Below, piece after piece: positions 1 through 64,000 of a DNA stretch of 64,000 nucleotides (its first letter is position 1; the number at the start of each line of letters is the position of its first letter). A program made the translations under genes and the position numbers. Origin of the DNA: Deltaproteobacteria bacterium HGW-Deltaproteobacteria-6 (GTDB taxonomy: Bacteria; Desulfobacterota; Syntrophia; Syntrophales; Smithellaceae); NCBI GenBank assembly GCA_002840435.1, contig PHAT01000002.1, positions 1-64,000 on the forward strand, written 5' to 3'. The notes below the pieces were generated by a model that worked only from the letters and a program-made list of their open reading frames with translations, had not been told where the DNA came from and did not search any database.

Positions 1-774
1 CAGAGACGACGACGTTTCTTCAATGGCACTGGCCTGATTCGACGCACCGTCGGAAAGCGCCTGCCCGGATCTGGAAACCTGCTCGGATGCTTCCGCGACA
101 TTTACCGCTTCTTCGTTAATTGCCACGGCGATGTGCTGAAGAGGAAGGCGAATGGACCGCCTGATCATGATGATCATGAAAATGACTGAAAAGATGATAA
201 TGCCGATGAAGATTCCCGTATTAAGATTCTGTTGATCCATGCCTGTTTCAACAGCTGTGCTGAAATTCACCTGAAGAGCATTTGTAAAATTACTGTTCAT
301 TGTTTCCAAAGAAGTTTTTATGGCTTCTCCCTTTGCATTCAAGGCATCCGCTTTCTCCTTGAGACTCTGATCGCCTTTACTCAAGGCCAGATAAACCTGC
401 TTGGCTTCGTCCGTGTAGGCTTTGTGATCGTCTATCGCTTTTTTGATGGTCGAGGAAGATTCAGCATCGATCAACGGCAACAGGGACATCGTGCCGAGTA
501 TATCCTGAACTTCATCCGCCTTTTCTTGTGCCGATTCGACTTTAGACGGGTTGCTTAAATTGACGCCCTCAGTATATAAGTTGACTTGATCCCGGAAGGC
601 AAACTTGACGGACAGACTGTGCCTTGCGCCCGGCATCAGAAATCTGCTGACAACATTTAAATTTTCTTTTACTTTCATGCCCGACACGTATCCCAACACG
701 ATGGATACCAGACACCCTGCCAATAGAATGCCGATGGCAAACCAGATTTTTTGAAATATGCTTAACTTTTTCAT
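1..774 (-). CDS. Methyl-accepting chemotaxis protein, N-terminal part (cut by left edge)
   Basis: An open frame of 258 codons runs without a stop from an ATG at 774 to base 1, so the C-terminal signalling tip lies outside the window. The start is set by AAGGAG about ten bases upstream. Visible parts are a first membrane segment at about residues 10-31, a periplasmic sensor region rich in helices (about 32-185), a second membrane segment at about 187-204, and then a short linker containing IRLPLQ. The methyl-accepting coiled coil follows at once, with SDGASNQASAIEETSSSL reaching the edge. The linker is shorter than a full HAMP domain. Known role of the family: sensing periplasmic ligands and controlling CheA. 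The ligand cannot be told. It is divergent from the dihydrouridine synthase gene. Confidence 0.93.
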   Translation of the reverse strand, partial: MKKLSIFQKIWFAIGILLAGCLVSIVLGYVSGMKVKENLNVVSRFLMPGARHSLSVKFAFRDQVNLYTEGVNLSNPSKVESAQEKADEVQDILGTMSLLPLIDAESSSTIKKAIDDHKAYTDEAKQVYLALSKGDQSLKEKADALNAKGEAIKTSLETMNSNFTNALQVNFSTAVETGMDQQNLNTGIFIGIIIFSVIFMIIMIRRSIRLPLQHIAVAINEEAVNVAEASEQVSRSGQALSDGASNQASAIEETSSSL

Positions 775-911
775 CTTCTGCATCTCCTTGCTTACGAACG
801 ACCTTTTTCATTTATTAAAATGTTGTGTGATTTTCAACCAGATGTATCAGTCTCCAATACACGCCATTATTGCTTCGGTCTTCTGCGATTTTGTTGAATC
901 GTATTTACAAT

Positions 912-939
912 ATAGTATCAAAACGCAGGACCTAGTCAA
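912..939 (-). promoter_or_regulatory. Possible sigma-70 promoter of the chemotaxis receptor
   Basis: On the minus strand TTGACT (939-934) and TACTAT (917-912) are separated by 16 bases and face the receptor gene, whose start is at 774. This leaves a leader of roughly 130 bases. The call rests on consensus resemblance only. Confidence 0.4.
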
Positions 940-1080
940 TCTATTTATTGTGTCATGATACCCTGCATAGCCGAGGTCGTCCTAAATCCGGCCTTGACAA
1001 ACCGCCGGCAATCGGAAAAAAGCAATCCCTGTGATGATTTATTATGCCAGGCTGCATTCAAAAGGATTTAAAGATTACCC

Positions 1081-2034
1081 ATGATGATATACCTTGCGCC
1101 CCTTCAGGGGATAACCGACAGGATTTATCGCAACCTGTTTCCTGTTTATTTTAAAGGCGTTGACGCGGCGATTGCGCCGTTTATCTCCTCTTCGAAGAAG
1201 ATGAAACCGGATAATAAACTTCTGCGCGAATTCTATCCTGAAAACAATACAGGCATCCCCACAATACCGCAGATCATGAGTTCAGCGCCTGCTGATTTCA
1301 TCATGATCGCCAATAAATTGTATGACGTTGGATGCGGCACGGTAAACTGGAACCTCGGCTGCCCGTACCCCATGGTTGTAAGGAAGGGCAGGGGCGCGGG
1401 GCTTCTCTGCGATCCGGTCCGGGTCGAATCTTTTCTCGAAACGGCCATGCCTCTCCTGAAACCGAATTTGTCGATCAAGCTCAGGATAGGGCTGAAATAT
1501 CCCGACGAGGTGCTGGAGCTTATGCCGATTTTCAACCGGTTTCCGATCGAGGAGCTGGTCATCCATCCGAGAACCGGCGCACAAATGTATGGAGGGAACG
1601 TCGACCTTGATATTTTCGGACAGTGTCTCGACATGTCGAAACACAGGGTTGTCTACAATGGAGATATCGATTCGTTTGAAAAATTTGAGTTGCTGACAAA
1701 GCGGTTTGGATCAATCGAACGGTGGATGCTTGGCAGGGGACTGCTGGCCAACCCTTTCCTTGCGGAGAAAATTAAATTCAATACGGAAAAGCCTTATGCT
1801 GAAAGAATCAAAATCATCAGAGGTTTTCATGATCATTTATTTGCTGAATATCTGAAAATATTGTCCGGCCCCTCGCATATCACCAATAAAATGAAAGCCG
1901 TCTGGACTTACCTGGGAGACTTTTTTGAAGACGGGGCGAAAATAAAAAAAAGAATATGGAAAACACATCACCGGGATAATTACCTTGATGTTATCAATAA
2001 AATATTCAGTGAGACACCCGTTTCAAAAGCGTAG
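1081..2034 (+). CDS. dus: tRNA-dihydrouridine synthase
   Basis: The 317-residue protein starts with the flavin-binding pattern LAPLQGITDRIYR and carries NWNLGCP with the likely catalytic Cys at residue 94, then IKLRIG and VIHPRTGAQMYGG, all typical of the DUS TIM-barrel family. These FMN enzymes reduce uridines in the tRNA D-loop with NADPH, in the cytosol. The length fits the family (about 310-350). A GRGLLANPFL motif near residue 220 marks the end of the barrel. Which DUS subfamily (A, B or C) it belongs to is not clear. It appears to be a single-gene unit, and the next gene runs the other way. Confidence 0.92.
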   Translation: MMIYLAPLQGITDRIYRNLFPVYFKGVDAAIAPFISSSKKMKPDNKLLREFYPENNTGIPTIPQIMSSAPADFIMIANKLYDVGCGTVNWNLGCPYPMVVRKGRGAGLLCDPVRVESFLETAMPLLKPNLSIKLRIGLKYPDEVLELMPIFNRFPIEELVIHPRTGAQMYGGNVDLDIFGQCLDMSKHRVVYNGDIDSFEKFELLTKRFGSIERWMLGRGLLANPFLAEKIKFNTEKPYAERIKIIRGFHDHLFAEYLKILSGPSHITNKMKAVWTYLGDFFEDGAKIKKRIWKTHHRDNYLDVINKIFSETPVSKA

Positions 2035-2149
2035 CGCACTGAAATTGCCGATGTGTTTGAAAAGTCCACCCGGCTTCCCGCTAATATCTCAAGGTTTCAA
2101 TTATAATTGATTTTCCGGCGCTTACTTTTTGCCCATTGCGTCATTGCTG

Positions 2150-2263
2150 TCAGGGTTTTCTTTTGGGCTGTTTATTCTGCTTGTCCTGCGATTTTTGTTT
2201 CTGCTTTTCAGCGTTTTGTTTCTGACCTTTTTCCTTATCTTTCTTGCCGCCCTTGTCTCCCAT
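2150..2263 (-). CDS. Tiny lysine-rich protein (37 aa)
   Basis: A short frame starts at ATG 2263 behind AAAGGAG, and encodes a protein starting MGDKGGKKDKEKGQKQ and ending KQPKRKP. More than half of its residues are Lys, Gln, Glu or Asp, so it must be unfolded or nucleic-acid bound. The frame can be extended upstream to 2335, but only the 2263 start has a good ribosome binding site. I believe similar short MGDKGGKK-type proteins occur in other deltaproteobacteria, but the function is unknown. It lies in a minus-strand group with another basic small protein and the cold-shock gene. Confidence 0.6.
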   Translation of the reverse strand: MGDKGGKKDKEKGQKQNAEKQKQKSQDKQNKQPKRKP

Positions 2264-2370
2264 GATATCACTCCTTTTGTGTTTTTCGAAAACACCTTTT
2301 AGTCGTGTGGCTTCAGATGCAGACAATAGACCCATTGATGATTAAAGCTTTGCACATAAAGACGGACAGG

Positions 2371-2562
2371 TCAATCCGCACTTTGGGCAGTCGATCCGGT
2401 TAAGATTGGTTCAGCAGTATCCGGATGGGCTTTGGAAACAGGCATCCCGGCATGGATCTTCTTCTGCCGGGTCATCCTGCGTTTTAATTCTTTGCCGGCC
2501 TGCTTCTGCTGCCTTGCTTTTTCTTTGGCCTGTGTTCCGCTGAGGTTCAAGGGTCTTCCCAT
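2371..2562 (-). CDS. Small basic hypothetical protein (63 aa)
   Basis: The frame starts at ATG 2562 with CAGGAG about seven bases upstream. The N-terminal 40 residues are strongly basic (QAKEKARQQKQAGKELKRRM), and the C-terminal third is neutral and probably disordered. There is no signal peptide and no membrane segment. I recognise no family. It lies between the cold-shock gene and the 37-residue lysine-rich gene on the same strand, which suggests stress-linked, nucleic-acid-associated small proteins, but that is only inference from composition and position. Confidence 0.55.
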   Translation of the reverse strand: MGRPLNLSGTQAKEKARQQKQAGKELKRRMTRQKKIHAGMPVSKAHPDTAEPILTGSTAQSAD

Positions 2563-2679
2563 GATAAACTCCTGTTTTTATTTTTGCTGAAGACGTAAAA
2601 AACATCCATGAAAAATAGAGAGGCGCTCCGGGACAGTATATCTCCATAGAGCGCCTCTTTCTTGTTTACCTGTTTTGAA

Positions 2680-2880
2680 TTAAAGGAGTTTCACGTTTTC
2701 CGCTGCCGGGCCTTTTGCACCCTGAACAACATCGAAGCTCACAGACTGGCCTTCGGCCAGCGTCTTGAAACCAGCAGCCTGAATCGCGCTGAAATGGACG
2801 AAGATGTCCCCGCCATCGCTCTTCTCGATAAACCCGAAACCTTTACTTTCGTTGAACCATTTTACTTTACCTTCTGACAT
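2680..2880 (-). CDS. cspA: Cold-shock protein of the CspA family
   Basis: This is a full-length single cold-shock domain of 66 residues. RNP1 (KGFGFI, residues 14-19) and RNP2 (IFVHF, about 26-30) are intact, and [16 protein letters not shown] is the classic start of the fold. The domain binds single-stranded RNA and DNA and melts RNA structure. A strong GGAAAGGAGG lies eight bases before the ATG at 2880. Upstream is an unusual leader with a short reading frame and a terminator-like hairpin (separate entries), so expression may be controlled after initiation. Which csp paralogue it is cannot be decided, so the symbol is generic. Confidence 0.96.
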
Positions 2881-2939
2881 AATTAGTATCCTCCTTTCCC
2901 CGATATTTACCTGAAGTCGAATGCCCTTATGACAGAAAT

Positions 2940-2975
2940 AAAAAAGCCACCAACACTATTAAAGAGTAAGGTGGC
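2940..2975 (-). terminator. Terminator-like hairpin inside the csp leader (possible attenuator)
   Basis: On the minus strand GCCACC (2975-2970) pairs with GGTGGC (2951-2946), with an inner ACT/AGT helix, and is followed at once by TTTTTT (2945-2940). This has the form of an intrinsic terminator, yet it sits 60-95 bases upstream of the csp start codon on the csp strand. It could attenuate csp transcription or end an upstream transcript. Confidence 0.55.
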
Positions 2976-3036
2976 CGCCTTTGCACTTCAAATTGTCATA
3001 ACGCAACTTCTTCTGTACCCTCCTGATAAAGACCAT
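2959..3036 (-). CDS. Putative csp leader peptide (25 aa)
   Basis: An ATG at 3036 opens a 25-codon frame that is rich in Arg and Lys (MVFIRRVQKKLRY, then DNLKCKGGHLTL). It ends in tandem TAA-TAG within the loop of the terminator-like hairpin. The arrangement resembles attenuation leaders, where ribosome position decides hairpin folding. There is no clear ribosome binding site before the ATG, so translation is uncertain. It could instead be a chance frame. Confidence 0.3.
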   Translation of the reverse strand: MVFIRRVQKKLRYDNLKCKGGHLTL

Positions 3037-3059
3037 TGAAAAGTACAGGATAGGGCTGC

Positions 3060-3088
3060 ACCCTACGTTACTTATGCTGCAATGTCAA
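3060..3088 (-). promoter_or_regulatory. Possible csp promoter
   Basis: On the minus strand TTGACA (3088-3083) is followed after 17 bases by TAGGGT (3065-3060). The -35 is perfect and the -10 is weak. Transcription from here would give a csp leader of about 170 bases, similar in length to the long leaders of known cold-shock genes. Confidence 0.4.
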
Positions 3089-3314
3089 GCACCATTAATT
3101 GGTGATGATTCTGTTAATTGTTACTGATGCCGGGTTGCACTGAAGCCGCCCTCTTCAGACGTCGCTTCGTGAGAGGGCAATAATGAATGTTTATTTGATT
3201 TTAAACCGGTTTTTGTGTACAAGGAAAATCATTCCCAAGGCGGATTTTGCACCAGGAACCGGACTTTACCAGAGTCGCACATTAATGATCAGACCGACAA
3301 AAAGGAGGTAATGA

Positions 3315-3554
3315 ATGAAAAAGATCATTGTTTTGTCAGCAGCGGTGACGGTGTTTTGCTGCGCATCAGCGTTTGCCGAAATCAAATCATGTGATGAACT
3401 GAAGGGGGAAATTGAAGCACGGTTAAAGGCGAAAGGGGTAAAGGAATACACGCTGGAGATTATACCGGCGGATCAGGTTAAAGATCAAAAGATTATCGGT
3501 TCCTGTGCGGGCGGCACAAAGAAAATTTCTTACTCCCGCCATAAGAGCAAATAG
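3315..3554 (+). CDS. Periplasmic DUF1161 family protein
   Basis: The 79-residue protein has a signal peptide (MKKIIVLSAAVTVFCCASAFA, about 1-21). It then carries SCDELKGEIEARLKAKGV, YTLEIIPADQV and GSCAGGTKKISY, the pattern of the DUF1161 family. Two Cys residues of the mature protein (in SCDEL and GSCAGG) are conserved in that family and may form a disulphide. AAGGAGG lies six to seven bases before the ATG. Function in the family is unknown. It is followed 42 bases on by the tag gene on the same strand. Confidence 0.85.
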   Translation: MKKIIVLSAAVTVFCCASAFAEIKSCDELKGEIEARLKAKGVKEYTLEIIPADQVKDQKIIGSCAGGTKKISYSRHKSK

Positions 3555-3596
3555 TCCTGATCGTTATGATTCATGACCCCAGGAGAGGTTTAATCA

Positions 3597-4169
3597 ATGA
3601 AACGCTGTGAATGGGCCGATCAGAGCGAGTCCATGCGATCCTATCACGATCATGAATGGGGCGTGGCGATTCACGACGACAGAAGCCTGTTCGAGTTCCT
3701 GGTTTTAGAAGGCGCGCAGGCGGGGCTGAGCTGGTCCACCATCCTTAAAAAACGGGAAGGTTACAGGAAAGCATTTGACAATTTTGATGCCGGGAAGATC
3801 TCCCGATATTCCGAGGAGGACATTTCCCGATTGCTCGGTAACTCAGAGATCATCAGAAACAGGCTCAAAATTAAGGCGGCGATCGCTAATGCCCGTGCCT
3901 TCCTGCAGGTCAAGGAACAATTTGGCAGCTTTGATCATTACATCTGGCAGTTTGTCAAGGGAAAGCCCGTTCAGAACTCATGGAAAAAGATAGCGGATAT
4001 ACCCGCAAGCACCCCCGAGTCTGAAGCCATGAGCAGGGATCTGCAGAAAAGAGGATTCAAGTTTGTCGGGAAAACAATTTGTTATGCGTTCATGCAAGCC
4101 ATTGGCATGGTCAACGATCATGTGGCGGGTTGTTTCCGGCACGAGGCTGTCAGGAATTCTGATCGATAA
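3597..4169 (+). CDS. tag: DNA-3-methyladenine glycosylase I
   Basis: The 190-residue protein is a full-length Tag enzyme, which removes N3-methyladenine from alkylated DNA. The four zinc ligands known in the E. coli enzyme are present at the same positions: Cys4, His17, His175 and Cys179. The base-pocket residues Glu38 and Trp46 are also conserved. RCEWA, HDHEWG, EGAQAGLSW and AIGMVNDH are family signatures. AGGAGG lies ahead of the ATG. It may be co-transcribed with the upstream DUF1161 gene. It belongs to base excision repair and acts in the cytosol. Confidence 0.97.
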   Translation: MKRCEWADQSESMRSYHDHEWGVAIHDDRSLFEFLVLEGAQAGLSWSTILKKREGYRKAFDNFDAGKISRYSEEDISRLLGNSEIIRNRLKIKAAIANARAFLQVKEQFGSFDHYIWQFVKGKPVQNSWKKIADIPASTPESEAMSRDLQKRGFKFVGKTICYAFMQAIGMVNDHVAGCFRHEAVRNSDR

Positions 4170-4299
4170 ACTGACGCAGACACAGGCGATAAAATATTCC
4201 GCAAAAGCGGATAAAACATTCATAGGACATCATCACAAGGGCAATCCCGCCGGTCTTACATGCTCCGGCTGATTTTGCCGGACAAAAGGAGGAATGCAC

Positions 4300-4728
4300 A
4301 TGCCGGCATCTTTGGAGTCTAAAGTTCGTACACGCGCATTCGCCCGGATCATCGGTCCGTTCCTCGTTCTCGTCCCCGCCATTCTGGTTGTTCGGGCGCC
4401 CAATCTGGGAACGATTCTTACCGCCTTCTTCCAGAACGAAGCGCTGGTCTGGATGATGGGCAGTTTGCTGCTTTTTTGCGGTTTGCTGATCATCGCGTTC
4501 CACCAGTACTGGTCGAGTCCGGCGGCGGTCATGATCTCACTATTCGGATGGTTCCTTGCGCTTCGCGGCCTGGTTCTCCTTACCGCCCCGCAATTGATTC
4601 TGCAGGGCGGCATCGCTTCTATGGACATGATCCCGGCGGTAAGGATCGGCTTTTCCATTCTCGTTGCGGTGGGCCTCTGGCTCACCTATGCCGGCTGGAT
4701 TGCCGGACCGCCGGCTAGTGACAAGTAA
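4300..4728 (+). CDS. Small integral membrane protein, unknown
   Basis: The protein has 142 residues with four hydrophobic segments (about residues 17-33, 48-67, 75-96 and 108-130), so most of it is in the membrane. The ATG at 4300 lies seven bases after AGGAGG; an in-frame ATG at 4294 is too close to it. I recognise no named family. The layout (short basic N-terminus, four helices, short tail) resembles small uncharacterised membrane proteins. It follows tag by 130 bases and may be expressed alone. Confidence 0.75.
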   Translation: MPASLESKVRTRAFARIIGPFLVLVPAILVVRAPNLGTILTAFFQNEALVWMMGSLLLFCGLLIIAFHQYWSSPAAVMISLFGWFLALRGLVLLTAPQLILQGGIASMDMIPAVRIGFSILVAVGLWLTYAGWIAGPPASDK

Positions 4729-4984
4729 AAGACTTTTCCATCCGGATATTACATAACCGAACCATCCGGCTTGTCGCCGGACCCGCGCTGTTTTTTTGTT
4801 TCACCTCGCGTCTGTCGAAGGAGGGCAACCCCCGTTTTCAAAAGAAAAGTTTGACTTCTGCGGCAAAGCCAATATAATTATTTTCAAAGTTATTATTCAG
4901 ATAGATTCTTCATCGCAGCCGGACCCGGGTTTGGAAAACCATTAGATTCATGTCAGCTCTCAACTTCAGGTAAAGGGTGGAATC

Positions 4985-7207
4985 ATGAAGAACAGGCAGC
5001 AATCGGATGATGATCCCGTTCACAAAATTCAGCAGCTGCGCCGCCAGCTCAAAGACCTTAAACAATCGGAAAACAAACGCAGGAGCACGGAAGACGAACT
5101 CAGGGAAAGCGAGCAGCGGCTTTCGAGCGTCGTCAGCCGTTCCCCCATTCCCGCGTTTGTGATCGGCAAAGACCACCGGATTCTATACTGGAATAAAGCC
5201 CTCGAAGAACTTACGAAAATCAGGGCTGAAGATGTCATCGGAACTTCCCAGCAATGGCGGGCGTTTTACAGTAAGAAGCGCCCCTGCATGGCGGATCTGC
5301 TGGTAAGCCGCGAGCAGGAAAAAATTTCCAAATGGTACACCGGTAAATATACCCGTTCCAAACTGCTTGATGAAGCTTACGAAGCCATCGATTTTTTTCC
5401 CGAACTGGGTAATCAGGGCAAATGGCTCCGATTCACGGCGGCGATTATTCGCGACGACGCCGGTGAACTGATCGGCGCCATTGAAACACTGGAAGATATA
5501 ACCCGACGCAAGAAAGCAAAGGAAGCCCTGCTGAAGGCGCACGAAGAGCTGGAAGAGCGCGTCCGGGAAAGAACGGCGGAGCTGGCCCGGGCCAACGAGG
5601 CGCTCCTGACCGAACTGATGGAACGCCACAAGACGCAGAAGGCCCTCAAACAAACCACCGATCACTTGTCGCTGCTCCTGGAATCCCTGCCGATTATCTC
5701 TTATACGCGAAAGGCCGACGGCGATTTCGGCATCACGTTTGTGAGCAACACCATTGAAGAGATTACCGGCTATCCCACGCACTGCTTTATTGAAGATGAA
5801 AATTTCTGGACGGACCATATTCATCCGGATGACCGGGCGCGCATTGTCGCCGATCTGCAAGCCGGGCGGGAGAAAGGCACGCACCGCTATAGTTACCGGT
5901 TTCGGGTCATGGATGATTCCTACCGCTGGTTTTCGGATTACTGGCGGATCGTCCAGCATCCGTCCGGTTCAACCAGTTATATTGTCGGCGCCTGGCAGGA
6001 TGTGACCGAGGATAAAAGAATCCGTCAGGAAGGAGAACTGCGGCTCCAGCAGATGATTCAAACCCACAAGCTGACGGCGCTGGGCGAAGTGGTGGCCGGC
6101 GTTGCGCATGAGATCAATAACCCCGTCAGCTTCATTGCCTACAATGTTCCGATTCTGGAAGAAATCTGGAACACGGTGGAGACCATTCTTTCCCGCTCAA
6201 GCGCTCACCATCCCGATTGGGAAAAGCGCGGCCTGTCTTACGAGGAAGTATGCGGCAACATGCGCGAGATCATCGAGGCGTTCAAAATCGGCGCCAACCG
6301 GATCAGCCGGGTCATTACCAGCCTGAAGGAATTCTCGCGCTCCGATGAAGCTACTCAGAAAAAAATGGTTGCCGTACCCGACGTGATTGCGGGCGCGCTG
6401 GTCATTGTGGGGGCGCAGGTCCGCCGAACCGTGTCCAAAATCAATCAGGAAATCGCCGAAAAAATTCCTCCCGTTTCCGGCCATTTTCAAAAAATTGAGC
6501 AGGTCATGGCCAACCTGCTGATCAACGCCCATCAGGCGATCGAACCGGGGCAAAAAGGCTCCATCACCATTCGCTGCCGCTACATCGAACGTTTAAAATC
6601 CGTGGTCGTGGATATCGAAGACACGGGGAAGGGGATAGAACGCAAAAACCTGGAGCATATCTTCGATCCTTTCTTCACCACCCGCAGGGAGATGGACGGC
6701 ACGGGCCTGGGCCTTTCCATTTCCTACGGACTGATCAAGGAGCATCATGGCTTCATCAGTGTTCTTTCGCGTCCCGGCAAAGGCAGCCGGTTTTCCATTT
6801 ATCTGCCGGTGAACAGCGAGGTCAATCTCAGTTTGTGTCCCGCCCTGTTGTGCATCGATCATAATGTGACGTATCTCAAAGAACTCAAAGCCAACTTTGT
6901 GGACGCGGTGATCTGGCGTTCGGAAGCCGGGGACAAACCCGAGGATATTCTCAACTTCCTCGCGGAGAATCCGGAAGTGGATATGATCGCATCCGAGGTC
7001 CGTTTAAAGGGTTTTAACGGATGGGAGCTCATGGAAAGAATCAAGGCGAAATATCCCCTGCTGCCGGTGATCCTCTACTCGGCCGACCGCAAGGCGCTCA
7101 AGCCGCCGCCTCAGATCAAGCCGCTGCCCGACTATACGCTGCATAAGCCGTTCAATATTGACAAGCTTCAAAAAATCATCCACGATCTGGGGAGACAGCA
7201 GTTATGA
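4985..7207 (+). CDS. Cytosolic PAS sensor histidine kinase with degenerate C-terminal receiver
   Basis: The 740 residues hold a coiled coil (1-40), PAS (about 42-175), coiled coil (178-225), PAS/PAC (about 228-345), a dimerisation domain with VAHEINNP (His375), an ATPase domain (about 490-612; NLLINAHQ, DTGKGI, GTGLGLS) and a receiver-like domain (about 622-738). There are no membrane segments, so it senses an internal signal. In the receiver the position of the phosphorylated Asp is Glu671 (MIASEVRLKGFNG), while Ser and Lys of the active site remain. It therefore probably cannot be phosphorylated and may mimic the active state. The stop codon overlaps the start of the next gene (ATGA), so the two are translationally coupled. 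Confidence 0.93.
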   Translation: MKNRQQSDDDPVHKIQQLRRQLKDLKQSENKRRSTEDELRESEQRLSSVVSRSPIPAFVIGKDHRILYWNKALEELTKIRAEDVIGTSQQWRAFYSKKRPCMADLLVSREQEKISKWYTGKYTRSKLLDEAYEAIDFFPELGNQGKWLRFTAAIIRDDAGELIGAIETLEDITRRKKAKEALLKAHEELEERVRERTAELARANEALLTELMERHKTQKALKQTTDHLSLLLESLPIISYTRKADGDFGITFVSNTIEEITGYPTHCFIEDENFWTDHIHPDDRARIVADLQAGREKGTHRYSYRFRVMDDSYRWFSDYWRIVQHPSGSTSYIVGAWQDVTEDKRIRQEGELRLQQMIQTHKLTALGEVVAGVAHEINNPVSFIAYNVPILEEIWNTVETILSRSSAHHPDWEKRGLSYEEVCGNMREIIEAFKIGANRISRVITSLKEFSRSDEATQKKMVAVPDVIAGALVIVGAQVRRTVSKINQEIAEKIPPVSGHFQKIEQVMANLLINAHQAIEPGQKGSITIRCRYIERLKSVVVDIEDTGKGIERKNLEHIFDPFFTTRREMDGTGLGLSISYGLIKEHHGFISVLSRPGKGSRFSIYLPVNSEVNLSLCPALLCIDHNVTYLKELKANFVDAVIWRSEAGDKPEDILNFLAENPEVDMIASEVRLKGFNGWELMERIKAKYPLLPVILYSADRKALKPPPQIKPLPDYTLHKPFNIDKLQKIIHDLGRQQL

Positions 7208-8544
7208 AAATATTGATTGTCGACGACGAAGAGGTGTCCCTCTCTTCGGTTAAAAGAATACTCAAGTGGCATGGCCTGAAGAATGTCGAAATCTGCGACA
7301 ACGGCCGGGAAGCGATCAAAAAAATCCGCCGGGATAATTTTGACATTGTCCTTCTGGATCTGCTCATGCCCGAAGTGGACGGCATGCAGGTGCTGGAATC
7401 CACCAAGCCTTTCTGTCCGCAGACGGAATTTATCATCCTGACCGCCGTGGATGATATTCCGACCACGGTCAAAGCGATGCGCCAGGGCGCGTATGATTAT
7501 CTGGTCAAACCCGTGGACAATGAACTGCTCTTTTTGTCTATCGAAAGAGCTTACGAGAGAAAAGGACTGCTGGCCGGTTTATCCATCAACGCCAGCTGCG
7601 AGGCGGCTGATATTCCGCCGTCGTTTGCCGACACGCTCACGCAAAGCACGCAAATGAAAGCTTTGATTTCCTATGCCCAGGTCATGGCCCGCAGCGGCAA
7701 CCCGATCCTGATTACAGGGGAGTCGGGCACCGGCAAGGAATTGATGGCGCGCGGCATTCACCGGGCGGGCCCATCGCCTGCCGGTCCTTTTGTGGCGGTC
7801 AACGTTTCCGCGATCCCGTCGACCATGTTTGAAAGCCAGTTTTTCGGCCACGCCAAAGGCGCGTTTACCGGCGCGGACGGGAGCCATGCGGGATTTTTTG
7901 AACAGGCGGACAGCGGCACACTGTTTCTGGATGAAATAGGCGAGCTGCCCATCGGACTGCAATCCAAGCTGCTACGCGTTCTGGAAGACAAAACCTTTAC
8001 GCCGCTGGGCGCGCAAAGCCCCGTGCGCGTGGATGTCCGGCTTGTCTCGGCAACCAATACCGAGCTGGACCGCGCGTGTCAGGAAGGCAAATTCCGCATT
8101 GACCTCTTGTATCGTCTGAGGTCGGCTTATATCTGCCTGCCGCCTTTGCGGGAAAGAAGAAACGACATTCCGCTTTTGGCCGCCGGCTTTCTGCAAAAAG
8201 CCTGTCTGCGCCACAAAAAGGATATTTCCGGATTCACCACCGCCGCCATGCAGCTGCTGACGCACAAAGACTATCCCGGAAACATCCGCGAATTGTCGCA
8301 GATTGTGGAAAATGCCGTTCTGCTGGCTGATGGTCCGGTCATCACGCCTGCGCTGCTGGGCGGAAACGGAGCGCAAAACGGACAGGTTTCCGCGTCCAGC
8401 CGCAGCCTGTGCACGCTCAGGGAAAATGACGCGGCGCATGTGCAGTTTGTTCTGAACTCCACCGGCGGCAACCGCCGCGAAACCGCCCGGATTCTGGGAA
8501 TAACGCTTCGTCAGTTGCAGAGAAAACTGGCCGAGGCGAAGTAG
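7204..8544 (+). CDS. Sigma-54-dependent response regulator (NtrC family)
   Basis: The 446 residues contain a receiver (1-120, phosphoacceptor Asp52 in VLLDLLMPEVDG, Lys in YLVKPVD), an AAA+ domain (about 145-375) and a Fis-type helix-turn-helix (about 405-445; NRRETARILGITLRQLQRKL). The AAA+ domain shows Walker A GESGTGKE, the GAFTGA loop that contacts sigma-54, and LFLDEIGELP. It is the partner of the overlapping PAS kinase. It would activate sigma-54 promoters that cannot be read from this sequence. The hemopexin-like gene begins 48 bases downstream and may be in the same transcript. Confidence 0.96.
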   Translation: MKILIVDDEEVSLSSVKRILKWHGLKNVEICDNGREAIKKIRRDNFDIVLLDLLMPEVDGMQVLESTKPFCPQTEFIILTAVDDIPTTVKAMRQGAYDYLVKPVDNELLFLSIERAYERKGLLAGLSINASCEAADIPPSFADTLTQSTQMKALISYAQVMARSGNPILITGESGTGKELMARGIHRAGPSPAGPFVAVNVSAIPSTMFESQFFGHAKGAFTGADGSHAGFFEQADSGTLFLDEIGELPIGLQSKLLRVLEDKTFTPLGAQSPVRVDVRLVSATNTELDRACQEGKFRIDLLYRLRSAYICLPPLRERRNDIPLLAAGFLQKACLRHKKDISGFTTAAMQLLTHKDYPGNIRELSQIVENAVLLADGPVITPALLGGNGAQNGQVSASSRSLCTLRENDAAHVQFVLNSTGGNRRETARILGITLRQLQRKLAEAK

Positions 8545-8592
8545 TTTATTGAGATGACGAATTATGGTAATAAAAGCCAAAAGGAGCTGGAC

Positions 8593-9291
8593 ATGAAAAA
8601 GAATGTTTTGATTTTGATGATCGGCTTGCTGCTGCCGGTTGTCTGGACGACGGCAATGGCCGAAAGGTACCTTCCCGGTAGTCGTTTGACAAGCGTTGTG
8701 AACTGGGGGAACGGCAAGGTCTATTTCTTTAACGGCGACCGGTATATTCGTTATGACGCGGCTGCCGACCGGGCCGATCCCGGTTATCCCAAACCCATCA
8801 ATTCCGAGACATGGCCCGGTATGATCTGGACGGATGGGGTTGATGCCGTAGTCAACTGGGGGAACGGCAAGGTCTATTTCTTCAGAGGCGCTCAGTATAT
8901 CCGTTATGACGTGAGGGCCGACCGGGCCGATCCCGGCTATCCCAAACCCATCAATTCCGAGACGTGGCCCGGCATGATCTGGACGGATGGGGTTGACGCC
9001 GTGGTCAACTGGGGGAACGGCAAGGTCTATTTCTTTAAAGGCGCTCAGTATATCCGTTTTGACGTAAAGGCGGACCGGGCTGATCCCGGTTATCCCAAGC
9101 CCATCAATTCCGAAACGTGGCCCGGCATGATCTGGACGGACGGCATTGACGATGCGGTCAACTGGGGAAACGGCAAAGCCTATTTCTTTAAAGGCAGCCA
9201 GTATATCCGCTATGACTTAAGGGCGGACCGGGCCGATCCGGGTTATCCGAAAACCGTTGATGACAGCACATGGCCGGGCGTTCGCTGGTAG
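8593..9291 (+). CDS. Secreted four-repeat hemopexin-like protein
   Basis: The protein has 232 residues with a signal peptide cut after about residue 23 (TTAMA). The mature part is four near-identical 51-residue repeats, each with VNWGNGKVYFF, GxQYIRYD, ADRADPGYPKPI and WPGMIW. These are hemopexin-type blades, and four of them are the number needed for a closed four-bladed propeller. The start at 8593 sits six bases after AAGGAG; an upstream in-frame ATG at 8554 has no such site. Eukaryotic hemopexin domains bind haem, metals or protein partners; the bacterial ligand is not known. It lies directly behind a two-component system. Confidence 0.88.
   Translation: MKKNVLILMIGLLLPVVWTTAMAERYLPGSRLTSVVNWGNGKVYFFNGDRYIRYDAAADRADPGYPKPINSETWPGMIWTDGVDAVVNWGNGKVYFFRGAQYIRYDVRADRADPGYPKPINSETWPGMIWTDGVDAVVNWGNGKVYFFKGAQYIRFDVKADRADPGYPKPINSETWPGMIWTDGIDDAVNWGNGKAYFFKGSQYIRYDLRADRADPGYPKTVDDSTWPGVRW
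8698..9291 (+). repeat. Four tandem 153-bp coding repeats
   Basis: The GTCAACTGGGG-type unit starts recur at 8698, 8851, 9004 and 9157, exactly 153 bases apart. The central copies are nearly identical at the DNA level, including the wobble bases. This points to recent duplication or gene conversion inside the hemopexin-like gene. Confidence 0.95.
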
Positions 9292-9413
9292 GGAGCTGTC
9301 TTTTCAAGGACGCGGCTCCATGATCAGGACGGTCGGCATCCGGGGGCTGTCTCCCGCGTCCGCACCGACAGGGAGTTTTTACGGCCTGATGACTTAATAA
9401 AGGAGGTGTGAAA

Positions 9414-9923
9414 ATGAAAGAAGCATCTTTGACGACAACCGGCGCGGCAGCATGGGTTCCCCGGGCAGCGCAAATTGCGGCGCTGCTCATCGTGCTGCCC
9501 TTTCTGCTCAGCCTGATTAATATTAATTTTGCACAAAGCTGGAAGCTGCACTTCTTCCCGGCGGCGGTCATTTTGGCGGCAATGGTGTTTGGCGCCGGGG
9601 GAGGCGTTGTCGCCGGGATATCCGGGTCCCTTTATTCCGCCGTCATTCTCGGCAACCCTTATCTCATCCTCGGGAACGCGCTTTTCGGATTGCTGACGGG
9701 CGTCTTTTACCGGAAGAGCGGAAAAATTATCCCTTCCGTTCTGATGGCCTATGCCTGTGAACTGCCCTGGCTGATTCTATCCGATTACTATCTTGCCCGC
9801 CTGTCCGCCGATTTCATCGCGAGGCTGGTGATCGTATTGCTGTTGTCCAATCTTCTGTGGGCGTCTCTGATCAATCTGGGAATCAAGCCGGTTAAGAAAC
9901 GCTTGAACATTGAGGATCGTTAA
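9414..9923 (+). CDS. Membrane protein resembling an ECF transporter S component
   Basis: The 169 residues include about five hydrophobic segments. The pattern LHFFPAAVILAAMVFG, GGGVVAGISGSLYSA, GNALFGLLTGVFYRKSGK and a basic C-terminal end is like substrate-binding S components of ECF transporters, but I cannot name the substrate. The ATG at 9414 lies seven bases after AGGAGG; a GTG at 9408 is too close. It is the first gene of a tight operon with the DUF362, polyferredoxin and DUF1893 genes. It could instead be an uncharacterised membrane partner of the Fe-S proteins. Confidence 0.65.
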   Translation: MKEASLTTTGAAAWVPRAAQIAALLIVLPFLLSLININFAQSWKLHFFPAAVILAAMVFGAGGGVVAGISGSLYSAVILGNPYLILGNALFGLLTGVFYRKSGKIIPSVLMAYACELPWLILSDYYLARLSADFIARLVIVLLLSNLLWASLINLGIKPVKKRLNIEDR

Positions 9924-9934
9924 CGGGGGAGGCT

Positions 9935-10894
9935 ATGGGAGAATTATTAAAAACGGACCGGCGCGGATTTTTGAAGCAGGGGATTGCTCTGGGGGTTGCC
10001 GCGGGCAGCTCGGTTATTCTGGGTAAGACGGACAGCATCTGGGCTAAAGATGTGACGCCGAATAGTCCCGACCTGGTCGCGGTAAAAAACGGTCAGCCGG
10101 ACACGCTGTTTAAAAAGGCCATTTCCCTGATGGGCGGCATGGGGCAGTTTGTTAAAAAAGGGCAGACGGTTGTGGTCAAACCGAACATCGGTTTTGCCGG
10201 ACGGCCGGAGATGTGCGCCACGACCAATCCGTTGCTGGTCAGGACGGTTGTCGAACATTGCCTGGCGGCGGGCGCCAGGAAAGTTTATGTGTTTGACAAT
10301 GCCACCATGGCCGGCAGCGCTGCGGAAAACTGTTACCGGATAAGCGGGATTGAAGAAGCGGCGCGAAAAGGGGGCGCCACGGTTGTTCCGGGGAACGAAG
10401 AAAAGTATTATAAAGAGGTAAAAATTCCCGGAGGCAAAGTGCTGAAATCCGCAAAAGTCCATGAACTGCTGTTAAGTTCGGACGTGTTTATTAATGTGCC
10501 CATTTTAAAAAGTCACAGTTATGCCCATTTGACGGCAGGCATGAAAAATCTGATGGGAGTCGTCTGGGATCGCATGACCTATCACATGTCCGGTCTGGAT
10601 CAATGCATTGCCGATTTCTGCCTGTACCGCAAGCCGGATTTAAATATTGTTGATGCCTACCGGGTGCTGATGAAAAACGGGCCTTCTCCCCCCAGAAGCG
10701 AAAGCGCGGCCGCCCGCGACATTGAACTGAAAAAGACGCTGCTGATATCCCGGGATATTGTCACGGTGGACGCCGCCGCGGCAAAAATATTCGGAAGCGA
10801 TCCGGAAAGAATCCGCTATATCCGGACAGGCCATGAACAGAGAATCGGCAATATGCATTTAGACAAGCTGAAAATTGCCACGCACGCAATGTAA
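9935..10894 (+). CDS. Tat-exported DUF362 protein
   Basis: The 319-residue protein opens with a twin-arginine signal (TDRRGFLKQG, hydrophobic stretch to about residue 30), so it should be exported folded, with a cofactor. The body matches DUF362: VVVKPNIGF, CATTNPLLVRTVVEHC, VYVFDNATM, VPILKSHSYAHLTAGMKNLMG and a late VDAAAAKIFG. Unlike many relatives it has no ferredoxin domain of its own, and the following gene supplies one. Family function is unknown; links to redox and metal-cofactor systems are suggested by context. Its stop is five bases before the preferred start of the next gene. Confidence 0.88.
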   Translation: MGELLKTDRRGFLKQGIALGVAAGSSVILGKTDSIWAKDVTPNSPDLVAVKNGQPDTLFKKAISLMGGMGQFVKKGQTVVVKPNIGFAGRPEMCATTNPLLVRTVVEHCLAAGARKVYVFDNATMAGSAAENCYRISGIEEAARKGGATVVPGNEEKYYKEVKIPGGKVLKSAKVHELLLSSDVFINVPILKSHSYAHLTAGMKNLMGVVWDRMTYHMSGLDQCIADFCLYRKPDLNIVDAYRVLMKNGPSPPRSESAAARDIELKKTLLISRDIVTVDAAAAKIFGSDPERIRYIRTGHEQRIGNMHLDKLKIATHAM

Positions 10895-10898
10895 ATAT

Positions 10899-12434
10899 AT
10901 GAACCTGGTGACGCTCAGAAAGAGTTTTTCCCTTCTGATCTTTTTTTTATTTATCCTGCTGTTTACCGTCGGGGAAAGCGCAGCCGATTTTCTTTCTTCG
11001 CTCTTGCTGCCGTTCCAGCTGGTTCCCGCCTTGCTGCACAGCCTTGCAAACCCCGGGGTCTTGTTTGTTTCCGGACTGATGATTCTTGCGGCTCTTTGCC
11101 TTGTTTTCGGCAGGGTTTACTGTTCCTTCCTGTGTCCGCTGGGCGTAATGCAGGATGGTTTTATCTTCCTGGCGCGCAAGGCGCGCATCCGCCTGAATCA
11201 CAAAACGGAAAAGCCGTATAACCGGGTCAGATATTCGCTGCTGGCCGTCACGCTGGTTACCGCCGTATCCGGTTCCATGATCCTGCTCAATTTCCTTGAT
11301 CCGTTCAGCCTGGCAGGCAGACTGATCACGCACCTGGGCGATCCTGTCGTTGCGGCACTGCGCAGCACTTACATCGGCATCCTCAAATATTTTGATATTT
11401 ATCTGTTTGACGGGGCCATGAATCCTGTGCCGCTTTCTTTGCTGATGACAACCGTCATGTTTCTTTTCCTGATTATTTTTATGTCCCTTCGCGGCGGCCG
11501 CCTTTATTGCAATACGGTCTGCCCCGTGGGAACGCTTCTCGGGCTCATCGCGCGATTTTCTCTTTTTAAAATTTCCTTTAAGGGTGGCCGGTGCAATGAT
11601 TGCGGGTGCTGCGAAAATGTCTGCAAAGGAGGCTGCATTGATCTGTCCAAAATGCAGATTGACCACAGCCGCTGCGTCAACTGCTTTAACTGCCTGAAGG
11701 CCTGTTCCCAATCCGCCATCAGCTATCGCCTGCCGCTTGCGGATGATGATCAAAAAGGCTGGTCGCCTGCGCGCCGCGGTTTTATTTTCAGATCAATCGC
11801 CGCAGCGGGATCGCTGGCGCTGGTTTTCAACTCCGGGATCCGCAATGTTGCCGCTTCGTCCGCCGTCGAACAGGAAGATATACCGGTCACGCCTCCCGGC
11901 TCGGGCGGCGTTGCTCATTTTACCAATGCCTGCAGCGCCTGCCATCTGTGCGTGAACATCTGTCCGACAAAGGTTTTAGTGCCGTCAATGTTCGCCTATG
12001 GCATCGGCGGTTTCATGCAGCCTCAGATGGATTATCGGAAAAGCTATTGCGATTTTGAATGCAAGGCCTGCGGCAGGGTTTGCCCGACGGGAGCCATCAT
12101 TGATCTTCCGCTCGCGGATAAAAAGCAGACGCAGATCGGCGTTGTACAACTGCTTAAAGAGGAGTGTATCGTCTACGTGAAACATCAGAACTGCGGAGCC
12201 TGCGGCGAGGTGTGTCCCACCAGCACAATTTATTCGGTCAATAAAAATGATGTCCTTTATCCGGAAATCGACGATCAATACTGCATCGGCTGCGGGGCCT
12301 GTGAAAAGGCCTGCCCGACCGAGCCGAAATCGATTATCGTGAAATCCAACCCGCTGCATAAAAAAGCGGTGAAGTATGTTCTGCCTGCGGAAGTCGTCCA
12401 GCCCAAAAAAGCGGATAAGGACTTTCCGTTCTGA
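10899..12434 (+). CDS. Membrane-bound polyferredoxin (NapH/NosR-like, multiple 4Fe-4S clusters)
   Basis: The protein has 511 residues. The N-terminal half has about five membrane segments with two CxxxCP motifs (YCSFLCPLG near residue 80 and YCNTVCPVG near 205), as in NapH-type quinol-linked proteins. Two 4Fe-4S motifs follow (CNDCGCCENVCKGGC and CVNCFNCLKACS). A second hydrophobic or Tat-like stretch (ARRGFIF, about 300) leads to a second ferredoxin part with at least four Cys clusters (CSACHLCVNICP, CKACGRVCP, CGACGEVCP, CIGCGACEKACP). A membrane electron-transfer role is clear; donor and acceptor are not. A start at 10875 overlapping the DUF362 gene is possible, but 10899 gives a natural N-terminus. 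Confidence 0.88.
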   Translation: MNLVTLRKSFSLLIFFLFILLFTVGESAADFLSSLLLPFQLVPALLHSLANPGVLFVSGLMILAALCLVFGRVYCSFLCPLGVMQDGFIFLARKARIRLNHKTEKPYNRVRYSLLAVTLVTAVSGSMILLNFLDPFSLAGRLITHLGDPVVAALRSTYIGILKYFDIYLFDGAMNPVPLSLLMTTVMFLFLIIFMSLRGGRLYCNTVCPVGTLLGLIARFSLFKISFKGGRCNDCGCCENVCKGGCIDLSKMQIDHSRCVNCFNCLKACSQSAISYRLPLADDDQKGWSPARRGFIFRSIAAAGSLALVFNSGIRNVAASSAVEQEDIPVTPPGSGGVAHFTNACSACHLCVNICPTKVLVPSMFAYGIGGFMQPQMDYRKSYCDFECKACGRVCPTGAIIDLPLADKKQTQIGVVQLLKEECIVYVKHQNCGACGEVCPTSTIYSVNKNDVLYPEIDDQYCIGCGACEKACPTEPKSIIVKSNPLHKKAVKYVLPAEVVQPKKADKDFPF

Positions 12435-12457
12435 TCAAAGCGTGAAAGGATAGACTG

Positions 12458-12871
12458 ATGATTAATCCGGAACTTGCAAACTGCTCTCTGGCGTTGATTG
12501 ACGGAGATAAAATTATTTACACCGCAAGCGGAGCGGGGCTTGCGCCTCTGTGGGAGTGTCTGGAGAAATTCCGCGACAGCGGGGGCCGATTTACCTTGTT
12601 CGATAAAGTGGTGGGGCTTGCCGCGGCCAGGCTGATTGTCTATTCGGGAATCATCGAGTCGGTCCTCACGCCTCTGGCTTCACAACCGGCAAAACAGTTT
12701 CTGGAGGAAAACGGCGTCAGGATAAGCGCAGATCAAGTTGTCGCCAATATTCTCAGAAAAGACAAAAGCGCGATTTGTCCGGGCGAGATCATGGCCATGG
12801 GCACGGATAACCGCGATGATTATCTGGCCGGGGTAAAAGCAATGCTTGCCTTATCCGGCGGGAGCAAATGA
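12458..12871 (+). CDS. DUF1893 family protein (cytidine-deaminase-like fold)
   Basis: The 137-residue soluble protein has AALIDGDKIIYTASGAGL-like features (here LALIDGDKIIYTASGAGLAPL), a DKVVGLAAARLIVYSG stretch and late CPGEIMAMG. These match DUF1893, the family of Thermotoga TM1506, whose structure, as I recall, has a cytidine-deaminase-like fold and carried an ADP-ribose modification. The zinc-binding pattern of true deaminases is not obvious. It is the last gene of the four-gene operon, 23 bases after the polyferredoxin, and AAAGGA precedes the ATG. The role is unknown; its neighbours suggest cytosolic control or servicing of a redox complex. Confidence 0.8.
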   Translation: MINPELANCSLALIDGDKIIYTASGAGLAPLWECLEKFRDSGGRFTLFDKVVGLAAARLIVYSGIIESVLTPLASQPAKQFLEENGVRISADQVVANILRKDKSAICPGEIMAMGTDNRDDYLAGVKAMLALSGGSK

Positions 12872-12901
12872 GTAGAGTCCGCTGCTTGTCCGGGCGCCTG
12901 A

Positions 12902-14506
12902 TCAGCCCAGTTTGCGGAGTTCCCGGCGGAGAATCTTGCCGACGGCGCTTTTCGGCAGGGCATCCATCAGCTGAACGGCCTTCGGCCGTTTATAGGTCGG
13001 CAATTGCTCCCGGCAGAAGTTCATCAGATCCTCTTCCGTGACTTCGCCCTGCCGCTTCAGAACGACAAAGGCCTTGACCGCCTCACCGTAAACCGGATCG
13101 GGAATGCCGGTGACGCCCGCTTCGAGAACCGCGGGATGCCGGTACAGGATATTTTCTATTTCCCTCGGGAAGATATTTTCTCCTCCCCGGATGATCATGT
13201 CCTTCTTTCTGTCCGTGATAAAGATATAGCCGTCCTCATCCATATGTCCGATGTCTCCGGTATGCAGCCAGCCGTTGCGAATGGCCTCGGCCGTTTCCAG
13301 AGGCTTGTTCCAGTAGCCTTTCATTACGCCGGGGCCTTTAATCACAATTTCACCGGTTTGTCCGGCCGGGAGTGCGCGATCCTGGTCGTCGAATATTTTA
13401 ATGGTATTAAACTTCTGGTAGCACAAGCCGATGGAGCCGTATTTGGGCGGCCGCCGCCCCGCCACATTACCGCAGTTGACGGTGGTTGCTTCACTGAGCC
13501 CGTAGCCTTCCCAGATATCGATGCCGTATTTTTGCTTCCAGCTGCGGGCGATTTCCAGGGGCATGGGCGCGGAGCCGCAGATGCAGGTTTTAAGCGAGCT
13601 TAAATCATACTGCGCGGCCAAGGTGTGGTTCAACAGTTGAATATACATGGTGGGTACGCCGCGAAAATCCGTGACCCTGTGTTTTTGAATGGCGTCCATG
13701 GCGAGAACGGGGTCCCAGCGGCTGAGCATGACCAGTTTGCCCCCGGTCAGAAATTCCAGGCTCAAGGCAAAAACCCCGTAGCCATGGAACAAAGGAAGCG
13801 TGATGAGCGAAACGCGGTTTCTGCTGACGCCGAAAACCTCGCCTTCGGGGCTGCTGCTTTTGGCCTGTCCGCCGTCCTGTTCGTGCAGCGTCCCTCTGGC
13901 CGTCATGCCCCAGCTGTCCAGCAGGACCAGATCGTAATAACCCGAGACATGGGTGTACCAGTTGAAATGCGTCAGCATGACGCCTTTCGGATTTCCGGTG
14001 GTGCCCGCCGTATAGATCATCACGGCCGTATCATCGTTTTCCGTTTCTTCAGGCGCCAGACGGTCGGAAGCCTTTTCAATGAATTGATCAAAGAACAGAA
14101 CATCATCGCGGCCGGTTTCCTCCACCAGAATGACCGCCTTCAGATCAGGTGTTTCCCTGCGGGCCGCGTTGATATTCTCCAGACAGCTTTCAGAGCTGAT
14201 GAGGACGGATAAGCCGGCATCCTTGTAAATATAAGCCAGATCCGGCACGCGCAAAGACGGATTGATCGGAACCAGTATGGCGCCCGCCTTGAACGCGGCA
14301 AAAAAAGACTGCACAAGTTGCGGACAATTCAGCAGCTGGACGCCGATCCGGTCGCCCTTCCGGATTCCCAGCCCTTTTAAAGCATTGCCCAGCCTGTTGG
14401 CCGCGCGATTCATGGCGACATTGGTATGCCGGTGTCCGTCATGATAAAGAAATTCGTATTCGCCAAACCTTTGGATATTGTCATCTGCCAGCCGTCCAAT
14501 ATTCAT
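12902..14506 (-). CDS. Long-chain acyl-CoA synthetase (AMP-binding)
   Basis: The 534-residue ANL-superfamily enzyme activates a carboxylic acid with ATP and CoA. Motifs are YTAGTTGNPKG (about 166-176, the P-loop), YGLSEATT, HTGDIG, DRKKDMIIRGGENIFP and the C-terminal PKSAVGKILRR with the catalytic Lys. There is an unusual Ser/Gly-rich insert (HEQDGGQAKSSSPEGE, about 207-222) before the LPLFHGYG motif. Substrate length cannot be told; similarity is to medium and long-chain ligases. It ends 30 bases from the oppositely oriented DUF1893 gene, and no terminator is visible between them. Confidence 0.92.
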   Translation of the reverse strand: MNIGRLADDNIQRFGEYEFLYHDGHRHTNVAMNRAANRLGNALKGLGIRKGDRIGVQLLNCPQLVQSFFAAFKAGAILVPINPSLRVPDLAYIYKDAGLSVLISSESCLENINAARRETPDLKAVILVEETGRDDVLFFDQFIEKASDRLAPEETENDDTAVMIYTAGTTGNPKGVMLTHFNWYTHVSGYYDLVLLDSWGMTARGTLHEQDGGQAKSSSPEGEVFGVSRNRVSLITLPLFHGYGVFALSLEFLTGGKLVMLSRWDPVLAMDAIQKHRVTDFRGVPTMYIQLLNHTLAAQYDLSSLKTCICGSAPMPLEIARSWKQKYGIDIWEGYGLSEATTVNCGNVAGRRPPKYGSIGLCYQKFNTIKIFDDQDRALPAGQTGEIVIKGPGVMKGYWNKPLETAEAIRNGWLHTGDIGHMDEDGYIFITDRKKDMIIRGGENIFPREIENILYRHPAVLEAGVTGIPDPVYGEAVKAFVVLKRQGEVTEEDLMNFCREQLPTYKRPKAVQLMDALPKSAVGKILRRELRKLG

Positions 14507-14726
14507 GGTCCACCCCGACTTTCTTCATATTAAAGTGGTACAGCGTTTGATTTCAGAATATCTTACAGGAATTTTTGAAAAAAGGAAACAGGAGGCTCAT
14601 TCGTTGAACGCAGGGAAGATGATCCGTAGTTCCGTTTTTTTACTGAAATACCTCACAAGCATGCGCCTTGACCGGATGGCGCGGGAATGTTATGGGGGCA
14701 GATCAAATCGTTGGTGCGGGAGGACT

Positions 14727-15230
14727 ATGAAGAAACAGAATCGAATTGCGGTGTATGCGGGGACATTTGATCCGGTTACTATCGGCCACCTGTGGATGAT
14801 TAAGTCGGGGGCGAATCTATTTGACAAACTCGTCATAGCGGTTGGAACCAATCCGGACAAGAAGTGCCATTTCTCTTTGAAAGACAGAATTAAAATGCTT
14901 CAGGAATCGATAGCAGGATACGAGAATGTCACGATCGACAAATACCCGAACAAATTTCTGGTCAAGTATGCCGAAAGCATCGGCGCCAGATTTATTTTAC
15001 GAGGAATCAGGAGCACGACCGATTACGAGTACGAGAAATCTCTGAGCTATGTTAACCGTCATTTTAATTCTGAAATAGCGACGGTGTTTTTATTGCCGCC
15101 AAGGGAAATGATCGAAATCAGTTCCAGCATCGTCCGGGGACTGGTCGGTCCTGAAGGATGGGAAGAGGTTGTCGGCAAATATATCTCGCCGCACGTCCTG
15201 AAGCGATTCATGTTAAAAAATAAGTTATAG
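14727..15230 (+). CDS. coaD: Phosphopantetheine adenylyltransferase (CoaD-like)
   Basis: The 167-residue nucleotidyltransferase starts VYAGTFDPVTIGHL with the T/HxGH motif at 18-21. It continues with RGIRSTTDYEYEKSL (the RGLR pocket) and EISSSIVRGLVG (the ISSS motif). The family makes dephospho-CoA from phosphopantetheine and ATP in CoA synthesis. It differs from E. coli CoaD in the stretch after the RGIR motif (a VNRHF where ALMNR is usual) and in an inserted GPEGWEEVV before the C-terminus, so a specialised paralogue is possible. The ATG at 14727 follows GGGAGGA; upstream in-frame codons back to 14478 do not look like protein. Confidence 0.85.
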   Translation: MKKQNRIAVYAGTFDPVTIGHLWMIKSGANLFDKLVIAVGTNPDKKCHFSLKDRIKMLQESIAGYENVTIDKYPNKFLVKYAESIGARFILRGIRSTTDYEYEKSLSYVNRHFNSEIATVFLLPPREMIEISSSIVRGLVGPEGWEEVVGKYISPHVLKRFMLKNKL

Positions 15231-15239
15231 GTCCGGCAT

Positions 15240-15275
15240 CATAGGGCCAAGTCTTGATATAAGTTTTTCCCCGCC
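15240..15275 (+). repeat. Diverged dispersed repeat, copy A
   Basis: ATAGGGCCAAGTCTTGATATAAGTTTTT resembles a stretch at 17147-17185 at roughly three of four positions. Such sequences often lie beside REP-associated transposase genes, but none is present here. Its identity is not established. Confidence 0.35.
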
Positions 15276-15329
15276 AGGTCAGGACTTCATAATGGTCTAA
15301 AGGACACCCCCATTGGCCCGCTGCGCGGA

Positions 15330-15563
15330 TTACAGCGTTTTGTCAATATTTCCGGGGCCGCCGCATTCCGGCGTATAACAGGTGACATTTTTAAACTCGC
15401 ATTTCCGGAAGCAGGATGGACATTGTTCCGGGAGCGTCGGCGCTTTCAGGATGTATCCGCATTCCCTGCATTTCCAGAATGTCTGTCCGCATTCAGGACA
15501 AATATCATCGTCAAACGGTGTTGCGGATTTATATCCGCAGGCAGCGCATTCTTTAACGGCCAT
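15330..15563 (-). CDS. Rubredoxin/zinc-ribbon-like small protein
   Basis: The 77-residue protein has several CxxC pairs: ECAACGY (about 6-9), DICPECGQ (about 18-21), FWKCRECGYIL (about 27-30), EQCPSCFRKC (about 42-48) and TCYTPECGG (about 55-60). The FWKCRECGY...LPEQCPSC block is the rubredoxin-like knuckle pair seen in rubrerythrins, so it should bind Fe or Zn. The start at 15563 lies behind AAGGAGG; the frame extends upstream without a ribosome site. A role in electron transfer or oxidative stress is possible; no partner gene lies beside it. Confidence 0.75.
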   Translation of the reverse strand: MAVKECAACGYKSATPFDDDICPECGQTFWKCRECGYILKAPTLPEQCPSCFRKCEFKNVTCYTPECGGPGNIDKTL

Positions 15564-15632
15564 TTCAATGCCTCCTTGAACAAAATTTTGTTGCTGATCG
15601 TCAGGCACAATGATGACAGAAAGTAAGGGCTG

Positions 15633-15971
15633 TTATCTACAGGCAGAAATCATGGGTTGGCCTGATGCGGTGCAGCCCATACCGTTACTATGTGCATTTG
15701 TAAATTGCCCGGACGAAGTAACGGTTATGCTGTAATTGCAGCCAGCCCCTCCACCTGAGCCATAAGGACTGCGTGAACTGACCCAATTGCAGGTTTTTCC
15801 CGCGACCCTGAAAGATATTGGTGCATCAGGCCGAAAGGCATACGTGAGAGTGCTGCTGCTTGAATGAGATGGGGTTATGAAGTCAGCCTGTAACGTAATA
15901 TTTACCGTATCAGCATTGGCGGCGGTTGACAGCAACAGTAAAGCGGCAGCAGCAATAAAAATCTTTTTCAT
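15633..15971 (-). CDS. Small secreted protein, unknown
   Basis: The protein has 112 residues with a clear signal peptide (MKKIFIAAAALLLLSTAANA). The mature part of about 92 residues is rich in Ser, Thr and Gly and probably all beta, with four Cys (GKTCNW, AGCNYS, GMGCTAS, SACR) that could form two disulphides. AAAGGTG precedes the ATG at 15971; a frame extension to 16019 lacks one. I recognise no family. It sits at the edge of the accessory stretch, next to a nested inverted-repeat element, which suggests it may be variable between strains. Confidence 0.7.
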   Translation of the reverse strand: MKKIFIAAAALLLLSTAANADTVNITLQADFITPSHSSSSTLTYAFRPDAPISFRVAGKTCNWVSSRSPYGSGGGAGCNYSITVTSSGQFTNAHSNGMGCTASGQPMISACR

Positions 15972-16230
15972 GTTAGCACCTTTCGTGGTTGTGCACGGAA
16001 GAGACGGACATACGCCCAAATCCCATACGCATGCAAAAGTTTAGTGAATCCGAAAATACCAGTAGAAATTGATAAGTCGTTGTTTTTCACGGCGATCAAG
16101 GTAGCAAAGGCTGTTTTGTGCGTCAAGAATATTATTTCACAATCGGGTGATTACCTGTGCTGTCGGAAAGGGGGGATTGGCTGAAGGCTGCCAACTTGTG
16201 TCAAGAGCAGACTTGAGCCCTCTAAAAGGT

Positions 16231-16430
16231 GGCAGTTGCACCGGGGCATCCGGCATGCGCCAGAGTTCCTGCCCTTCGCTCAATGCCCTCGACTGTGGCG
16301 CTAAGCTTGCTACGCTACAGCCGAAAACTCGCCCTTCGGGCTCAAACAGTTCGGCTGTCTGACGCTACACCGCGCTAAGCGCCACAACATCTCGGCCATG
16401 ATTCGCGCAGTCACACCCCGGTGCAGCTGC
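16231..16430. repeat. Nested inverted-repeat element (about 200 bp)
   Basis: The ends GCAGTTGCACCGGGG (16232-16246) and CCCCGGTGCAGCTGC (16416-16430) are inverted repeats with one mismatch in 15. Inside are TGTGGCGC/GCGCCACA (16294-16301, 16379-16386), ACAGCCGAA/TTCGGCTGT (16317-16325, 16350-16358) and an apical GCCCTTCGGGC (16331-16341). The whole can fold as one long branched hairpin. There is no coding capacity. It could be a MITE, a large REP-like element or a structured RNA. Confidence 0.6.
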
Positions 16431-16482
16431 GGGTGATAAATTAAATAGAATCGTTCCTGATTTTCTTCTTATTATATTTCTT

Positions 16483-16537
16483 GTATAACGACGAAGTGAG
16501 CCGGAGCGCAGCGATCGGCTCTACTGATTTGTTGGCA
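16483..16537 (-). other. attC-like recombination site of an integron cassette
   Basis: On the minus strand TGCCAAC (16537-16531) begins and GTTATAC (16489-16483) ends a 55-base site with inner inverted arms GAGCCG/CGGCTC (16521-16516, 16503-16498). The first box is the exact complement of GTTGGCA found at 16983-16977, just ahead of the gene. This is what a gene cassette needs, because the first bases of a cassette complete its own attC when circular. At 55 bases it is slightly shorter than typical attC sites. Confidence 0.6.
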
Positions 16538-16615
16538 GTTCAATTATTTTCATAGACAATATTAATGCCTTTGACCTTACTCTCTGCTTTAAATATTCTT
16601 GCGTTTTTATGATGC

Positions 16616-16966
16616 TTAAAAATTACCGAAATTATTGTCTTGCCACGCAACTTCAACTATAAGTTCGTTGCCTTGCCCTGATGGTGCTTTTCCATGAGCT
16701 GCGTCTGCACTGAATAGATTGCCACCTTCATTTGCAAGAGACTGCTCTGAATTTATGACTGATGCATGAGTACTGAAACCAGTTGTAGCGCCACAATCTC
16801 TCACAAATATTATTATTCTATTATTTTGATTTGGCGATTTTACTTCCTTAATAATTTTATTCCCGCACATACCGTCTGCTAATCTGTTTAAAAGGAATGC
16901 TGTTAGGCCAACTAGAACTATTAGACCCACGAAAATATAAAGGCATACCTTCTTCCACTTTTTCAT
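16616..16966 (-). CDS. Gene-cassette-borne membrane-anchored protein, unknown
   Basis: The 116-residue protein has an N-terminal membrane anchor (about 7-27) and a small outer domain with RIIIFVRDCGATTGFSTHASVI, LANEGGNLFSAD and a final VEVAWQ. I recall proteins with the RDCGATTGFST pattern as frequent hypothetical products of integron gene cassettes. The start at 16966 has only a weak AGAGAG upstream. The gene fills the space between a core site (GTTGGCA at 16983-16977) and an attC-like site (16537-16483), and is oriented as cassette genes are. No integrase is nearby. The function is unknown. Confidence 0.7.
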   Translation of the reverse strand: MKKWKKVCLYIFVGLIVLVGLTAFLLNRLADGMCGNKIIKEVKSPNQNNRIIIFVRDCGATTGFSTHASVINSEQSLANEGGNLFSADAAHGKAPSGQGNELIVEVAWQDNNFGNF

Positions 16967-17146
16967 TATTTCTCTCTGCCAACAATTAATCTACCGCCGC
17001 GGTAAAACCCGGTTCCGGGCAAAAAATAACTTTGAACTCGTTTTTGACGTTTAAAAATACTTCTTGAAAATCAGCTAATTATAAATTACCGTAGCGGCAA
17101 AAGGTCCTTTTTTGTGAAATGCAGCAAAAGATATCTGTTTCTAGTG

Positions 17147-17185
17147 CATAGGGTCAGGTCTTGAAACATAAGTTTTCTGCCCTCC
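17147..17185 (+). repeat. Diverged dispersed repeat, copy B
   Basis: CATAGGGTCAGGTCTTGAAA followed by CATAAGTTTTCTGCCCTCCA is a relative of the sequence at 15240-15275. The two lie in the same orientation about 1.9 kb apart and bracket the accessory stretch that holds the secreted protein and the cassette. Confidence 0.35.
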
Positions 17186-17412
17186 AGTTAATGTTTTATA
17201 ATTCTTTGAAGATGAGTTTTTGTGATGTGCCATAATCCCCCTACGCTTCACTTCGGGGATAATTCGACTAACAAATTTCAATGCATTCTATTTCTGAAAT
17301 TTGAGTCTCATTAACAACATCTTAAAAACATTGCAAGAAAAAATAAGAAAGGGGTTCAACGTTTAGCGGTTCACCGTTCGTACCCCTGCGGGGCATACAC
17401 AGTTAAATGATA

Positions 17413-17446
17413 GATTGCCACGCCGTCTGAGAGACGGCTCGCAATG
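17413..17446. repeat. REP-like palindrome
   Basis: ATTGC (17414-17418) pairs with GCAAT (17441-17445) around a perfect GCCGTCT-GAG-AGACGGC hairpin (17422-17438). GATTGCCACG...CTCGCAATGAC is the form of a palindrome dispersed in many bacterial genomes. Confidence 0.6.
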
Positions 17447-17530
17447 ACAGGGGCCTCACTGAGTAGTTAATGGGACAGGTCTGCCGTTGACTTATGAGAA
17501 TTAAGTATCAAGTCAACCTGATTTTTTAAT

Positions 17531-17563
17531 TTGAATGATTTGGTATTGTAGTGTATTGTAGTG
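17531..17563 (+). promoter_or_regulatory. Toxin-antitoxin promoter and tandem operator
   Basis: TTGAAT (17531-17536) and TATTGT (17554-17559) are 17 bases apart. The -10 lies inside a perfect tandem 10-mer, TATTGTAGTG, at 17544-17553 and 17554-17563. Ribbon-helix-helix antitoxins bind short direct repeats like this to repress their own operon. The start of transcription would lie very near the GGAGG at 17566, so the promoter call is less sure than the repeat. Confidence 0.5.
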
Positions 17564-17576
17564 GCGGAGGTGCATT

Positions 17577-17795
17577 ATGAGAAGCGTTCTATCTGTCAGT
17601 TTGCCGGAGAAGATGGCGTCGGAACTGGAGTCCATTGCCCGTGCAACAGGAAGAAATAAAAGCGATATCGTGAAAGAGTCGCTGGGGGTGTTTTTATGGG
17701 AAGCCAGATTCCGTCGGATGAAGAAGCGCCTGAGCCCCAAAGCGAAAGCGTCAGGCCTGATCACGGATGACGATGTTTTTAAGGCTATATCATGA
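17577..17795 (+). CDS. Ribbon-helix-helix antitoxin
   Basis: The 72-residue protein has SVSLPEKMASELESIARATGRNKSDIVKESL at residues 5-35, given here as its parts SVSLPEKM, LESIARATGRNKSD and IVKESL, the CopG/Arc-type DNA-binding fold. The C-terminal 30 residues are basic and would wrap the toxin. GGAGGTG lies five bases before the ATG. Its stop codon overlaps the ATG of the PIN gene (ATGA), the usual design of antitoxin-toxin pairs. It should neutralise the toxin and repress the operon through the tandem repeat upstream. Confidence 0.85.
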   Translation: MRSVLSVSLPEKMASELESIARATGRNKSDIVKESLGVFLWEARFRRMKKRLSPKAKASGLITDDDVFKAIS

Positions 17796-18196
17796 AGGCG
17801 GTATTTGACACCAATGTTCTGATTGCCGCCTTTCTGACGGAAGGGCTTTGTTCAGGCCTGTTGATTCGCGCCCGCAAGCAGACATTCAGCCTCGTTCTGT
17901 GCGATGATATTATCAGCGAGTTTAAAGGTATTCTGAGAAAAAAATTCAAAATTACCCCGGCCGATATTACCGAAATTTCGGCCATAGTTTCAGAAGCAGC
18001 GACCGAAATCATTCATGATCTGAGTCCTGTTCCGAATATTTGCAGAGATCCGAATGACGATATGATTATAGCCTGTGCTGTCGATGCGCATGCCGATTAT
18101 ATCGTTACCGGTGATGAAGACCTGCTGATCCTCAAGAAGTATAAGGGTGTTGTCATCATTAATCCGCGCAATTTTGAAGCCTTGTTTGACGACTGA
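17792..18196 (+). CDS. PIN-domain toxin (VapC-like)
   Basis: The 134-residue protein is a PIN nuclease with the acidic residues expected: FDTNVLI (Asp6), EFKGIL (Glu in the second helix), CRDPNDDMIIACA and VTGDEDLL. The family cuts RNA, often tRNA or rRNA, using Mg2+ or Mn2+. It belongs to the group annotated as PIN-family toxin components paired with ribbon-helix-helix antitoxins rather than the classical VapB pairs. It is coupled to the antitoxin by a four-base overlap. No frame damage is visible. Confidence 0.88.
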   Translation: MKAVFDTNVLIAAFLTEGLCSGLLIRARKQTFSLVLCDDIISEFKGILRKKFKITPADITEISAIVSEAATEIIHDLSPVPNICRDPNDDMIIACAVDAHADYIVTGDEDLLILKKYKGVVIINPRNFEALFDD

Positions 18197-18624
18197 CGCT
18201 GATGATTTCCAACCGGTTTAGTAGCTACTTTTTTCCTCACAGCTTCCGCTACGATCACGGATGAACTTCATGTTGACATTCCGAAACTTATGCACGCCTT
18301 ATTAAGTTTATTAGTGCGCTCGAAATAAGCTAACAGACACTTCGTAATTGTGGCACGCACAAATTGTGACGTCCCAGATTGAGGCATGCCACAATCCACT
18401 AACTTTTCCAGCTTTCAGGATATTCCTTAAATCGTTTTGAAATTATTGATGATTACTGTTTGTTTGGCCCCGGCGCTTTCTGGCACGTTATCCGCAGGGA
18501 GCACTTACGAATTTGGAATTGCACGGATTAAGCCATTTGGTCTCTGCATTCAAAAAAATAACAACGGGACAGCGAACTGCATCCCCTGTCAATCTTAATA
18601 AACTAATTTTTTAGGAGGTAACAC
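18197..18624. other. 428-bp gene-free stretch before the acyl-CoA ligase
   Basis: No reading frame of merit is seen. An inverted repeat TTGTGGCA (18348-18355) / TGCCACAA (18387-18394) could be a regulator site for the downstream fatty acid gene. The stretch likely holds the promoter of that gene, but no clear -35/-10 pair was found. Confidence 0.5.
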
Positions 18625-20289
18625 ATGTTTGAAGCGAAACCCTGGCTGAGTAGTTACGATTACAATGTCCCGAGAACGATCCAGTATCCGAGGATCCCCG
18701 CACAGAACCTTGTACACCTTGCCGCCGCAATGTACCCCCACAAGGCTGCCACCAATCTTTATGGATCCAAGATGACATTCCGTCAAATCCGGTCCCAGAT
18801 TCTGCGCCTGGCCAACGCGCTGGTCAAATTCGGCGTCAAAAAAGGCGATCGGATCGGCCTGGCTCTTCCCAATTGTCCCCAGTACATCATCGCTTATTAT
18901 GCGGCGCTGTCCACAGGCGCTATCGTCGTCAACATGAACCCCCTTTACACCCATGACGAACTCAAGTTCATGATGGAAAATTCCGGTTTGCAGACCCTTT
19001 TCACTTTTGACATGGTTCTGCCCGTGATGCGCCCTCTGGCCAAAGAACTGGGTTTGAAAAATGTGATTATCACGAAGGTGACGGACTATATTCAGGGGCT
19101 CCCGGTCAGCACGGCCAAAAGCCTGGAACTGGAAGAAGGCTGGCATCATTTTTCGGAACTCGTAGAGAGCTCTAAAGACGAAAGCATACCGAAAGTGGCC
19201 GTCAATTCCGAAGATCCCGCCCTGATCCAGTTCACGGGAGGGACGACGGGGCTGCCCAAAGGCGCGCTTCTGACCCATTCCAACGTTGTCTCCGGAGCCT
19301 TTCAGGGAACCCTCTGGGGAAATTCCATTACCACCTATGTTCCCCACGCGCAGCGGGCCGTCATCGGCGCCATCCCGTATTTCCATATTTACGGCAACAC
19401 TTTTTCCATGAACTGGGGCTTCCTTAATGCCGCAACCCAGGTCTTGTTCCCGAGATTCGAACTCGAAGAATTCATGAGCGTTCTGGCGACGCTTGACGAA
19501 ATCACCTATTTCCCCACCGTTCCGACGATGGTTACGGCCATTGCCGGTCATCCCAAGGCCGCAGAGATTGATCTGGGCTCCCGCATCCGGCTCTTAAGCA
19601 CGGGCGGCGCTCCCATGCCTGTCGAATTGATTCAGAAAGTCAAAGACATGGGCGTCTTCTTTAATGAAGGCTGGGGCATGAGCGAAACCGCCTCCGTCGG
19701 CATCAGCATTCCGATTCTCCGCCATAAGCCGGGTTCCATCGGCTGTCCGGTTCCCGACAATGAAGTTCGTCTGGTGGATCTGGAAACAGGCCAGCATGAT
19801 GTCAAGCAGGGCGAGCCGGGTGAAATCCTGATTAAAGGCCCCACCGTCATGCAGGGATACTGGAACAACCCGTCAGAGACGGCCAATCAGCTCAAAGACG
19901 GCTGGCTCAGTACCGGTGATATCGCGCAGATGGACGAAGACGGTTATTTCTACATTGTCGACCGCAAGAAGGATATGATCATCGCCGGCGGCTTCAATGT
20001 TTACCCCCGCGAGGTTGACGAGGTTTTGTATCAGCATCCCAAAATCGCCGAAGCGGTTTCCGCCGGTGTTCCGGATGCCTATCGCGGCGAGACGGTCAAA
20101 GCCTTTGTCGTGCTGAAACCGGGCGTTGAAGCAACTGACAAGGAAATCATTGCTTTCTGCAAAGAAAAACTCGCGCCCTATAAAGTGCCGAAGATGGTTG
20201 AGTTCCGTCAGGAACTGCCGAAATCAGCCGTCGGCAAGATTCTGCGCAAGATTCTGCGCGACGAGGAAGTCGCTAAAAGCAAGAAATAG
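18625..20289 (+). CDS. fadD: Long-chain-fatty-acid-CoA ligase
   Basis: The 554-residue ANL enzyme has FTGGTTGLPKG (about 196-206), WGMSETASVG, STGDIAQMDEDGYF, DRKKDMIIAGGFNVYPREVDE and the C-terminal PKSAVGKILRK with the catalytic Lys. These are close to FadD-type ligases that activate long-chain fatty acids for beta-oxidation. TTAGGAGG lies eight bases before the ATG. It is followed by an acyl-CoA dehydrogenase on the same strand, so the two probably catalyse successive steps. It is distinct from the second ligase at 12902-14506. Confidence 0.93.
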   Translation: MFEAKPWLSSYDYNVPRTIQYPRIPAQNLVHLAAAMYPHKAATNLYGSKMTFRQIRSQILRLANALVKFGVKKGDRIGLALPNCPQYIIAYYAALSTGAIVVNMNPLYTHDELKFMMENSGLQTLFTFDMVLPVMRPLAKELGLKNVIITKVTDYIQGLPVSTAKSLELEEGWHHFSELVESSKDESIPKVAVNSEDPALIQFTGGTTGLPKGALLTHSNVVSGAFQGTLWGNSITTYVPHAQRAVIGAIPYFHIYGNTFSMNWGFLNAATQVLFPRFELEEFMSVLATLDEITYFPTVPTMVTAIAGHPKAAEIDLGSRIRLLSTGGAPMPVELIQKVKDMGVFFNEGWGMSETASVGISIPILRHKPGSIGCPVPDNEVRLVDLETGQHDVKQGEPGEILIKGPTVMQGYWNNPSETANQLKDGWLSTGDIAQMDEDGYFYIVDRKKDMIIAGGFNVYPREVDEVLYQHPKIAEAVSAGVPDAYRGETVKAFVVLKPGVEATDKEIIAFCKEKLAPYKVPKMVEFRQELPKSAVGKILRKILRDEEVAKSKK

Positions 20290-20318
20290 CGGATAGTTGT
20301 CAGATTTATGGTTGAAAA

Positions 20319-20365
20319 GCATACGCCTGCGCCAGGACGGAAAAATCCGGGTTGCAGGCGTATGC
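20319..20365 (+). other. Stable hairpin between ligase and dehydrogenase genes
   Basis: GCATACGCCTGC (20319-20330) pairs perfectly with GCAGGCGTATGC (20354-20365), with an inner CGGA/TCCG helix. No T-run follows, so it is not a standard terminator. It could set the relative transcript levels of the two genes or protect an mRNA end. Confidence 0.5.
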
Positions 20366-20479
20366 CGGTATAAATTAAAAAGATGCAGGCTGGCGGCAAC
20401 TGTGGTAATCACCATGCAGTGAAAAAAGCAAAAACGCTTATGGTGTGAAAAATATTTTATCCAAAAGGAGTATCAACGT

Positions 20480-22342
20480 ATGAGTAATTTGTTAGTCAAT
20501 ACCAGAGATCAGCAGTTTGTTTTGTTTGAGCAGTTGGGGATTGAAAAGCTGTTTGAATATGACGCGTACAAGGATTTTTCCAAAGATGATTTGACGATGA
20601 TCCTGAATGAAGCCGAAAAGCTGGCCGTCAATGAACTGGCTCCGGCCTGCAAGGAAGGGGACGAAGAAGGCTGCCACATTAAAGACGGCGTTGTCACCGT
20701 TCCCAAATGCTTCCGCGCGCCTTACAAAAAGTTTTGCGAAGGCGGCTGGATCAACCCCATGGATGACGCGGAGGTTGGCGGGCAGGGCGTTCCCGCGGCC
20801 ATCGGGTTTGCCTGCATTGAATATTTCGGCGCCGCCAATTACGCCTTTGCCATGTATCCGGGGCTCACGCACGGCGCGGCAAGTCTGATTCATGCTTATG
20901 GAACCGAGGAGCAGAAAAACAAATACATGTACAGAATGTTTTCCGGTGAATGGACGGGAACCATGTGCCTTACCGAACCGGGCGCGGGCTCGGACGTCGG
21001 CGCGCTGAAGACCACCGCTAAGAAGCTGCCGGACGGCAAATACCTGATCACGGGAACCAAGTGCTTTATCTCCGCGGGTGACCACGATCTGACCCCCAAC
21101 ATCATTCATCCCGTTCTGGCCCGTATTGAAGGCGATCCTCCCGGAACCAAGGGAATTTCCATTTTCATCGTTCCCAAAATCACCGTCAACGACGACGGAA
21201 CGCTTGGCGAATCCAATGACGTCAAGACCGGCGGCATCGAGCACAAGATGGGCATCAAGGGGTCGGCCACCGCAACGCTGAATTTCGGCGAAGACGGAAA
21301 GTGTATCGGCGAACTGCTGGGCAACGAGCGCGAAGGCATCAAGATCATGTTCATGATGATGAATGAAGCCCGCCTGGGAACCGGTATGCAGGGACTGGTC
21401 CTTTCTTCGGCGGCTCTGGAACATGCCGTGCAGTATGCCAAAGAACGCATTCAGAGTACGGCGATCTGGGACATGAAAAACCCGGAGGCCAAGCCCGTGA
21501 CCATCATCAATCATCCCGACGTCCGCAGAAAATTGCTCTGGATGAAATCTCACGTCGAAGGGTCCCGCAGCCTCTGTTACTTTACCGCTTTCTGCATCGA
21601 CATGGCCAAAGTAGCGAAGACGGACGAGGAAAAAGCCAAATGGGAAGGCCTGCTGGATCTGATGACACCGGTTGTCAAAGCCTGGACGACGGACAAGGGG
21701 CTTTTGTCCTGCTCACTGGCCATGGACGTTTACGGCGGCTATGGCTACTGTTCGGAATACCCCGTAGAACAGTATCTGCGCGATGAAAAGATCGGCACCA
21801 TTTACGAAGGAACCAACGGCATTCAGGCGCTGGATCTGGTCGGCCGCAAACTTGGCCAGCGCAAGGGCGCCAATGTCATGAACCTTGCCGCCATGATCCA
21901 GAAAACCATCGCGGATGCCAAAAAGAATCCGGAACTGGCCAAATATGCCGCTACCCTGGAAGAGGCATCCAACGCCTGTCTGGAACTGACCATGTTCTTT
22001 GCTCAGGCCGGCAAATCCGGTGATTTCCTGCTGCCGATTCTCAATGCCTGCAAGTTCCTGGAGATCTTCGGAGACGTGATCGTCGGCCATCTGCTTCTGG
22101 AAGGCGCCGGTGTCGCTTCGGGAAAACTGGCCGCCATTTATGAAGCCAATGGCGCCACGTCCATCGGCAAGCAGAAAGGCTTGCAGCGATCGGACAAAGA
22201 TGCCGCCTTCTACAGCGGCAGAATCGCTTCGGCGAAATTCTTCACCAACGAAATTCTGACCACGGTCAAAGCCCGCTGCGAAGCCGTTAAGATGGGTGAC
22301 AAGACCCCGTTGGAAATCACAGACGAGGCATTTGCCTGGTAG
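20480..22342 (+). CDS. Acyl-CoA dehydrogenase (long, DmdC-like form)
   Basis: At 620 residues it is longer than the usual 380-residue enzymes and fits the group with an extra C-terminal domain, which includes 3-methylmercaptopropionyl-CoA dehydrogenase and many anaerobe acyl-CoA dehydrogenases. Motifs are CLTEPGAGSDVGALKTTA (flavin site), GTKCFISAGDHD, MGIKGSATATLNF and IYEGTNGIQALDLVGRKL, where the Glu is the likely base. It uses FAD to form the 2,3-double bond of an acyl-CoA and passes electrons to ETF. AAAAGGAG precedes the ATG. A bidirectional terminator follows. Confidence 0.93.
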   Translation: MSNLLVNTRDQQFVLFEQLGIEKLFEYDAYKDFSKDDLTMILNEAEKLAVNELAPACKEGDEEGCHIKDGVVTVPKCFRAPYKKFCEGGWINPMDDAEVGGQGVPAAIGFACIEYFGAANYAFAMYPGLTHGAASLIHAYGTEEQKNKYMYRMFSGEWTGTMCLTEPGAGSDVGALKTTAKKLPDGKYLITGTKCFISAGDHDLTPNIIHPVLARIEGDPPGTKGISIFIVPKITVNDDGTLGESNDVKTGGIEHKMGIKGSATATLNFGEDGKCIGELLGNEREGIKIMFMMMNEARLGTGMQGLVLSSAALEHAVQYAKERIQSTAIWDMKNPEAKPVTIINHPDVRRKLLWMKSHVEGSRSLCYFTAFCIDMAKVAKTDEEKAKWEGLLDLMTPVVKAWTTDKGLLSCSLAMDVYGGYGYCSEYPVEQYLRDEKIGTIYEGTNGIQALDLVGRKLGQRKGANVMNLAAMIQKTIADAKKNPELAKYAATLEEASNACLELTMFFAQAGKSGDFLLPILNACKFLEIFGDVIVGHLLLEGAGVASGKLAAIYEANGATSIGKQKGLQRSDKDAAFYSGRIASAKFFTNEILTTVKARCEAVKMGDKTPLEITDEAFAW

Positions 22343-22364
22343 ACGAAGATTTTTAGATGGATAG

Positions 22365-22402
22365 AAAAAGGGGCTGCGGTTGATTCCGCGCCCCTTTTTT
22401 TT
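22365..22402 (+). terminator. Bidirectional rho-independent terminator
   Basis: GGGGC-T-GCGG (22370-22379) pairs with CCGC-GCCCC (22386-22394) around a TTGATT loop. An A-run lies before the stem and eight T after it, so it can end transcripts from the dehydrogenase gene and from the convergent gene on the minus strand. Confidence 0.9.
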
Positions 22403-22427
22403 CAGGAACAGTGTTCCTGTGTATCAC

Positions 22428-22784
22428 TCAGCGATGTCTGTTCCGGCGGTGATTTTGGTAATCATCCCTCCATGTCGCCGGCACCTGCCGATAAAAAGAA
22501 GGAACCTGCCGATAAGGCGTCCAGTCGGAGTTATATTGCTTTGAACGATACCAGTGTCCGTTTCGGGAGCGCCACCACCAGCCGCGATAGAAAAAGACAT
22601 CTTCTTCAATATCGGGAGCGGCATAGATATACGTTTCCGGAATAACGACTAATGCCGGCAACGCGGGAAGGACGACAGCCGGGGGAGCGGGAACGCCGAT
22701 ATGAACATTGACCTCTGCCGTTGCCGGTGCGGGAGGGCCAATGATCAATGCCAAAAGCAGTGCCTCGGAATATAATTTTACCAT
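22428..22784 (-). CDS. Small exported aromatic- and proline-rich protein
   Basis: The 118-residue protein has a signal peptide (about 1-23, ending APATA). A Pro/Val/Ala-rich segment follows, then FFYRGWWWRSRNGHWYRS, a Tyr/Trp-rich block found in small envelope proteins of unknown function, and a very basic end (RRNRHR). The ATG at 22784 is preceded by AAGG at some distance; a TTG extension to 22820 spoils the signal peptide. It may associate with the outer membrane or cell wall. No partner is apparent. Confidence 0.7.
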   Translation of the reverse strand: MVKLYSEALLLALIIGPPAPATAEVNVHIGVPAPPAVVLPALPALVVIPETYIYAAPDIEEDVFFYRGWWWRSRNGHWYRSKQYNSDWTPYRQVPSFYRQVPATWRDDYQNHRRNRHR

Positions 22785-22980
22785 GATGTTTTCGCCTTGC
22801 GCGTAATTTATAACTATCAACTGCTATGAGGATTTTCTTCAACCATATAATTGTGCGGCTGGCCTGACCATGCCCGCACGGATGGAATTCCTGCCGATTT
22901 TCCATTGGAGTGCGGGCATGGTCCAGGCGAAGATTGGCCCAGTGATGAAGCCAATCTGAAAAGGGGCGCCTTTGGTTTGT

Positions 22981-23412
22981 TTATCGATAGGCCGATGCAG
23001 CGAAACGACCGGGCAGCAGGCGGGCATCGTCAATATGGACGGGAAGAGCCGGAGCATGCGGCCATGTGCGAAATCTGTTTTCGATTGCCTGTTCAATTTC
23101 ACCGATACGAAACGGTTTGGCAAAACAGACATCGGCGCCCGCGGCGCTGAGTTTCTCAAGCGCTTCCGAAGAACCGCTCATTCCAATGATGTAAAGATCC
23201 GGCAATTCGGCTTTGATGAATTTGCAGAGGCCTGTTCCATCCATTCCGGGCATTTCAGAATCGGTAATAACAACGTCATAAACATGCTTCTGCAATAATT
23301 CCACCGCCTCTATTCCGTTGAGTGCTTTATCTGTTTCATGGTCCGACAACTCCAGAAAAGAAGCTAAAAGGTTCAGGATGTCCGCGCAATCATCCACTAG
23401 TAATATTTTCAT
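22981..23412 (-). CDS. Single-domain response regulator
   Basis: The 143-residue protein is a receiver domain with a 25-residue tail and no output domain. The acidic pocket (LLVDDCAD), phosphoacceptor Asp51 (VVITDSEMPGMDG), Ser80 region and Lys99 (CFAKPF) are intact. AAGGAGAG lies six bases before the ATG. Such proteins act by protein contact, as in chemotaxis or phosphorelays. No kinase is adjacent; the GlrK-like kinase and the large hybrid kinase in this window are possible but unproven partners. Confidence 0.9.
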   Translation of the reverse strand: MKILLVDDCADILNLLASFLELSDHETDKALNGIEAVELLQKHVYDVVITDSEMPGMDGTGLCKFIKAELPDLYIIGMSGSSEALEKLSAAGADVCFAKPFRIGEIEQAIENRFRTWPHAPALPVHIDDARLLPGRFAASAYR

Positions 23413-23438
23413 GACAACTCTCCTTATGTTTTTTGTTT

Positions 23439-23780
23439 TCAGTTTGACGGCAGAGAAATGCCGTTATTGGTTTCCACAATAAAATCTCTCTGGTTGGCCG
23501 GGGATATTTTAATGAATTTGTAAGGGATCGCCACAGGTTCACGTCCGGTTGCCATTGTACGATACGTTAATATCCAGGTAAAACCTGTAGTTGTGTCCAG
23601 AAGATAGGCTTTGTCTTCACCGCCTGCCACGACCTGATATCTGGGCGTCTTTTCCGCCGCGAAAGCTGTATTACTCATGAAGACGACCGCCATCAATATG
23701 AAAGCGACCGCGATGAATATTTTATGCCTGCGCCGACGGCCCTTTGATGGATGGTTGCCACCATATTCTTTATTATTCAT
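23439..23780 (-). CDS. Exported or membrane-anchored small protein, unknown
   Basis: The 113-residue protein has a basic N-terminal tail (GRRRRHK), a hydrophobic segment (about 20-41, ending NTAFAA) and a mature part of about 70 residues. The mature part includes YQVVAGGEDKAYLLDTTTGFTWIL, read here as YQVVAGG, KAYLLDTTTGFTW. This AYLLDTTTG-WIL pattern resembles short beta-propeller-blade or lipoprotein-like repeats but is not a family I can name. AAAGGAGG precedes the ATG. It lies upstream of the lone receiver gene on the same strand with a 26-base gap, so the two may share a transcript. Confidence 0.7.
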   Translation of the reverse strand: MNNKEYGGNHPSKGRRRRHKIFIAVAFILMAVVFMSNTAFAAEKTPRYQVVAGGEDKAYLLDTTTGFTWILTYRTMATGREPVAIPYKFIKISPANQRDFIVETNNGISLPSN

Positions 23781-24011
23781 ATGCCATCCTCCTTTTGCTT
23801 TGATCCTTGCTGCTGACTAATAAGGCAAGGGATGTGCCAGGAAAGAATTAATAAAGATATGTGTTTGATATTATTGTCTAATATGGTTGTAAAATCATGG
23901 AATAGGGCAGGATAGGAATGAAACAAAGTGTATGGATTATCCTACGGAGAAAATCATGACAGCGGCGGAAAGTGCCGCGAATACTGAAATGTCCGGTGAA
24001 TGGTTTTCCCT

Positions 24012-25379
24012 TCAGTCCTTACGGTAATCCAACGGATTCAACTGGTATTTCTCCAGCAGGGCATAAAGATCGGCGCGGTACTTACCGGCCAGCTTAGCTG
24101 CCTGGCTGATATTGCCTTTGCTGATTTTCATCAGTTCAATAAGATAGTTGCGCTCGAAATCCTGTTTGGATTCCCGAAACGGCCGAAAAGTGGTTTCATC
24201 CGCTTTCTGGTTTATGACAACCATATCTTCATTAATCATATCATCTCTGGCCATGGCAACCGCGCATTCAATAACATTTTCCAATTCCCGGACATTACCC
24301 GGCCAGGAATGAATGATGATTTTTTGCAGGGCCTGCGGCGTAATATCCTTGATTTGTTTGTTCATCGCCGCGGCGCATTTTGCCAGAAAATGGTCGACCA
24401 GAAGCGGGATATCCTCCCGGCGGTCCCTCAAAGGAGGCATTTTAATGGGAATGACATGGATCCGGTAGAAGAGATCCTGGCGGAAGTTGCCTTCCGCCAC
24501 TTCTTTTTCGATATCTTTATTGGAAGCGGAAACGATGCGGATGTCAACTTTGACTGGTTTCTGAGCGCCCAGCGGGTAAAACTCTTTTTCATCAAGCGCT
24601 TTGAGGAGCTTGCCCTGCATGGACAGAGGAATTTCCGATATTTCATCAAGGAAGATCATTCCGCCGTCAGCCTGCAAAAAAAGACCTTTCTTGCCGGAGA
24701 CGGCGCCGGTGAAGGCCCCTTTTTCAAAACCGAACAGTTCACTTTCCAGCAGCGTTTCCGGAATGGCCGCGCAGTTAAGAGAGACAAAAGGCTTATCCTT
24801 CCGGTCGCTCAACTGGTGCAGCGCGCGGGCGATCATTCCTTTTCCGGTTCCGCTCTCGCCGCTGATGAAGATATTGGAATGGGACTGGGCCGCCAGAGCC
24901 GCCGTTTCAAAAACCTGTTTCATCACGTCGCTGTGGCCGATGATGCCCTGAATACCATGATCCTTGTGGATCATGCTTCTTAGTCTTTTGACCTCCCGCG
25001 AAAGAAAGGATTTCTCAATGCCGTTTTTGATCTGCAGGAGCAGCTCCCGGTAGTCGAAAGGCTTGGTCAGATAGATATAAGCCCCCTGTTTCATGGCTTC
25101 CACCGCACTTTCAATCGTCCCGTGAGCGGTCAGGATGATGATGGGGAGATCGCGATCCACCTCCAGGATATTCTTCATGAGGTCAATTCCGGTGCCGCCG
25201 GAGAATTTCATATCGAGAATCGCCAGATCGTATTCGTTCTTTAGCGCCAGGGCTTTGGCCGTTGCAATATCCGAAGCGGTTTCCACCTGATACCCTTCGG
25301 ATTCCAGCCTCATTTTCAACACTTTTAAAATATTCAAGTCATCGTCTGCAATCAGGAGTCTGTTCATCATGGACCTCAT
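24012..25379 (-). CDS. glrR: Sigma-54-dependent response regulator, GlrR-like
   Basis: The 455 residues hold a receiver (Asp56 in LAILDMKF, Lys in YLTKPFD), an AAA+ domain (GESGTGKG, KGAFTGAVSG, IFLDEISEIP) and a Fis-type helix-turn-helix at the C-terminus (ISQAAKLAGKYRADLYALLEK). Walker A ends in GKG rather than GKE. The gene order kinase - lipoprotein - regulator is that of E. coli glrK-qseG-glrR, where GlrR with sigma-54 controls the glmY small RNA. A second start nine bases in (MMNRLL) is also possible. The targets here are unknown. Confidence 0.92.
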   Translation of the reverse strand: MRSMMNRLLIADDDLNILKVLKMRLESEGYQVETASDIATAKALALKNEYDLAILDMKFSGGTGIDLMKNILEVDRDLPIIILTAHGTIESAVEAMKQGAYIYLTKPFDYRELLLQIKNGIEKSFLSREVKRLRSMIHKDHGIQGIIGHSDVMKQVFETAALAAQSHSNIFISGESGTGKGMIARALHQLSDRKDKPFVSLNCAAIPETLLESELFGFEKGAFTGAVSGKKGLFLQADGGMIFLDEISEIPLSMQGKLLKALDEKEFYPLGAQKPVKVDIRIVSASNKDIEKEVAEGNFRQDLFYRIHVIPIKMPPLRDRREDIPLLVDHFLAKCAAAMNKQIKDITPQALQKIIIHSWPGNVRELENVIECAVAMARDDMINEDMVVINQKADETTFRPFRESKQDFERNYLIELMKISKGNISQAAKLAGKYRADLYALLEKYQLNPLDYRKD

Positions 25380-25503
25380 TATTTTCCTGTAAACGGCATT
25401 GGCAGGAAGGTAATTTCCGCTGTATCACATCCGGTCATCCTTCCTGTTTTCTAAGATAACGGCCGGTGTTCTGTCCGGCAATGCTGTATAAAATTCCCCT
25501 TCA

Positions 25504-26031
25504 TCACTCGGGCCTCTGCCCGGGCCGTATGCTGTAGGGAAATGTTTTTTTCCTCTCGTTTAAATTAATATCCACTTCTTTGAGCTGTTCCAACTGCTGT
25601 TCGAGCTTTTCGATCTGTCTGCGCTGCGCGTTCACTCTCTTGTCCGCGCCGGCAATATCGGCAATCAGGGCAACAAAGGTGTCGCCGGTCCTCCGGTAGC
25701 GGCTTTGCGGATAATCAGCGGCAAGCCGCTGAAAATATTCCAGAGCTTTGGAATAATCCTTTTGCCTGTTTAGCGGCAGCAGATAAATCATTCCCAACTG
25801 AAACAAAGCCCGGTCGCCAACCTGCGGATAGCGGCTGAGGATCTGTTCGTATCGGACGGCGGCCGCGCTGAAATTTCCCTGCCCGGTCTCATCTTCAGCC
25901 TGTGAAAAATCCGGCCCGGTGACTGCCTTTTCGTAAAGGTGCGTGCACCCGGATACGAGAACCGTCGTTATGATGACAAGGGCAAGGAGAAGGTAAAAGT
26001 GCTTCCCCCTCCTATTTTGCTGACTACCCAT
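25504..26031 (-). CDS. qseG: Outer-membrane lipoprotein with TPR-like repeats (QseG/YfhG-like)
   Basis: The 175-residue protein has a lipoprotein signal with lipobox VSGC (Cys29), helical repeats like TPR (YEQILSRYPQVGDRALFQLGMIY and YFQRLAADYPQSRYR regions) and a coiled coil (RRQIEKLEQQLEQLKEVD). It is placed as QseG is in the glrK-qseG-glrR operon, where it modulates the kinase. Its start overlaps the 3' end of the kinase gene by 64 bases, and GGAGGT lies six bases upstream. Symbol and role come from synteny and fold, not from strong sequence identity. Confidence 0.75.
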   Translation of the reverse strand: MGSQQNRRGKHFYLLLALVIITTVLVSGCTHLYEKAVTGPDFSQAEDETGQGNFSAAAVRYEQILSRYPQVGDRALFQLGMIYLLPLNRQKDYSKALEYFQRLAADYPQSRYRRTGDTFVALIADIAGADKRVNAQRRQIEKLEQQLEQLKEVDINLNERKKTFPYSIRPGQRPE

Positions 26032-27452
26032 ATGCGACCTCCATGTGTATTGATGATATGCCGGACAATGGCCAATCCCAGTCCGGTGCCCCGGATCGCG
26101 CCCCGGCGGTCGTCGACCCGTTTGAATTTTTCAAATACCTGCCGCAACCCGTCTTCGGGAATGCCCATTCCGGTATCGGTTACGGAAATTTCCAGTTCGC
26201 CCTTTTCACGATTATGAACAGCGGAAAGGGTAATGGTTCCTCCGGGCGGCGTGTATTTCCAGGCATTGCTCAACAAGTTTTCCAGAACTTCTTCTATTCT
26301 CTCGACATCCATCCGCAGTTCAGGAATATCCGGGGGGATGTCCCGGATGATGTTCATTTTCTTGTTCTGCATCAGCGGTGAAAACTTGGCGATGCTTTTT
26401 TCGATGACCGGGTAAATCGCTGCGTGCTGAAAAGAAAAATACATATCTCCGGCTTCCATGCGGGAGAAGTCAAGTATCCGGTTAACGGACGATATCAGCC
26501 TTTCGCATTCCTCCTTGATCACGTTGAATAATTCTTCCTGCTTTTCAGGAAATCTGGCAAAGACGCCCTGCTGGAGCATCAGCGACGCTTCCTTGATAAC
26601 GGTTAAAGGCGTTCGCAGTTCATGGGACAAATGACTGATGTAATCAATCTTGATCTGATCCAGTTCCTTTAACCGTTCGGACATGACGTTAAACGCATTT
26701 GCCAATTCCCGGATTTCGGGCGGAGAGGATATTTCCACAGCCTCACCGAATTTTCCGGAGGCAATATCTCTTGTTCTTTCTCTCAGGAGCCTGATCGGCA
26801 AATTGATCTTTCGCGCATTAATATAGGTGATGATGAGGACCAGAAAAATAACAATGCTGATCGAAATGATATTGATGCCGAGAATCCGCGTCGCTATTTC
26901 CCGGGACTCCTGCAATTTTCTGTCACGGTCGCCCGTGGAACGAATCAGGAGATTGCGCAACAGCCGATCGACTGGCCTGGTAATTTCTTCCCTCATCTTT
27001 TTATAATGCCGGCGTTTTTCGGTTTGCAGCTGAGCGCCTGCGGGCGGTTTCCGTTCTTTCAGCAGGGCGTCGAACCGGATCAGAAATTTTTCAACGTCGC
27101 CAAGCAGGTTTCTTTTTTCCCGGGTGTCGGCCAAACCGGATAACTGAGTCACATCCTGATGGAAATCATTTTTGATCTGGCTGAATTGCCGGCGGTAGTC
27201 GGGATCTCCGGATATCAGATATTTGTCATCGGCGGCGGTCATCCGGTAGAGATCATCCAGCGCGACTTCAACAATTTTTATCATGCGCGAATCATGCTGG
27301 ATGGCTGATTCAATGAGGTTGTTGAGGTTATGCAGATAAATGATCGTATAGATGCTGATCATGCCGACAAGCAGGATAATCAGAATATTGCTGATAATCA
27401 ATCTGTTGAAAATAGTCAGTTTCAGTATCCGGGCCTCCCGATGCAAAATCAC
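25968..27452 (-). CDS. glrK: Membrane sensor histidine kinase, GlrK/QseE-like
   Basis: The protein has up to 494 residues. A first membrane segment (about 18-40), a periplasmic helical sensor (about 41-187), a second membrane segment (about 190-210), HAMP (about 211-264), a dimerisation domain with SHLSHELRTPL (His277) and an ATPase domain (NLLSNAWKYTP, DTGMGIPED, GTGLGLAIV) are visible. The start is uncertain. A GTG at 27452 has no ribosome site, while GGGAGG sits eight bases before a CTG at 27425 that would start just ahead of the first membrane helix. It forms a system with the lipoprotein and GlrR-like genes downstream. Confidence 0.9.
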   Translation of the reverse strand: MILHREARILKLTIFNRLIISNILIILLVGMISIYTIIYLHNLNNLIESAIQHDSRMIKIVEVALDDLYRMTAADDKYLISGDPDYRRQFSQIKNDFHQDVTQLSGLADTREKRNLLGDVEKFLIRFDALLKERKPPAGAQLQTEKRRHYKKMREEITRPVDRLLRNLLIRSTGDRDRKLQESREIATRILGINIISISIVIFLVLIITYINARKINLPIRLLRERTRDIASGKFGEAVEISSPPEIRELANAFNVMSERLKELDQIKIDYISHLSHELRTPLTVIKEASLMLQQGVFARFPEKQEELFNVIKEECERLISSVNRILDFSRMEAGDMYFSFQHAAIYPVIEKSIAKFSPLMQNKKMNIIRDIPPDIPELRMDVERIEEVLENLLSNAWKYTPPGGTITLSAVHNREKGELEISVTDTGMGIPEDGLRQVFEKFKRVDDRRGAIRGTGLGLAIVRHIINTHGGRIWVVSKIGGGSTFTFSLPLSS

Positions 27453-27701
27453 TTAAAAGTATAATCATCTTTAAGCCCGAAAGCAAATTTTGAAAGGCCC
27501 GCAACAGCCGGAACAGGAACTGCATCCCCGGCACCGGCATTCCTGTCAGCCGTTGCAGTCTCTCTTTCCGGTCAGGGAATGTCAATATTTCCGGTATGAT
27601 GCCGCAGCAGTTGTTTGGAAAACGGCAAGAATGGAAAAAGCCCGCTTCATCCCTTTTATTTCTGAATAGCTCCTCGATGCCAGTGGAGATGAATATGCCG
27701 C

Positions 27702-28349
27702 TCAACAAAGTTTCATCATCAGGCGCGCGATGCCGAAGTCGCCGTAGGTTGTCTCGAATTCAGGATCGCGTTTTTCATCCACATAGCGGAAACCGGCTTT
27801 TTCATAGGCCCGGCGCGCGGGGGTGTTATTGATCAGCACGCTGATCTGTGCGGTTTGGCAGCCTTGCGTCCTGCCCTTTGCCAGGATTTCCTGAAGGAGC
27901 AGATTCATCATGCCCTGTCTTCTGGCTTCCGGCATGGCTGCCACGCTCTCCACAATCCAGACGCCTGAAACTTCGGTGGACATGCAGCTCACAAAAGGCG
28001 CCAGACGCCGGAAAGCTTCTTTGAGGTTGGCTTTGGTCCAGCCGATTTCACCGCAAGCCTCCGGAAGAATCTGAACAAAGTATTTCATGCCGTGAAATTC
28101 CGGGTTATATCCGCTTAACCCGGCGACGGCTTTCCCGTCTTTTTCAGCGATCATAAAGACATCATGGTGAAAGAGATGGGGCGTTTTTGTCACAGCGATT
28201 TTCTGCAGGAAAGACAGGCAGTCCTTCTCATCCCTTTTAACGAAATGGTCCCAGAGGCCATAAGGCCTGTGAGAGCGCGAAGCCGTCAGCATGACCCGGG
28301 CCAGAAACGGTGCATCATCCGCTTGTGCATTGCGAATCGTTACGTTCAT
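27702..28349 (-). CDS. GNAT-family N-acetyltransferase
   Basis: The 215-residue protein is a GNAT domain with the acetyl-CoA pocket at VAAMPEARRQGMMNLLL (motif A, RRQGMM) and VLINNTPARRAYEKAGF (motif B). It has an N-terminal extension of about 60 residues ahead of the core. The ATG at 28349 lies four bases after AGGAGG and is preferred to the ATG one codon upstream. It ends a three-gene minus-strand unit with a PhzF-like isomerase and a PLP decarboxylase, so it may act on a small amine or amino acid made there. The substrate is unknown. Confidence 0.85.
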   Translation of the reverse strand: MNVTIRNAQADDAPFLARVMLTASRSHRPYGLWDHFVKRDEKDCLSFLQKIAVTKTPHLFHHDVFMIAEKDGKAVAGLSGYNPEFHGMKYFVQILPEACGEIGWTKANLKEAFRRLAPFVSCMSTEVSGVWIVESVAAMPEARRQGMMNLLLQEILAKGRTQGCQTAQISVLINNTPARRAYEKAGFRYVDEKRDPEFETTYGDFGIARLMMKLC

Positions 28350-28358
28350 CATTCCTCC

Positions 28359-29246
28359 TTATGTAAGAATATATTTCCCATCAATCCGGCAGACGCTTTG
28401 ACCGCCGATTTGCAGCCGGTCACCTGCTTTCTTCAGGATAACAATATTCGGATTTTCGCGGGACATCCCCTGTTCAATTTTCAGTGTTGCTTCACGCCAG
28501 TGATCTCTTGAGGCCAGTAGATACCCGAGTGCCGCATTACCGGAGCCGGTTGCCGGGTCTTCCAGATAACCGAACAGGGGAGGGAAGACCCGCGTCCGGA
28601 CGTCGGAATCTTTAAAGGTTGTATCGAAAGTATGGAGGGTGATGACGTCTATCTCATAATCTGAGCAGAACCGGCGAAGCGTTTCATAATCCGGCCGGCA
28701 ATCGACGCAATCGGATAGTGTCTTCAATCCCACCAGCAGAGTATTCAGCCCAGCATTGACGGAGGCAATCGGGCATGACAGGTCCAGCGCCCCTTCGTTC
28801 AGGTTCAGTGCTTTGACCACGTCTGCCGCCGGGGGCTTAACTTCAAAAAACTGCGGAAGGGGCGCATGGATGAAAACGAGATTCTGATCGGAAATCCGAT
28901 TCTCCACATCCAGCACACCAGCGGGAGTCTCGATTTTGACCGTTCCGGCATGGTTTGCCTTCTCTCCTCGTTTTAAAAGATCATACATGATGGCCACCGT
29001 GGCGTGCCCGCAAAAATTGACTTCCCGCTCCCGGGAAAAATATCTCAGCTCATAGTCCCAGTCTGTTGCCGGTGATGGCCACACATAGCCCACCTCTGAA
29101 ACCAAATCTCCCAGTTCGCGGGCAATACGCTGCATGTCATTTGCGCTGATGTCACCGGGCGAAGTAAGCAAGACGCATCCGGCGGGATTTCCCGGTGATG
29201 CCCCTGTTGTAAACGCATCCAATTTTCTGAATGAACAGGATTTCAT
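28359..29246 (-). CDS. PhzF-family isomerase/epimerase-like protein
   Basis: The 295-residue protein has the two-domain PhzF fold signatures: LDAFTTGASPGNPAGCV, VSEVGYV with the catalytic Glu51, REVNFCGHATVA and DPATGSGNAALGYLL. Known members isomerise small cyclic or amino-acid-derived compounds without cofactors. It sits two bases from the PLP-decarboxylase gene and nine from the acetyltransferase gene, so these three are one operon. Together with the divergent MocR regulator this suggests a pathway for an amino acid derivative; the compound cannot be named. Confidence 0.92.
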   Translation of the reverse strand: MKSCSFRKLDAFTTGASPGNPAGCVLLTSPGDISANDMQRIARELGDLVSEVGYVWPSPATDWDYELRYFSREREVNFCGHATVAIMYDLLKRGEKANHAGTVKIETPAGVLDVENRISDQNLVFIHAPLPQFFEVKPPAADVVKALNLNEGALDLSCPIASVNAGLNTLLVGLKTLSDCVDCRPDYETLRRFCSDYEIDVITLHTFDTTFKDSDVRTRVFPPLFGYLEDPATGSGNAALGYLLASRDHWREATLKIEQGMSRENPNIVILKKAGDRLQIGGQSVCRIDGKYILT

Positions 29247-29248
29247 TA

Positions 29249-30670
29249 TTATTCTCCTTCTGCTGCGGCGCCGGGTGTTTTACCCGAAGCAACGGACCGG
29301 GCTTCAATAAATGCTGCAATCGAGCATTCCACATCGGATGCCGTTGTTGCCCATGAACAGACACTGATGCGGATAACCGGTTCCCCTTTCCAGGTGGACC
29401 CGCCGCACCAGCACGTTCCGGATGACTGAATCGCCTCCAACGTCAACCGGGTCAGCTCCGGTGTGGCGCAGGCCACCAGCACCTGATTGAACACAACGTC
29501 ATTGAGAATCCGAAATCCCTCCGCCCGCAAACCCTCCGCAAATTGTTGCGCCCTTTGACACAAGCCTTCTACCAGAGCATCAATGCCTTCTCGTCCCAGG
29601 GCCTTCAGCGTTGCCCACAGATCGACGGCGCGCGCCCTGCGGGACATTTCCGGCGTGTAAAGCATGCCGTCGCGATGTGCGCTGTAGGTAATGTAAGAGC
29701 CGGTTGCCTGCATGGCTTGCGCCAGCGCCTCACGGCTGCGGCACAGTACAATGCCGCAGTCATATGGCGCGTTCAAAGTCTTGTGGGCATCAACGGACCA
29801 GGAATCGGCTTTTTCCATGCCTGCTGTAAGATGAGCACGGGTTTGGCAAGCCGCCGCCCATAAACCGAATGCCCCATCCACATGAACCCAGGCGCGGGCT
29901 TGCTCTGCGGCACTGCACAAAGGTTCAAAAGGATCGAACGCTCCGGAGTTCACATTACCGGCTTGCAGAATCAACAGGGTATTTTGATCTAGCGCGGGAA
30001 CCTTTTCCGGAATCATGCGTCCCTGACCGTCCGCCGGAACAAGAATGACCCGGTCCCTGCCCAGACCGATAAACGAAAGGGCCTTGAAGACCGAGGCGTG
30101 GGCCTGCTCACCGGCAATGACGCGTATTTCCGGCGCGCCGAAAAGGCCTTTGCCGGCCACATCCCATCCCATCCGTGTGAGAAGGTCATTTCGTGCGGCA
30201 ACCAGTGCACACAGGAGCGCTGTGGATGTGCCGCTGACCAATCCCGCCGCCGTGTTTTGAGGAAGGCCGAGCAGGTCGGAAATCCAGATTTCACAAAGAG
30301 ATTCCAGTTCGGACGCTACAGGGGACATGATATAGAGTCCCGCATTCTGGTCCCAGACATCGGAAAGCCATTTTGACGCCAGCGCTGCGGGAATTGCACC
30401 GCCGCATACAAAACCGAAGTAGCGTCCTCCGGTCTGGGCGACCGTGGCCGGGGAGCCTGTTGTGTGGAGCATATTCAAGATGTCAGCCGGAGGCGCCGGT
30501 TTTGCGGGCATCGGTTCCTTGAAAAGGTTGAGCGACTGCAAGGCCTGCCTGGTCGGAAAAACATTTCTGCCCGGAACCTTATCCATATAGTCGCAGGCAT
30601 AACGCCTTGCCTGTTCGAACAGCGTTTTGTCTTCCATCTGAGTTTTTAATTGTTCCTGAAGTGTCTCCAT
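29249..30670 (-). CDS. PLP-dependent group II decarboxylase-like enzyme
   Basis: The 473-residue fold-type I enzyme has the PLP lysine at Lys297 (SVDAHKTLNAPYDCG). It also has GLVSGTSTALLCAL for phosphate binding, HVDGAFGLWA with the ring-stacking Asp/Ala, and a QAHASVFKAL-type segment (here GEQAHASVFKAL). These match aromatic or glutamate decarboxylases and related aspartate aminotransferase-superfamily enzymes. The ATG at 30670 is preceded by GGAG; an upstream extension to 30754 runs into the promoter. It is the first gene of the operon and is divergent from a MocR-type regulator, which usually controls its neighbour in response to PLP. Confidence 0.88.
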   Translation of the reverse strand: METLQEQLKTQMEDKTLFEQARRYACDYMDKVPGRNVFPTRQALQSLNLFKEPMPAKPAPPADILNMLHTTGSPATVAQTGGRYFGFVCGGAIPAALASKWLSDVWDQNAGLYIMSPVASELESLCEIWISDLLGLPQNTAAGLVSGTSTALLCALVAARNDLLTRMGWDVAGKGLFGAPEIRVIAGEQAHASVFKALSFIGLGRDRVILVPADGQGRMIPEKVPALDQNTLLILQAGNVNSGAFDPFEPLCSAAEQARAWVHVDGAFGLWAAACQTRAHLTAGMEKADSWSVDAHKTLNAPYDCGIVLCRSREALAQAMQATGSYITYSAHRDGMLYTPEMSRRARAVDLWATLKALGREGIDALVEGLCQRAQQFAEGLRAEGFRILNDVVFNQVLVACATPELTRLTLEAIQSSGTCWCGGSTWKGEPVIRISVCSWATTASDVECSIAAFIEARSVASGKTPGAAAEGE

Positions 30671-30779
30671 AGGTGTTGCTCCATAATAAATTGTGTGGTA
30701 TGTGTTACAATACAACCGATGATTGTATGCAGTCAATATTATTATTGTATGCATGACAATATTTTCAGGAGGACGGAGT
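30671..30779. promoter_or_regulatory. Divergent promoter with direct-repeat operator
   Basis: Two perfect copies of ATTGTATGCA lie at 30722-30731 and 30744-30753, start to start 22 bases, or two helical turns. A related TACAATACAA stands at about 30706-30715 in the other orientation. Paired direct repeats at this spacing are what GabR and PdxR type regulators use. They lie between the MocR gene and the decarboxylase operon. Confidence 0.6.
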
Positions 30780-32159
30780 ATGTGGAAGCCGGCTCTGACG
30801 GATATCAGTCAGCCGAAATACAGCGCGATTGTCGATCGGCTGGAACAGGACGTCCGCAGCGGACTTTTGCGGCCGGGCGATCAACTGCCCACCCACCGGG
30901 ATCTGGCGGATTTGATCGGGGTCAATGTTAGCACTGTCACGCGGGCATACAAAGAAGCGGAACGCAGAAGGCTCATCGCGGCAACCGTCGGCCGGGGGAC
31001 TTTTGTTGCTGCGGATGCGTGCGCCGCTCTTGATCTGGTGCGTCCGGAGGGCATGCATCCGGAGTTGATTGAAATGGGGCTGGTTCTGCCTCTTTACGGC
31101 AAAGATGAGAATCTGGCGGAAATCGTCAAACGGCTGAGCCGTAACCGCCGCCTGGAAGATTATATGAAATATACAGACCCGGCGGGACTTCCGGAGCATC
31201 GGGCGGCGGGCGCCGACTGGGTGAAGCGATACGGCCTGAAGGCCGGGCCCGAGCGGATTGCGGTGACCGCCGGCGCGCAGCATGCGCTGGCCTGCAGTCT
31301 GCTTTCCTGCTTTCGGCCGGGAGACCGCATTGCGGTGGATGTCCTGACCTATCCGGGGTTTAAAACACTGGCCGGGATGCTGGGCATGAGGCTTACGGCC
31401 ATTCCCGCGGACAGGCAGGGCATGATTCCGGAGGCGCTGGATGCCGCCTGCCGCCGTGATGAGATCAAGGGGATTTATCTGATGCCCGGAGTTCACAACC
31501 CCACGGTCATTCACATTCCTAAAAAACGTCGCGAACAACTGGCCGATATGATCCTGCGTCACCGGTTGCTGCTGTTGGAAGATGATGTTTACGAGCATAC
31601 CTGTTTTGTGAAGACGAAGGCCATTTCAGCGCTGGTGCCGGATAACAGCATCTTTGTCGCCGGGCTGTCCAAAATTCTGCATGCGGGTCTGCGTTCCGCA
31701 TACGCTGTCGCCGGTAAAAAGTATCGCGACTTGCTGACCAAAGCGATTCTGAATACACTCTGGATGGCCCCGACGCTCAATGCCGCGATCATTGCGGAAT
31801 GCATCAATTCCGGCGCGATGGAAAAAACCATATCCGCCAAGGTGGCGGAGTCCGTCCGCCGCAATAAACTGGCTTCTGAGAAGCTGTCCGGAATCCAGTA
31901 CGCAGGGTTGCCCGCCGGATACTTCATCTGGCTTCAACTGCCCAAACGCTGGTCGGGGATTGATTTTGAAAACCGGTGCCGCGGGCTGGGAGTGAACATT
32001 TTCAGCGCGGAAAAATTTGCCGTCGGCGGCACGCCTCCGCCCTCTGCAGTGCGGATTTCCCTTTCCGGGCCGGATACACAGGCCCAATTGGTAAAAGGCC
32101 TGGATGTTGTATCGAAACTGCTTCATGAACCTTACAATCCCGCTCCCCCGATTTTCTGA
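30780..32159 (+). CDS. MocR-family regulator (GntR DNA-binding plus aminotransferase-like domain)
   Basis: The 459 residues hold an N-terminal GntR winged helix (about 1-75; LPTHRDLADLIGVNVSTVTRAYKEAE in parts LPTHRDLADL and NVSTVTRAYKEAE) and a fold-type I aminotransferase domain (about 90-450). The PLP lysine is in VAGLSKILHAGLR (Lys298), and AGAQHAL, PGVHNPT and LLEDDVYE are also present. The ATG at 30780 lies six bases after AGGAGG; codons upstream to 30723 are inside the operator. MocR proteins use PLP as effector, bind direct repeats and control a divergent operon, here the decarboxylase/PhzF/GNAT genes. Confidence 0.92.
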   Translation: MWKPALTDISQPKYSAIVDRLEQDVRSGLLRPGDQLPTHRDLADLIGVNVSTVTRAYKEAERRRLIAATVGRGTFVAADACAALDLVRPEGMHPELIEMGLVLPLYGKDENLAEIVKRLSRNRRLEDYMKYTDPAGLPEHRAAGADWVKRYGLKAGPERIAVTAGAQHALACSLLSCFRPGDRIAVDVLTYPGFKTLAGMLGMRLTAIPADRQGMIPEALDAACRRDEIKGIYLMPGVHNPTVIHIPKKRREQLADMILRHRLLLLEDDVYEHTCFVKTKAISALVPDNSIFVAGLSKILHAGLRSAYAVAGKKYRDLLTKAILNTLWMAPTLNAAIIAECINSGAMEKTISAKVAESVRRNKLASEKLSGIQYAGLPAGYFIWLQLPKRWSGIDFENRCRGLGVNIFSAEKFAVGGTPPPSAVRISLSGPDTQAQLVKGLDVVSKLLHEPYNPAPPIF

Positions 32160-32178
32160 ATTTTTAAACAGGAACGGG

Positions 32179-35100
32179 TCAGCGGAATTTTTGCAGGGCG
32201 GAGAGAAAATCCTGCTTCTTAATCGGTTTGGTCAGATGTCCGTTGCATCCGGCATCAATGCTCTTCTGCTCATCCTCCTGTAAGGCATGAGCGGTCAGGG
32301 CAACAATGACGGTCGGTTGAAGTTGATGGTCCTTCTCCCAACTTCTGATATGCCTTGTCGCCGTATATCCATCCATCACCGGCATCTGGACGTCCATAAA
32401 AATGATGTCGTACTGCCTGCCCTCAAGGATTTTATCCACCGCCTCCCGGCCGTTTACCGCCATATCCAAAGTATGCGGCAGCTTTTTGAGGTATGCCTGG
32501 ATGAGAAGACGATTGTCTTCGTTGTCTTCAACCAGCAGGATATTGAGCGGATGTTCCGCACCGCCACTTGCCGGGGATAAAACCGATGGCTTTTCATTTG
32601 CCGTATCTGCCACAGCCGCTTTCCTGTATGCTTTCAGGCGGACTGTAAAATAGAAAGTACTGCCCAATCCTTCCGTGCTTTCGACCCAGATTTTTCCTTC
32701 CATGAGAGTGATCAGTTGCCGGCAGATAGCCAGGCCAAGGCCGGTGCCCCCGAACTTACGCGATATGGTAGAGTCTGCCTGGATAAATTTGTCAAATACA
32801 TGTTCAACCATGCCCGGAGGAATGCCTATACCGGTATCTTTGACGGAAAAACAAAGACAGATGGCATCCGGCATCTGTGCGGCAGGATCGGTCGTCTGGT
32901 TTTCCATTCTTCCGACCATAATTTGGATACTTCCGGCAGCCGTAAATTTAAGCGCATTGCCGATGAGATTAAACAAAATTTGTCTGAGTCTCATCGGGTC
33001 TCCCACCAGTTCGTCATCAATATCCCTGCCCACCAGCCAGGAAAGTCCTATTTCTTTTTCTGCAGCTCTGAAGGTCATTGTATCAACAATGCTCTTCAGC
33101 AAATCACGGAGGGAAAAGGCCATTGATTCGAGAGAAATCTGTCCGGCTTCCAGTTTTGAAAAATCCAGAATGTCGTTAATGATACGCAGCAGGCCTTCTC
33201 CCGCGCGCCGGAACACATTGACATATTTCGCCTGATCTTCCGAAAGCGGACTGTCCAGCAGAAGATCAGCCATGCCGATAATGGCGTTCATGGGCGTGCG
33301 GATCTCATGGCTCATGCTTGCCAGAAAGTCGGATTTGGCAGCATTAGCCAGCTGAGCCTGGGTTGCCATTTCCCTGGCAAAGAGTGTCTGCTTTTCCAGC
33401 GCAATATTCATCTGGCGCAGCGCTTCCTGCGCGGCTTCTTTTTCCTTCTCAACCTGCTTTTGCGCCGTAATATCGCGGTGAGTACCCATGAATCTCAATG
33501 GCTTGCCGTCTTCGGTGCGCGCCGTACATGTGCCGCGAGCCCAGAACCAGCGCCACTGGCCGTCTTTTACCTTGATGAGGTACTGAAATTCAAAATATTT
33601 ACTCCGGCCTTCCAGATAGGCCGCCAGGGCTTCATCGAAAACCTGAGCGCTTTTGCGGTGGACATGATCGGAAAACCACTGGAAATTGAAACTGTCGTCG
33701 CCCTCGGTAAACCCCATCGATCTCAGCAGGCTGGCGCTGAATTGCAGATCATTGTTCGTGATGTTCCATGTCCAGAAGCCCTCATCCGTGGCTTCCATCA
33801 TCAGGTTGATTCGTTCTTCGCGGTCTTTAAGCGCTTCCAGGGCTGCCGCCCGTTCCTCTTCCGCCCGCTTCTGAACGGTAACGTCGCGGCTGACGCCGAT
33901 CACGCCGATCAGAATTCCGTCCGGTCCCCAATAGGGTGTTTTGAGTGTATCGATCAGCTTTTTTTGCCCGTCGGGATAAGTAATCCATTCCTCGTTTTGC
34001 CGCGCCTGATGTGACTCCAGCATTTGCCGGTCGTATTCCCGGAAAGAGTCCGCAACGTCTTTATCGAAGAGGTCGTAGTCTGTTTTGCCGACGATTTCAT
34101 CCCTGGACCGCCCGATAAACTCGCTAAAGGGCGGATTGCAGCCCATGTAAACGCCATGGATATCTTTGAAGAAGATGATATCGGGAATGGAATCGAGCAG
34201 TGAATTGATCAATCCGATCTGCCGTCTGATTTCTTCTTCCGCCTTTTTGCGTTCGGTGACGTCTTCCTTAACACAGATAAAACGGGTGATCTTTCCCTTT
34301 TCATCGGTCATGGGTGATATCGAGGCGTGCTCCCAGTATAGTTCACCATTCTTTTTCTTATTATGAAATTCACCCTTCCAAGTTTTTCCAGAAGTGATTG
34401 TTTTCCAGAGTTGCTGATACGCTTCCGGAGACATCTCGCCGGATTTTAAAATACGGGGATTTTGTCCTATGACCTCTGCGTAATTGTAACCGGTGATTTC
34501 TATAAACTTGGGATTGACGTAAGTTATATTGCCCTGAGGATCGGTGATGACAACTGCTGCGGGACTTGCTTCCGTGGCAAGCGACAGGTTCCGCAGGGAA
34601 TCTTCAATCATCCTGCGTTCCGTGATATCGACAAAGGTAACCACCGCGCCGGATACTTTGCCATCCATTATCTGGGGATGAGACCAGTACTCCACGGGGA
34701 AGCTGCTGCCGTCGGCTCTCCAGAGGACTTCGTCGTCAACATGTACCTGCCTGCCTTCACGGAAGGCCTGATATATTTTGCATTCTTCAACGGGCATCGG
34801 ATTGCCATTGGCATATGAATGGTGAATCAGCCGGTGCATTTTTTGGCCCAGCAGTTGTCCAATGTCGCTATAGCCAAGCATCCTGATGCAGGATGGATTG
34901 GCAAAGGTACAGTCGCCGGCAAGATCAATGCCGTATATCGCCTCTGCGGTTGAGTTGAGCAGGAGACGAACCTGCTCTTCACTTTTCTTCAAAGCTTTTT
35001 CCGCAGCTCTGCGCTCGGTAACTTCCGATGTCAACTGGCGGTTCACGTTGGAAAGTTGTTCGGTTCGTTCGATCACCTTTTCTTCAAGAGACCTGGCCAT

Positions 35101-36729
35101 TTCCTGAATCTCTTCGTTTTTTCGTTTGATCACGGCAGTATGTCCGGTCAGGCCGAGCATCAGAATTTGTAAGAGAACGGCCAGCGCAAGTCCCACCGCC
35201 CCGGTGGCCCAAATCATCCAGGGCCGGTGCTGCTGCTGATAACCTTTAGTGACGTAAACCGATAATTCCCACTCACGATCACCCATGTACAGTGTCGTTT
35301 TCCAGTTGGCTGCCCGGTCAGGCTGGTTTCCGCCGTCTCCTTGAGGATCAGAATGGTAGAGCCGGTGCTGTTCATCGGGTCCATGGGTATCGATCAATTG
35401 AAACATCAGCCCGGGGGGCATATGTTTGCGGGTTGCAATATTGATCATTTCATCGACTTTGACCACGGCCACGGCAAAACCCAGCAGTCGGTCTTTTCTG
35501 TGATCAGCTGCCTTTGTAGGTACGGTGACGGGTAAAAGCTCAAGGATACCGATGTGTTTTTTCTGCTCCTGTACCAACTGGATGGGCGACGTTACAGCCA
35601 TGCTTTGCGAGGTTCTGGCGCGCCGAATGGCATCACGGCGAATCGGTTCGGAATGGATATCGTAACCGACAGCCGGTTCATTTTTAGCCAGAGGCACAAT
35701 GTAGCGAACCGCCACGTATTCGGGGCGCACCCCGGCGCGAACCAGGTGTCCTCTTCTGTCCCGTTCGGTAATCTGAAACGGTCCCAGGGGAGAAAGGCGG
35801 CTCATCATCTGTTCGTAGGATGATCGTTTGTCATGGGTGATCAAATCGTTGAAGCAGAGCGCGAAAATATCGGAATTGTCCTGGAGGGTGACGGAGGTAA
35901 ACTGCTCGAACTGACTGAAAGTGAAATCCGGTATGGCCTCGATAAAGTGCTGCAGGGATGCGAGTACCTCGCGTTGAGCAATTAAACGGTCCGTGATGCT
36001 CCGGGCAATGGCTTCGCCATCATTATGAATATGGTTATCCCGGTCCTGTTTTTCCCAACGGGCGGTACCGTAAAAAGCCAATGCCACCAGTCCCAAGATA
36101 AGCAGCATGGGCAGGACGATGCGCCGCCGCCTTTCGCGCCACAGCTCATCCGATCTGTTGAAGAAACACAAAGTGAGCGGGGCGAAAATGATGATGCCCA
36201 GAACATCACCCACGTACCAGTTCCACCACGTGAAGAAAAATTCAGCGCTCTCAATGACGCCACTGGCATACAGGCCGGTTACCGCGATGGAGGGCGAAAG
36301 GATGCCGGCCAGCATCCCGCCAAAGGATAAAAACAAAAAGGCATCCCGTCCGTTTGCCAGATCACGCCAGGCCGGTCCCAGAAAGCGGTTCACGAGCCAG
36401 CATCCGGTCCATGACTGGGCCGTGGCGCCGGTGGCGATCAGAACCGCCACGGCCGTTGCAGATAGATTGAGTGTGCCATTTAAAAAGGTGGGCAACATAT
36501 TGACGAGGATGGCGCCCAGCCAGATACCGGAAAATGCCCGGCGCCCAAACCAGAGCCCGCAAGCCAGCGCCAGGCCTGCAGCCGGGAATACAGGGCTGGC
36601 GTAACCAGATACCGTGCCAAGCGTAAGTCCTATAGCACCCAGCAGGGCGTAAGCCAAAGCAGTATATATTACCACACGCGTGGTTGAAGGGGAATTGGGT
36701 GTCGCGATGTTTTGAGCGGTCTGGCTCAC
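32179..36729 (-). CDS. MASE1/CHASE-type multi-PAS hybrid histidine kinase
   Basis: The protein has 1516 residues from a GTG at 36729, nine bases after AAGGAG; a TTG at 36750 is the alternative. A MASE1-like membrane domain (eight segments, about 20-210), a periplasmic CHASE-like domain (about 245-500), another membrane segment (about 510-530) and a coiled coil come first. At least four PAS domains lie between about 590 and 1100. A dimerisation domain with MSHEIRTPMNAIIG (His1141), an ATPase domain (GNALKF, DTGIGIP, GTGLGLAIC) and a receiver (Asp1446 in IFMDVQMPVMDG, Lys in HLTKPIKK) complete it. It probably feeds the divergent HPt protein. Confidence 0.92.
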   Translation of the reverse strand: MSQTAQNIATPNSPSTTRVVIYTALAYALLGAIGLTLGTVSGYASPVFPAAGLALACGLWFGRRAFSGIWLGAILVNMLPTFLNGTLNLSATAVAVLIATGATAQSWTGCWLVNRFLGPAWRDLANGRDAFLFLSFGGMLAGILSPSIAVTGLYASGVIESAEFFFTWWNWYVGDVLGIIIFAPLTLCFFNRSDELWRERRRRIVLPMLLILGLVALAFYGTARWEKQDRDNHIHNDGEAIARSITDRLIAQREVLASLQHFIEAIPDFTFSQFEQFTSVTLQDNSDIFALCFNDLITHDKRSSYEQMMSRLSPLGPFQITERDRRGHLVRAGVRPEYVAVRYIVPLAKNEPAVGYDIHSEPIRRDAIRRARTSQSMAVTSPIQLVQEQKKHIGILELLPVTVPTKAADHRKDRLLGFAVAVVKVDEMINIATRKHMPPGLMFQLIDTHGPDEQHRLYHSDPQGDGGNQPDRAANWKTTLYMGDREWELSVYVTKGYQQQHRPWMIWATGAVGLALAVLLQILMLGLTGHTAVIKRKNEEIQEMARSLEEKVIERTEQLSNVNRQLTSEVTERRAAEKALKKSEEQVRLLLNSTAEAIYGIDLAGDCTFANPSCIRMLGYSDIGQLLGQKMHRLIHHSYANGNPMPVEECKIYQAFREGRQVHVDDEVLWRADGSSFPVEYWSHPQIMDGKVSGAVVTFVDITERRMIEDSLRNLSLATEASPAAVVITDPQGNITYVNPKFIEITGYNYAEVIGQNPRILKSGEMSPEAYQQLWKTITSGKTWKGEFHNKKKNGELYWEHASISPMTDEKGKITRFICVKEDVTERKKAEEEIRRQIGLINSLLDSIPDIIFFKDIHGVYMGCNPPFSEFIGRSRDEIVGKTDYDLFDKDVADSFREYDRQMLESHQARQNEEWITYPDGQKKLIDTLKTPYWGPDGILIGVIGVSRDVTVQKRAEEERAAALEALKDREERINLMMEATDEGFWTWNITNNDLQFSASLLRSMGFTEGDDSFNFQWFSDHVHRKSAQVFDEALAAYLEGRSKYFEFQYLIKVKDGQWRWFWARGTCTARTEDGKPLRFMGTHRDITAQKQVEKEKEAAQEALRQMNIALEKQTLFAREMATQAQLANAAKSDFLASMSHEIRTPMNAIIGMADLLLDSPLSEDQAKYVNVFRRAGEGLLRIINDILDFSKLEAGQISLESMAFSLRDLLKSIVDTMTFRAAEKEIGLSWLVGRDIDDELVGDPMRLRQILFNLIGNALKFTAAGSIQIMVGRMENQTTDPAAQMPDAICLCFSVKDTGIGIPPGMVEHVFDKFIQADSTISRKFGGTGLGLAICRQLITLMEGKIWVESTEGLGSTFYFTVRLKAYRKAAVADTANEKPSVLSPASGGAEHPLNILLVEDNEDNRLLIQAYLKKLPHTLDMAVNGREAVDKILEGRQYDIIFMDVQMPVMDGYTATRHIRSWEKDHQLQPTVIVALTAHALQEDEQKSIDAGCNGHLTKPIKKQDFLSALQKFR

Positions 36730-37022
36730 AAGCCCCGGCTCCTTCTGCAATGTTAACTGATGATCAACAATTCTTACGAATTAGAAATCAAGGCCTGTTC
36801 AGTGATATTCTACTTAATAAGTGCACCTCAAACCGCCGCCAATAAAAATGGATTGATACTATTGAATGGATAAAGCCTTTACCATCTCAAGTATAGGGAA
36901 AATTGCCATGGGTGTCAATTGAATATTAGCCTTTGCCCTTTATGTCTGTATGATCACTCCAGTTAAGAGCCTTGCAAAAATAAGCATGCTCTGATACTTT
37001 TATTGCATGGAGAAAAACGGCG

Positions 37023-37355
37023 ATGGCGGGCAAAGACCATGATTCCCTGAATGAAAAATTTACGGTGATTGTCGATGAAGACCTGCGGGATCTGATCCCC
37101 GGATATCTGGAAAATCGCCGGAAGGATATGACGGAAATCATCTCCGCTCTGGATCAAGGTGAATTTGAAGTAATCCGTTCCCTGGCCCATAAGATCAAGG
37201 GCTCCGGCGGCGGTTACGGATTTGACGGGATCACTGAAATCGGCAGGGCCTGCGAGGATGCCGCTAAACGATTGGACGCACAGGAAGTCCGGGAGCAGGT
37301 CGAGCGTCTGCAAGTTTATCTGGACAACGTTGAAGTGATCTTTGAACCATCCTGA
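37023..37355 (+). CDS. HPt phosphotransfer protein
   Basis: The 110-residue helical protein carries SLAHKIKGSGGGYGFDGITEIG with the phosphorylatable His56, here described by its parts SLAHKIKGSGG and YGFDGITEIG. It is a free-standing HPt domain. GGAG lies nine bases upstream of the ATG. It stands between the hybrid kinase (divergent) and a GspE-type ATPase with a receiver, overlapping the longest frame of the latter. Known use: passing phosphate from a hybrid kinase receiver to a final receiver. Both possible partners lie next to it, which is good support for one relay. Confidence 0.9.
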   Translation: MAGKDHDSLNEKFTVIVDEDLRDLIPGYLENRRKDMTEIISALDQGEFEVIRSLAHKIKGSGGGYGFDGITEIGRACEDAAKRLDAQEVREQVERLQVYLDNVEVIFEPS

Positions 37356-37419
37356 AGAGATTGTTTGTCAAAACGTTTTTTATCAAACTGAGGAAGCCGG
37401 AAGATTAGGAGTAAAAGCC

Positions 37420-39612
37420 ATGACTGCTTTACAAGACGGGCATCTTTATCTTGATTTTGGGAAATTTAAAGAACACATTCTCGGCAGCGCAACTCTGTCC
37501 GATTCAGCAAGGGACAAAATTCTTAAATACCGTCCATCCGAGCTTTACGCGATAGAGGAAGACCTGAAAATAACGGAGGCCGACTTTGTCGAACGTGTTG
37601 CCTCGTTTTTAGGTTTACCCCTTGTGTCTGTTATTCGCCCTGAGCAGTTTCAGGAAAATGTCATGTCCTACGATTTCTGCGCTCTAAACCTGGTAGCCCC
37701 CATCATAACGGAGACGGGAGAAGCAGTTTTTCTGCTGAGTAATCCCTTTGATTATGAACTTCTGGACGCTCTCAGAAAAAAAACCGCGGCCGACCAGCCC
37801 CTGCGCCTGATTATCTCTGCTCCGGCAAGCATTCGGGATCTGCTTGGCAAAATACAGGGGAGGCCAAGTCAATACTCCGGTAATGAGGACGAGGACACAT
37901 CTCTTTTAAAAGATCAGGACGATGTCGCCATCATCACAACGGTCATAGACGATATGGAGCCGATCTCCGAAATGGAGCTGGAACAAAGGCCGGTTGTTTA
38001 TGTCTCCAACAATATCCTCTATACCTCCGTGATGAAACGTGCGAGCGATATCCATATCGAGCCTAAAGAAAAGAATACCGTTGTACGATTCCGGATCGAC
38101 GGCGATTTGCAGGACATCTTCACCCTGAAAAAACAAACAGGCATCATGGTTATTTCGCGTCTGAAGGCTCTTGCCGGTCTGGACATCGCGGAGCGGATGA
38201 AGCCTCAGGACGGTTCCGTAGAGGCCACCATCAGCAAACGGACTTTCAAGCTTCGTCTGGCAACGACGTCAACGCCGAATGGCGAAAGCCTGATTGTCCG
38301 CATTCTGGAACCGTCGGCCAAACCAAAAGCGCTCGACGAACTGGGCATGTCGGAAAGCCAGGCTGCGATCATGCAGGACTTCGCCACACGTCGCTATGGA
38401 CTCATCCTGGTCGTCGGTCCGACCGGCGCCGGCAAGACAACAACCATTTACAGTTTCCTTTCCCATCTGGATTCAAAGACACGCAGTCTTATCTCTGTTG
38501 AGGATCCCGTAGAATATAGAATACCAAACGCCAATCAGCAGCAGGTTAACGAAAAGGCCGGTGTTACATTTGAGGCCCTGCTGAGATCATCTGTGAGGCA
38601 GGATCCTGATATCCTTTATCTTGGAGAGATCAGAGATAATTTTTCAGCGCGGATTTCCGTGGATTTTGCCAGTACGGGACATATGGCTGTTTCCACACTC
38701 CATACCAACAATGCCACCACGGCTATTTTTCGCCTCGAAAGACTGGGGGTGACCCGTGACGTCATGGCCGACGCCCTTTTGGGTATCATCGCCCAAAGGC
38801 TTTTTAAGAAGCTCTGCCCCCACTGCAAAAAAATCCTGCCCATTACACAGCAGGAAATCGAAATGCTGTCGCCTTTTCTGGATGCACTGCCTGCTGAAAC
38901 AGCTCATCCTGTGGGATGCGAAAAATGTATCGGTGGATATCTCGGACGGGAAGGTGTTTACGAGGTCCTGGCCATCGACGCCCGGATGGCGGAATTGATC
39001 CGAAACGGGGCCCCCATCGCAGAAATCCGGGACTACATCCAGCAAAACGGGGGTTACCTGATCAGCCATCATGCCGCGCAAAAAGCAAAGGATTTAATGT
39101 TCCCGGTGAAGGACGTCTACGAAAAGATCCTTGTCGAAGATATCAAAGCACCAAAGCAGACACCGGCAAAAGAAGACACGACCTTCAAGAATGAACAGAA
39201 GAGGGAAAACATCGCGGTTGCACCGGTTGCTAAAGAGAGCAAAGGGCCGGGTTCCATCCTTGTCGTGGAAGACGATCAGGATACACAGCTACTGATTTCC
39301 ACAATCCTTTCGAATCAAGGCTATAACGTATCCGTCGCCTCAGACGGTGTTGATGCTCTGATTCTTTTAGCCAAACAGGATTTTAATCTTATTATTTCAG
39401 ACGTGAACATGCCCAATCTTGATGGTTTTAAACTGATAGAGATTATTCATCAAAAAGGCATCAAGGCACCTTTGATATTTTTAACCTCGCGCCTTGAAGA
39501 CGAAGACGAAATCAAGGGATTGGAGCTCGGAGCGCTGGATTATCTGAAAAAACCCTTCAAGAAAAACATGCTGCTGCTCAGGGTTCAGAAAGCCATCGAG
39601 AAGTCAGCGTAA
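37420..39612 (+). CDS. GspE/PilB-type secretion ATPase fused to a response-regulator receiver
   Basis: The 730 residues comprise a GspE N-terminal domain (about 15-150), the ATPase core with Walker A GPTGAGKTTT (Lys339), DPDILYLGEIRD and HTNNATTAIFRLERLG, and a zinc motif (CPHCKK and GCEKC, about 465-507). A charged linker (about 590-625) leads to a receiver (about 628-728; Asp661 in LIISDVNMPNLDG, Lys in YLKKPFKK). Type II secretion and type IV pilus assembly ATPases power extension; a receiver at the C-terminus is unusual. AGGAG lies eight bases before the ATG at 37420; an earlier ATG at 37342 overlaps the HPt gene. No other pilus or secretion gene is nearby. Confidence 0.92.
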   Translation: MTALQDGHLYLDFGKFKEHILGSATLSDSARDKILKYRPSELYAIEEDLKITEADFVERVASFLGLPLVSVIRPEQFQENVMSYDFCALNLVAPIITETGEAVFLLSNPFDYELLDALRKKTAADQPLRLIISAPASIRDLLGKIQGRPSQYSGNEDEDTSLLKDQDDVAIITTVIDDMEPISEMELEQRPVVYVSNNILYTSVMKRASDIHIEPKEKNTVVRFRIDGDLQDIFTLKKQTGIMVISRLKALAGLDIAERMKPQDGSVEATISKRTFKLRLATTSTPNGESLIVRILEPSAKPKALDELGMSESQAAIMQDFATRRYGLILVVGPTGAGKTTTIYSFLSHLDSKTRSLISVEDPVEYRIPNANQQQVNEKAGVTFEALLRSSVRQDPDILYLGEIRDNFSARISVDFASTGHMAVSTLHTNNATTAIFRLERLGVTRDVMADALLGIIAQRLFKKLCPHCKKILPITQQEIEMLSPFLDALPAETAHPVGCEKCIGGYLGREGVYEVLAIDARMAELIRNGAPIAEIRDYIQQNGGYLISHHAAQKAKDLMFPVKDVYEKILVEDIKAPKQTPAKEDTTFKNEQKRENIAVAPVAKESKGPGSILVVEDDQDTQLLISTILSNQGYNVSVASDGVDALILLAKQDFNLIISDVNMPNLDGFKLIEIIHQKGIKAPLIFLTSRLEDEDEIKGLELGALDYLKKPFKKNMLLLRVQKAIEKSA

Positions 39613-40468
39613 GGCAATTTGTTTGCTTCGGGCAACGGATTTGCCGATGGCTGCTTTCCAAAATCCAATAGATGGACATAACTTCTTCATGGCCGGCACG
39701 AATAATTAAACCACCCATTACCCGCGCATGGAGACATGAAGAAATGCTGCCGCATTGCATTGACATGATATTAGAGATGTTAAAAAGTTTATGATGCCTA
39801 ACGTGCAAGAATGGAAGTTTGATAATTTCTCCCAATAGTGGAAGTTGCCCCTATGATGTATCTTAATTTATCAATACCAGATAATTCCATGCAGGAATCT
39901 TGAAATAATTGAAAGCATCTTCAAAATTTCGTCTCAGAAAATATACAGGATAATGGTTCATTGCCAAGAGCGATATTATTGGTAACAGAATGATAATTAT
40001 GAACATTTCTTCCTGGTAAGCTTATCAATTGTTTCTGCTTTAAAATTGTGATGGATCATATGATGATCAAAAAAAGCAGTACCGGAGACAGATGTTTTCT
40101 TGGCAGAGAAAAACAGACGGTTGTTCTCTGCCACTTTTCATTCCGTTTCATTGGTTCTGATAAACCAGCCGTTATGAAGCCTTGCATTTGAAAGGATGTA
40201 CCTTAATTGGTCAGCTCTTGTTTATTTTTTGTCATGATTTTCTCTTTTTCCCTTATTAGACCATTTTTTGTGTTGTTTGTGACAAAAAAACGATAACCCG
40301 CAACAGAAAATTTGTCTGCGACTGAAATATTAATGGTTCTGCAGATGAAGCCACGCGGGGCGGATGTACAGTTGAAAAGTCAGTAAATGATAGAGTCACG
40401 ACTGGTGTTTAGATGCAATATCACCGCTGTCCTTCTCAAGCATTTCCATGGTTTTTACTATTATTTCA
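39613..40468. other. Gene-free stretch before the V-ATPase operon
   Basis: About 860 bases hold no frame with a start, ribosome site and protein-like composition on either strand. It is AT-rich, with no strong inverted repeat, tRNA or recognisable mobile-element end. It could hold an unrecognised small RNA or decayed sequence. Confidence 0.5.
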
Positions 40469-40497
40469 TTGACATCCGTCAATCGCATCCCTATACT
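40469..40497 (+). promoter_or_regulatory. Strong sigma-70 promoter of the V-ATPase operon
   Basis: TTGACA (40469-40474) and TATACT (40492-40497) are separated by exactly 17 bases, close to perfect consensus. Transcription would start near 40504, giving a 50-base leader to the first ATPase gene. The strength suggests high constitutive expression. Confidence 0.8.
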
Positions 40498-40554
40498 ATT
40501 ATTAAAGAAGAAAAGTTTTTTTAAACCCTTTTCCCGTTGAGAGGGACGATCTGC

Positions 40555-40863
40555 ATGGACACTGTGGTTGCCCGGATAATAGAGATCGAAAGAGAGTCCA
40601 CGCGGGACATCGAACGGGCCGAGGAAACCTCCCGGCAAAATATCGAGGCGCATCGGCTTGCCCTGGATAAAGAAAAAGAACAGGCACATGCCAACATTAT
40701 CTCCACGGAAAATAACAGACTGGCTCAAGCTGTTCTGGAAGCCAAAAGACAAACCGAGGCAGCCTCTGTTGCTTTTCAGAGAGATTGCGAACATCCTTTT
40801 CATGACCCGATTCTGACTGAGACGATCAAAGAAGATATGATTTCCATCCTGCTCGAGGGCTAG
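40555..40863 (+). CDS. V/A-type ATPase subunit H/G (peripheral stalk)
   Basis: The 102-residue protein is almost all charged coiled coil (IIEIERESTRDIERAEETSRQ in parts IIEIERESTR and [21 protein letters not shown]). This fits the H (G) subunit that pairs with E in the peripheral stalk. The ATG at 40555 is taken; a TTG at 40537 is also in frame. The gene lies directly behind the strong promoter and six bases before subunit C. The family has little sequence conservation, so the call relies on coiled-coil form, size and operon position. Confidence 0.75.
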   Translation: MDTVVARIIEIERESTRDIERAEETSRQNIEAHRLALDKEKEQAHANIISTENNRLAQAVLEAKRQTEAASVAFQRDCEHPFHDPILTETIKEDMISILLEG

Positions 40864-40869
40864 AAAACG

Positions 40870-41820
40870 ATGCGAAATTATGCCGATGAACCCAATTTAC
40901 ACACGCGTATCTACGCCATGAGAAGCCGCCTCTTCTCGCTTCGGGACTACACCCTGATGATCAGGGAGCCGGCCAGCATGCCGGGCAATATTTCAAACAT
41001 TCAGGATCCAACCCGGGCCAAGGAGTCGCTCTTCAGGCAACAGATTGCCCCGGTCGTCAACCTGGCCCAGGCCTTTGAAAAATACACGCCGTTTTTTATC
41101 GCCAATCTCCGTCAATACGAGGCGCAAAACGCCAGGATTCTTTTGACCAGAGCAGCAGGTCATCAGGCGCTTGAGCAGTGGAATGACATCGGTCCCTTTG
41201 CCGCTCTGGACAGAGGGCTGCTTGAGAAAAAGCTGTCACTCGATGACGTCAAATCGCTTTTGGCCGACATCTACCTGGACGATGATTTCAAAACCATTTC
41301 CAGTTACCGGCAGCTGGTTATTCACCTGGATATATGTACAGCCAGGAACCTCTATCATTCCGGAGACCTGCTTTCCGGGGCGGCGGTGCAGGAGTTTCGG
41401 GAAATGATGCTCAAACGTCTGGCTGTGATGACCCTGATCTGGTCATACAGGCTCAGGGTCAATCACCGCTTCAAAGACGACAGGATCAGATTTTACATGG
41501 ACAAGGTTCACAAACTTTATGGAGGCAAGGTGTGGTACCGGGTCAGCCTTGAAAAGGAGGCGCTCGCGGAACATCTTGAACAACTGCGCAAGGACACGGG
41601 GGAGGAACCCTCTGTTGCGAATATCGAACATCATCTTGAACAAAATTATTATGCCTGGATCACCTCCGTATTTCATCGGGATTTTCATTCCATTTACTGT
41701 GTTGTCGCCTATCTCTGGCTTCTCTTCTATCAGATCCGGAATCTGTTTCGGATAATCGACGGCCGGCGCTTCGGGATGTCCCAAGACGCGATCATTAACA
41801 GAATGATTTGTGAGGCGTGA
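40870..41820 (+). CDS. V/A-type ATPase subunit C (AC39/d family)
   Basis: The 316-residue helical protein ends in VVAYLWLLFYQIRNLFRIIDGRRFGM, represented by LFYQIRNLFRIIDGRRFG, the hallmark of the C/d subunit that joins the central rotor to the membrane ring. Sequence conservation elsewhere is low, as usual. It lies between the H and I genes and overlaps the possible GTG start of I by four bases. No catalytic role. Confidence 0.85.
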   Translation: MRNYADEPNLHTRIYAMRSRLFSLRDYTLMIREPASMPGNISNIQDPTRAKESLFRQQIAPVVNLAQAFEKYTPFFIANLRQYEAQNARILLTRAAGHQALEQWNDIGPFAALDRGLLEKKLSLDDVKSLLADIYLDDDFKTISSYRQLVIHLDICTARNLYHSGDLLSGAAVQEFREMMLKRLAVMTLIWSYRLRVNHRFKDDRIRFYMDKVHKLYGGKVWYRVSLEKEALAEHLEQLRKDTGEEPSVANIEHHLEQNYYAWITSVFHRDFHSIYCVVAYLWLLFYQIRNLFRIIDGRRFGMSQDAIINRMICEA

Positions 41821-41828
41821 GGTCGGAT

Positions 41829-43715
41829 ATGTTTATAAAATCGGATATCCGGAAAATTACCATTGCTTTTGAAAAGGCCTTCTATCATGAAGTGTATCTT
41901 GAACTGGGGAAAGCGGGTCTCATCCATCTTGCCCGTTTTCAGGAAAGAGATTCCGTGACGGACGGCGGACTTCAGGCAGAGGAGGCGCTGACCCGTGAAG
42001 TCCTGTCGGAAACGACGTATATCCTCAATGCCTTGCATATTTTGCCTGACGAGGCGGGTTCGGAGGTCAGGCTGGTTAATGCGGTTGAGGATGAAGCGTT
42101 TGCCCGGGCGGTGAAAAAAAAGCTGGAGTACACGGCAAGGCTTCGGGCCAAAATCTGTGAGCAGCAGGAAATTCTGACCCGGGAGATCCAGTACGCCGAA
42201 GCGCTTGAGCGCATGGGCATTGATGCCGGAGCATTCAAAAAAGGAAGAATTCTTCGGACGGTTTTCGGAACGGTGGAGAATACCGACTGGCAGGTTCCGT
42301 CCTACGAGCGGTTTATGATCGCCAGAACCGGGCACTTCGTGTTCGGCATGGCCTTGCCGGCTTTTGCCGCCGATATGCTTCAGTTCCTCAAGGAAAACGG
42401 ATTTACCGACCATTCCGATGAACTCCGGCCGGTGGCTCTGACAACCCTTGCGAAGCGTGCCGATGCCCTGAAGCGGCGCGTGGAAACGCTTGCCGCCTAT
42501 GTCAACCGTCTGAAGGAGGAAAAAGGACAGGCCTTCAGGCAAATGAACGCTGATTACCGGGCTTATGAGGAAATGCTCAAGGCCATGCGGATGTCCGTAT
42601 TTTCATCCCGGGCGATGTTCATCACCGGATGGATGGATGCAAGAGAAAGAACAAGGCTTGTTGAAATCATGCAGACCGTGTGCGGCGGCAGGTTTATCGT
42701 GTCCGATGAGCAGGACCGGGATGCGCCCGTTCGCCTGAGAAACATGCGCTTGTTCCGGCCCTTTGAGCTGCTGGTGAAAACCATGGGAATGCCTTCCCCC
42801 GGCGAACTCGATCCCACGCCCCTTACCGCCGTCACTTATGTGATGATGTTCGGCCTCATGTTCGGCGACCTCGGCCAGGGGTTGATCCTCATGATGTGCG
42901 GCCTGATTTTGAGAAGATTCGGTCAGAAGAAGTTTCGGGAAGAACTTGTGCAGGCGGGCGGGATTCTTCTGGCCTGCGGCGGCTCAGCGGCTGTCTGCGG
43001 CCTGCTCTATGGCAGCGTCTTTTCCAGTGAACATCTTCTGCCCGCCCTCTGGTTCCATCCCACCGGCGATATTATGCGTCTGTTTTTCATGACCATCATG
43101 ATGGGGGTGGTGTTTATCATGATCGGTTTTGGCCTCAATATCATCAACAGTTTTCTTAATTCGGATTATACCGAAGCCCTTCTGGAAAAGCGGGGACTGG
43201 CCATCCTTACCCTCTATGCCGCTATGGTCGTATTTGCCCTGAATTACCAGAGAACCGGTCAGCTCCCGGCGTTCTGGGCGGTTGGTGTTTTTATCTTTCT
43301 GCCCCTGATGGTTTTTTCACTGCGCGGCGTACTGGGAATGATGTTTTTTGAAAAACCAAAGCCGCACAGTATTTCAGAATACATCATCGAAACCGTCATG
43401 GAAGTTGTGGAGATTGGCCTGGGGCTTTTTGCCAACACGATTTCCTTTATCCGGGTGGGCGCCTTCGCGCTTTCCCACGCGGGCCTGAGCATTGTAACCT
43501 ACACGCTCGCGGGCATGGCTGATCCTTCCCTGAAATCCGCCGGTGCCGTTATGATCATTATTCTCGGCAACATTTTCATCATCGGTTTTGAAGGCCTGAT
43601 TTGCGGCATTCAATCCATGCGTCTGGAGTACTATGAGTTTTTCAGCAGGTTTTTCAAAGGAGACGGGGTGGTCTTTTCCCCGTTTACATTAAAGGCGAAA
43701 ACATCGGAGGTGTAA
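41829..43715 (+). CDS. V/A-type ATPase subunit I (membrane a-like subunit)
   Basis: The 628 residues have a cytosolic N-terminal half with coiled coils (about 1-320) and a membrane half with about seven segments. MMFGLMFGDLGQG (about 342) and NTISFIRVGAFALSHAG near residue 540 are typical; the Arg in that motif is the residue facing the c ring. The subunit carries the ion half-channels. The ATG at 41829 is preferred because GAGG precedes it; a GTG at 41817 overlaps the stop of subunit C. It is followed one base on by the K gene. Confidence 0.93.
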   Translation: MFIKSDIRKITIAFEKAFYHEVYLELGKAGLIHLARFQERDSVTDGGLQAEEALTREVLSETTYILNALHILPDEAGSEVRLVNAVEDEAFARAVKKKLEYTARLRAKICEQQEILTREIQYAEALERMGIDAGAFKKGRILRTVFGTVENTDWQVPSYERFMIARTGHFVFGMALPAFAADMLQFLKENGFTDHSDELRPVALTTLAKRADALKRRVETLAAYVNRLKEEKGQAFRQMNADYRAYEEMLKAMRMSVFSSRAMFITGWMDARERTRLVEIMQTVCGGRFIVSDEQDRDAPVRLRNMRLFRPFELLVKTMGMPSPGELDPTPLTAVTYVMMFGLMFGDLGQGLILMMCGLILRRFGQKKFREELVQAGGILLACGGSAAVCGLLYGSVFSSEHLLPALWFHPTGDIMRLFFMTIMMGVVFIMIGFGLNIINSFLNSDYTEALLEKRGLAILTLYAAMVVFALNYQRTGQLPAFWAVGVFIFLPLMVFSLRGVLGMMFFEKPKPHSISEYIIETVMEVVEIGLGLFANTISFIRVGAFALSHAGLSIVTYTLAGMADPSLKSAGAVMIIILGNIFIIGFEGLICGIQSMRLEYYEFFSRFFKGDGVVFSPFTLKAKTSEV

Positions 43716-43716
43716 G

Positions 43717-44049
43717 ATGATCAGGGACAAGCTTTTGACTTTTTTGACCTGGGGGATTTTTTCATGCGCAGGGTTGTGCCTTTTTCCGGCGCTGTTATGG
43801 GCGGCTGAGGGAAGTCCGGGGAAAGCTTCCACCGACGCGATCGGATTGGCTTACATCGGAGCGGGAGTGGCCGTGGGATTCGCCTGTCTGGCCAGCGGTT
43901 ACGCGGTGGCCAAAATCGGTTCAGCAGCCATCGGGGCGGTCAGTGAAAAACCGGAGCTGATGGGGCGAACCCTGGTTTTTCTGGGGTTGGCGGAAGGGAT
44001 TGCCATTTACGGTCTCATTATCGCGATCATGATTTTGAATAAATTGTAA
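43717..44049 (+). CDS. V/A-type ATPase subunit K (c-ring)
   Basis: The 110 residues form a single helical hairpin, the ion-carrying Glu lying in GLAEGIAIYGLII, preceded by GAGVAVGFACLASGYAVAKIGSAAIGAVSEKPE, of which GSAAIGAVSEKPE is the loop. It has an N-terminal extension of about 38 residues with its own hydrophobic stretch (FSCAGLCLFPALLWAAEG), which looks like a cleavable signal peptide. GGAGG precedes the ATG. Whether it carries H+ or Na+ cannot be decided by eye. A 16-base palindrome follows the stop codon. Confidence 0.92.
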   Translation: MIRDKLLTFLTWGIFSCAGLCLFPALLWAAEGSPGKASTDAIGLAYIGAGVAVGFACLASGYAVAKIGSAAIGAVSEKPELMGRTLVFLGLAEGIAIYGLIIAIMILNKL

Positions 44050-44094
44050 TCCCGCTTAAGCGGGAAGAATGCTAAACTGCCGCAGCTTGCTGCG
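44050..44094. repeat. Two short hairpins between subunit K and F genes
   Basis: TCCCGCTTAAGCGGGA (44050-44065) is a perfect 16-base palindrome beginning on the last base before the stop-adjacent spacer. CGCAGC-TT-GCTGCG (44081-44094) follows. Both have very small loops. The second core also appears in the 18-bp palindrome at the end of the RND gene (62256-62293), in keeping with a dispersed REP-like unit. Confidence 0.6.
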
Positions 44095-44106
44095 AGGTGT
44101 TTGATT

Positions 44107-44412
44107 ATGGAAAAAATTTACATGATCGGGGACATGCATACGGTAAGCGCGTTTCGCCTGGCCGGCGTGGAAGGAGTGGTTGCGGTTCCCGCCCGGGCCG
44201 CAATCGTGCTCGAAGAGATTGTCAGAAAGAAAGACGCCGGGATCGTCCTGATCACCAACGAGCTGGCTTCCGGACTCGATGAGCGCATTGCGGAGATCAA
44301 CCTCAACAGGCCGTCACCGGTGGTTGTTGAAATTCCCGGTATTGACGACCGGGAAGGCTTCCGCGGATCGGTGATGGGGTATGTGTCGGAGGCATTGGGT
44401 ATCTCGCTATGA
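44107..44412 (+). CDS. V/A-type ATPase subunit F
   Basis: The 101-residue protein has the subunit F pattern: IYMIGDMHTVSAFRLAGVEG, IVLITNELASGLDERI and PVVVEIPGIDD. It is part of the central rotor with subunit D. GAGGTG lies before the ATG at 44107; a TTG at 44101 is in frame but less likely. Gaps of 57 and 193 bases on either side hold short hairpins, in contrast to the near-zero spacing elsewhere in the operon. Confidence 0.85.
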   Translation: MEKIYMIGDMHTVSAFRLAGVEGVVAVPARAAIVLEEIVRKKDAGIVLITNELASGLDERIAEINLNRPSPVVVEIPGIDDREGFRGSVMGYVSEALGISL

Positions 44413-44605
44413 CAATTTCGCTTGGAATATTCCGCTTTGCAGCGGAAATTCCCGGTAAGGTAGGCACTATTTATAATGCGCCCCTGGTCGGGATGCGCTC
44501 CCGGTCTTCGGTTAACTTTGTTGGCTGCGTCGTCGGCTTCCTCTTCGGGAAGTGACGCCGACGAGGCGGCAGCTTCAAATCGAAATGTCATCTAAAGGAT
44601 TGGGC
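44413..44605. repeat. Spacer with REP-like hairpins between subunit F and E genes
   Basis: TCCGCT-TTGC-AGCGGA forms a hairpin around 44431-44446. CGTCGGCTTCC (44531-44541) pairs with GGAAGTGACGCCGACG (CGTCGGC/GCCGACG and TTCC/GGAA; 44548-44563). No protein-like frame is seen. The spacer looks inserted in an otherwise compact operon. Confidence 0.5.
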
Positions 44606-45214
44606 ATGGACAATACAACACTCGAAAGTTCCATAAAACGGGAATCGGAAGAAATGATTGCCGCCATCAAAGATAAGGAGACCGCCGAGATCCGGCGACT
44701 CGATGAGGATTACGCCGCAGAGATTGAACGCTTCCGTAAAAAGATCGAAGCCGAAACCCAGGCTCGCATTGATCAGGAGCTTTCCCGCCTGGAAAACAAA
44801 GCCATTCTGGAAAGAAAAAAACTGAACCTGACGAGTGTGGAACAATTTATCAACTGCACGGTGGAAGAGGTGATGAAGGGGATCAGAAATAACCCGCGCT
44901 ACAGGCAATTTCTGGTGAATGCGGCTTGCAGCGCCGCTCTTCAAATATCCGGCGGTGTGGAAGTGCGGCTGAAGCGGGAAGACCTTGTTCTGGGTGAGGA
45001 GATTACGGCGGCCATCCGGAAGGCACGCGGCAGTCAGCCCGTTGTCATCAACGCGGATGCCTCGATCGGATGGGGCGGATGTCTTGTTCTGGATGAGGCC
45101 CAGGGCCGCATCTTCAACCATACGCTGGAGAGAATATCCTACCGGAAAGCATTGCTGATCCGCCAGAAGGCCGTAAAAGTTATGACCGATCATACCGGAG
45201 ATGATAAAAAGTAG
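44606..45214 (+). CDS. V/A-type ATPase subunit E (peripheral stalk)
   Basis: The 202-residue protein has a long charged N-terminal coiled coil (about 1-80) and a globular C-terminal part, with GIRNNPRYRQFLVNAA and INADASIGWGGCLVLDEAQGRI in the latter, as in subunit E. It pairs with H/G in the stator. The ATG at 44606 follows AAGGA by seven bases. It lies between F and A, the position of E in many operons. Confidence 0.85.
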   Translation: MDNTTLESSIKRESEEMIAAIKDKETAEIRRLDEDYAAEIERFRKKIEAETQARIDQELSRLENKAILERKKLNLTSVEQFINCTVEEVMKGIRNNPRYRQFLVNAACSAALQISGGVEVRLKREDLVLGEEITAAIRKARGSQPVVINADASIGWGGCLVLDEAQGRIFNHTLERISYRKALLIRQKAVKVMTDHTGDDKK

Positions 45215-45247
45215 AATTTTCCCGGGGCGGAATCCTAAGGAGTGACT

Positions 45248-47020
45248 GTGGACGAAACATTGACAGGTAAAGTGATTGCGGTAAACGGCCCGATTGTCAA
45301 GGCGGTCGGACTGTCCGGGATAAGAATGTTCGATATCGCCGAAGTGGGGCCCGACCGGCTCATCGGTGAAGTGATCCGGCTTGCTGAAGATGTTGCCATC
45401 ATTCAGGTATATGAAGACAACACGGGGCTGAAGCCGGGCGACGAAGTGCTTTCCTACGGCCGGCCGCTTTCCGTTCTTCTGGGACCGGGACTGATTGCCA
45501 GCATCTATGACGGCATTCAGCGGCCTCTGGTCGGTATCTCCGAGATGTGCGGAAGTTATATCCGGAAGGGGATAAAACTCTCTCCTCTGGATACGGCGAA
45601 GAAGTGGGATTTTAAACCGCTGATGGAATCCGGAGCGGAGGTCAGGGAGGGAAGTGTTGTCGGCGAAATTCAGGAGAGCCCGCTGGTTCTGCACCGGGTG
45701 CTTGTTCCTCCCGGTATTTCCGGCAAACTGACCCGCATCGCCCCGGCCGGCGCCTACACGATCGAGGATGATATCTACGTGGTGGACACGGGGAAAATTA
45801 TCTTTAACGGTAAGCTTGCCGCTTACTGGCCGGTTCGCAAACCGCGCCCCAATAAAAGCAGAAAGAAGCCTTCCCTTCCCCTGATTACGGGGCAGAGAGT
45901 TATCGATACCTTTTTCCCCATTGCCCGCGGGGGCACGGCGGCCATCCCCGGCGGATTTGGAACGGGGAAGACCATGACGCAGCATGCGTTGGCGAAGTGG
46001 TGTAATGCCGATATCATCATCTACATCGGCTGCGGGGAGCGCGGCAATGAGATGACGGACGTTCTGACGGACTTTCCGAAACTGGTTGATGAAAGAAACG
46101 GCAGGCCGCTGATCGAACGCACGGTCATGATTGCCAACACCTCCAACATGCCGGTGCCCGCGCGTGAGGTCAGTATCTACACCGGCGTGACCATCGCGGA
46201 ATATTACCGTGACATGGGATACAGTGTGGCCGTCATGGCCGACTCCACGTCGCGCTGGGCGGAGGCCCTGCGGGAGCTCGCCAGCCGTCTGGGGGACATG
46301 CCCGCGGAGGAAGGATTTCCTCCTTATCTGGCGACGCGGCTGGCCGAATTTTATGAACGGGCGGGTCTGGTCGAAACGCTGTCGGGTAAGGAAGGGGACA
46401 TCACCATCATCGGGGCTGTGTCTCCCCCCGGCGGTGATTTCTCGGAACCCGTCACCCAGCATACATCCAGGTTTGTAAGGTGCTTCTGGGCTCTGGACAA
46501 AACGCTGGCTGACGCGCGGCACTATCCGTCCATCAGCTGGATCGACAGCTATACCGAATATCTCTCCGACATCGAGGACTGGTGGAAGACCCTCGACCCG
46601 GAATGGCTCACCACGAGAAATGAAGTCATGAATATTCTGCTGGAAGATCACAGGCTCGAGCAGGTGGTGAAACTGGTTGGAAGCGACGCGCTGCCGCCCG
46701 CTGAACAATACATTCTTTTCTGCGCTGAAGCCGTCAAGAACGCCTTCCTGCAGCAGAACTCTTTCGATCCTCAGGACAAGTTCTGCTCTCCGGCCAAGCA
46801 GATCAAAATCCTGGCGTGCCTGCTCAGCCTTTATAAAAAAGGCCTGGAGCAGGTGCATGCGGGAATAACCGTGAAAGATATTGCCGCGCTGGATGTTGTC
46901 GCCCGGATCGTGCGGCTGAAATCCGAAATTTCCAATCAGGATATCGGAAAGATCGACGAGTATCAGAGAATGCTGGAGCAGAAACTGGCTTCGCTCAAAG
47001 CGCCGTCAGGAGGAGTGTAA
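45248..47020 (+). CDS. V/A-type ATPase catalytic subunit A
   Basis: The 590-residue protein has the A-subunit P-loop [12 protein letters not shown] (Lys241), the extra non-homologous region that distinguishes it from F-type beta, [25 protein letters not shown] and [11 protein letters not shown]. It binds and hydrolyses or makes ATP. The start is a GTG at 45248, five bases after AAGGAG; a GTG at 45242 overlaps that site. All catalytic signatures are intact. It sits in the order E-A-B-D. Confidence 0.97.
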
Positions 47021-47021
47021 A

Positions 47022-48413
47022 ATGTCCGCGGAAATTGAATATTCAAACCTGTCAGGAATCTCCGGCCCGCTGATCTTTGTCGACGGCATCAAAGGGGTTG
47101 GTTACGGCGATATCGTGGAAATCCGGGACGCCTCGGGGGAAATAAGAATCGGCCAGACATTGGAGGTTGATGAACAAAGAGCCGTCGTTCAGGTGTTTGA
47201 AGGAACCAGCGGGCTTTCGGTGAAAGGTACAAGGGTAACTTTTGTGGGAAAGGCCCTTGAGATTCCCGTGGACCGCGATATGCTGGGCAGGGTCTTCGAT
47301 GGCCTGGGCCGGCCCATCGACGGCGCCCCGCAGGTGATTACCGACCGGATGATGAATGTCAACGGCCTGCCGATCAATCCCTGGAGCCGGGAGTATCCCC
47401 GGGACTTTATTCAGACGGGTATCTCGGCGATTGACGGGATGAACACACTCATCCGCGGCCAGAAGCTCCCGATCTTCTCGGGCAGCGGCATGCCGCACAA
47501 CCGCATTGCCGCCCAGATCGCCCGCCAGGCGAGGATTCTGACCGCCGAGGAAGAATTTACCGTCATCTTCGCCGCCATGGGTGTAAAGTTCGACGTGGCG
47601 AGATTTTTTATCGATTCCCTGGAAGAGTCGGGCGTGCTCACGCACTCCGCCATATTCTTAAGCCTGGCCGATTCGCCGTCCATTGAACGCCTGGTCACGC
47701 CGCGCACGGCGCTGACGCTGGCGGAGTATCTGGCCTTTGAGGAAGGGATGCATGTTCTGGTCATCCTGACCGATATGACGAATTACTGCGAAGCGCTCCG
47801 TGAATTGTCCAGTTCACGCGGCGAGATTCCTTCGCGGAAAGGCTATCCGGGCTATCTTTACAGCGACCTGGCTTCCGTCTATGAACGTGCCGGGCGGCTC
47901 AAAGGGGGGAAGGGGTCCATTACGCAGGTGCCGATCCTCACGATGCCGAGCGACGACATTTCGCATCCCGTGCCGGACTTGACCGGATACATTACCGAGG
48001 GGCAGATTGTTCTGGAACGGGCGCTTTTCAACAAGGGCATCTATCCGCCGATTGCCGGATTGCCGTCGCTATCGCGGCTGATGAAAGATGGCATAGGCGT
48101 CGGACGGACACGCAAAGACCACGGCCAGGTGGCCGCTCAGCTTTTTGCTTCCTACGCGAAAGTCAAGCGCATCAGAGCGCTGGCTGCGATTGTCGGGGAA
48201 GAGGAGCTTTCCGACCTCGATAAAATTTATCTGAAATTTGGAACGGCTTTTGAGGAGATATTTTTACGACAGGCTTATGAGGAAAACCGTTCCATCGAGC
48301 AAACGCTGGATATCGGCTGGCGCATGCTCTCGCTTTTGCCCCGCGACGAACTGTACCGCATCGCGAGGGAGGATATCCAGCAATACTATATGCCGGAGGC
48401 CCAGGGTTCATAA
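47022..48413 (+). CDS. V/A-type ATPase subunit B (non-catalytic)
   Basis: The 463-residue protein alternates with A in the catalytic head. [44 protein letters not shown] (the degenerate P-loop is FSGSGMPHN) and [16 protein letters not shown] are family features. GGAGG precedes the ATG, which begins one base after the stop of A. The stop TAA shares its last base with the ATG of subunit D. Confidence 0.97.
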
Positions 48414-49036
48414 TGCCGAAAATAGAATTGCCGCCCACAAAATCATCGCTCAGGAAGCTTAAGGAAGATCTTTCTTTCGCTTATGAGGGATACGACCTGC
48501 TCAACCAGAAACGTGAGATTCTGGCTATTGAGATTGTCCGGAAGATTGATGAAATCCGCAGGATTGAGGCGGATTTTCAGCAGGTTTTAAATGAACTCTA
48601 TGCATCCTATCGCAAGGCGGCTGTGGATGTGGGGGCAGATGCCATGACCTTGCAGAGTTGCTCGGAAGTGAGAAGCTATTTCCTCCGTATGGACTTTACC
48701 AAACTCATGGGGCTGAAAATGCCGGTGATCAGGCTTGCTCTCAAAAAGCCTCATGCTGTTTTTACGCTGCAGCAAACCTCCGCCACTTATGATGAAGCAA
48801 AAGATCTATCCCGAAAGACGCTGCTGATCCTTGCTGAATACGCAACCATGACCAAGTCCATCATGATGCTTTCGCGGGAGTTGAAGAAAGTGCAGCGCCG
48901 GGTGAATGCCCTGGAGAAGATTTTCATTCCCCAGCATGAGGAAGCCAGAAAATACATCACCGATCGCATTGAGGAAATGGAGCGGGAAGAAGTGTATGTG
49001 AAAAAGCTCATCCGTCAGCGGATGGCCTCTGAATAA
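48413..49036 (+). CDS. V/A-type ATPase subunit D (rotor shaft)
   Basis: The 207-residue protein has two long helical arms as in subunit D: YDLLNQKREILAIEIV near the N-terminus and KKVQRRVNALEKIFIPQHEEARKYI, of which RRVNALEKIFIP is the signature. It forms the central shaft with F. It overlaps the stop of B by one base, so it is translationally coupled. It is the last gene of the operon; no clear terminator follows. Confidence 0.95.
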   Translation: MPKIELPPTKSSLRKLKEDLSFAYEGYDLLNQKREILAIEIVRKIDEIRRIEADFQQVLNELYASYRKAAVDVGADAMTLQSCSEVRSYFLRMDFTKLMGLKMPVIRLALKKPHAVFTLQQTSATYDEAKDLSRKTLLILAEYATMTKSIMMLSRELKKVQRRVNALEKIFIPQHEEARKYITDRIEEMEREEVYVKKLIRQRMASE

Positions 49037-49177
49037 AACTTACCCTGATCCTTTATATTCTTCCCGGCGCAGGAAACAGCGTTTGCCGGCTGCCGGTATC
49101 CGGTACAATAGTTGACGAAACGGGTCAATGGTGTATAATCGAATCTATTGAAGACGTGCCGTCAATAAGGAGATCGG

Positions 49178-49663
49178 ATGACAAAAAAAGCTTTTCAGGA
49201 TTACTACCCGGACCATTTCAGCCACTGTTACGGCTGCGGCCGTCTCAACGAGCATGGCATGCAGATCAAGAGTTACTGGGATGGTGAAGAAGCCGTCTGT
49301 ATTCACACGCCCGAAGCCCGTTACACGGGCGGGGCGCCCGGACATGTCTATGGCGGGTTGATCGCGTCGCTGATCGACTGTCACTCCATGGGCACGGCGG
49401 CCGCCGCCAAATACCACGCCGAAAACCGCGAAATGGGCGCCGAGCCGGCTCTTCGTTTTGTGACCGCGTCGCTGCATGTCAATTACCTTTTGCCCACTCC
49501 GATGGGCGGCCCTCTGGAAATCCGCGCGAAGGCCAGAGAAATCAAGGGACGCAAGGTGATTGTGGAGGCGCGTCTCATCGCGGGCGGCAAGGTCTGCGCG
49601 ACCGGAGAAGTGGTCGCGGTCCAGGTGCCTGAACATTTGACGCCAAAGAATATAAAAGAATAA
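49178..49663 (+). CDS. PaaI-family hotdog thioesterase
   Basis: The 161-residue hotdog-fold protein shows CYGCGRLNEHGMQIKS at the N-terminus, PGHVYGGLIASLIDCHSMGTA with the central helix, and LHVNYLLPTPMGGPLEI. These fit acyl-CoA thioesterases of the PaaI/YiiD-like group. The likely substrate is an acyl-CoA. AAGGAG lies six bases before the ATG. It is a single gene between the ATPase operon and the convergent mtgA. Confidence 0.88.
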   Translation: MTKKAFQDYYPDHFSHCYGCGRLNEHGMQIKSYWDGEEAVCIHTPEARYTGGAPGHVYGGLIASLIDCHSMGTAAAAKYHAENREMGAEPALRFVTASLHVNYLLPTPMGGPLEIRAKAREIKGRKVIVEARLIAGGKVCATGEVVAVQVPEHLTPKNIKE

Positions 49664-49683
49664 GAAAACCGGTCGGGACCGGG
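49664..49683 (-). terminator. Weak intrinsic terminator for mtgA
   Basis: On the minus strand CCGGT-CCCG-ACCGG (49682-49669 read inward) is followed by TTTTCTTA. The stem is only five pairs, so the call is modest. It lies between the convergent thioesterase and mtgA genes. Confidence 0.4.
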
Positions 49684-49705
49684 GGCAGCGTCCTCGCCTT
49701 GGCCA

Positions 49706-50542
49706 TTAAGGTACTTCTTTGGGGGGCGTCATGACTTCGGATGCGCCGGTTTGAGGATTTTCACCGGACTCCCGGATTTCCTCTTTTTTCCCTTCAAGGG
49801 CGTCGTCTTTTTCTTCCAGGACTTCATCGTATTCTTCAATGACAATGCCGCGGCGCACCATGATCTGATAAATTCTATCCGCGCGGTTGGACGCATATTG
49901 TGAACTGCCGTCAGGTCGAAAGCGCCTTGGATTGGGCAGGGCGGCGGCCAGTTCCGCCGCTTCGCGCGGGCCAAGCCCCCCGGCGGATTTGCCGTAATAT
50001 TTACGCGCGGCCGCCCCGATGCCGAACATGCCGTCTCCCCACTCGGCAACATTTAAATAGAGTTCCATAATTCTTCTCTTGCTCAGTTGCTGTTCAATAC
50101 GCCAGGTCAGGATGGCTTCTTTGATTTTTCGAATCGGGTTCTTGTCCGGAGTCAGATATAAATTTTTTGCCAGTTGCTGCGATATCGTGCTTCCGCCGGC
50201 TTTAAATTTCTTCTTTTTAATATCTTTTTCCAGCGCCTTCTGCATGGCCTCAAAATCAAAACCTTCGTGAGACCAGAATTTATCATCTTCGGCAATAATA
50301 ACCGCCTTCATGGCGTAAGGCGATATTTGTGAAAGCGGCACCCAGGATGTCGAAATTTTTTTCTTGATGCCTTTTTCCTTCCACATATCTTCCCGATACT
50401 CCATAAAAGCGGTTTTACCGGGACGATTCTTCGAGAGATCAGCCACGTTCGGATAGAAAAAATAACGGCCGACATCTATTGCGAAAAAAACCAGTAAGGC
50501 AAGGACGCTCCATAAAAATATTTTTTTCCAGTGATGCATCAT
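49706..50542 (-). CDS. mtgA: Monofunctional peptidoglycan transglycosylase
   Basis: The 278-residue membrane protein has one N-terminal segment (about 8-24) and a GT51 domain with AEDDKFWSHEGFD (catalytic Glu85), GGSTISQQLAKNLYL, RKIKEAILTWRIE and KRRIMELYLNVAEWG. It polymerises lipid II glycan strands at the periplasmic face. The usual family length is about 230-245; this one has an extra acidic tail of about 40 residues (VLEEKDDALEGKKEE and following). There is no transpeptidase domain. It lies apart from other wall genes but near a LysM/NlpC hydrolase on the opposite strand. Confidence 0.95.
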   Translation of the reverse strand: MMHHWKKIFLWSVLALLVFFAIDVGRYFFYPNVADLSKNRPGKTAFMEYREDMWKEKGIKKKISTSWVPLSQISPYAMKAVIIAEDDKFWSHEGFDFEAMQKALEKDIKKKKFKAGGSTISQQLAKNLYLTPDKNPIRKIKEAILTWRIEQQLSKRRIMELYLNVAEWGDGMFGIGAAARKYYGKSAGGLGPREAAELAAALPNPRRFRPDGSSQYASNRADRIYQIMVRRGIVIEEYDEVLEEKDDALEGKKEEIRESGENPQTGASEVMTPPKEVP

Positions 50543-50791
50543 GAATTGTTTCCCTTTTTTTCAGTTGCCGTTTCCTATACCTCATTAAAAAAGAATGCAA
50601 AATAAATTTGACAGTCCCTGTGTTTTTTAGTATGTCAACTAACACGAAGCTGGTGATAGGCTTTTTTATGTAGAACTTCGTTTTCTGTGTGCAGTAAATT
50701 ATCCTTAGATATATTTACACTGAGCGGCAATGGGCTGCAATCTGTGCACCGTTAACAAAATGGGACCCCCCCGCAAAAAAGGAGGTACTTC

Positions 50792-51760
50792 ATGATGAAA
50801 CGGCGGATTTTAGTAGTCTCGGGATTTTTTGTTCTTTTTTTGTTATTCTGTTTCAACACCGGCGCTCATGCCAGCCAATACAAAGTCAAGAAGGGTGAAA
50901 ACCTTTACACCATTTCCAAAAAGTTCGGTGTCAGCGTAGCTGATATCAAAAAAGACAACAATCTTACCGGTAACAAACTGAAACCCGGTCAGGTTTTGCA
51001 AGTCAGTCCAAAGAAATCCGATTCTCCCGCTTTAGCAAAATCAAAATTAAAATCAAAATCAAAATCCTTACCTCAAGCCACCTCTTCATACAAAGTTAAA
51101 AAAGGCGATACCCTTTCCACTATTTCAAGAAAAACAGGCGTTCCTGCAAAACAAATTGCCGCTTTAAATAATATTAAATCGAAAAAACTGCGCGCCGGCC
51201 GCGTCCTCATTTTAGCAAGAGCAAAGCCATCCGCGACCTCCGCCTCTGCGGGGGATGAAGATGAAGAGTTATTAGGCGAGGAAGAGGAAGTTGCTTCTCC
51301 CGAAGCCGGCAGCAGCATTGCCTGTGAGAACCAGGCCAGTGAAGAGCTTTTAGGCAAGTGGGGCAGCGTGGATGAAAGAAAATTGTTTATTAAAGTCTCC
51401 ACCGGTTTCCTGGGGGCGCCTTACCGCCTGGGCGGCGCCACCGTAAAAGGAATTGATTGTTCCGCGTTTGTCCGGAAAATGTACGAATTATTCAACATCT
51501 CCCTGCCGCGCACCGCAAGCGAGCAGTCACACGTTGGCGTTCGGGTTGACCGCAATGAACTGGTTGAGGGTGACCTGGTTTTCTTCCGGACCAGAAAACC
51601 CATCGGCCACGTCGGCATTTATATCGGCAATAATGAATTTGTTCACGCGTCTTACCGGGGAAAATCCGTACGCATTGACAGTCTGGATCAGCCCTATTTT
51701 CAAAAGAGATTTCAACGGGCTGTTCGCGTTAAAGGTCTGGATGAGAACGGCGGTACCTGA
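50792..51760 (+). CDS. Secreted LysM/NlpC-P60 peptidoglycan hydrolase
   Basis: The protein has 322 residues with a signal peptide (about 1-28). Two LysM domains (about 30-70 and 101-142; YKVKKGENLYTISKKFG and YKVKKGDTLSTISRKTG) and an acidic linker come before an NlpC/P60 domain (about 205-315). Its catalytic Cys is in GIDCSAFVRKMY, and the His in IGHVGIYIG. It should cut wall peptide bonds. AGGAGG lies six bases before the ATG. A terminator follows. The lysine-rich part between the LysM domains (SKLKSKSKS) is encoded by a repetitive AAAATCAAA stretch. Confidence 0.95.
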   Translation: MMKRRILVVSGFFVLFLLFCFNTGAHASQYKVKKGENLYTISKKFGVSVADIKKDNNLTGNKLKPGQVLQVSPKKSDSPALAKSKLKSKSKSLPQATSSYKVKKGDTLSTISRKTGVPAKQIAALNNIKSKKLRAGRVLILARAKPSATSASAGDEDEELLGEEEEVASPEAGSSIACENQASEELLGKWGSVDERKLFIKVSTGFLGAPYRLGGATVKGIDCSAFVRKMYELFNISLPRTASEQSHVGVRVDRNELVEGDLVFFRTRKPIGHVGIYIGNNEFVHASYRGKSVRIDSLDQPYFQKRFQRAVRVKGLDENGGT

Positions 51761-51790
51761 TTTGTCCCTGCTATAAAACATATCTTCAGA

Positions 51791-51817
51791 AAAAGGGGCT
51801 GTGACGCCTCTTTTTTT
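51791..51817 (+). terminator. Rho-independent terminator
   Basis: GGGGC (51795-51799) pairs with GCCTC (51806-51810), including one G-U pair, around TGTGAC. Four A precede the stem and seven T follow it. It ends the LysM/NlpC transcript. Confidence 0.75.
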
Positions 51818-51931
51818 GTGTTTTTGCCGGTTGATTATCCCATCAGTTTATTATATGAAGTTAACCTTACCGGCGTGTTCGTTTACATTGATCAATGACG
51901 ACTAACTTGGCAATTTTATAAGGAGGATTTT

Positions 51932-52675
51932 ATGAAAAGAACAGCAGCTGTCTTTTTAAACATTTTTATGCTGGCTTTTCTATGCAGCGGTTGCCTGGTC
52001 GCGGAAAGCAAGTATCTGAAAAAAGCGGATGAAGCGGATCAAATGACCAAACAGGCGGCCGCTCTCGAAACGGTAAACAAAAATTTGAAAGAGCAAATAA
52101 AATCGTTAACCGGGCAAAATGAAGACCTCACCGGTGCTGTGGCAATCCTGGAAGCGGAAAACAACAAACTTAAGCAAAACGTGTCTCAGGTAACAAAAAA
52201 AACGCAGGAAGTGGAAAAAGCCAGCAATACCTATCGGGAACTCTTAAATGAAATGAAGGGTGAAATAGCCCAGGGGCAGATTACCATCAAAGAGCTCAAG
52301 GGTAAATTGACCATGGATGTCGTCGATAAAATTTTGTTTGATTCCGGAGAAGCAAAAGTTAAAAAAGAAGGCATCGAAGTTCTCAGCCGGGTTGTGGAAA
52401 TTCTGAAGACTGTTAAAGATAAAAATATCCGCATTGAAGGCCACACGGACAATGTCCGGATTACCAGCAAGCTGGCCCGCGTGTATCCCACAAACTGGGA
52501 ACTTGCCGCCGCGCGCGCCATTAATGTTTCAAAATATTTACAGCAGCAGGGCATTGATCCGACGATTCTCTCGGCAACCGCTTTTGGAGAATATCAACCG
52601 GTTGCCGATAACACGACGCCGGAAGGGCGGGCGAAAAATCGTCGCATAGCGATTATCCTGTTGCCGAAAGATTAG
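51932..52675 (+). CDS. OmpA-family lipoprotein with coiled coil
   Basis: The 247-residue protein has a lipoprotein signal with lipobox CSGC (Cys21), a coiled coil (about 30-120) and an OmpA-like peptidoglycan-binding domain (about 130-245). The domain shows ILFDSGEAKVKKEG, IEGHTDNVRI, NWELAAARAINVSKYL and RAKNRRIAI. It should tether the outer membrane to the wall, Pal-like. GGAGG precedes the ATG. It lies behind the hydrolase gene but after a terminator, so it is a separate transcript. Confidence 0.93.
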   Translation: MKRTAAVFLNIFMLAFLCSGCLVAESKYLKKADEADQMTKQAAALETVNKNLKEQIKSLTGQNEDLTGAVAILEAENNKLKQNVSQVTKKTQEVEKASNTYRELLNEMKGEIAQGQITIKELKGKLTMDVVDKILFDSGEAKVKKEGIEVLSRVVEILKTVKDKNIRIEGHTDNVRITSKLARVYPTNWELAAARAINVSKYLQQQGIDPTILSATAFGEYQPVADNTTPEGRAKNRRIAIILLPKD

Positions 52676-52714
52676 CAGCATTAAATATTATCAGAATGTA
52701 TCAAGGAAGAATTG

Positions 52715-54649
52715 ATGGGAAAAAACATTGTTGAAAAAATTCTCGACCGGCATCTGGTTTCAGGGAACCTTGTGCCCGGTTGCGAAATAGGCATCCATAT
52801 TGATCAAACCCTTACGCAGGATGCCACAGGCACCATGGCCTATTTGCAGTTTGAAGCCATGAATATCCCGAAGGTTAAGACGGAACTGTCCGTCAGCTAT
52901 ATCGATCATAATACGATTCAAATCGGGTTTGAAAACGCGGACGATCACCGCTATCTGCAAAGCGTCGCCCGGAAATTCGGCGTGGTGCTTTCACGCGCCG
53001 GCAACGGCATCTGCCATCAGGTCCATCTGGAGCGGTTCGGCAAACCCGGCAAAACCCTGATTGGATCAGACAGTCATACACCCACCTGCGGCGCGCTGGG
53101 CATGATCGCCATCGGCGCGGGCGGCCTTGATGTGGCGCTGGCTATGGCCGGTGAACCGTTTTACCTCACGTGCCCTTCCGTCATTAAAATCAATCTCAGC
53201 GGTCGTCTGCAGCCCTGGGTTTCCGCGAAAGATGTGATCCTTAAAGTATTGGAAATTTTCACAACGAAAGGCAATGTCGGAACCGTTTTTGAGTATGGCG
53301 GAGAAGGGGTCGCATCGCTCAGCGTTCCGGAACGCGCTACCATCACCAATATGGGGGCGGAGTGCGGCGTGACGACTTCAATTTTCCCCGGCGACGAACT
53401 GACCCGGATTTTTCTTGCCTCGCAAAAAAGAGAAGCCGATTTTATTGAACTGAGGGCGGACGACGATGCGGCCTACGCAAAAATTGTCGATATTGATTTA
53501 TCCGCGCTTGAACCGATGACGGCTAAACCGCACAGCCCGGAAAATATCGGCACCGTGCGCAGTATGAAGGAAATTGCCGTGGATCAGGTCTGTCTGGGCA
53601 GCTGCACCAATTCTTCGTATAAAGATCTGGTGACCGTGGCAAAGATTCTCGAAGGACGCGTGGCTCATCCCGATGTCAGTTTTATTTTAGCGCCGGGGTC
53701 CCGGCAGGTGCTGGACAACCTTGCCCGGGACGGCTATCTCGCCTCTCTTATCGCGTCAGGCGCAAGGCTGATGGAAAACGCCTGCGGATTCTGCATCGGC
53801 AACAGCCAGAGCCCGAAATCCGGCGCGGTATCCCTGCGCACGTCAAACCGCAACTTTCTGGGACGATCGGGAACGATGGACGCTGATGTCTATCTGGTCA
53901 GTCCTGAAACGGCGGCGGCAGCCGTCATCACCGGCCGTTTTACCGATCCGCGGGACCTCCGGATGGACTATCCGCAGGTTGCGATGCCCGGGGATCTGGT
54001 CATTGACGACAGTATGATGATCCGTCCGGAAAACGCCGGCAACAATATGGAAATCTATCGCGGACCGAACATCGGCGCTCCGCCCGCCAATTCAGCGCTG
54101 CCTGATGTTATTTCCGGCAAGGTTACGATTAAGGTCGGGGATAAGATCACGACGGATCATATTATTCCTGCCGGAGCGCGGATGAAATACCGCTCGAATA
54201 TTCCCAAATATTCCGAATTTGTTTTTGAAAATGTGGATGACTCCTTTGCCCGGCGGGCCATGGCGCAAAAAGAAGCAGGAAAGCACAACATCATTGTGGC
54301 CGGCCTTTCCTATGGCCAAGGCTCATCGCGCGAACATGCCGCCATCTGCCCCATGTATCTGGGTGTGCGCGCGATCATCGCCAAATCGCTGGAAAGAATT
54401 CATGCCGCCAATCTGATCAACTTCGGCATCCTGCCTTTGACCTTCCTTAATGAAAGGGACTATGACACCGTCACAGAAGGCGATGATCTGGAAATCCCCG
54501 CGCTGAGAGCCGCCGTGATGGAAGGTAGAAATCCGGTCGTGCAAAACAAGACCAGGGGAACAATATTTGAGGTAAGCTGTTCTTTGTCGTCAAGACAAAA
54601 ACAAATCATCCTGGCCGGCGGTGCGCTCAACGTCCGCAGTCAAAAATAA
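52715..54649 (+). CDS. Aconitate hydratase
   Basis: The 644-residue protein combines the large LeuC-like part and the swivelling LeuD-like part. The 4Fe-4S ligands are in VCLGSCTNSS and NACGFCIG; SDSHTPTCGALGMIAIGAGG and YGQGSSREHAA are further signatures. It isomerises citrate to isocitrate. At this length it is the shorter, mitochondrial-like form rather than AcnA (about 890) or AcnB. The ATG at 52715 is taken over the TTG three bases earlier. It lies 33 bases before isocitrate dehydrogenase, the next enzyme of the pathway. Confidence 0.95.
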   Translation: MGKNIVEKILDRHLVSGNLVPGCEIGIHIDQTLTQDATGTMAYLQFEAMNIPKVKTELSVSYIDHNTIQIGFENADDHRYLQSVARKFGVVLSRAGNGICHQVHLERFGKPGKTLIGSDSHTPTCGALGMIAIGAGGLDVALAMAGEPFYLTCPSVIKINLSGRLQPWVSAKDVILKVLEIFTTKGNVGTVFEYGGEGVASLSVPERATITNMGAECGVTTSIFPGDELTRIFLASQKREADFIELRADDDAAYAKIVDIDLSALEPMTAKPHSPENIGTVRSMKEIAVDQVCLGSCTNSSYKDLVTVAKILEGRVAHPDVSFILAPGSRQVLDNLARDGYLASLIASGARLMENACGFCIGNSQSPKSGAVSLRTSNRNFLGRSGTMDADVYLVSPETAAAAVITGRFTDPRDLRMDYPQVAMPGDLVIDDSMMIRPENAGNNMEIYRGPNIGAPPANSALPDVISGKVTIKVGDKITTDHIIPAGARMKYRSNIPKYSEFVFENVDDSFARRAMAQKEAGKHNIIVAGLSYGQGSSREHAAICPMYLGVRAIIAKSLERIHAANLINFGILPLTFLNERDYDTVTEGDDLEIPALRAAVMEGRNPVVQNKTRGTIFEVSCSLSSRQKQIILAGGALNVRSQK

Positions 54650-54682
54650 AAAATAATAAATGAGATGGAGTAATATTTTTAC

Positions 54683-55906
54683 ATGACGAAAAAAATCAAA
54701 GTGAAAACAACGCTTGTCGAAATGGACGGCGATGAAATGACCCGCATCATGTGGCAGATGGTGAAAGACAAACTGCTGCTGCCTTATCTGGATATGGATA
54801 TTGATTATTACGATCTGCACGTTAAGCATCGTGACGATACGGATGATCAGGTGACGTTTGACGCCGCCCGCGCGATTCAAAAATACGGCGTCGGCATTAA
54901 ATGCGCCACGATCACTCCCAATGAAGACCGGGTGAAGGAATACAATTTAAAAAAAGCATGGAAAAGTCCCAACGGCACGATCCGCGCCCTGCTGGACGGA
55001 ACGGTTTTCCGGAAGCCCATCCTGGTCAATAATATCCAGCCGGGAGTTTCGGCGTGGAAAAAACCGATTACCATCGGCCGCCACGCGTATGGCGACGTTT
55101 ATAATAATTTTGAGCTGAGCATTCCGCAGGCCGGAAAGCTGGAAGTCGTTTTCACGCCCGCCGACGGCGGCAAGCCGCAAACATCTCTGGTGCAGGATTT
55201 TCCGTCGGCAGGCATCGTTCAGATCAACCATAACCTGGAGCAATCGATTCTGAGTTTTGCCCGGGCGTGTTTCACCTACGCGCTCGCCGAGAAAATTGAT
55301 GTGTGGTTTTCCACGAAGGATACCATTTCCAAAATATATGATGCGGGCTTCCGCGATATTTTTGACCGGGAATTTGAAAATAACTGGAAAGATAAATTTG
55401 CAGCCGCCGGCATTGAATATTTCTTCACGCTGATCGACGACGCGGTCGCGCGCATTATGAAAACGGAAGGCGGCATGCTGTGGGCGCTGAAAAACTATGA
55501 CGGCGATGTGCTGTCGGACATGATTGCTTCCGCCAGCGGATCGCTCGCCATGATGACCTCCGTGCTGGTTTCCCCCAACGGCTGGTTTGAATATGAAGCC
55601 GCGCATGGCACGGTGCAGAAGCATTACTACAAACATCTGAAAGGCGAAGAGACCTCCAGCAATTCGATGGCGTTGATTTTTGCCTGGACCGGCGGTTTGC
55701 GCAAACGCGGTGAACTGGATGGAACACCGGATGTTGTCAGATTCGCCGATCAGGTTGAAAAAGCGGCGCTGGAAACGGTGGAGGGCGGCATCATGACCGG
55801 CGACCTGCTGCTTTTGGCCGAAAAGAGAGCTTCCAACAGAAAAGTGAATACGGAAGAATTCATCGATGCCATCGCGGAGACACTGAAGAAAATAATTAAT
55901 GACTAA
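54683..55906 (+). CDS. icd: Isocitrate dehydrogenase (eukaryotic-type, NADP-like)
   Basis: The 407-residue protein has [38 protein letters not shown] (here [13 protein letters not shown]), [16 protein letters not shown] and [15 protein letters not shown]. These are closer to eukaryotic-type homodimeric NADP enzymes (IDH1-like) than to E. coli Icd. It makes 2-oxoglutarate. With aconitase it forms a two-step operon; the stop overlaps the start of rlmN by eight bases. Coenzyme choice is inferred from family resemblance. Confidence 0.93.
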
Positions 55907-56936
55907 TTTATTGCCCAATCTGCTGGATTTTACCCTCGAGGAGATGGAAGCGTTTATCTCCTCTTCCGGCAAGGAAAAGTTTCGCGCCCGCCAGATCATG
56001 AAATGGCTGCATCAGACAGGCTGTACATCTTTTGACACCATGACGACCTTGTCGCGTGATTTCCGGGGAAAGCTCTCCGCCAATGCGCGGATTTACCGGC
56101 CGGAAATTGTCAAAATTCAGAAATCGCAGGACGGCACGCAAAAAGCGCTGCTGCGGCTGGAGGACGGCCTTTTCATCGAAAGCGTTTTAATCCCCGGGAA
56201 AAGCCATTGGACGATTTGCTTATCGACGCAGGCCGGCTGCGCGATGGGGTGTGAATTTTGCCTGACGGCACGCCAGGGCTTTAAGCGTAACCTGACGCCC
56301 GCGGAAATCGTCGGGCAGCTGATTACCCTGAAGCACAAAACGCCGGATGGCGCGGGCATCAACAACATCGTCATGATGGGTATGGGAGAGCCGCTGGCTA
56401 ACTTCGCAAGTACGGTCAAGTCGATCCGGATCCTTACCTGCGATTTCGGTCTGGGGATGTCCAACCGCCGGATAACGGTTTCCACCTGCGGGCTTGCGCC
56501 GCAAATCATCCAGCTGGGCAAAGACATCTGCATCAATCTGGCCGTATCGCTAAACGCCTCTGATGATGAAACCCGGAATCTGCTCATGCCGGTCAATAAA
56601 AAGTATCCGCTTGCCGCGCTGCTTGCCGCCTGTAAAAAATACCCCATGCCCGGACGGCGTCTGCTCACTTTTGAATATATTCTCATTGACGGCGTGAATT
56701 CATCCCGGGCGGACGCGGAAAAGCTGGCCCGGCTCTTGAAGGATCAGCGCTGCAAATTGAACCTGATTGTCTTTAATGAATATCCCGGATCACCTTATAA
56801 GTCACCGTCCGCAAAAGACGTGGAAGCCTTTCAGCAAATCCTGCTTGACCGGCACTTCACCACCATGCTTCGTAAAAGCAAGGGCAGCGATATCCTTGCC
56901 GCCTGCGGCCAGTTGAGCGGTGCTTTCGGAGCATAA
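55899..56936 (+). CDS. rlmN: 23S rRNA (adenine-2503-C2) methyltransferase
   Basis: The 345-residue radical-SAM protein has CAMGCEFC (Cys114, Cys118, Cys121) for the 4Fe-4S cluster. It also has GMGEPLANF, a late [14 protein letters not shown], and Cys336 in LAACGQL, which would be the methyl-carrying cysteine. RlmN methylates A2503 of 23S rRNA and A37 of some tRNAs. It begins eight bases inside the icd gene and is probably translated by coupling. No defects are seen. Confidence 0.96.
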
Positions 56937-56990
56937 TGAGCTCGTTTATTTCGGTATTTAAGAGCGGCTCAATACGTTTCCGGAGAATCT

Positions 56991-57920
56991 TCATCTTTTC
57001 TCCTTCAGGAAGTTTAGATAAGGCTTTGCCGTTTCTTCGGGCTTTTCGATCATCGGGGTATGACCCGTATCTTTCAAAATCACTGATCTGGAAGTTTTCA
57101 GATGCTTTTCCAGGAATGGAACGCCTTCCACATTTACAAGTTTGTCCTGCTCTCCCCATATAATCAGGACCGGTGACGAAATGAGCGGCAGGGCCGGGGC
57201 GAGTGAGAATTTTTCAGGCTGCCAGTCTTTCCATATTTTCCTGTCAAACGCATTGTGCTCGGCCATATAGGCCGCAAATATTTTCTTAAAAGGCGCGGGG
57301 ATGGGGGGTGGTTTTACAAAGATCAACGCCAGAAGATCGTCGTAATCCTTCGCGTTGCTGACCAGCAGGAGATTCCTGCCTTTTTCAATTTGGATGACAA
57401 ACTCGCTTTTCTTCTGCGACGGCACGCCGGCCGGGGCCAGGAGGGCAAGCGTCAGAACTCTCTGTGTGTGTTTTGCTGCGTAGCTTGCGGCAAGAGCGCC
57501 TCCCATTGAATTTCCCGCCATATGGAATTTATCAAGTTTAAGCGCCTCCACAAACCGGTTGATGCGCGCCACCTGGCTTTCCATGCCGTAATGGTCCGCG
57601 GGCACCTGCGAGCTTTCACCGAAACCGGGAATGTCGGGTATGATCAAATGGTAGCCTTTCAAATATTTAGCGAACATGGGCCAGCTGTCCTTGTTGCTGC
57701 CGAATCCGTGAAGGAGGATGACGGTTTCTCCTTTTCCTCCTTCCAGGTAAACGATCCTGTGATTGTCGACCTGGACTTCCTTCTTGGCGAGATCGGCCGC
57801 GCGCCGCTGAGCATCAATCGCTATCTTGAACACCGATTCCGGGAAAAGGACGTAAAATGCCACCAGCAGGGCAGCGGCAGCAATAAGTGTGAGCAATCCA
57901 TACTTCAAGATTTTATTCAT
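56991..57920 (-). CDS. Alpha/beta hydrolase (lipase/esterase-like)
   Basis: The 309-residue protein has an N-terminal membrane anchor (about 7-27) and an alpha/beta hydrolase fold with VILLHGFGSNKDSW (oxyanion region), MAGNSMGGALA (nucleophile Ser138), IIWGEQDKLV (acid) and DTGHTPMIEKPEE (His). The substrate is unknown; relatives include membrane-bound lipases and monoacylglycerol hydrolases. It is convergent with rlmN and ends just left of the repeat-bounded AT-rich island. Confidence 0.9.
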   Translation of the reverse strand: MNKILKYGLLTLIAAAALLVAFYVLFPESVFKIAIDAQRRAADLAKKEVQVDNHRIVYLEGGKGETVILLHGFGSNKDSWPMFAKYLKGYHLIIPDIPGFGESSQVPADHYGMESQVARINRFVEALKLDKFHMAGNSMGGALAASYAAKHTQRVLTLALLAPAGVPSQKKSEFVIQIEKGRNLLLVSNAKDYDDLLALIFVKPPPIPAPFKKIFAAYMAEHNAFDRKIWKDWQPEKFSLAPALPLISSPVLIIWGEQDKLVNVEGVPFLEKHLKTSRSVILKDTGHTPMIEKPEETAKPYLNFLKEKR

Positions 57921-57953
57921 TTTATTTCCTCGCCTTTTATGTTCGTATCGGGT

Positions 57954-58078
57954 CTAACGCACAGATATCGGGTAACCCTGTTTCAAAAAGAGGCTGCAAT
58001 CAGCTGTTGCCTGCTTGCTGCGTTTTTTTGCCGGAAACGGATTGTCCTTTTTCAGCCGCTCGGGCGGATTAAATTTCT
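57954..58078 (-). pseudogene. 3' fragment of the tiny basic protein gene (left repeat copy)
   Basis: The minus strand here encodes KFNPPERLKKDNPFPAKKRS in frame, the same as the end of the intact gene at 61715-61843, then runs on through KQATADCSLFLKQGYPISVR to a stop at 57954. The 5' part is missing and replaced by island sequence. It would be the remnant left by insertion of the island. Confidence 0.7.
58011..58078 (+). repeat. Left copy of exact 68-bp direct repeat (candidate att site)
   Basis: Bases 58011-58078 (beginning CTGCTTGCTGCG, ending GGATTAAATTTCT) are identical to 61718-61785 in the same orientation. The two copies bracket 3.6 kb of AT-rich DNA. The repeat falls in the 3' end of a small gene on the minus strand, the usual place for site-specific integration. 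Confidence 0.95.
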
Positions 58079-58158
58079 GGCAGCAATTTACAAACCATTG
58101 ACAATATCTCCTGATTAAGTTAAATAATTCCATCTTATTATAATAAGAGAGGATTATC

Positions 58159-59508
58159 ATGGGGAGAAAAATAAACATTACTTATTTTACCATCACTATT
58201 ATAATCTATCTTATAACCATATGTAATGTGAGCATATCACTGGCTCAATATAATTCAAATGCAAATATAAGTGATTTTAATATTGATATTAAAAATTTGT
58301 CTACAAAGATAATTGAGGGGATAAAAGGTGAAACAATAGCTAACAAGAAAGATATAGTTATTATTGATTTTTGTACCTCCAGAGGAATAGTAAATAGTGA
58401 CGGAGAATATTTAACGTCAAAGCTTAGCCAATATCTTGTGTCCCAGTCTATTTTCTATAAATACAACATATTAAATATGGACAAAGAGATAAATATTAAG
58501 CAGCAGCTTGTGGAAAAAAATATTAAGCCGATACAATTGGCAGATCCCCAAATATCTGCAAATTTTGGCAGACAAATATTTGCGGATTTAGTCATCACTG
58601 GAAGTCTAAATGAACTAGCGGACAAACGAGGTTATGGCATTTCGGTCAATATAATTAAGACTGACAATGCAACAGTATTAAAGACAATAAATGTTCAATT
58701 TCTGGCTGTATCTTCAAATAACCAGCCAGTTCCGACGGTAGTAACTCCGCGTAACCCACCACTACCTCCAAAAGTTTCATCACCACCTACGACACAGGCT
58801 ACTGAGCCTTCCCCATCAAACGATAATCAATTATCACTATTTCTAGAACGAGCGAAGAAGATTCAAATTGATATTTCCAAATTAAGTGAAAAAATCATAT
58901 CAAAACACCCTTTTGATGTAAATGACCCTTCACAAAACAGGGAAAAAGCATTAGTGATATTTGATGCTTTTATTAAAGACATTAAACCTCTAACCGACGA
59001 GTTGAAGGCCATTCAGAATAAAGATTTTATCGTGCCCAGAAATGCGTTTAGCTGCCGTATTGGTGACCCGCTTCCTAATTATGATGGATTTTTAGTTGAA
59101 GCTGTTTATGATTATAATACCTATAAGGGAATATGGAATATTAAAGATTCAGTACAAGGACAATCGCTCTCAAAAATTACACGAGCAATTGAATGCGAAG
59201 GGCGGTATAGGCTGGTTGAACGAAAGGATTCAGTGGTAGTCTCTGGATTTGATTTATTGGAAACAATCTTTGGGACAACAACCGACTTTATAATGGATAT
59301 AGATATCCTAGCTGGCTTGAAAAGTGCAAGGATGATGCAAGTAAATTATAGAAACGATATAGAACCCACCTTAGCGGGTGCCATTATGAAACATCCCAGT
59401 ATAAAAAAGATCAATCCGAGGGTAGAGTTAAACAAATTTGAATATTCATCAGCAATAAATGGCATGGAGCAAATCGAACTTGCCTATCAAATTTTAAAGC
59501 GGCAATGA
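58159..59508 (+). CDS. Exported FlgO/CsgG-like protein on AT-rich island, unknown
   Basis: The 449-residue protein has a signal peptide (about 1-29). A domain at about 62-185 contains KDIVIIDFCTSRG, LTSKLSQYLVSQ and FADLVITGSLNEL, resembling FlgO/CsgG-type periplasmic assembly proteins. A Pro/Thr-rich linker (about 190-222) leads to a C-terminal half of about 225 residues that I do not recognise. Codon use is strongly AT-biased compared with all genes outside the island. AGAGGA precedes the ATG. It is convergent with the TPR gene, the only other gene between the direct repeats. Confidence 0.75.
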   Translation: MGRKINITYFTITIIIYLITICNVSISLAQYNSNANISDFNIDIKNLSTKIIEGIKGETIANKKDIVIIDFCTSRGIVNSDGEYLTSKLSQYLVSQSIFYKYNILNMDKEINIKQQLVEKNIKPIQLADPQISANFGRQIFADLVITGSLNELADKRGYGISVNIIKTDNATVLKTINVQFLAVSSNNQPVPTVVTPRNPPLPPKVSSPPTTQATEPSPSNDNQLSLFLERAKKIQIDISKLSEKIISKHPFDVNDPSQNREKALVIFDAFIKDIKPLTDELKAIQNKDFIVPRNAFSCRIGDPLPNYDGFLVEAVYDYNTYKGIWNIKDSVQGQSLSKITRAIECEGRYRLVERKDSVVVSGFDLLETIFGTTTDFIMDIDILAGLKSARMMQVNYRNDIEPTLAGAIMKHPSIKKINPRVELNKFEYSSAINGMEQIELAYQILKRQ

Positions 59509-59528
59509 ATAATGCTCTATCTTTTTCT

Positions 59529-61178
59529 TCAATTGCAGGTTTTCTGAAGGCCTTCTTGGGCTTCCACATCTCTAGGATTCAGTTCAAGCATCTTTCGATA
59601 GACATCACATGCCTTGTTATTGTTGTCCATTTTAGTATATGATAGTGCTAGTATTTTCATTGCCTTTACATTTTTAGAATCTATCATAATTAACTCCGTT
59701 GCATAATTGATGGCTTCATCATACTTTTTTAAAATAAAAGCCTTACGGGCGTTAGCCATTAGCTTTTGTTCCTTTTCTGGATCTTCAACGGGAATGACAG
59801 CTCCAGAAAACTTAACCTTTAAGCCTAAAAGAACGCCACATCTTAATATTCCGCCCTCTCCTGGCCGGTATGAAATTCTTACAATAGGGATATTATAGGC
59901 AACAGGTACAGCCTTAGAATAAAAAGTACTGGCCTCTTCGCTCCGCAGGACATGATCTACAACAACAAAAAACTTGTATGATTTTAATTGCTCTGCCCGC
60001 ATCAAAAGGTCTTCATAACCGCCTTTCGCCATTTTTTTAAATAAATCTTTCACGGGATCCTCGCTTTGCGATACCTCACTTTGAACAGTAAGAAGAATCA
60101 TTTCCCTTTCCCGAACATGATTAACCAGCATGTTCTCAGCCTTGGTTCTGTCCTCATGAAGAGATTTAATTGTGACATCTTTATATGAGCTTTCTAATTC
60201 ATTATCAATTTCATCAAGTTTGTTTTTTGCTTTATTTTTCTTTGATATTGCTTGCCCAATATTATTTTGATAGTCGTGATCTATTTCAGTCAGGAGTTGG
60301 AGCTGTCTTAAATTGTAGTCTTGAGTCTGCTTGTACATATTCTTGATAGACTCTTTATTTTTGACATTATCTGCAGTAAATTTATCGATCATTTCTCCTT
60401 TGTCAGGATCTAGCAAGACTTTTGCAGAGAATGTTCCAAGATCGGTCTTTGTTGTATTTTTCTGATCAGTTTTATCAGTATGGCTGACTTTTGCGAATTC
60501 AGGATATATCCTGTATTGCTGAAGCATATAAAAGTCTTTAAGGTCACTTGACATTTGTGTTACGGGATCTGTTTCAAAAGACTCAACCCTGCCGGCTTCT
60601 GTCGCCCTTATAATATCGCTGACAACCTTGAGCTGTTTTACTGTTGTGTCACCTGTGATAAAAGATGGCATATAGTTTTCACTTAAGAAGTGTTTAGATG
60701 ATTTATCAAGTTTTCGGTTAATATCTTTTCTAGATTCTTTAAAAATATCGGCATTGGTCTTTGAAAGAAGAAGATAGCCTGTTGGAATGGCCTTTAATCG
60801 ATTTTTATAAATTTCTCTTACGCTATCTATTGTTTCGTCAATTTGTTTCAATACTCGAATAATTTGAATTTTCCTATCGAGGAGTGATTTGTATCTCAGC
60901 AGTCTTTCATTAGTGTCTTGGAGTTGGGATACATAACTGAAATACAACTCATCCCATGCTCGGTTTTTTTCTATTGATTCTCTAAGAAGTTTATTGCTTT
61001 CCCTTGCTATTTCTTCGGTTTTATCCGTTTGCAAAATATTTTGTTCTCTAAAGTTTTCGACATCATATAATAATTGCTCTTTATTTGTAAAAGTTTTCCA
61101 ACCATTCTGAGCATTTGCGGAACTAAAAGAAATAATTATCAAAATAAAGGTTAAAATGATGCAAAATCTGGATTTCAT
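59529..61178 (-). CDS. Exported coiled-coil/TPR protein on AT-rich island, unknown
   Basis: The protein has 549 residues with a signal peptide (about 1-24). Long charged helices and coiled coils span most of it (about 30-400), then a beta-rich stretch follows (YNIPIVRISYRPG, about 433-460). A C-terminal TPR pair (ARKAFILKKYDEAINYATEL and YRKMLELNPRDVEAQ) completes it. The ATG at 61178 lies seven bases after AGGAG; an ATG at 61184 is too close. AT-rich like its neighbour. It may form a periplasmic complex with the FlgO-like protein, inferred only from their joint presence on the island. Confidence 0.75.
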   Translation of the reverse strand: MKSRFCIILTFILIIISFSSANAQNGWKTFTNKEQLLYDVENFREQNILQTDKTEEIARESNKLLRESIEKNRAWDELYFSYVSQLQDTNERLLRYKSLLDRKIQIIRVLKQIDETIDSVREIYKNRLKAIPTGYLLLSKTNADIFKESRKDINRKLDKSSKHFLSENYMPSFITGDTTVKQLKVVSDIIRATEAGRVESFETDPVTQMSSDLKDFYMLQQYRIYPEFAKVSHTDKTDQKNTTKTDLGTFSAKVLLDPDKGEMIDKFTADNVKNKESIKNMYKQTQDYNLRQLQLLTEIDHDYQNNIGQAISKKNKAKNKLDEIDNELESSYKDVTIKSLHEDRTKAENMLVNHVREREMILLTVQSEVSQSEDPVKDLFKKMAKGGYEDLLMRAEQLKSYKFFVVVDHVLRSEEASTFYSKAVPVAYNIPIVRISYRPGEGGILRCGVLLGLKVKFSGAVIPVEDPEKEQKLMANARKAFILKKYDEAINYATELIMIDSKNVKAMKILALSYTKMDNNNKACDVYRKMLELNPRDVEAQEGLQKTCN

Positions 61179-61714
61179 CTTCATTCTCCTTTTGGTATCT
61201 ACTTTATGAAAGTATTATACGATAAAATGGCTGCTTGAATTCTGATGACGATTTTTTAATAACACATTCAGGGGTATAAATTAAAATATTCATTTTTTCT
61301 TTTTATAAAAATCTGCTGAAATTGCGCTTGACAGGCAAAATTTTACATAATCATTGAGAATTGTCAATGTTCAATTTAGTTAAGTCAAACATTTTATTCA
61401 CATATTTAGCTTTGAAGTTTGTTGTTTCTCTTGTAGCTCGATTTACTTGCAGTGTTGCAGCATTTGTTTGATGAGATCTATTCTGACCATGAATTTTAAT
61501 AATTATGCAGGTATTAACTAACATTTAGCAGGGTTATTATCAAAAGTTGTCGATTTGATAAAAACAAGGGGGGGACGGTGATTGCTGAGTCTGCGTAAAC
61601 AACATTTTGTGGATATTTTCTACAAACACTTAATTACCAAGTGTTTCATAAATCTAATATTTCTGGACAATATATTTGTCTGAGCAAGAATATAAATTGA
61701 CGTTTATGGCCCTT
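61179..61714. other. AT-rich non-coding right part of the island
   Basis: About 530 bases without a convincing frame. It contains the promoter side of the TPR gene and a perfect inverted repeat AAACACTT/AAGTGTTT (61624-61631, 61639-61646). No integrase fragment was recognised. Confidence 0.5.
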
Positions 61715-61843
61715 CTACTGCTTGCTGCGTTTTTTTGCCGGAAACGGATTGTCCTTTTTCAGCCGCTCGGGCGGATTAAATTTCTTTTCGCGCAGCAGCC
61801 GTGAGATGTCTTTTTGTCTGCGGGTATTTTTCTGATTAGCCAT
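61715..61843 (-). CDS. Tiny basic protein (42 aa), integration target
   Basis: ATG at 61843 opens a 42-codon frame beginning MANQKNTRRQKDISRLLREK and ending with the KFNPPERLKKDNPFPAKKRS block shared with the left repeat copy, then a TAG immediately at the repeat edge. It is very basic, with 16 Lys/Arg. It begins 20 bases after the PII-like gene on the same strand and probably belongs to the RND operon. There is no strong ribosome site (GGTGATG only). Function unknown; the C-terminus may have been altered by the island. Confidence 0.6.
   Translation of the reverse strand: MANQKNTRRQKDISRLLREKKFNPPERLKKDNPFPAKKRSKQ
61718..61785 (+). repeat. Right copy of exact 68-bp direct repeat (candidate att site)
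   Basis: This is identical over 68 bases to 58011-58078. Here the repeat is the 3' end of an intact small gene, while at the left copy only the fragment remains. Excision between the copies would remove 3,707 bp. Confidence 0.95.
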
Positions 61844-61863
61844 AACATCACCATGCGCGAACG

Positions 61864-62154
61864 TTAAATACATTCTTCCAGAGGAAAGGTAAACGCCCTC
61901 AGGCCGGCGCGTGGATGCGCTTCCTTCAGCTTCTTCGCGAGTTCGACAAGCTTCTGAATCTCATCATCCGGCACCCCCAGTAAAAGGGTATTGTTTCTGC
62001 CGGGCCAGTAATGCGTGTCCAGTTTGGGTTCGCTTTCCCGGCCTTCGCCCGTCGCACCATGCATTTTTGTATAAGATTTGTAACCGGCTTTTTTAAAGGC
62101 TGCTGTGATGATTTCATCGGAGGATTCGGCATAAACAACAAAAAACATTTTCAT
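61864..62154 (-). CDS. PII-like signalling protein beside an RND pump
   Basis: The 97-residue protein has the ferredoxin-like PII fold pattern: MKMFFVVYAESSDEIITAAF at the start, a T-loop-like GATGEGRESEPKLDTHYWPG, and NTLLLGVPDDEIQKLVELAKKL. Similar PII-like proteins are found beside heavy-metal or AcrB-type RND transporters in other bacteria. GGAGGTG lies six bases before the ATG at 62154. It probably regulates or senses conditions for the pump. The ligand is unknown. Confidence 0.75.
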   Translation of the reverse strand: MKMFFVVYAESSDEIITAAFKKAGYKSYTKMHGATGEGRESEPKLDTHYWPGRNNTLLLGVPDDEIQKLVELAKKLKEAHPRAGLRAFTFPLEECI

Positions 62155-62255
62155 TCTGGCACCTCCAGGAGCATCCATACGTTATTTTCTAAAAACTCTG
62201 ATTCTGAACGCATAGCGTAAACAAAGCCTGCGGCCGAATGGTCCCGTAAAAGGGG

Positions 62256-62293
62256 GGCGCAGTAGTCCGCAGCAAGCTGCGGACTACTGCGCC
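62256..62293. other. 18-bp perfect palindrome overlapping the RND stop codon
   Basis: GGCGCAGTAGTCCGCAGC (62256-62273) and GCTGCGGACTACTGCGCC (62276-62293) pair perfectly with a two-base centre. The TAG of the RND gene (62286-62284) is inside one arm. No T-run follows directly. It may stabilise the mRNA end or limit read-through into the PII-like gene. Confidence 0.85.
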
Positions 62294-64000
62294 GGTGGTT
62301 TTTCAGCAAGTTCCGCTTTTTTGCTTTTTCTGTGTTTGAATTTTTCCTGCCAGTCATCAAAAATATCGTAGGCGGACGGAATAACGATCAAGGTCAAAAC
62401 CAGTGATGTGAGGAGTCCGCCAATCACCGCGATACCCATCGGGGCGCGTGTTTCCGCCCCTTCTCCGACGCCGAGAGCAATCGGCAGCATGCCGAAAACC
62501 ATCGCAAACGTCGTCATGAGAATCGGCCGCATCCGGACGGGTCCCGCCTGAAGGATCGCTTCACGGCGCGCCGTGCCCCGGCCCCGCAAAACATTGGTAT
62601 AGTCTACCAGCAGGATGGCATTTTTCTTTACCAGACCCATCAGCAGAATCAAACCGATAAAGCTGAAAATGTTCAGGGTCTTGCCGGTGATAAACAGGGC
62701 GCCGAAAGCGCCGACAAAAGACAACGGCATGGAAAGCAGCACGGTGATCGGATGAACAAAACTTTCAAATTGCGATGCCAGAATCATGTAAGCCATGATG
62801 ATGCCCAGCATCAGGGCAAAAAGCAGATAACCGAAAGATTCGCTCATCGTATCAGCCATGCCCTGATATTTGGGTAAATAATCGGAAGGCAGAATTTTAC
62901 CGGCAATGGCATCGAGCTCACCTTTCGCCTGTCCCAGTGGTTTTCCTTCCAGCGAAGCGAATATGGTAATGGCCCTTTGCCGGTCAACACGGTTGATGAC
63001 GCTGGGGCCGGTGCCTTCCTCTACTTTAACCACGTTAGCCAGCTCCACCAGCTTTCCATCGCGGGCGCGCACGAAAATACGCTGCATGCTCCTTGAACTT
63101 TCCCGGTCTTCCGGATTGAGCCGGACCCGGATATCGTACCGTTTTCCCTTGAGTTCGTCCTTGTATCTCGCGATGTCCAATTCGCCGCTGATCAGCAGGT
63201 TGATGGCCTCGGCAACCGTGGCCACATCCACGCCCAAAGCGGCTGCCCGGTCGCGGTCGATGTAAACCTTGAATTCCGGCTTGCCGACTTCCAGCGACGT
63301 ATCCACATCCACGATTCCCGGCAGCTTGGAAAACTCGGACGTGATCTGCTTGGCATAGTTCTGCATGGCGCCAAGGTCCTGACCGCGGATGCTGTATTGA
63401 ATCGGCACATTCCTGATGCCGCCGCCGACAACTGAAAGATCTTCGGCGGAGACTTTCAATCCCGGAATTTCCCGCAGTTTCGTTCGCGCTATTTTCTTAA
63501 TGTCTTCCTGGCTGTTTTTACGCTGCGCTTTGGGCGTCAGGTTGATCATCATCCTGGCGCGATTGGCATACCCTCCGTATCCCTGAACGTAAAAGACGGA
63601 TTTGACGCCCGGGATTTCCTGCATGATGGCTTCCGTTTTTCCCAGATACTGTTCGATCTGATCAACGGAATAATCAATCGGTGCTTCCATGCGAACAATA
63701 AATACACCCTGATCTTCAGGCGGTGTGAATTCCTTTCCGATGAATTTCGTCAGACCGATACTTAAAATAAAAATCATCAAGGCGCCTGCCAGCACGGTTT
63801 TACGGTACCCCAGTGTAAATTCCAGCGTTGCGCGGTAAAATAACTCCAGCTTGCCGTAATAATGTTCGGCATAATCGCTGATTCTCGTCCAGAGGTTCTT
63901 CCTGCCGCCCGTGTTTGCGGCCAGAGGATTGGGTATGGATTTTTTATGCGACTTGAGGAAAATCGACGCCATCATCGGCGTCAGCGTAAAGGATACCAGA
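62284..64000 (-). CDS. RND efflux transporter, C-terminal part (cut by right edge)
   Basis: The open frame continues past the right edge: before an ATG at 63975 it already encodes the conserved LVSFTLTP. About 572 residues of a protein of about 1030 are seen. Visible are the second periplasmic region (GYGGYANRARMMINLTPK, VDRQRAITIFASLEG) and the last six membrane helices with GIIMAYMILASQFESF, MPLSFVGAFGALF, LLMGLVKKNAILLVDYTN and RMRPILMTTFAMVFGMLP. These fit hydrophobe/amphiphile efflux pumps (HAE1/AcrB-like). It ends with a short Lys-rich tail. The substrate is not clear. Confidence 0.95.
   Translation of the reverse strand, partial: LVSFTLTPMMASIFLKSHKKSIPNPLAANTGGRKNLWTRISDYAEHYYGKLELFYRATLEFTLGYRKTVLAGALMIFILSIGLTKFIGKEFTPPEDQGVFIVRMEAPIDYSVDQIEQYLGKTEAIMQEIPGVKSVFYVQGYGGYANRARMMINLTPKAQRKNSQEDIKKIARTKLREIPGLKVSAEDLSVVGGGIRNVPIQYSIRGQDLGAMQNYAKQITSEFSKLPGIVDVDTSLEVGKPEFKVYIDRDRAAALGVDVATVAEAINLLISGELDIARYKDELKGKRYDIRVRLNPEDRESSRSMQRIFVRARDGKLVELANVVKVEEGTGPSVINRVDRQRAITIFASLEGKPLGQAKGELDAIAGKILPSDYLPKYQGMADTMSESFGYLLFALMLGIIMAYMILASQFESFVHPITVLLSMPLSFVGAFGALFITGKTLNIFSFIGLILLMGLVKKNAILLVDYTNVLRGRGTARREAILQAGPVRMRPILMTTFAMVFGMLPIALGVGEGAETRAPMGIAVIGGLLTSLVLTLIVIPSAYDIFDDWQEKFKHRKSKKAELAEKPPAQ

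Follow-up and report, generated by a model that had tools for sequence, protein, structure and literature searches.

Homology-facilitated illegitimate recombination has been proposed for the T6SS effector-immunity arrays of V. cholerae (PMC5361080) and, in E. coli, for variable segments (PMC2884548) and in connection with conjugation (PMC3240628). Where measured, the process is rare (PMC5361080). In the V. cholerae and E. coli cases, a conserved gene anchors the cargo, which comes to lie ahead of the displaced 3' end of the resident gene; novel DNA is one-sided, and no recombinase is involved. The locus presented here resembles them in each of these respects. It differs in that its border gene is small and conserved rather than a toxin gene, that the piece displaced is a perfect copy over 68 bp, and that a donor and its uptake are presumed rather than observed.

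Two further kinds of system are close. For transfer hotspots without mobile elements, homologous recombination at the flanks has been proposed by Oliveira et al. 2017 (PMC5635113). Like the locus here, those hotspots combine conserved flanking core genes and changing content with the lack of an integrase; unlike them, it is seen in different species and genera within a single order and retains gene-end fragments as junction traces. AICE03, which sits in rlmN of a Streptomyces strain, shares direct repeats at the target gene and marks rlmN as a target, but carries its own integrase and excisionase (PMC9513070). The island described here has neither. Integron gene cassettes are small cargo units behind a fixed point and in this are like the present cargo; unlike those cassettes, no integrase lies near the present block. 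We found no matching report in the literature on integrase-lacking islands, and a matching case was absent from the titles and abstract openings listed by a further literature search. A paper on an RlmN-like resistance enzyme (PMC11983580) was irrelevant to rlmN as an island site. The mechanism that we favor is of a known kind; the locus and its cargo are new.

Results

The original prediction described, in the window (the whole 64-kb stretch of DNA analyzed), an AT-rich island between two copies of an exact 68-bp direct repeat. Both elements hold. The copies, at 58011-58078 and 61718-61785, are identical over 68 nt, lie in the same orientation, and are spaced 3707 nt apart. They enclose an inserted block of 3,639 nt (58079-61717) with 34% G+C, that is, 0.340 against 0.510 for the remainder of the window. 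Among windows of 3,639 nt that begin before 54 kb, the lowest value is 0.446. Over 480 kb of the contig, 2-kb windows have a mean G+C of 0.501 (sd 0.038); the minimum (0.341) lies in the island, and the runner-up elsewhere (0.361) is near 314 kb. The block is probably acquired, foreign DNA.

Recurrence of the 68-mer all over the genome, which the original prediction had named as contrary to it, is not seen: only two full-length matches exist in the host's own genome (4,086,018 bases), and the best-scoring remaining match is 16 nt. After the 68-mer, the longest exact repeats in the window measure 32 nt and come from a 153-nt tandem array near 8700-9200. Elsewhere on the same contig there is a direct repeat of 89 nt (98%) with copies 2.6 kb apart.

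Both copies lie, as predicted, in the 3' part of a minus-strand gene, of which the right side has the intact form and the left side only a fragment. The insertion target is a small, basic 42-aa gene (61715-61843, minus strand), conserved in its N-terminal half and variable in its C-terminal half. The right copy (minus strand) is the final 68 nt ahead of this gene's stop codon, which stands just outside the repeat; the TAG is supplied by the island side (KKRSKQ, then stop). The left copy (minus strand) is a displaced 3'-end fragment without a stop codon, and its reading frame runs on past the repeat (KKRSKQATADCSLFLKQGYPISVR, then stop). Direct repeats stand at both ends of the block, the right one restoring the target gene, as in genomic islands, and the block looks like an insertion into a gene end. 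The repeated segment falls within the C-terminal part of the small gene, where conservation is low, and would be unusual as a standard attachment site. A sister species (G012) has only a 42-nt piece of the 68-mer region, identical at 34/42 positions and located beside a contig end.

The island carries two genes. The first, orf449 (58159-59508, plus strand), encodes a putative exported protein, its hydrophobic N-terminus being judged by eye. Its N-terminal domain has a distant, weak likeness (20-30% identity) in 5 other genomes among 155 of the order, own genome included, and there is a weak LpoB match under the cut-off. The second, orf551 (59529-61184, minus strand), encodes a second putative exported protein, likewise judged by eye, for which long helices are predicted and whose C-terminus has a TPR; 1 other genome of the same set matched, in the TPR part only. 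Searches of viral_contigs and genome_contigs, which reach close relatives only, gave no confirmed relative of either protein; both are near orphans, with no other relative found in the collections searched. We rejected phages and plasmids as the source of the cargo, as tblastn found no match to orf551 in plasmids or phages and none to orf449 in plasmids. Defense cargo was likewise rejected (no PADLOC match up to E 1), and replication genes were absent among the matches of the two island proteins. Single-sequence structure prediction was poor, with a mean pLDDT of 35 for orf449 and of 52 for orf551, in which only parts exceeded 80. A promoter-like element, TTGACA-16-TAAAAT, stands upstream of orf551 (61340-61367, minus strand), and a near twin of it stands upstream of orf449 (58098-58125, plus strand). 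Judged from sequence alone, these matching promoters probably drive the two genes, whose products would be envelope proteins.

No integrase was found inside the island, in agreement with the original prediction: the matches of the two island proteins include no recombinase family, and none of the PF00589 matches of the genome falls in the 64-kb window. The block thus lacks the recombinase of its own that marks an integrase-type genomic island or IME. PF00589 matched seven times in the genome, six times above the cut-off, and on this contig only once, at 485 kb (C2:485232). Among the matches listed for 28 genomes (G151 excluded; many contigs are short), there is no integrase within 20 kb of rlmN. 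We also sought, and rejected, an element with an rlmN-type or 68-mer attP: viral contigs had no exact match to either pattern, including the 20-nt core of the 68-mer, and phages had no match either, the 3' region of the small gene included. An attP-type query in plasmids gave four short matches, one within an annotated rlmN. A tRNA was rejected as the insertion target, since the window has none, and Rfam gave no structured RNA match up to E 0.1 in 57000-63000.

The block lies in an interval bordered on the left by rlmN (55899-56936, plus strand) and on the right by a P-II-like gene (61864-62178, minus strand). Left of the island is an alpha/beta hydrolase gene (56991-57920, minus strand), whose nearest relative is on a different contig of the sister genome. 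The flanks, acn-icd-rlmN and small gene-PII-AcrB, are conserved, and the content between them differs in most lineages of the family; three relatives (G004, G007, and G015) have common interval content. The block was not found at the corresponding place in the relatives compared, where the original prediction had asked whether it might recur, and none of them has an empty site with a single uninterrupted 68-mer. No donor genome with both the small gene and the present cargo was found among 155 genomes of the order or in viral_contigs and genome_contigs. Conserved flanks, variable content, and no integrase in the spot (own genome, G000, and PF00589 matches listed for 28 genomes) are features of a mobile-element-free transfer hotspot. 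The interval from rlmN to the P-II-like gene is most likely a place of cargo exchange in the family.

Displaced gene ends recur on the rlmN side. In blastn comparisons, 8/100 rlmN loci have a second rlmN 3'-end fragment downstream, against 0/100 on the opposite strand and 0/39 when the rlmN 5' end was searched instead. We graded six of the 8 as convincing or fair. Discounted were L228 (72 nt, 79%, end missing) and L252 (32 nt, 84%, 8.8 kb distant behind core-looking genes). The displaced-end repeats range from 22 to 168 nt. In this recurrent architecture, unrelated cargo has behind it a displaced fragment from the 3' end of a flanking core gene. The cargo includes, by Pfam, a nucleotidase-type phosphoesterase, a BrnA antitoxin, an MntA/HepT-type pair, and HNH, and, by eye, a porin, lipoproteins, MarR-EmrAB, and histidine kinases. 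It is ordinary, non-mobile cargo. One genus holds 4/6 of the better cases, with repeats that start 44-54 nt upstream of the last base of the stop codon (blastn); starts within ~10 nt of one another could go back to a single old event or mark a point at which recombination is fixed.

In the parallel case G020, the copies terminate in two different RlmN C-termini and thus look like two alleles. In G151, the two copies remain alike beyond the stop codon, and in its relative G154 the DNA found behind the displaced fragment of G151 starts 0.24 kb past rlmN, which is close to an empty site. By rpoB, G150 is nearest to G151 (95.1%), followed by G154 (93.4%). The intact rlmN 3' end of G151 groups with G150; its fragment has marks in common with G154, yet overall lies equally close to G150 (92.1%) and G154 (91.1%), and neither the intact gene nor the fragment clearly stands out as the foreign one.

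Discussion

The explanation that we prefer, and to which we give about an even chance, is that a two-gene cargo was horizontally acquired and inserted at the small-gene 3' end via homology-anchored recombination in the exchange interval. The newcomer DNA would have carried a small-gene 3' end and then the cargo, and would have undergone homologous recombination on the side of the small gene and P-II. At its other end, an illegitimate joint would have formed within the resident gene, 68 nt ahead of the point of divergence between the two alleles. The small gene would now be completed by the newly arrived 3' end and its stop codon, and the resident 3' end, moved beyond the cargo, would be the left copy. 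In a mirror version, the block would be resident and the newcomer would be the hydrolase gene with a small-gene end, anchored at rlmN; the final structure would be identical. We infer the homology anchor, the illegitimate joint, the DNA uptake, and the resident status of the left copy; the structure itself has the displaced gene end behind new cargo that characterizes homology-facilitated illegitimate recombination. A ComEC gene is present, but the same search was positive in 10/14 control genomes, including E. coli, and thus ComEC alone is no proof of competence. As a counterpoint, identity over 68 bp calls for either a copy that came from the host or a donor that is very closely related.

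The original prediction read the structure as site-specific integration. Its insertion into a gene end stands; a recombinase, an attP, or an empty site with an uninterrupted 68-mer was not found in the searches above. Integrases often target the 3' ends of genes, and Campbell-type integration of a small circular element, with the integrase acting in trans or lost and the 68 bp as a shared att segment, would yield a compact block and, where the gene ends, an exact direct repeat with one side restoring the gene. The six above-cut-off PF00589 matches could supply such an enzyme, the four rlmN repeats of one genus begin at nearly the same point, and an AICE with 11-nt repeats is present in rlmN itself in a Streptomyces strain (PMC9513070). 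Nevertheless, the island has no recombinase and the only PF00589 match of the contig is distant, the viral and phage searches were negative, the sister species differs in the repeated part, and rlmN repeat lengths vary with no integrase nearby among the matches listed. We regard site-specific integration as a less likely alternative. Variable repeat lengths, the lack of a visible recombinase, and ordinary cargo are accounted for somewhat better by one-sided homology-anchored recombination than by site-specific integration; the recurrent displaced rlmN 3' ends point to the former at least as well, and neither is proven.

If both copies were the host's own, their perfect identity, abrupt ends, and variable, species-specific sequence would be expected. 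A 68-bp host target duplication, through a staggered break with fill-in or template switching and with the block end-joined, would produce this, and a near-palindrome of two 10-nt arms (90%) on the left junction is consistent with it. The right stop codon would then be chance, and its position directly at the joint would need luck (3/64 codons). We know of no bacterial transposon that makes 68-bp duplications, and the different alleles apparent in G020 also speak against this unlikely course. Short exact repeats are where assemblers can create false joins, and in a draft genome of 53 contigs with 4.16% contamination, an episome or strain variant sharing the 68-mer with the chromosome might have been put in line. 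The contig of 540,596 bases, the lack of replication genes among the matches of the island proteins, and similar displaced gene ends in other assemblies make this very improbable. It is also doubtful that the island is one of a set of recombinase-less cargo modules, each with a gene-end mimic, that are inserted precisely into conserved-gene 3' ends (rlmN and the small gene) across the order in an undescribed way.

The island probably represents gene acquisition without an integrase, of an ordinary kind. Gene-exchange hotspots free of mobile elements are common, and the joining step is usually inferred rather than seen. Such joining leaves its traces in the gene-end fragments displaced behind changing cargo. 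The interval between rlmN and the small gene in this order provides a set in which more strains could separate site-specific from homology-anchored models.

An AT-rich insertion at the end of a small gene

The AT-rich block at 58079-61717 (3,639 nt) is a real insertion and a recent-looking one. As the original prediction held, it is enclosed by an exact direct repeat of 68 bp (58011-58078 and 61718-61785), and its G+C content is 34.0%, versus 51.0% for the remainder of the window. The 2-kb window with the lowest G+C within 480 kb of the contig falls in this block. Both copies do belong to one minus-strand small gene (42 codons), intact at 61715-61843 around the right copy, the left copy being a fragment, and the 68-mer is no genome-wide repeat, with two full copies across the draft assembly. 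The window contains no tRNA genes.

We scanned 480 kb of the contig for exact repeats of at least 18 nt, spaced 300 nt to 20 kb and excluding words occurring eight or more times; no pair besides the 68-bp one encloses AT-rich DNA. The remaining repeats are an array that we take to be CRISPR-type (L205:13797-16008, contig C2 473797-476008; repeat GTCGCGCCCCGCGCGGGCGCGTGGATTGAAAC), a tandem array, two 20-nt pairs, and an 89-nt pair. The 89-nt copies (L202:17929-18017 and L203:556-644, about 417.9 and 420.6 kb on C2) are 98% identical and intergenic; the 2.6 kb between them has normal G+C and about two genes. The window also holds direct tandem repeats of 153 nt (8701-9200).

The right copy gives the small gene the ending KKRSKQ*, with a stop codon that comes from the island side; C-termini in near relatives are KKRSK*, KKRGK*, KKRGR*, and similar. 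If the left copy is read as a joined empty site, the reading frame would extend 18 codons and stop 33 bases short of the neighboring hydrolase gene. The N-terminal half of the protein (about MAGQKTTRRQKDISRLLREKK) is conserved, while the C-terminal half is variable. Matches occur in 26 of 58 other genomes (E up to 1e-3). Among 26 relatives' loci, fetched mostly around the P-II-like gene or the small-gene match, 17 carry the small gene, which adjoins the P-II-like gene in 14; six near relatives (G004, G005, G007, G008, G013, and G015) have the P-II gene and lack the small gene. Between the P-II-like gene (61864-62178, minus strand) and the AcrB gene lies a perfect 18-bp inverted repeat with a 2-nt loop (62256-62293).

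Cargo genes

The cargo genes, orf449 (58159-59508, plus strand) and orf551 (59529-61184, minus strand), are convergent near orphans, both with N-terminal hydrophobic stretches resembling, by eye, export signals. orf449 has no Pfam match, a weak LpoB match far under the cut-off, and no relative in plasmids, viral contigs, or genome contigs. Weak matches exist in five other genomes of the order, mostly over residues 33-196 (23-30% identity), and the match in genome G150 covers residues 166-417 (20% identity). The C terminus of orf551 is a TPR region by Pfam search, is matched in genome G129, and has structure prediction block means of at least 89 (residues 471-550). Outside the TPR, the matches listed for the order's 154 other genomes (no more than nine scored candidates per genome) include no relative at E up to 1e-5, and plasmids, phages, viral contigs, and genome contigs gave none either.

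Upstream of each cargo gene is a promoter-like element; the two are near twins (22 of 30 positions identical, reached in 17 of 2000 shuffles of both upstream regions), and a pattern built from them recurs nowhere else in the genome. These matching elements are only suggestive, because the pattern was defined after the sites had been seen and promoter-like sites in the stretch are in slight excess only (19 versus 14.8 in shuffled sequence).

An exchange site across the family

Wherever contigs reach, the flanks acn-icd-rlmN and small gene-P-II-AcrB are syntenic across the family, and what lies between them differs in most lineages, G004, G007, and G015 sharing one content. The distance from rlmN (55899-56936, plus strand) to the small gene runs from about 340-380 bp in the most compact genomes up to about 7 kb, and the contents, named by eye, include sensor kinases, lipoproteins, and rubrerythrin-like genes. 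The insertion spot is an exchange site across the family. No empty site with a single uninterrupted 68-mer was found among the relatives' loci, in a set of one genome per species.

In the nearest relative found, the sister species G012 (rlmN 95% identical), 42 nt from the 3' end of the small gene (34 of them identical) lie directly behind rlmN, near a contig end and without the conserved N-terminal half. The homologue of the hydrolase gene (56991-57920, minus strand) is 85% identical and on another contig. Because G012 has this remnant behind rlmN and the hydrolase homologue elsewhere, the hydrolase gene and the block both appear to have been added in the present lineage. The blastn alignment of the two hydrolase genes is limited to the reading frame, as if a bare gene had moved.

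Displaced rlmN ends in other genomes

A second rlmN 3'-end piece was sought downstream of rlmN in 117 loci, 100 of them usable (rlmN end present and at least 150 nt downstream). Eight of the 100 have a same-strand piece (E up to 1e-3) and none has one on the opposite strand; the rlmN 5' end, used as query instead, gave 0 of 39. Six matches were graded convincing or fair. In G020, an exact 28 nt leads into two different RlmN C-termini; the G032 piece is weak at 22 nt; G070 has 41 nt, and G072 has two pieces, each about 50 nt long; G009 has 128 nt at 96% identity, and G151 has 168 nt at 89%, extending beyond the stop. The intervening blocks measure 0.4 to 6.2 kb, all have lower G+C than rlmN (two barely), and carry ordinary accessory genes, with no recombinase seen (six proteins searched in Pfam, the remainder read by eye). 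The G070 block (L150, 1772-2056 of the reversed stretch), 365 nt from stop codon to displaced fragment, holds one BrnA-type antitoxin gene only and is almost cassette-like.

At least three independent events is a safe count, because four of the six cases come from a single genus. Genome G154 approximately displays the unfilled state: the DNA behind G151's fragment begins there 0.24 kb past rlmN, although the two align poorly at the junction.

Mechanism of insertion

The final structure fits both site-specific integration and homologous recombination on one side with the other end joined illegitimately. We consider the latter, homology-anchored joining, most likely. It would require no dedicated enzyme and would account for ordinary cargo; its prediction is variable fragments from either flanking gene. 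Published reports propose such joining for gene ends displaced within T6SS clusters of V. cholerae (PMC5361080) and for replaced segments in E. coli (PMC2884548), and describe hotspots without mobile elements as common (PMC5635113). A ComEC homologue in the genome would permit DNA uptake but does not show it. Four points count against homology-anchored joining: the donor would have to be very near, no cargo donor turned up in the collections searched, the joints cluster in one genus, and an allele test in G151 (intact gene versus fragment) gave neither copy a clear origin.

The main rival is integrase-mediated insertion into a gene end, which we keep because rlmN is the integration target of one Streptomyces AICE, with 11-nt repeats (PMC9513070). 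The rlmN end and the small-gene end would require separate integrases, and none was seen; attP would also have to match, over 68 bp, a sequence that is already different in G012. Among the matches listed for PF00589 in 28 genomes, many with short contigs and G151 not among them, no tyrosine recombinase is less than 20 kb from rlmN; the closest two of those listed are at 26 and 36 kb. Of the integration into a gene end originally proposed, the insertion at the small-gene end stands, while the site-specific step is somewhat less likely than homology-anchored joining.

The 42-aa basic protein, often beside a P-II-like gene and without a Pfam, NCBIfam, or PHROG match, possibly represents an overlooked small protein family of the order. 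The insertion itself is of a known kind; its place and its cargo are new.
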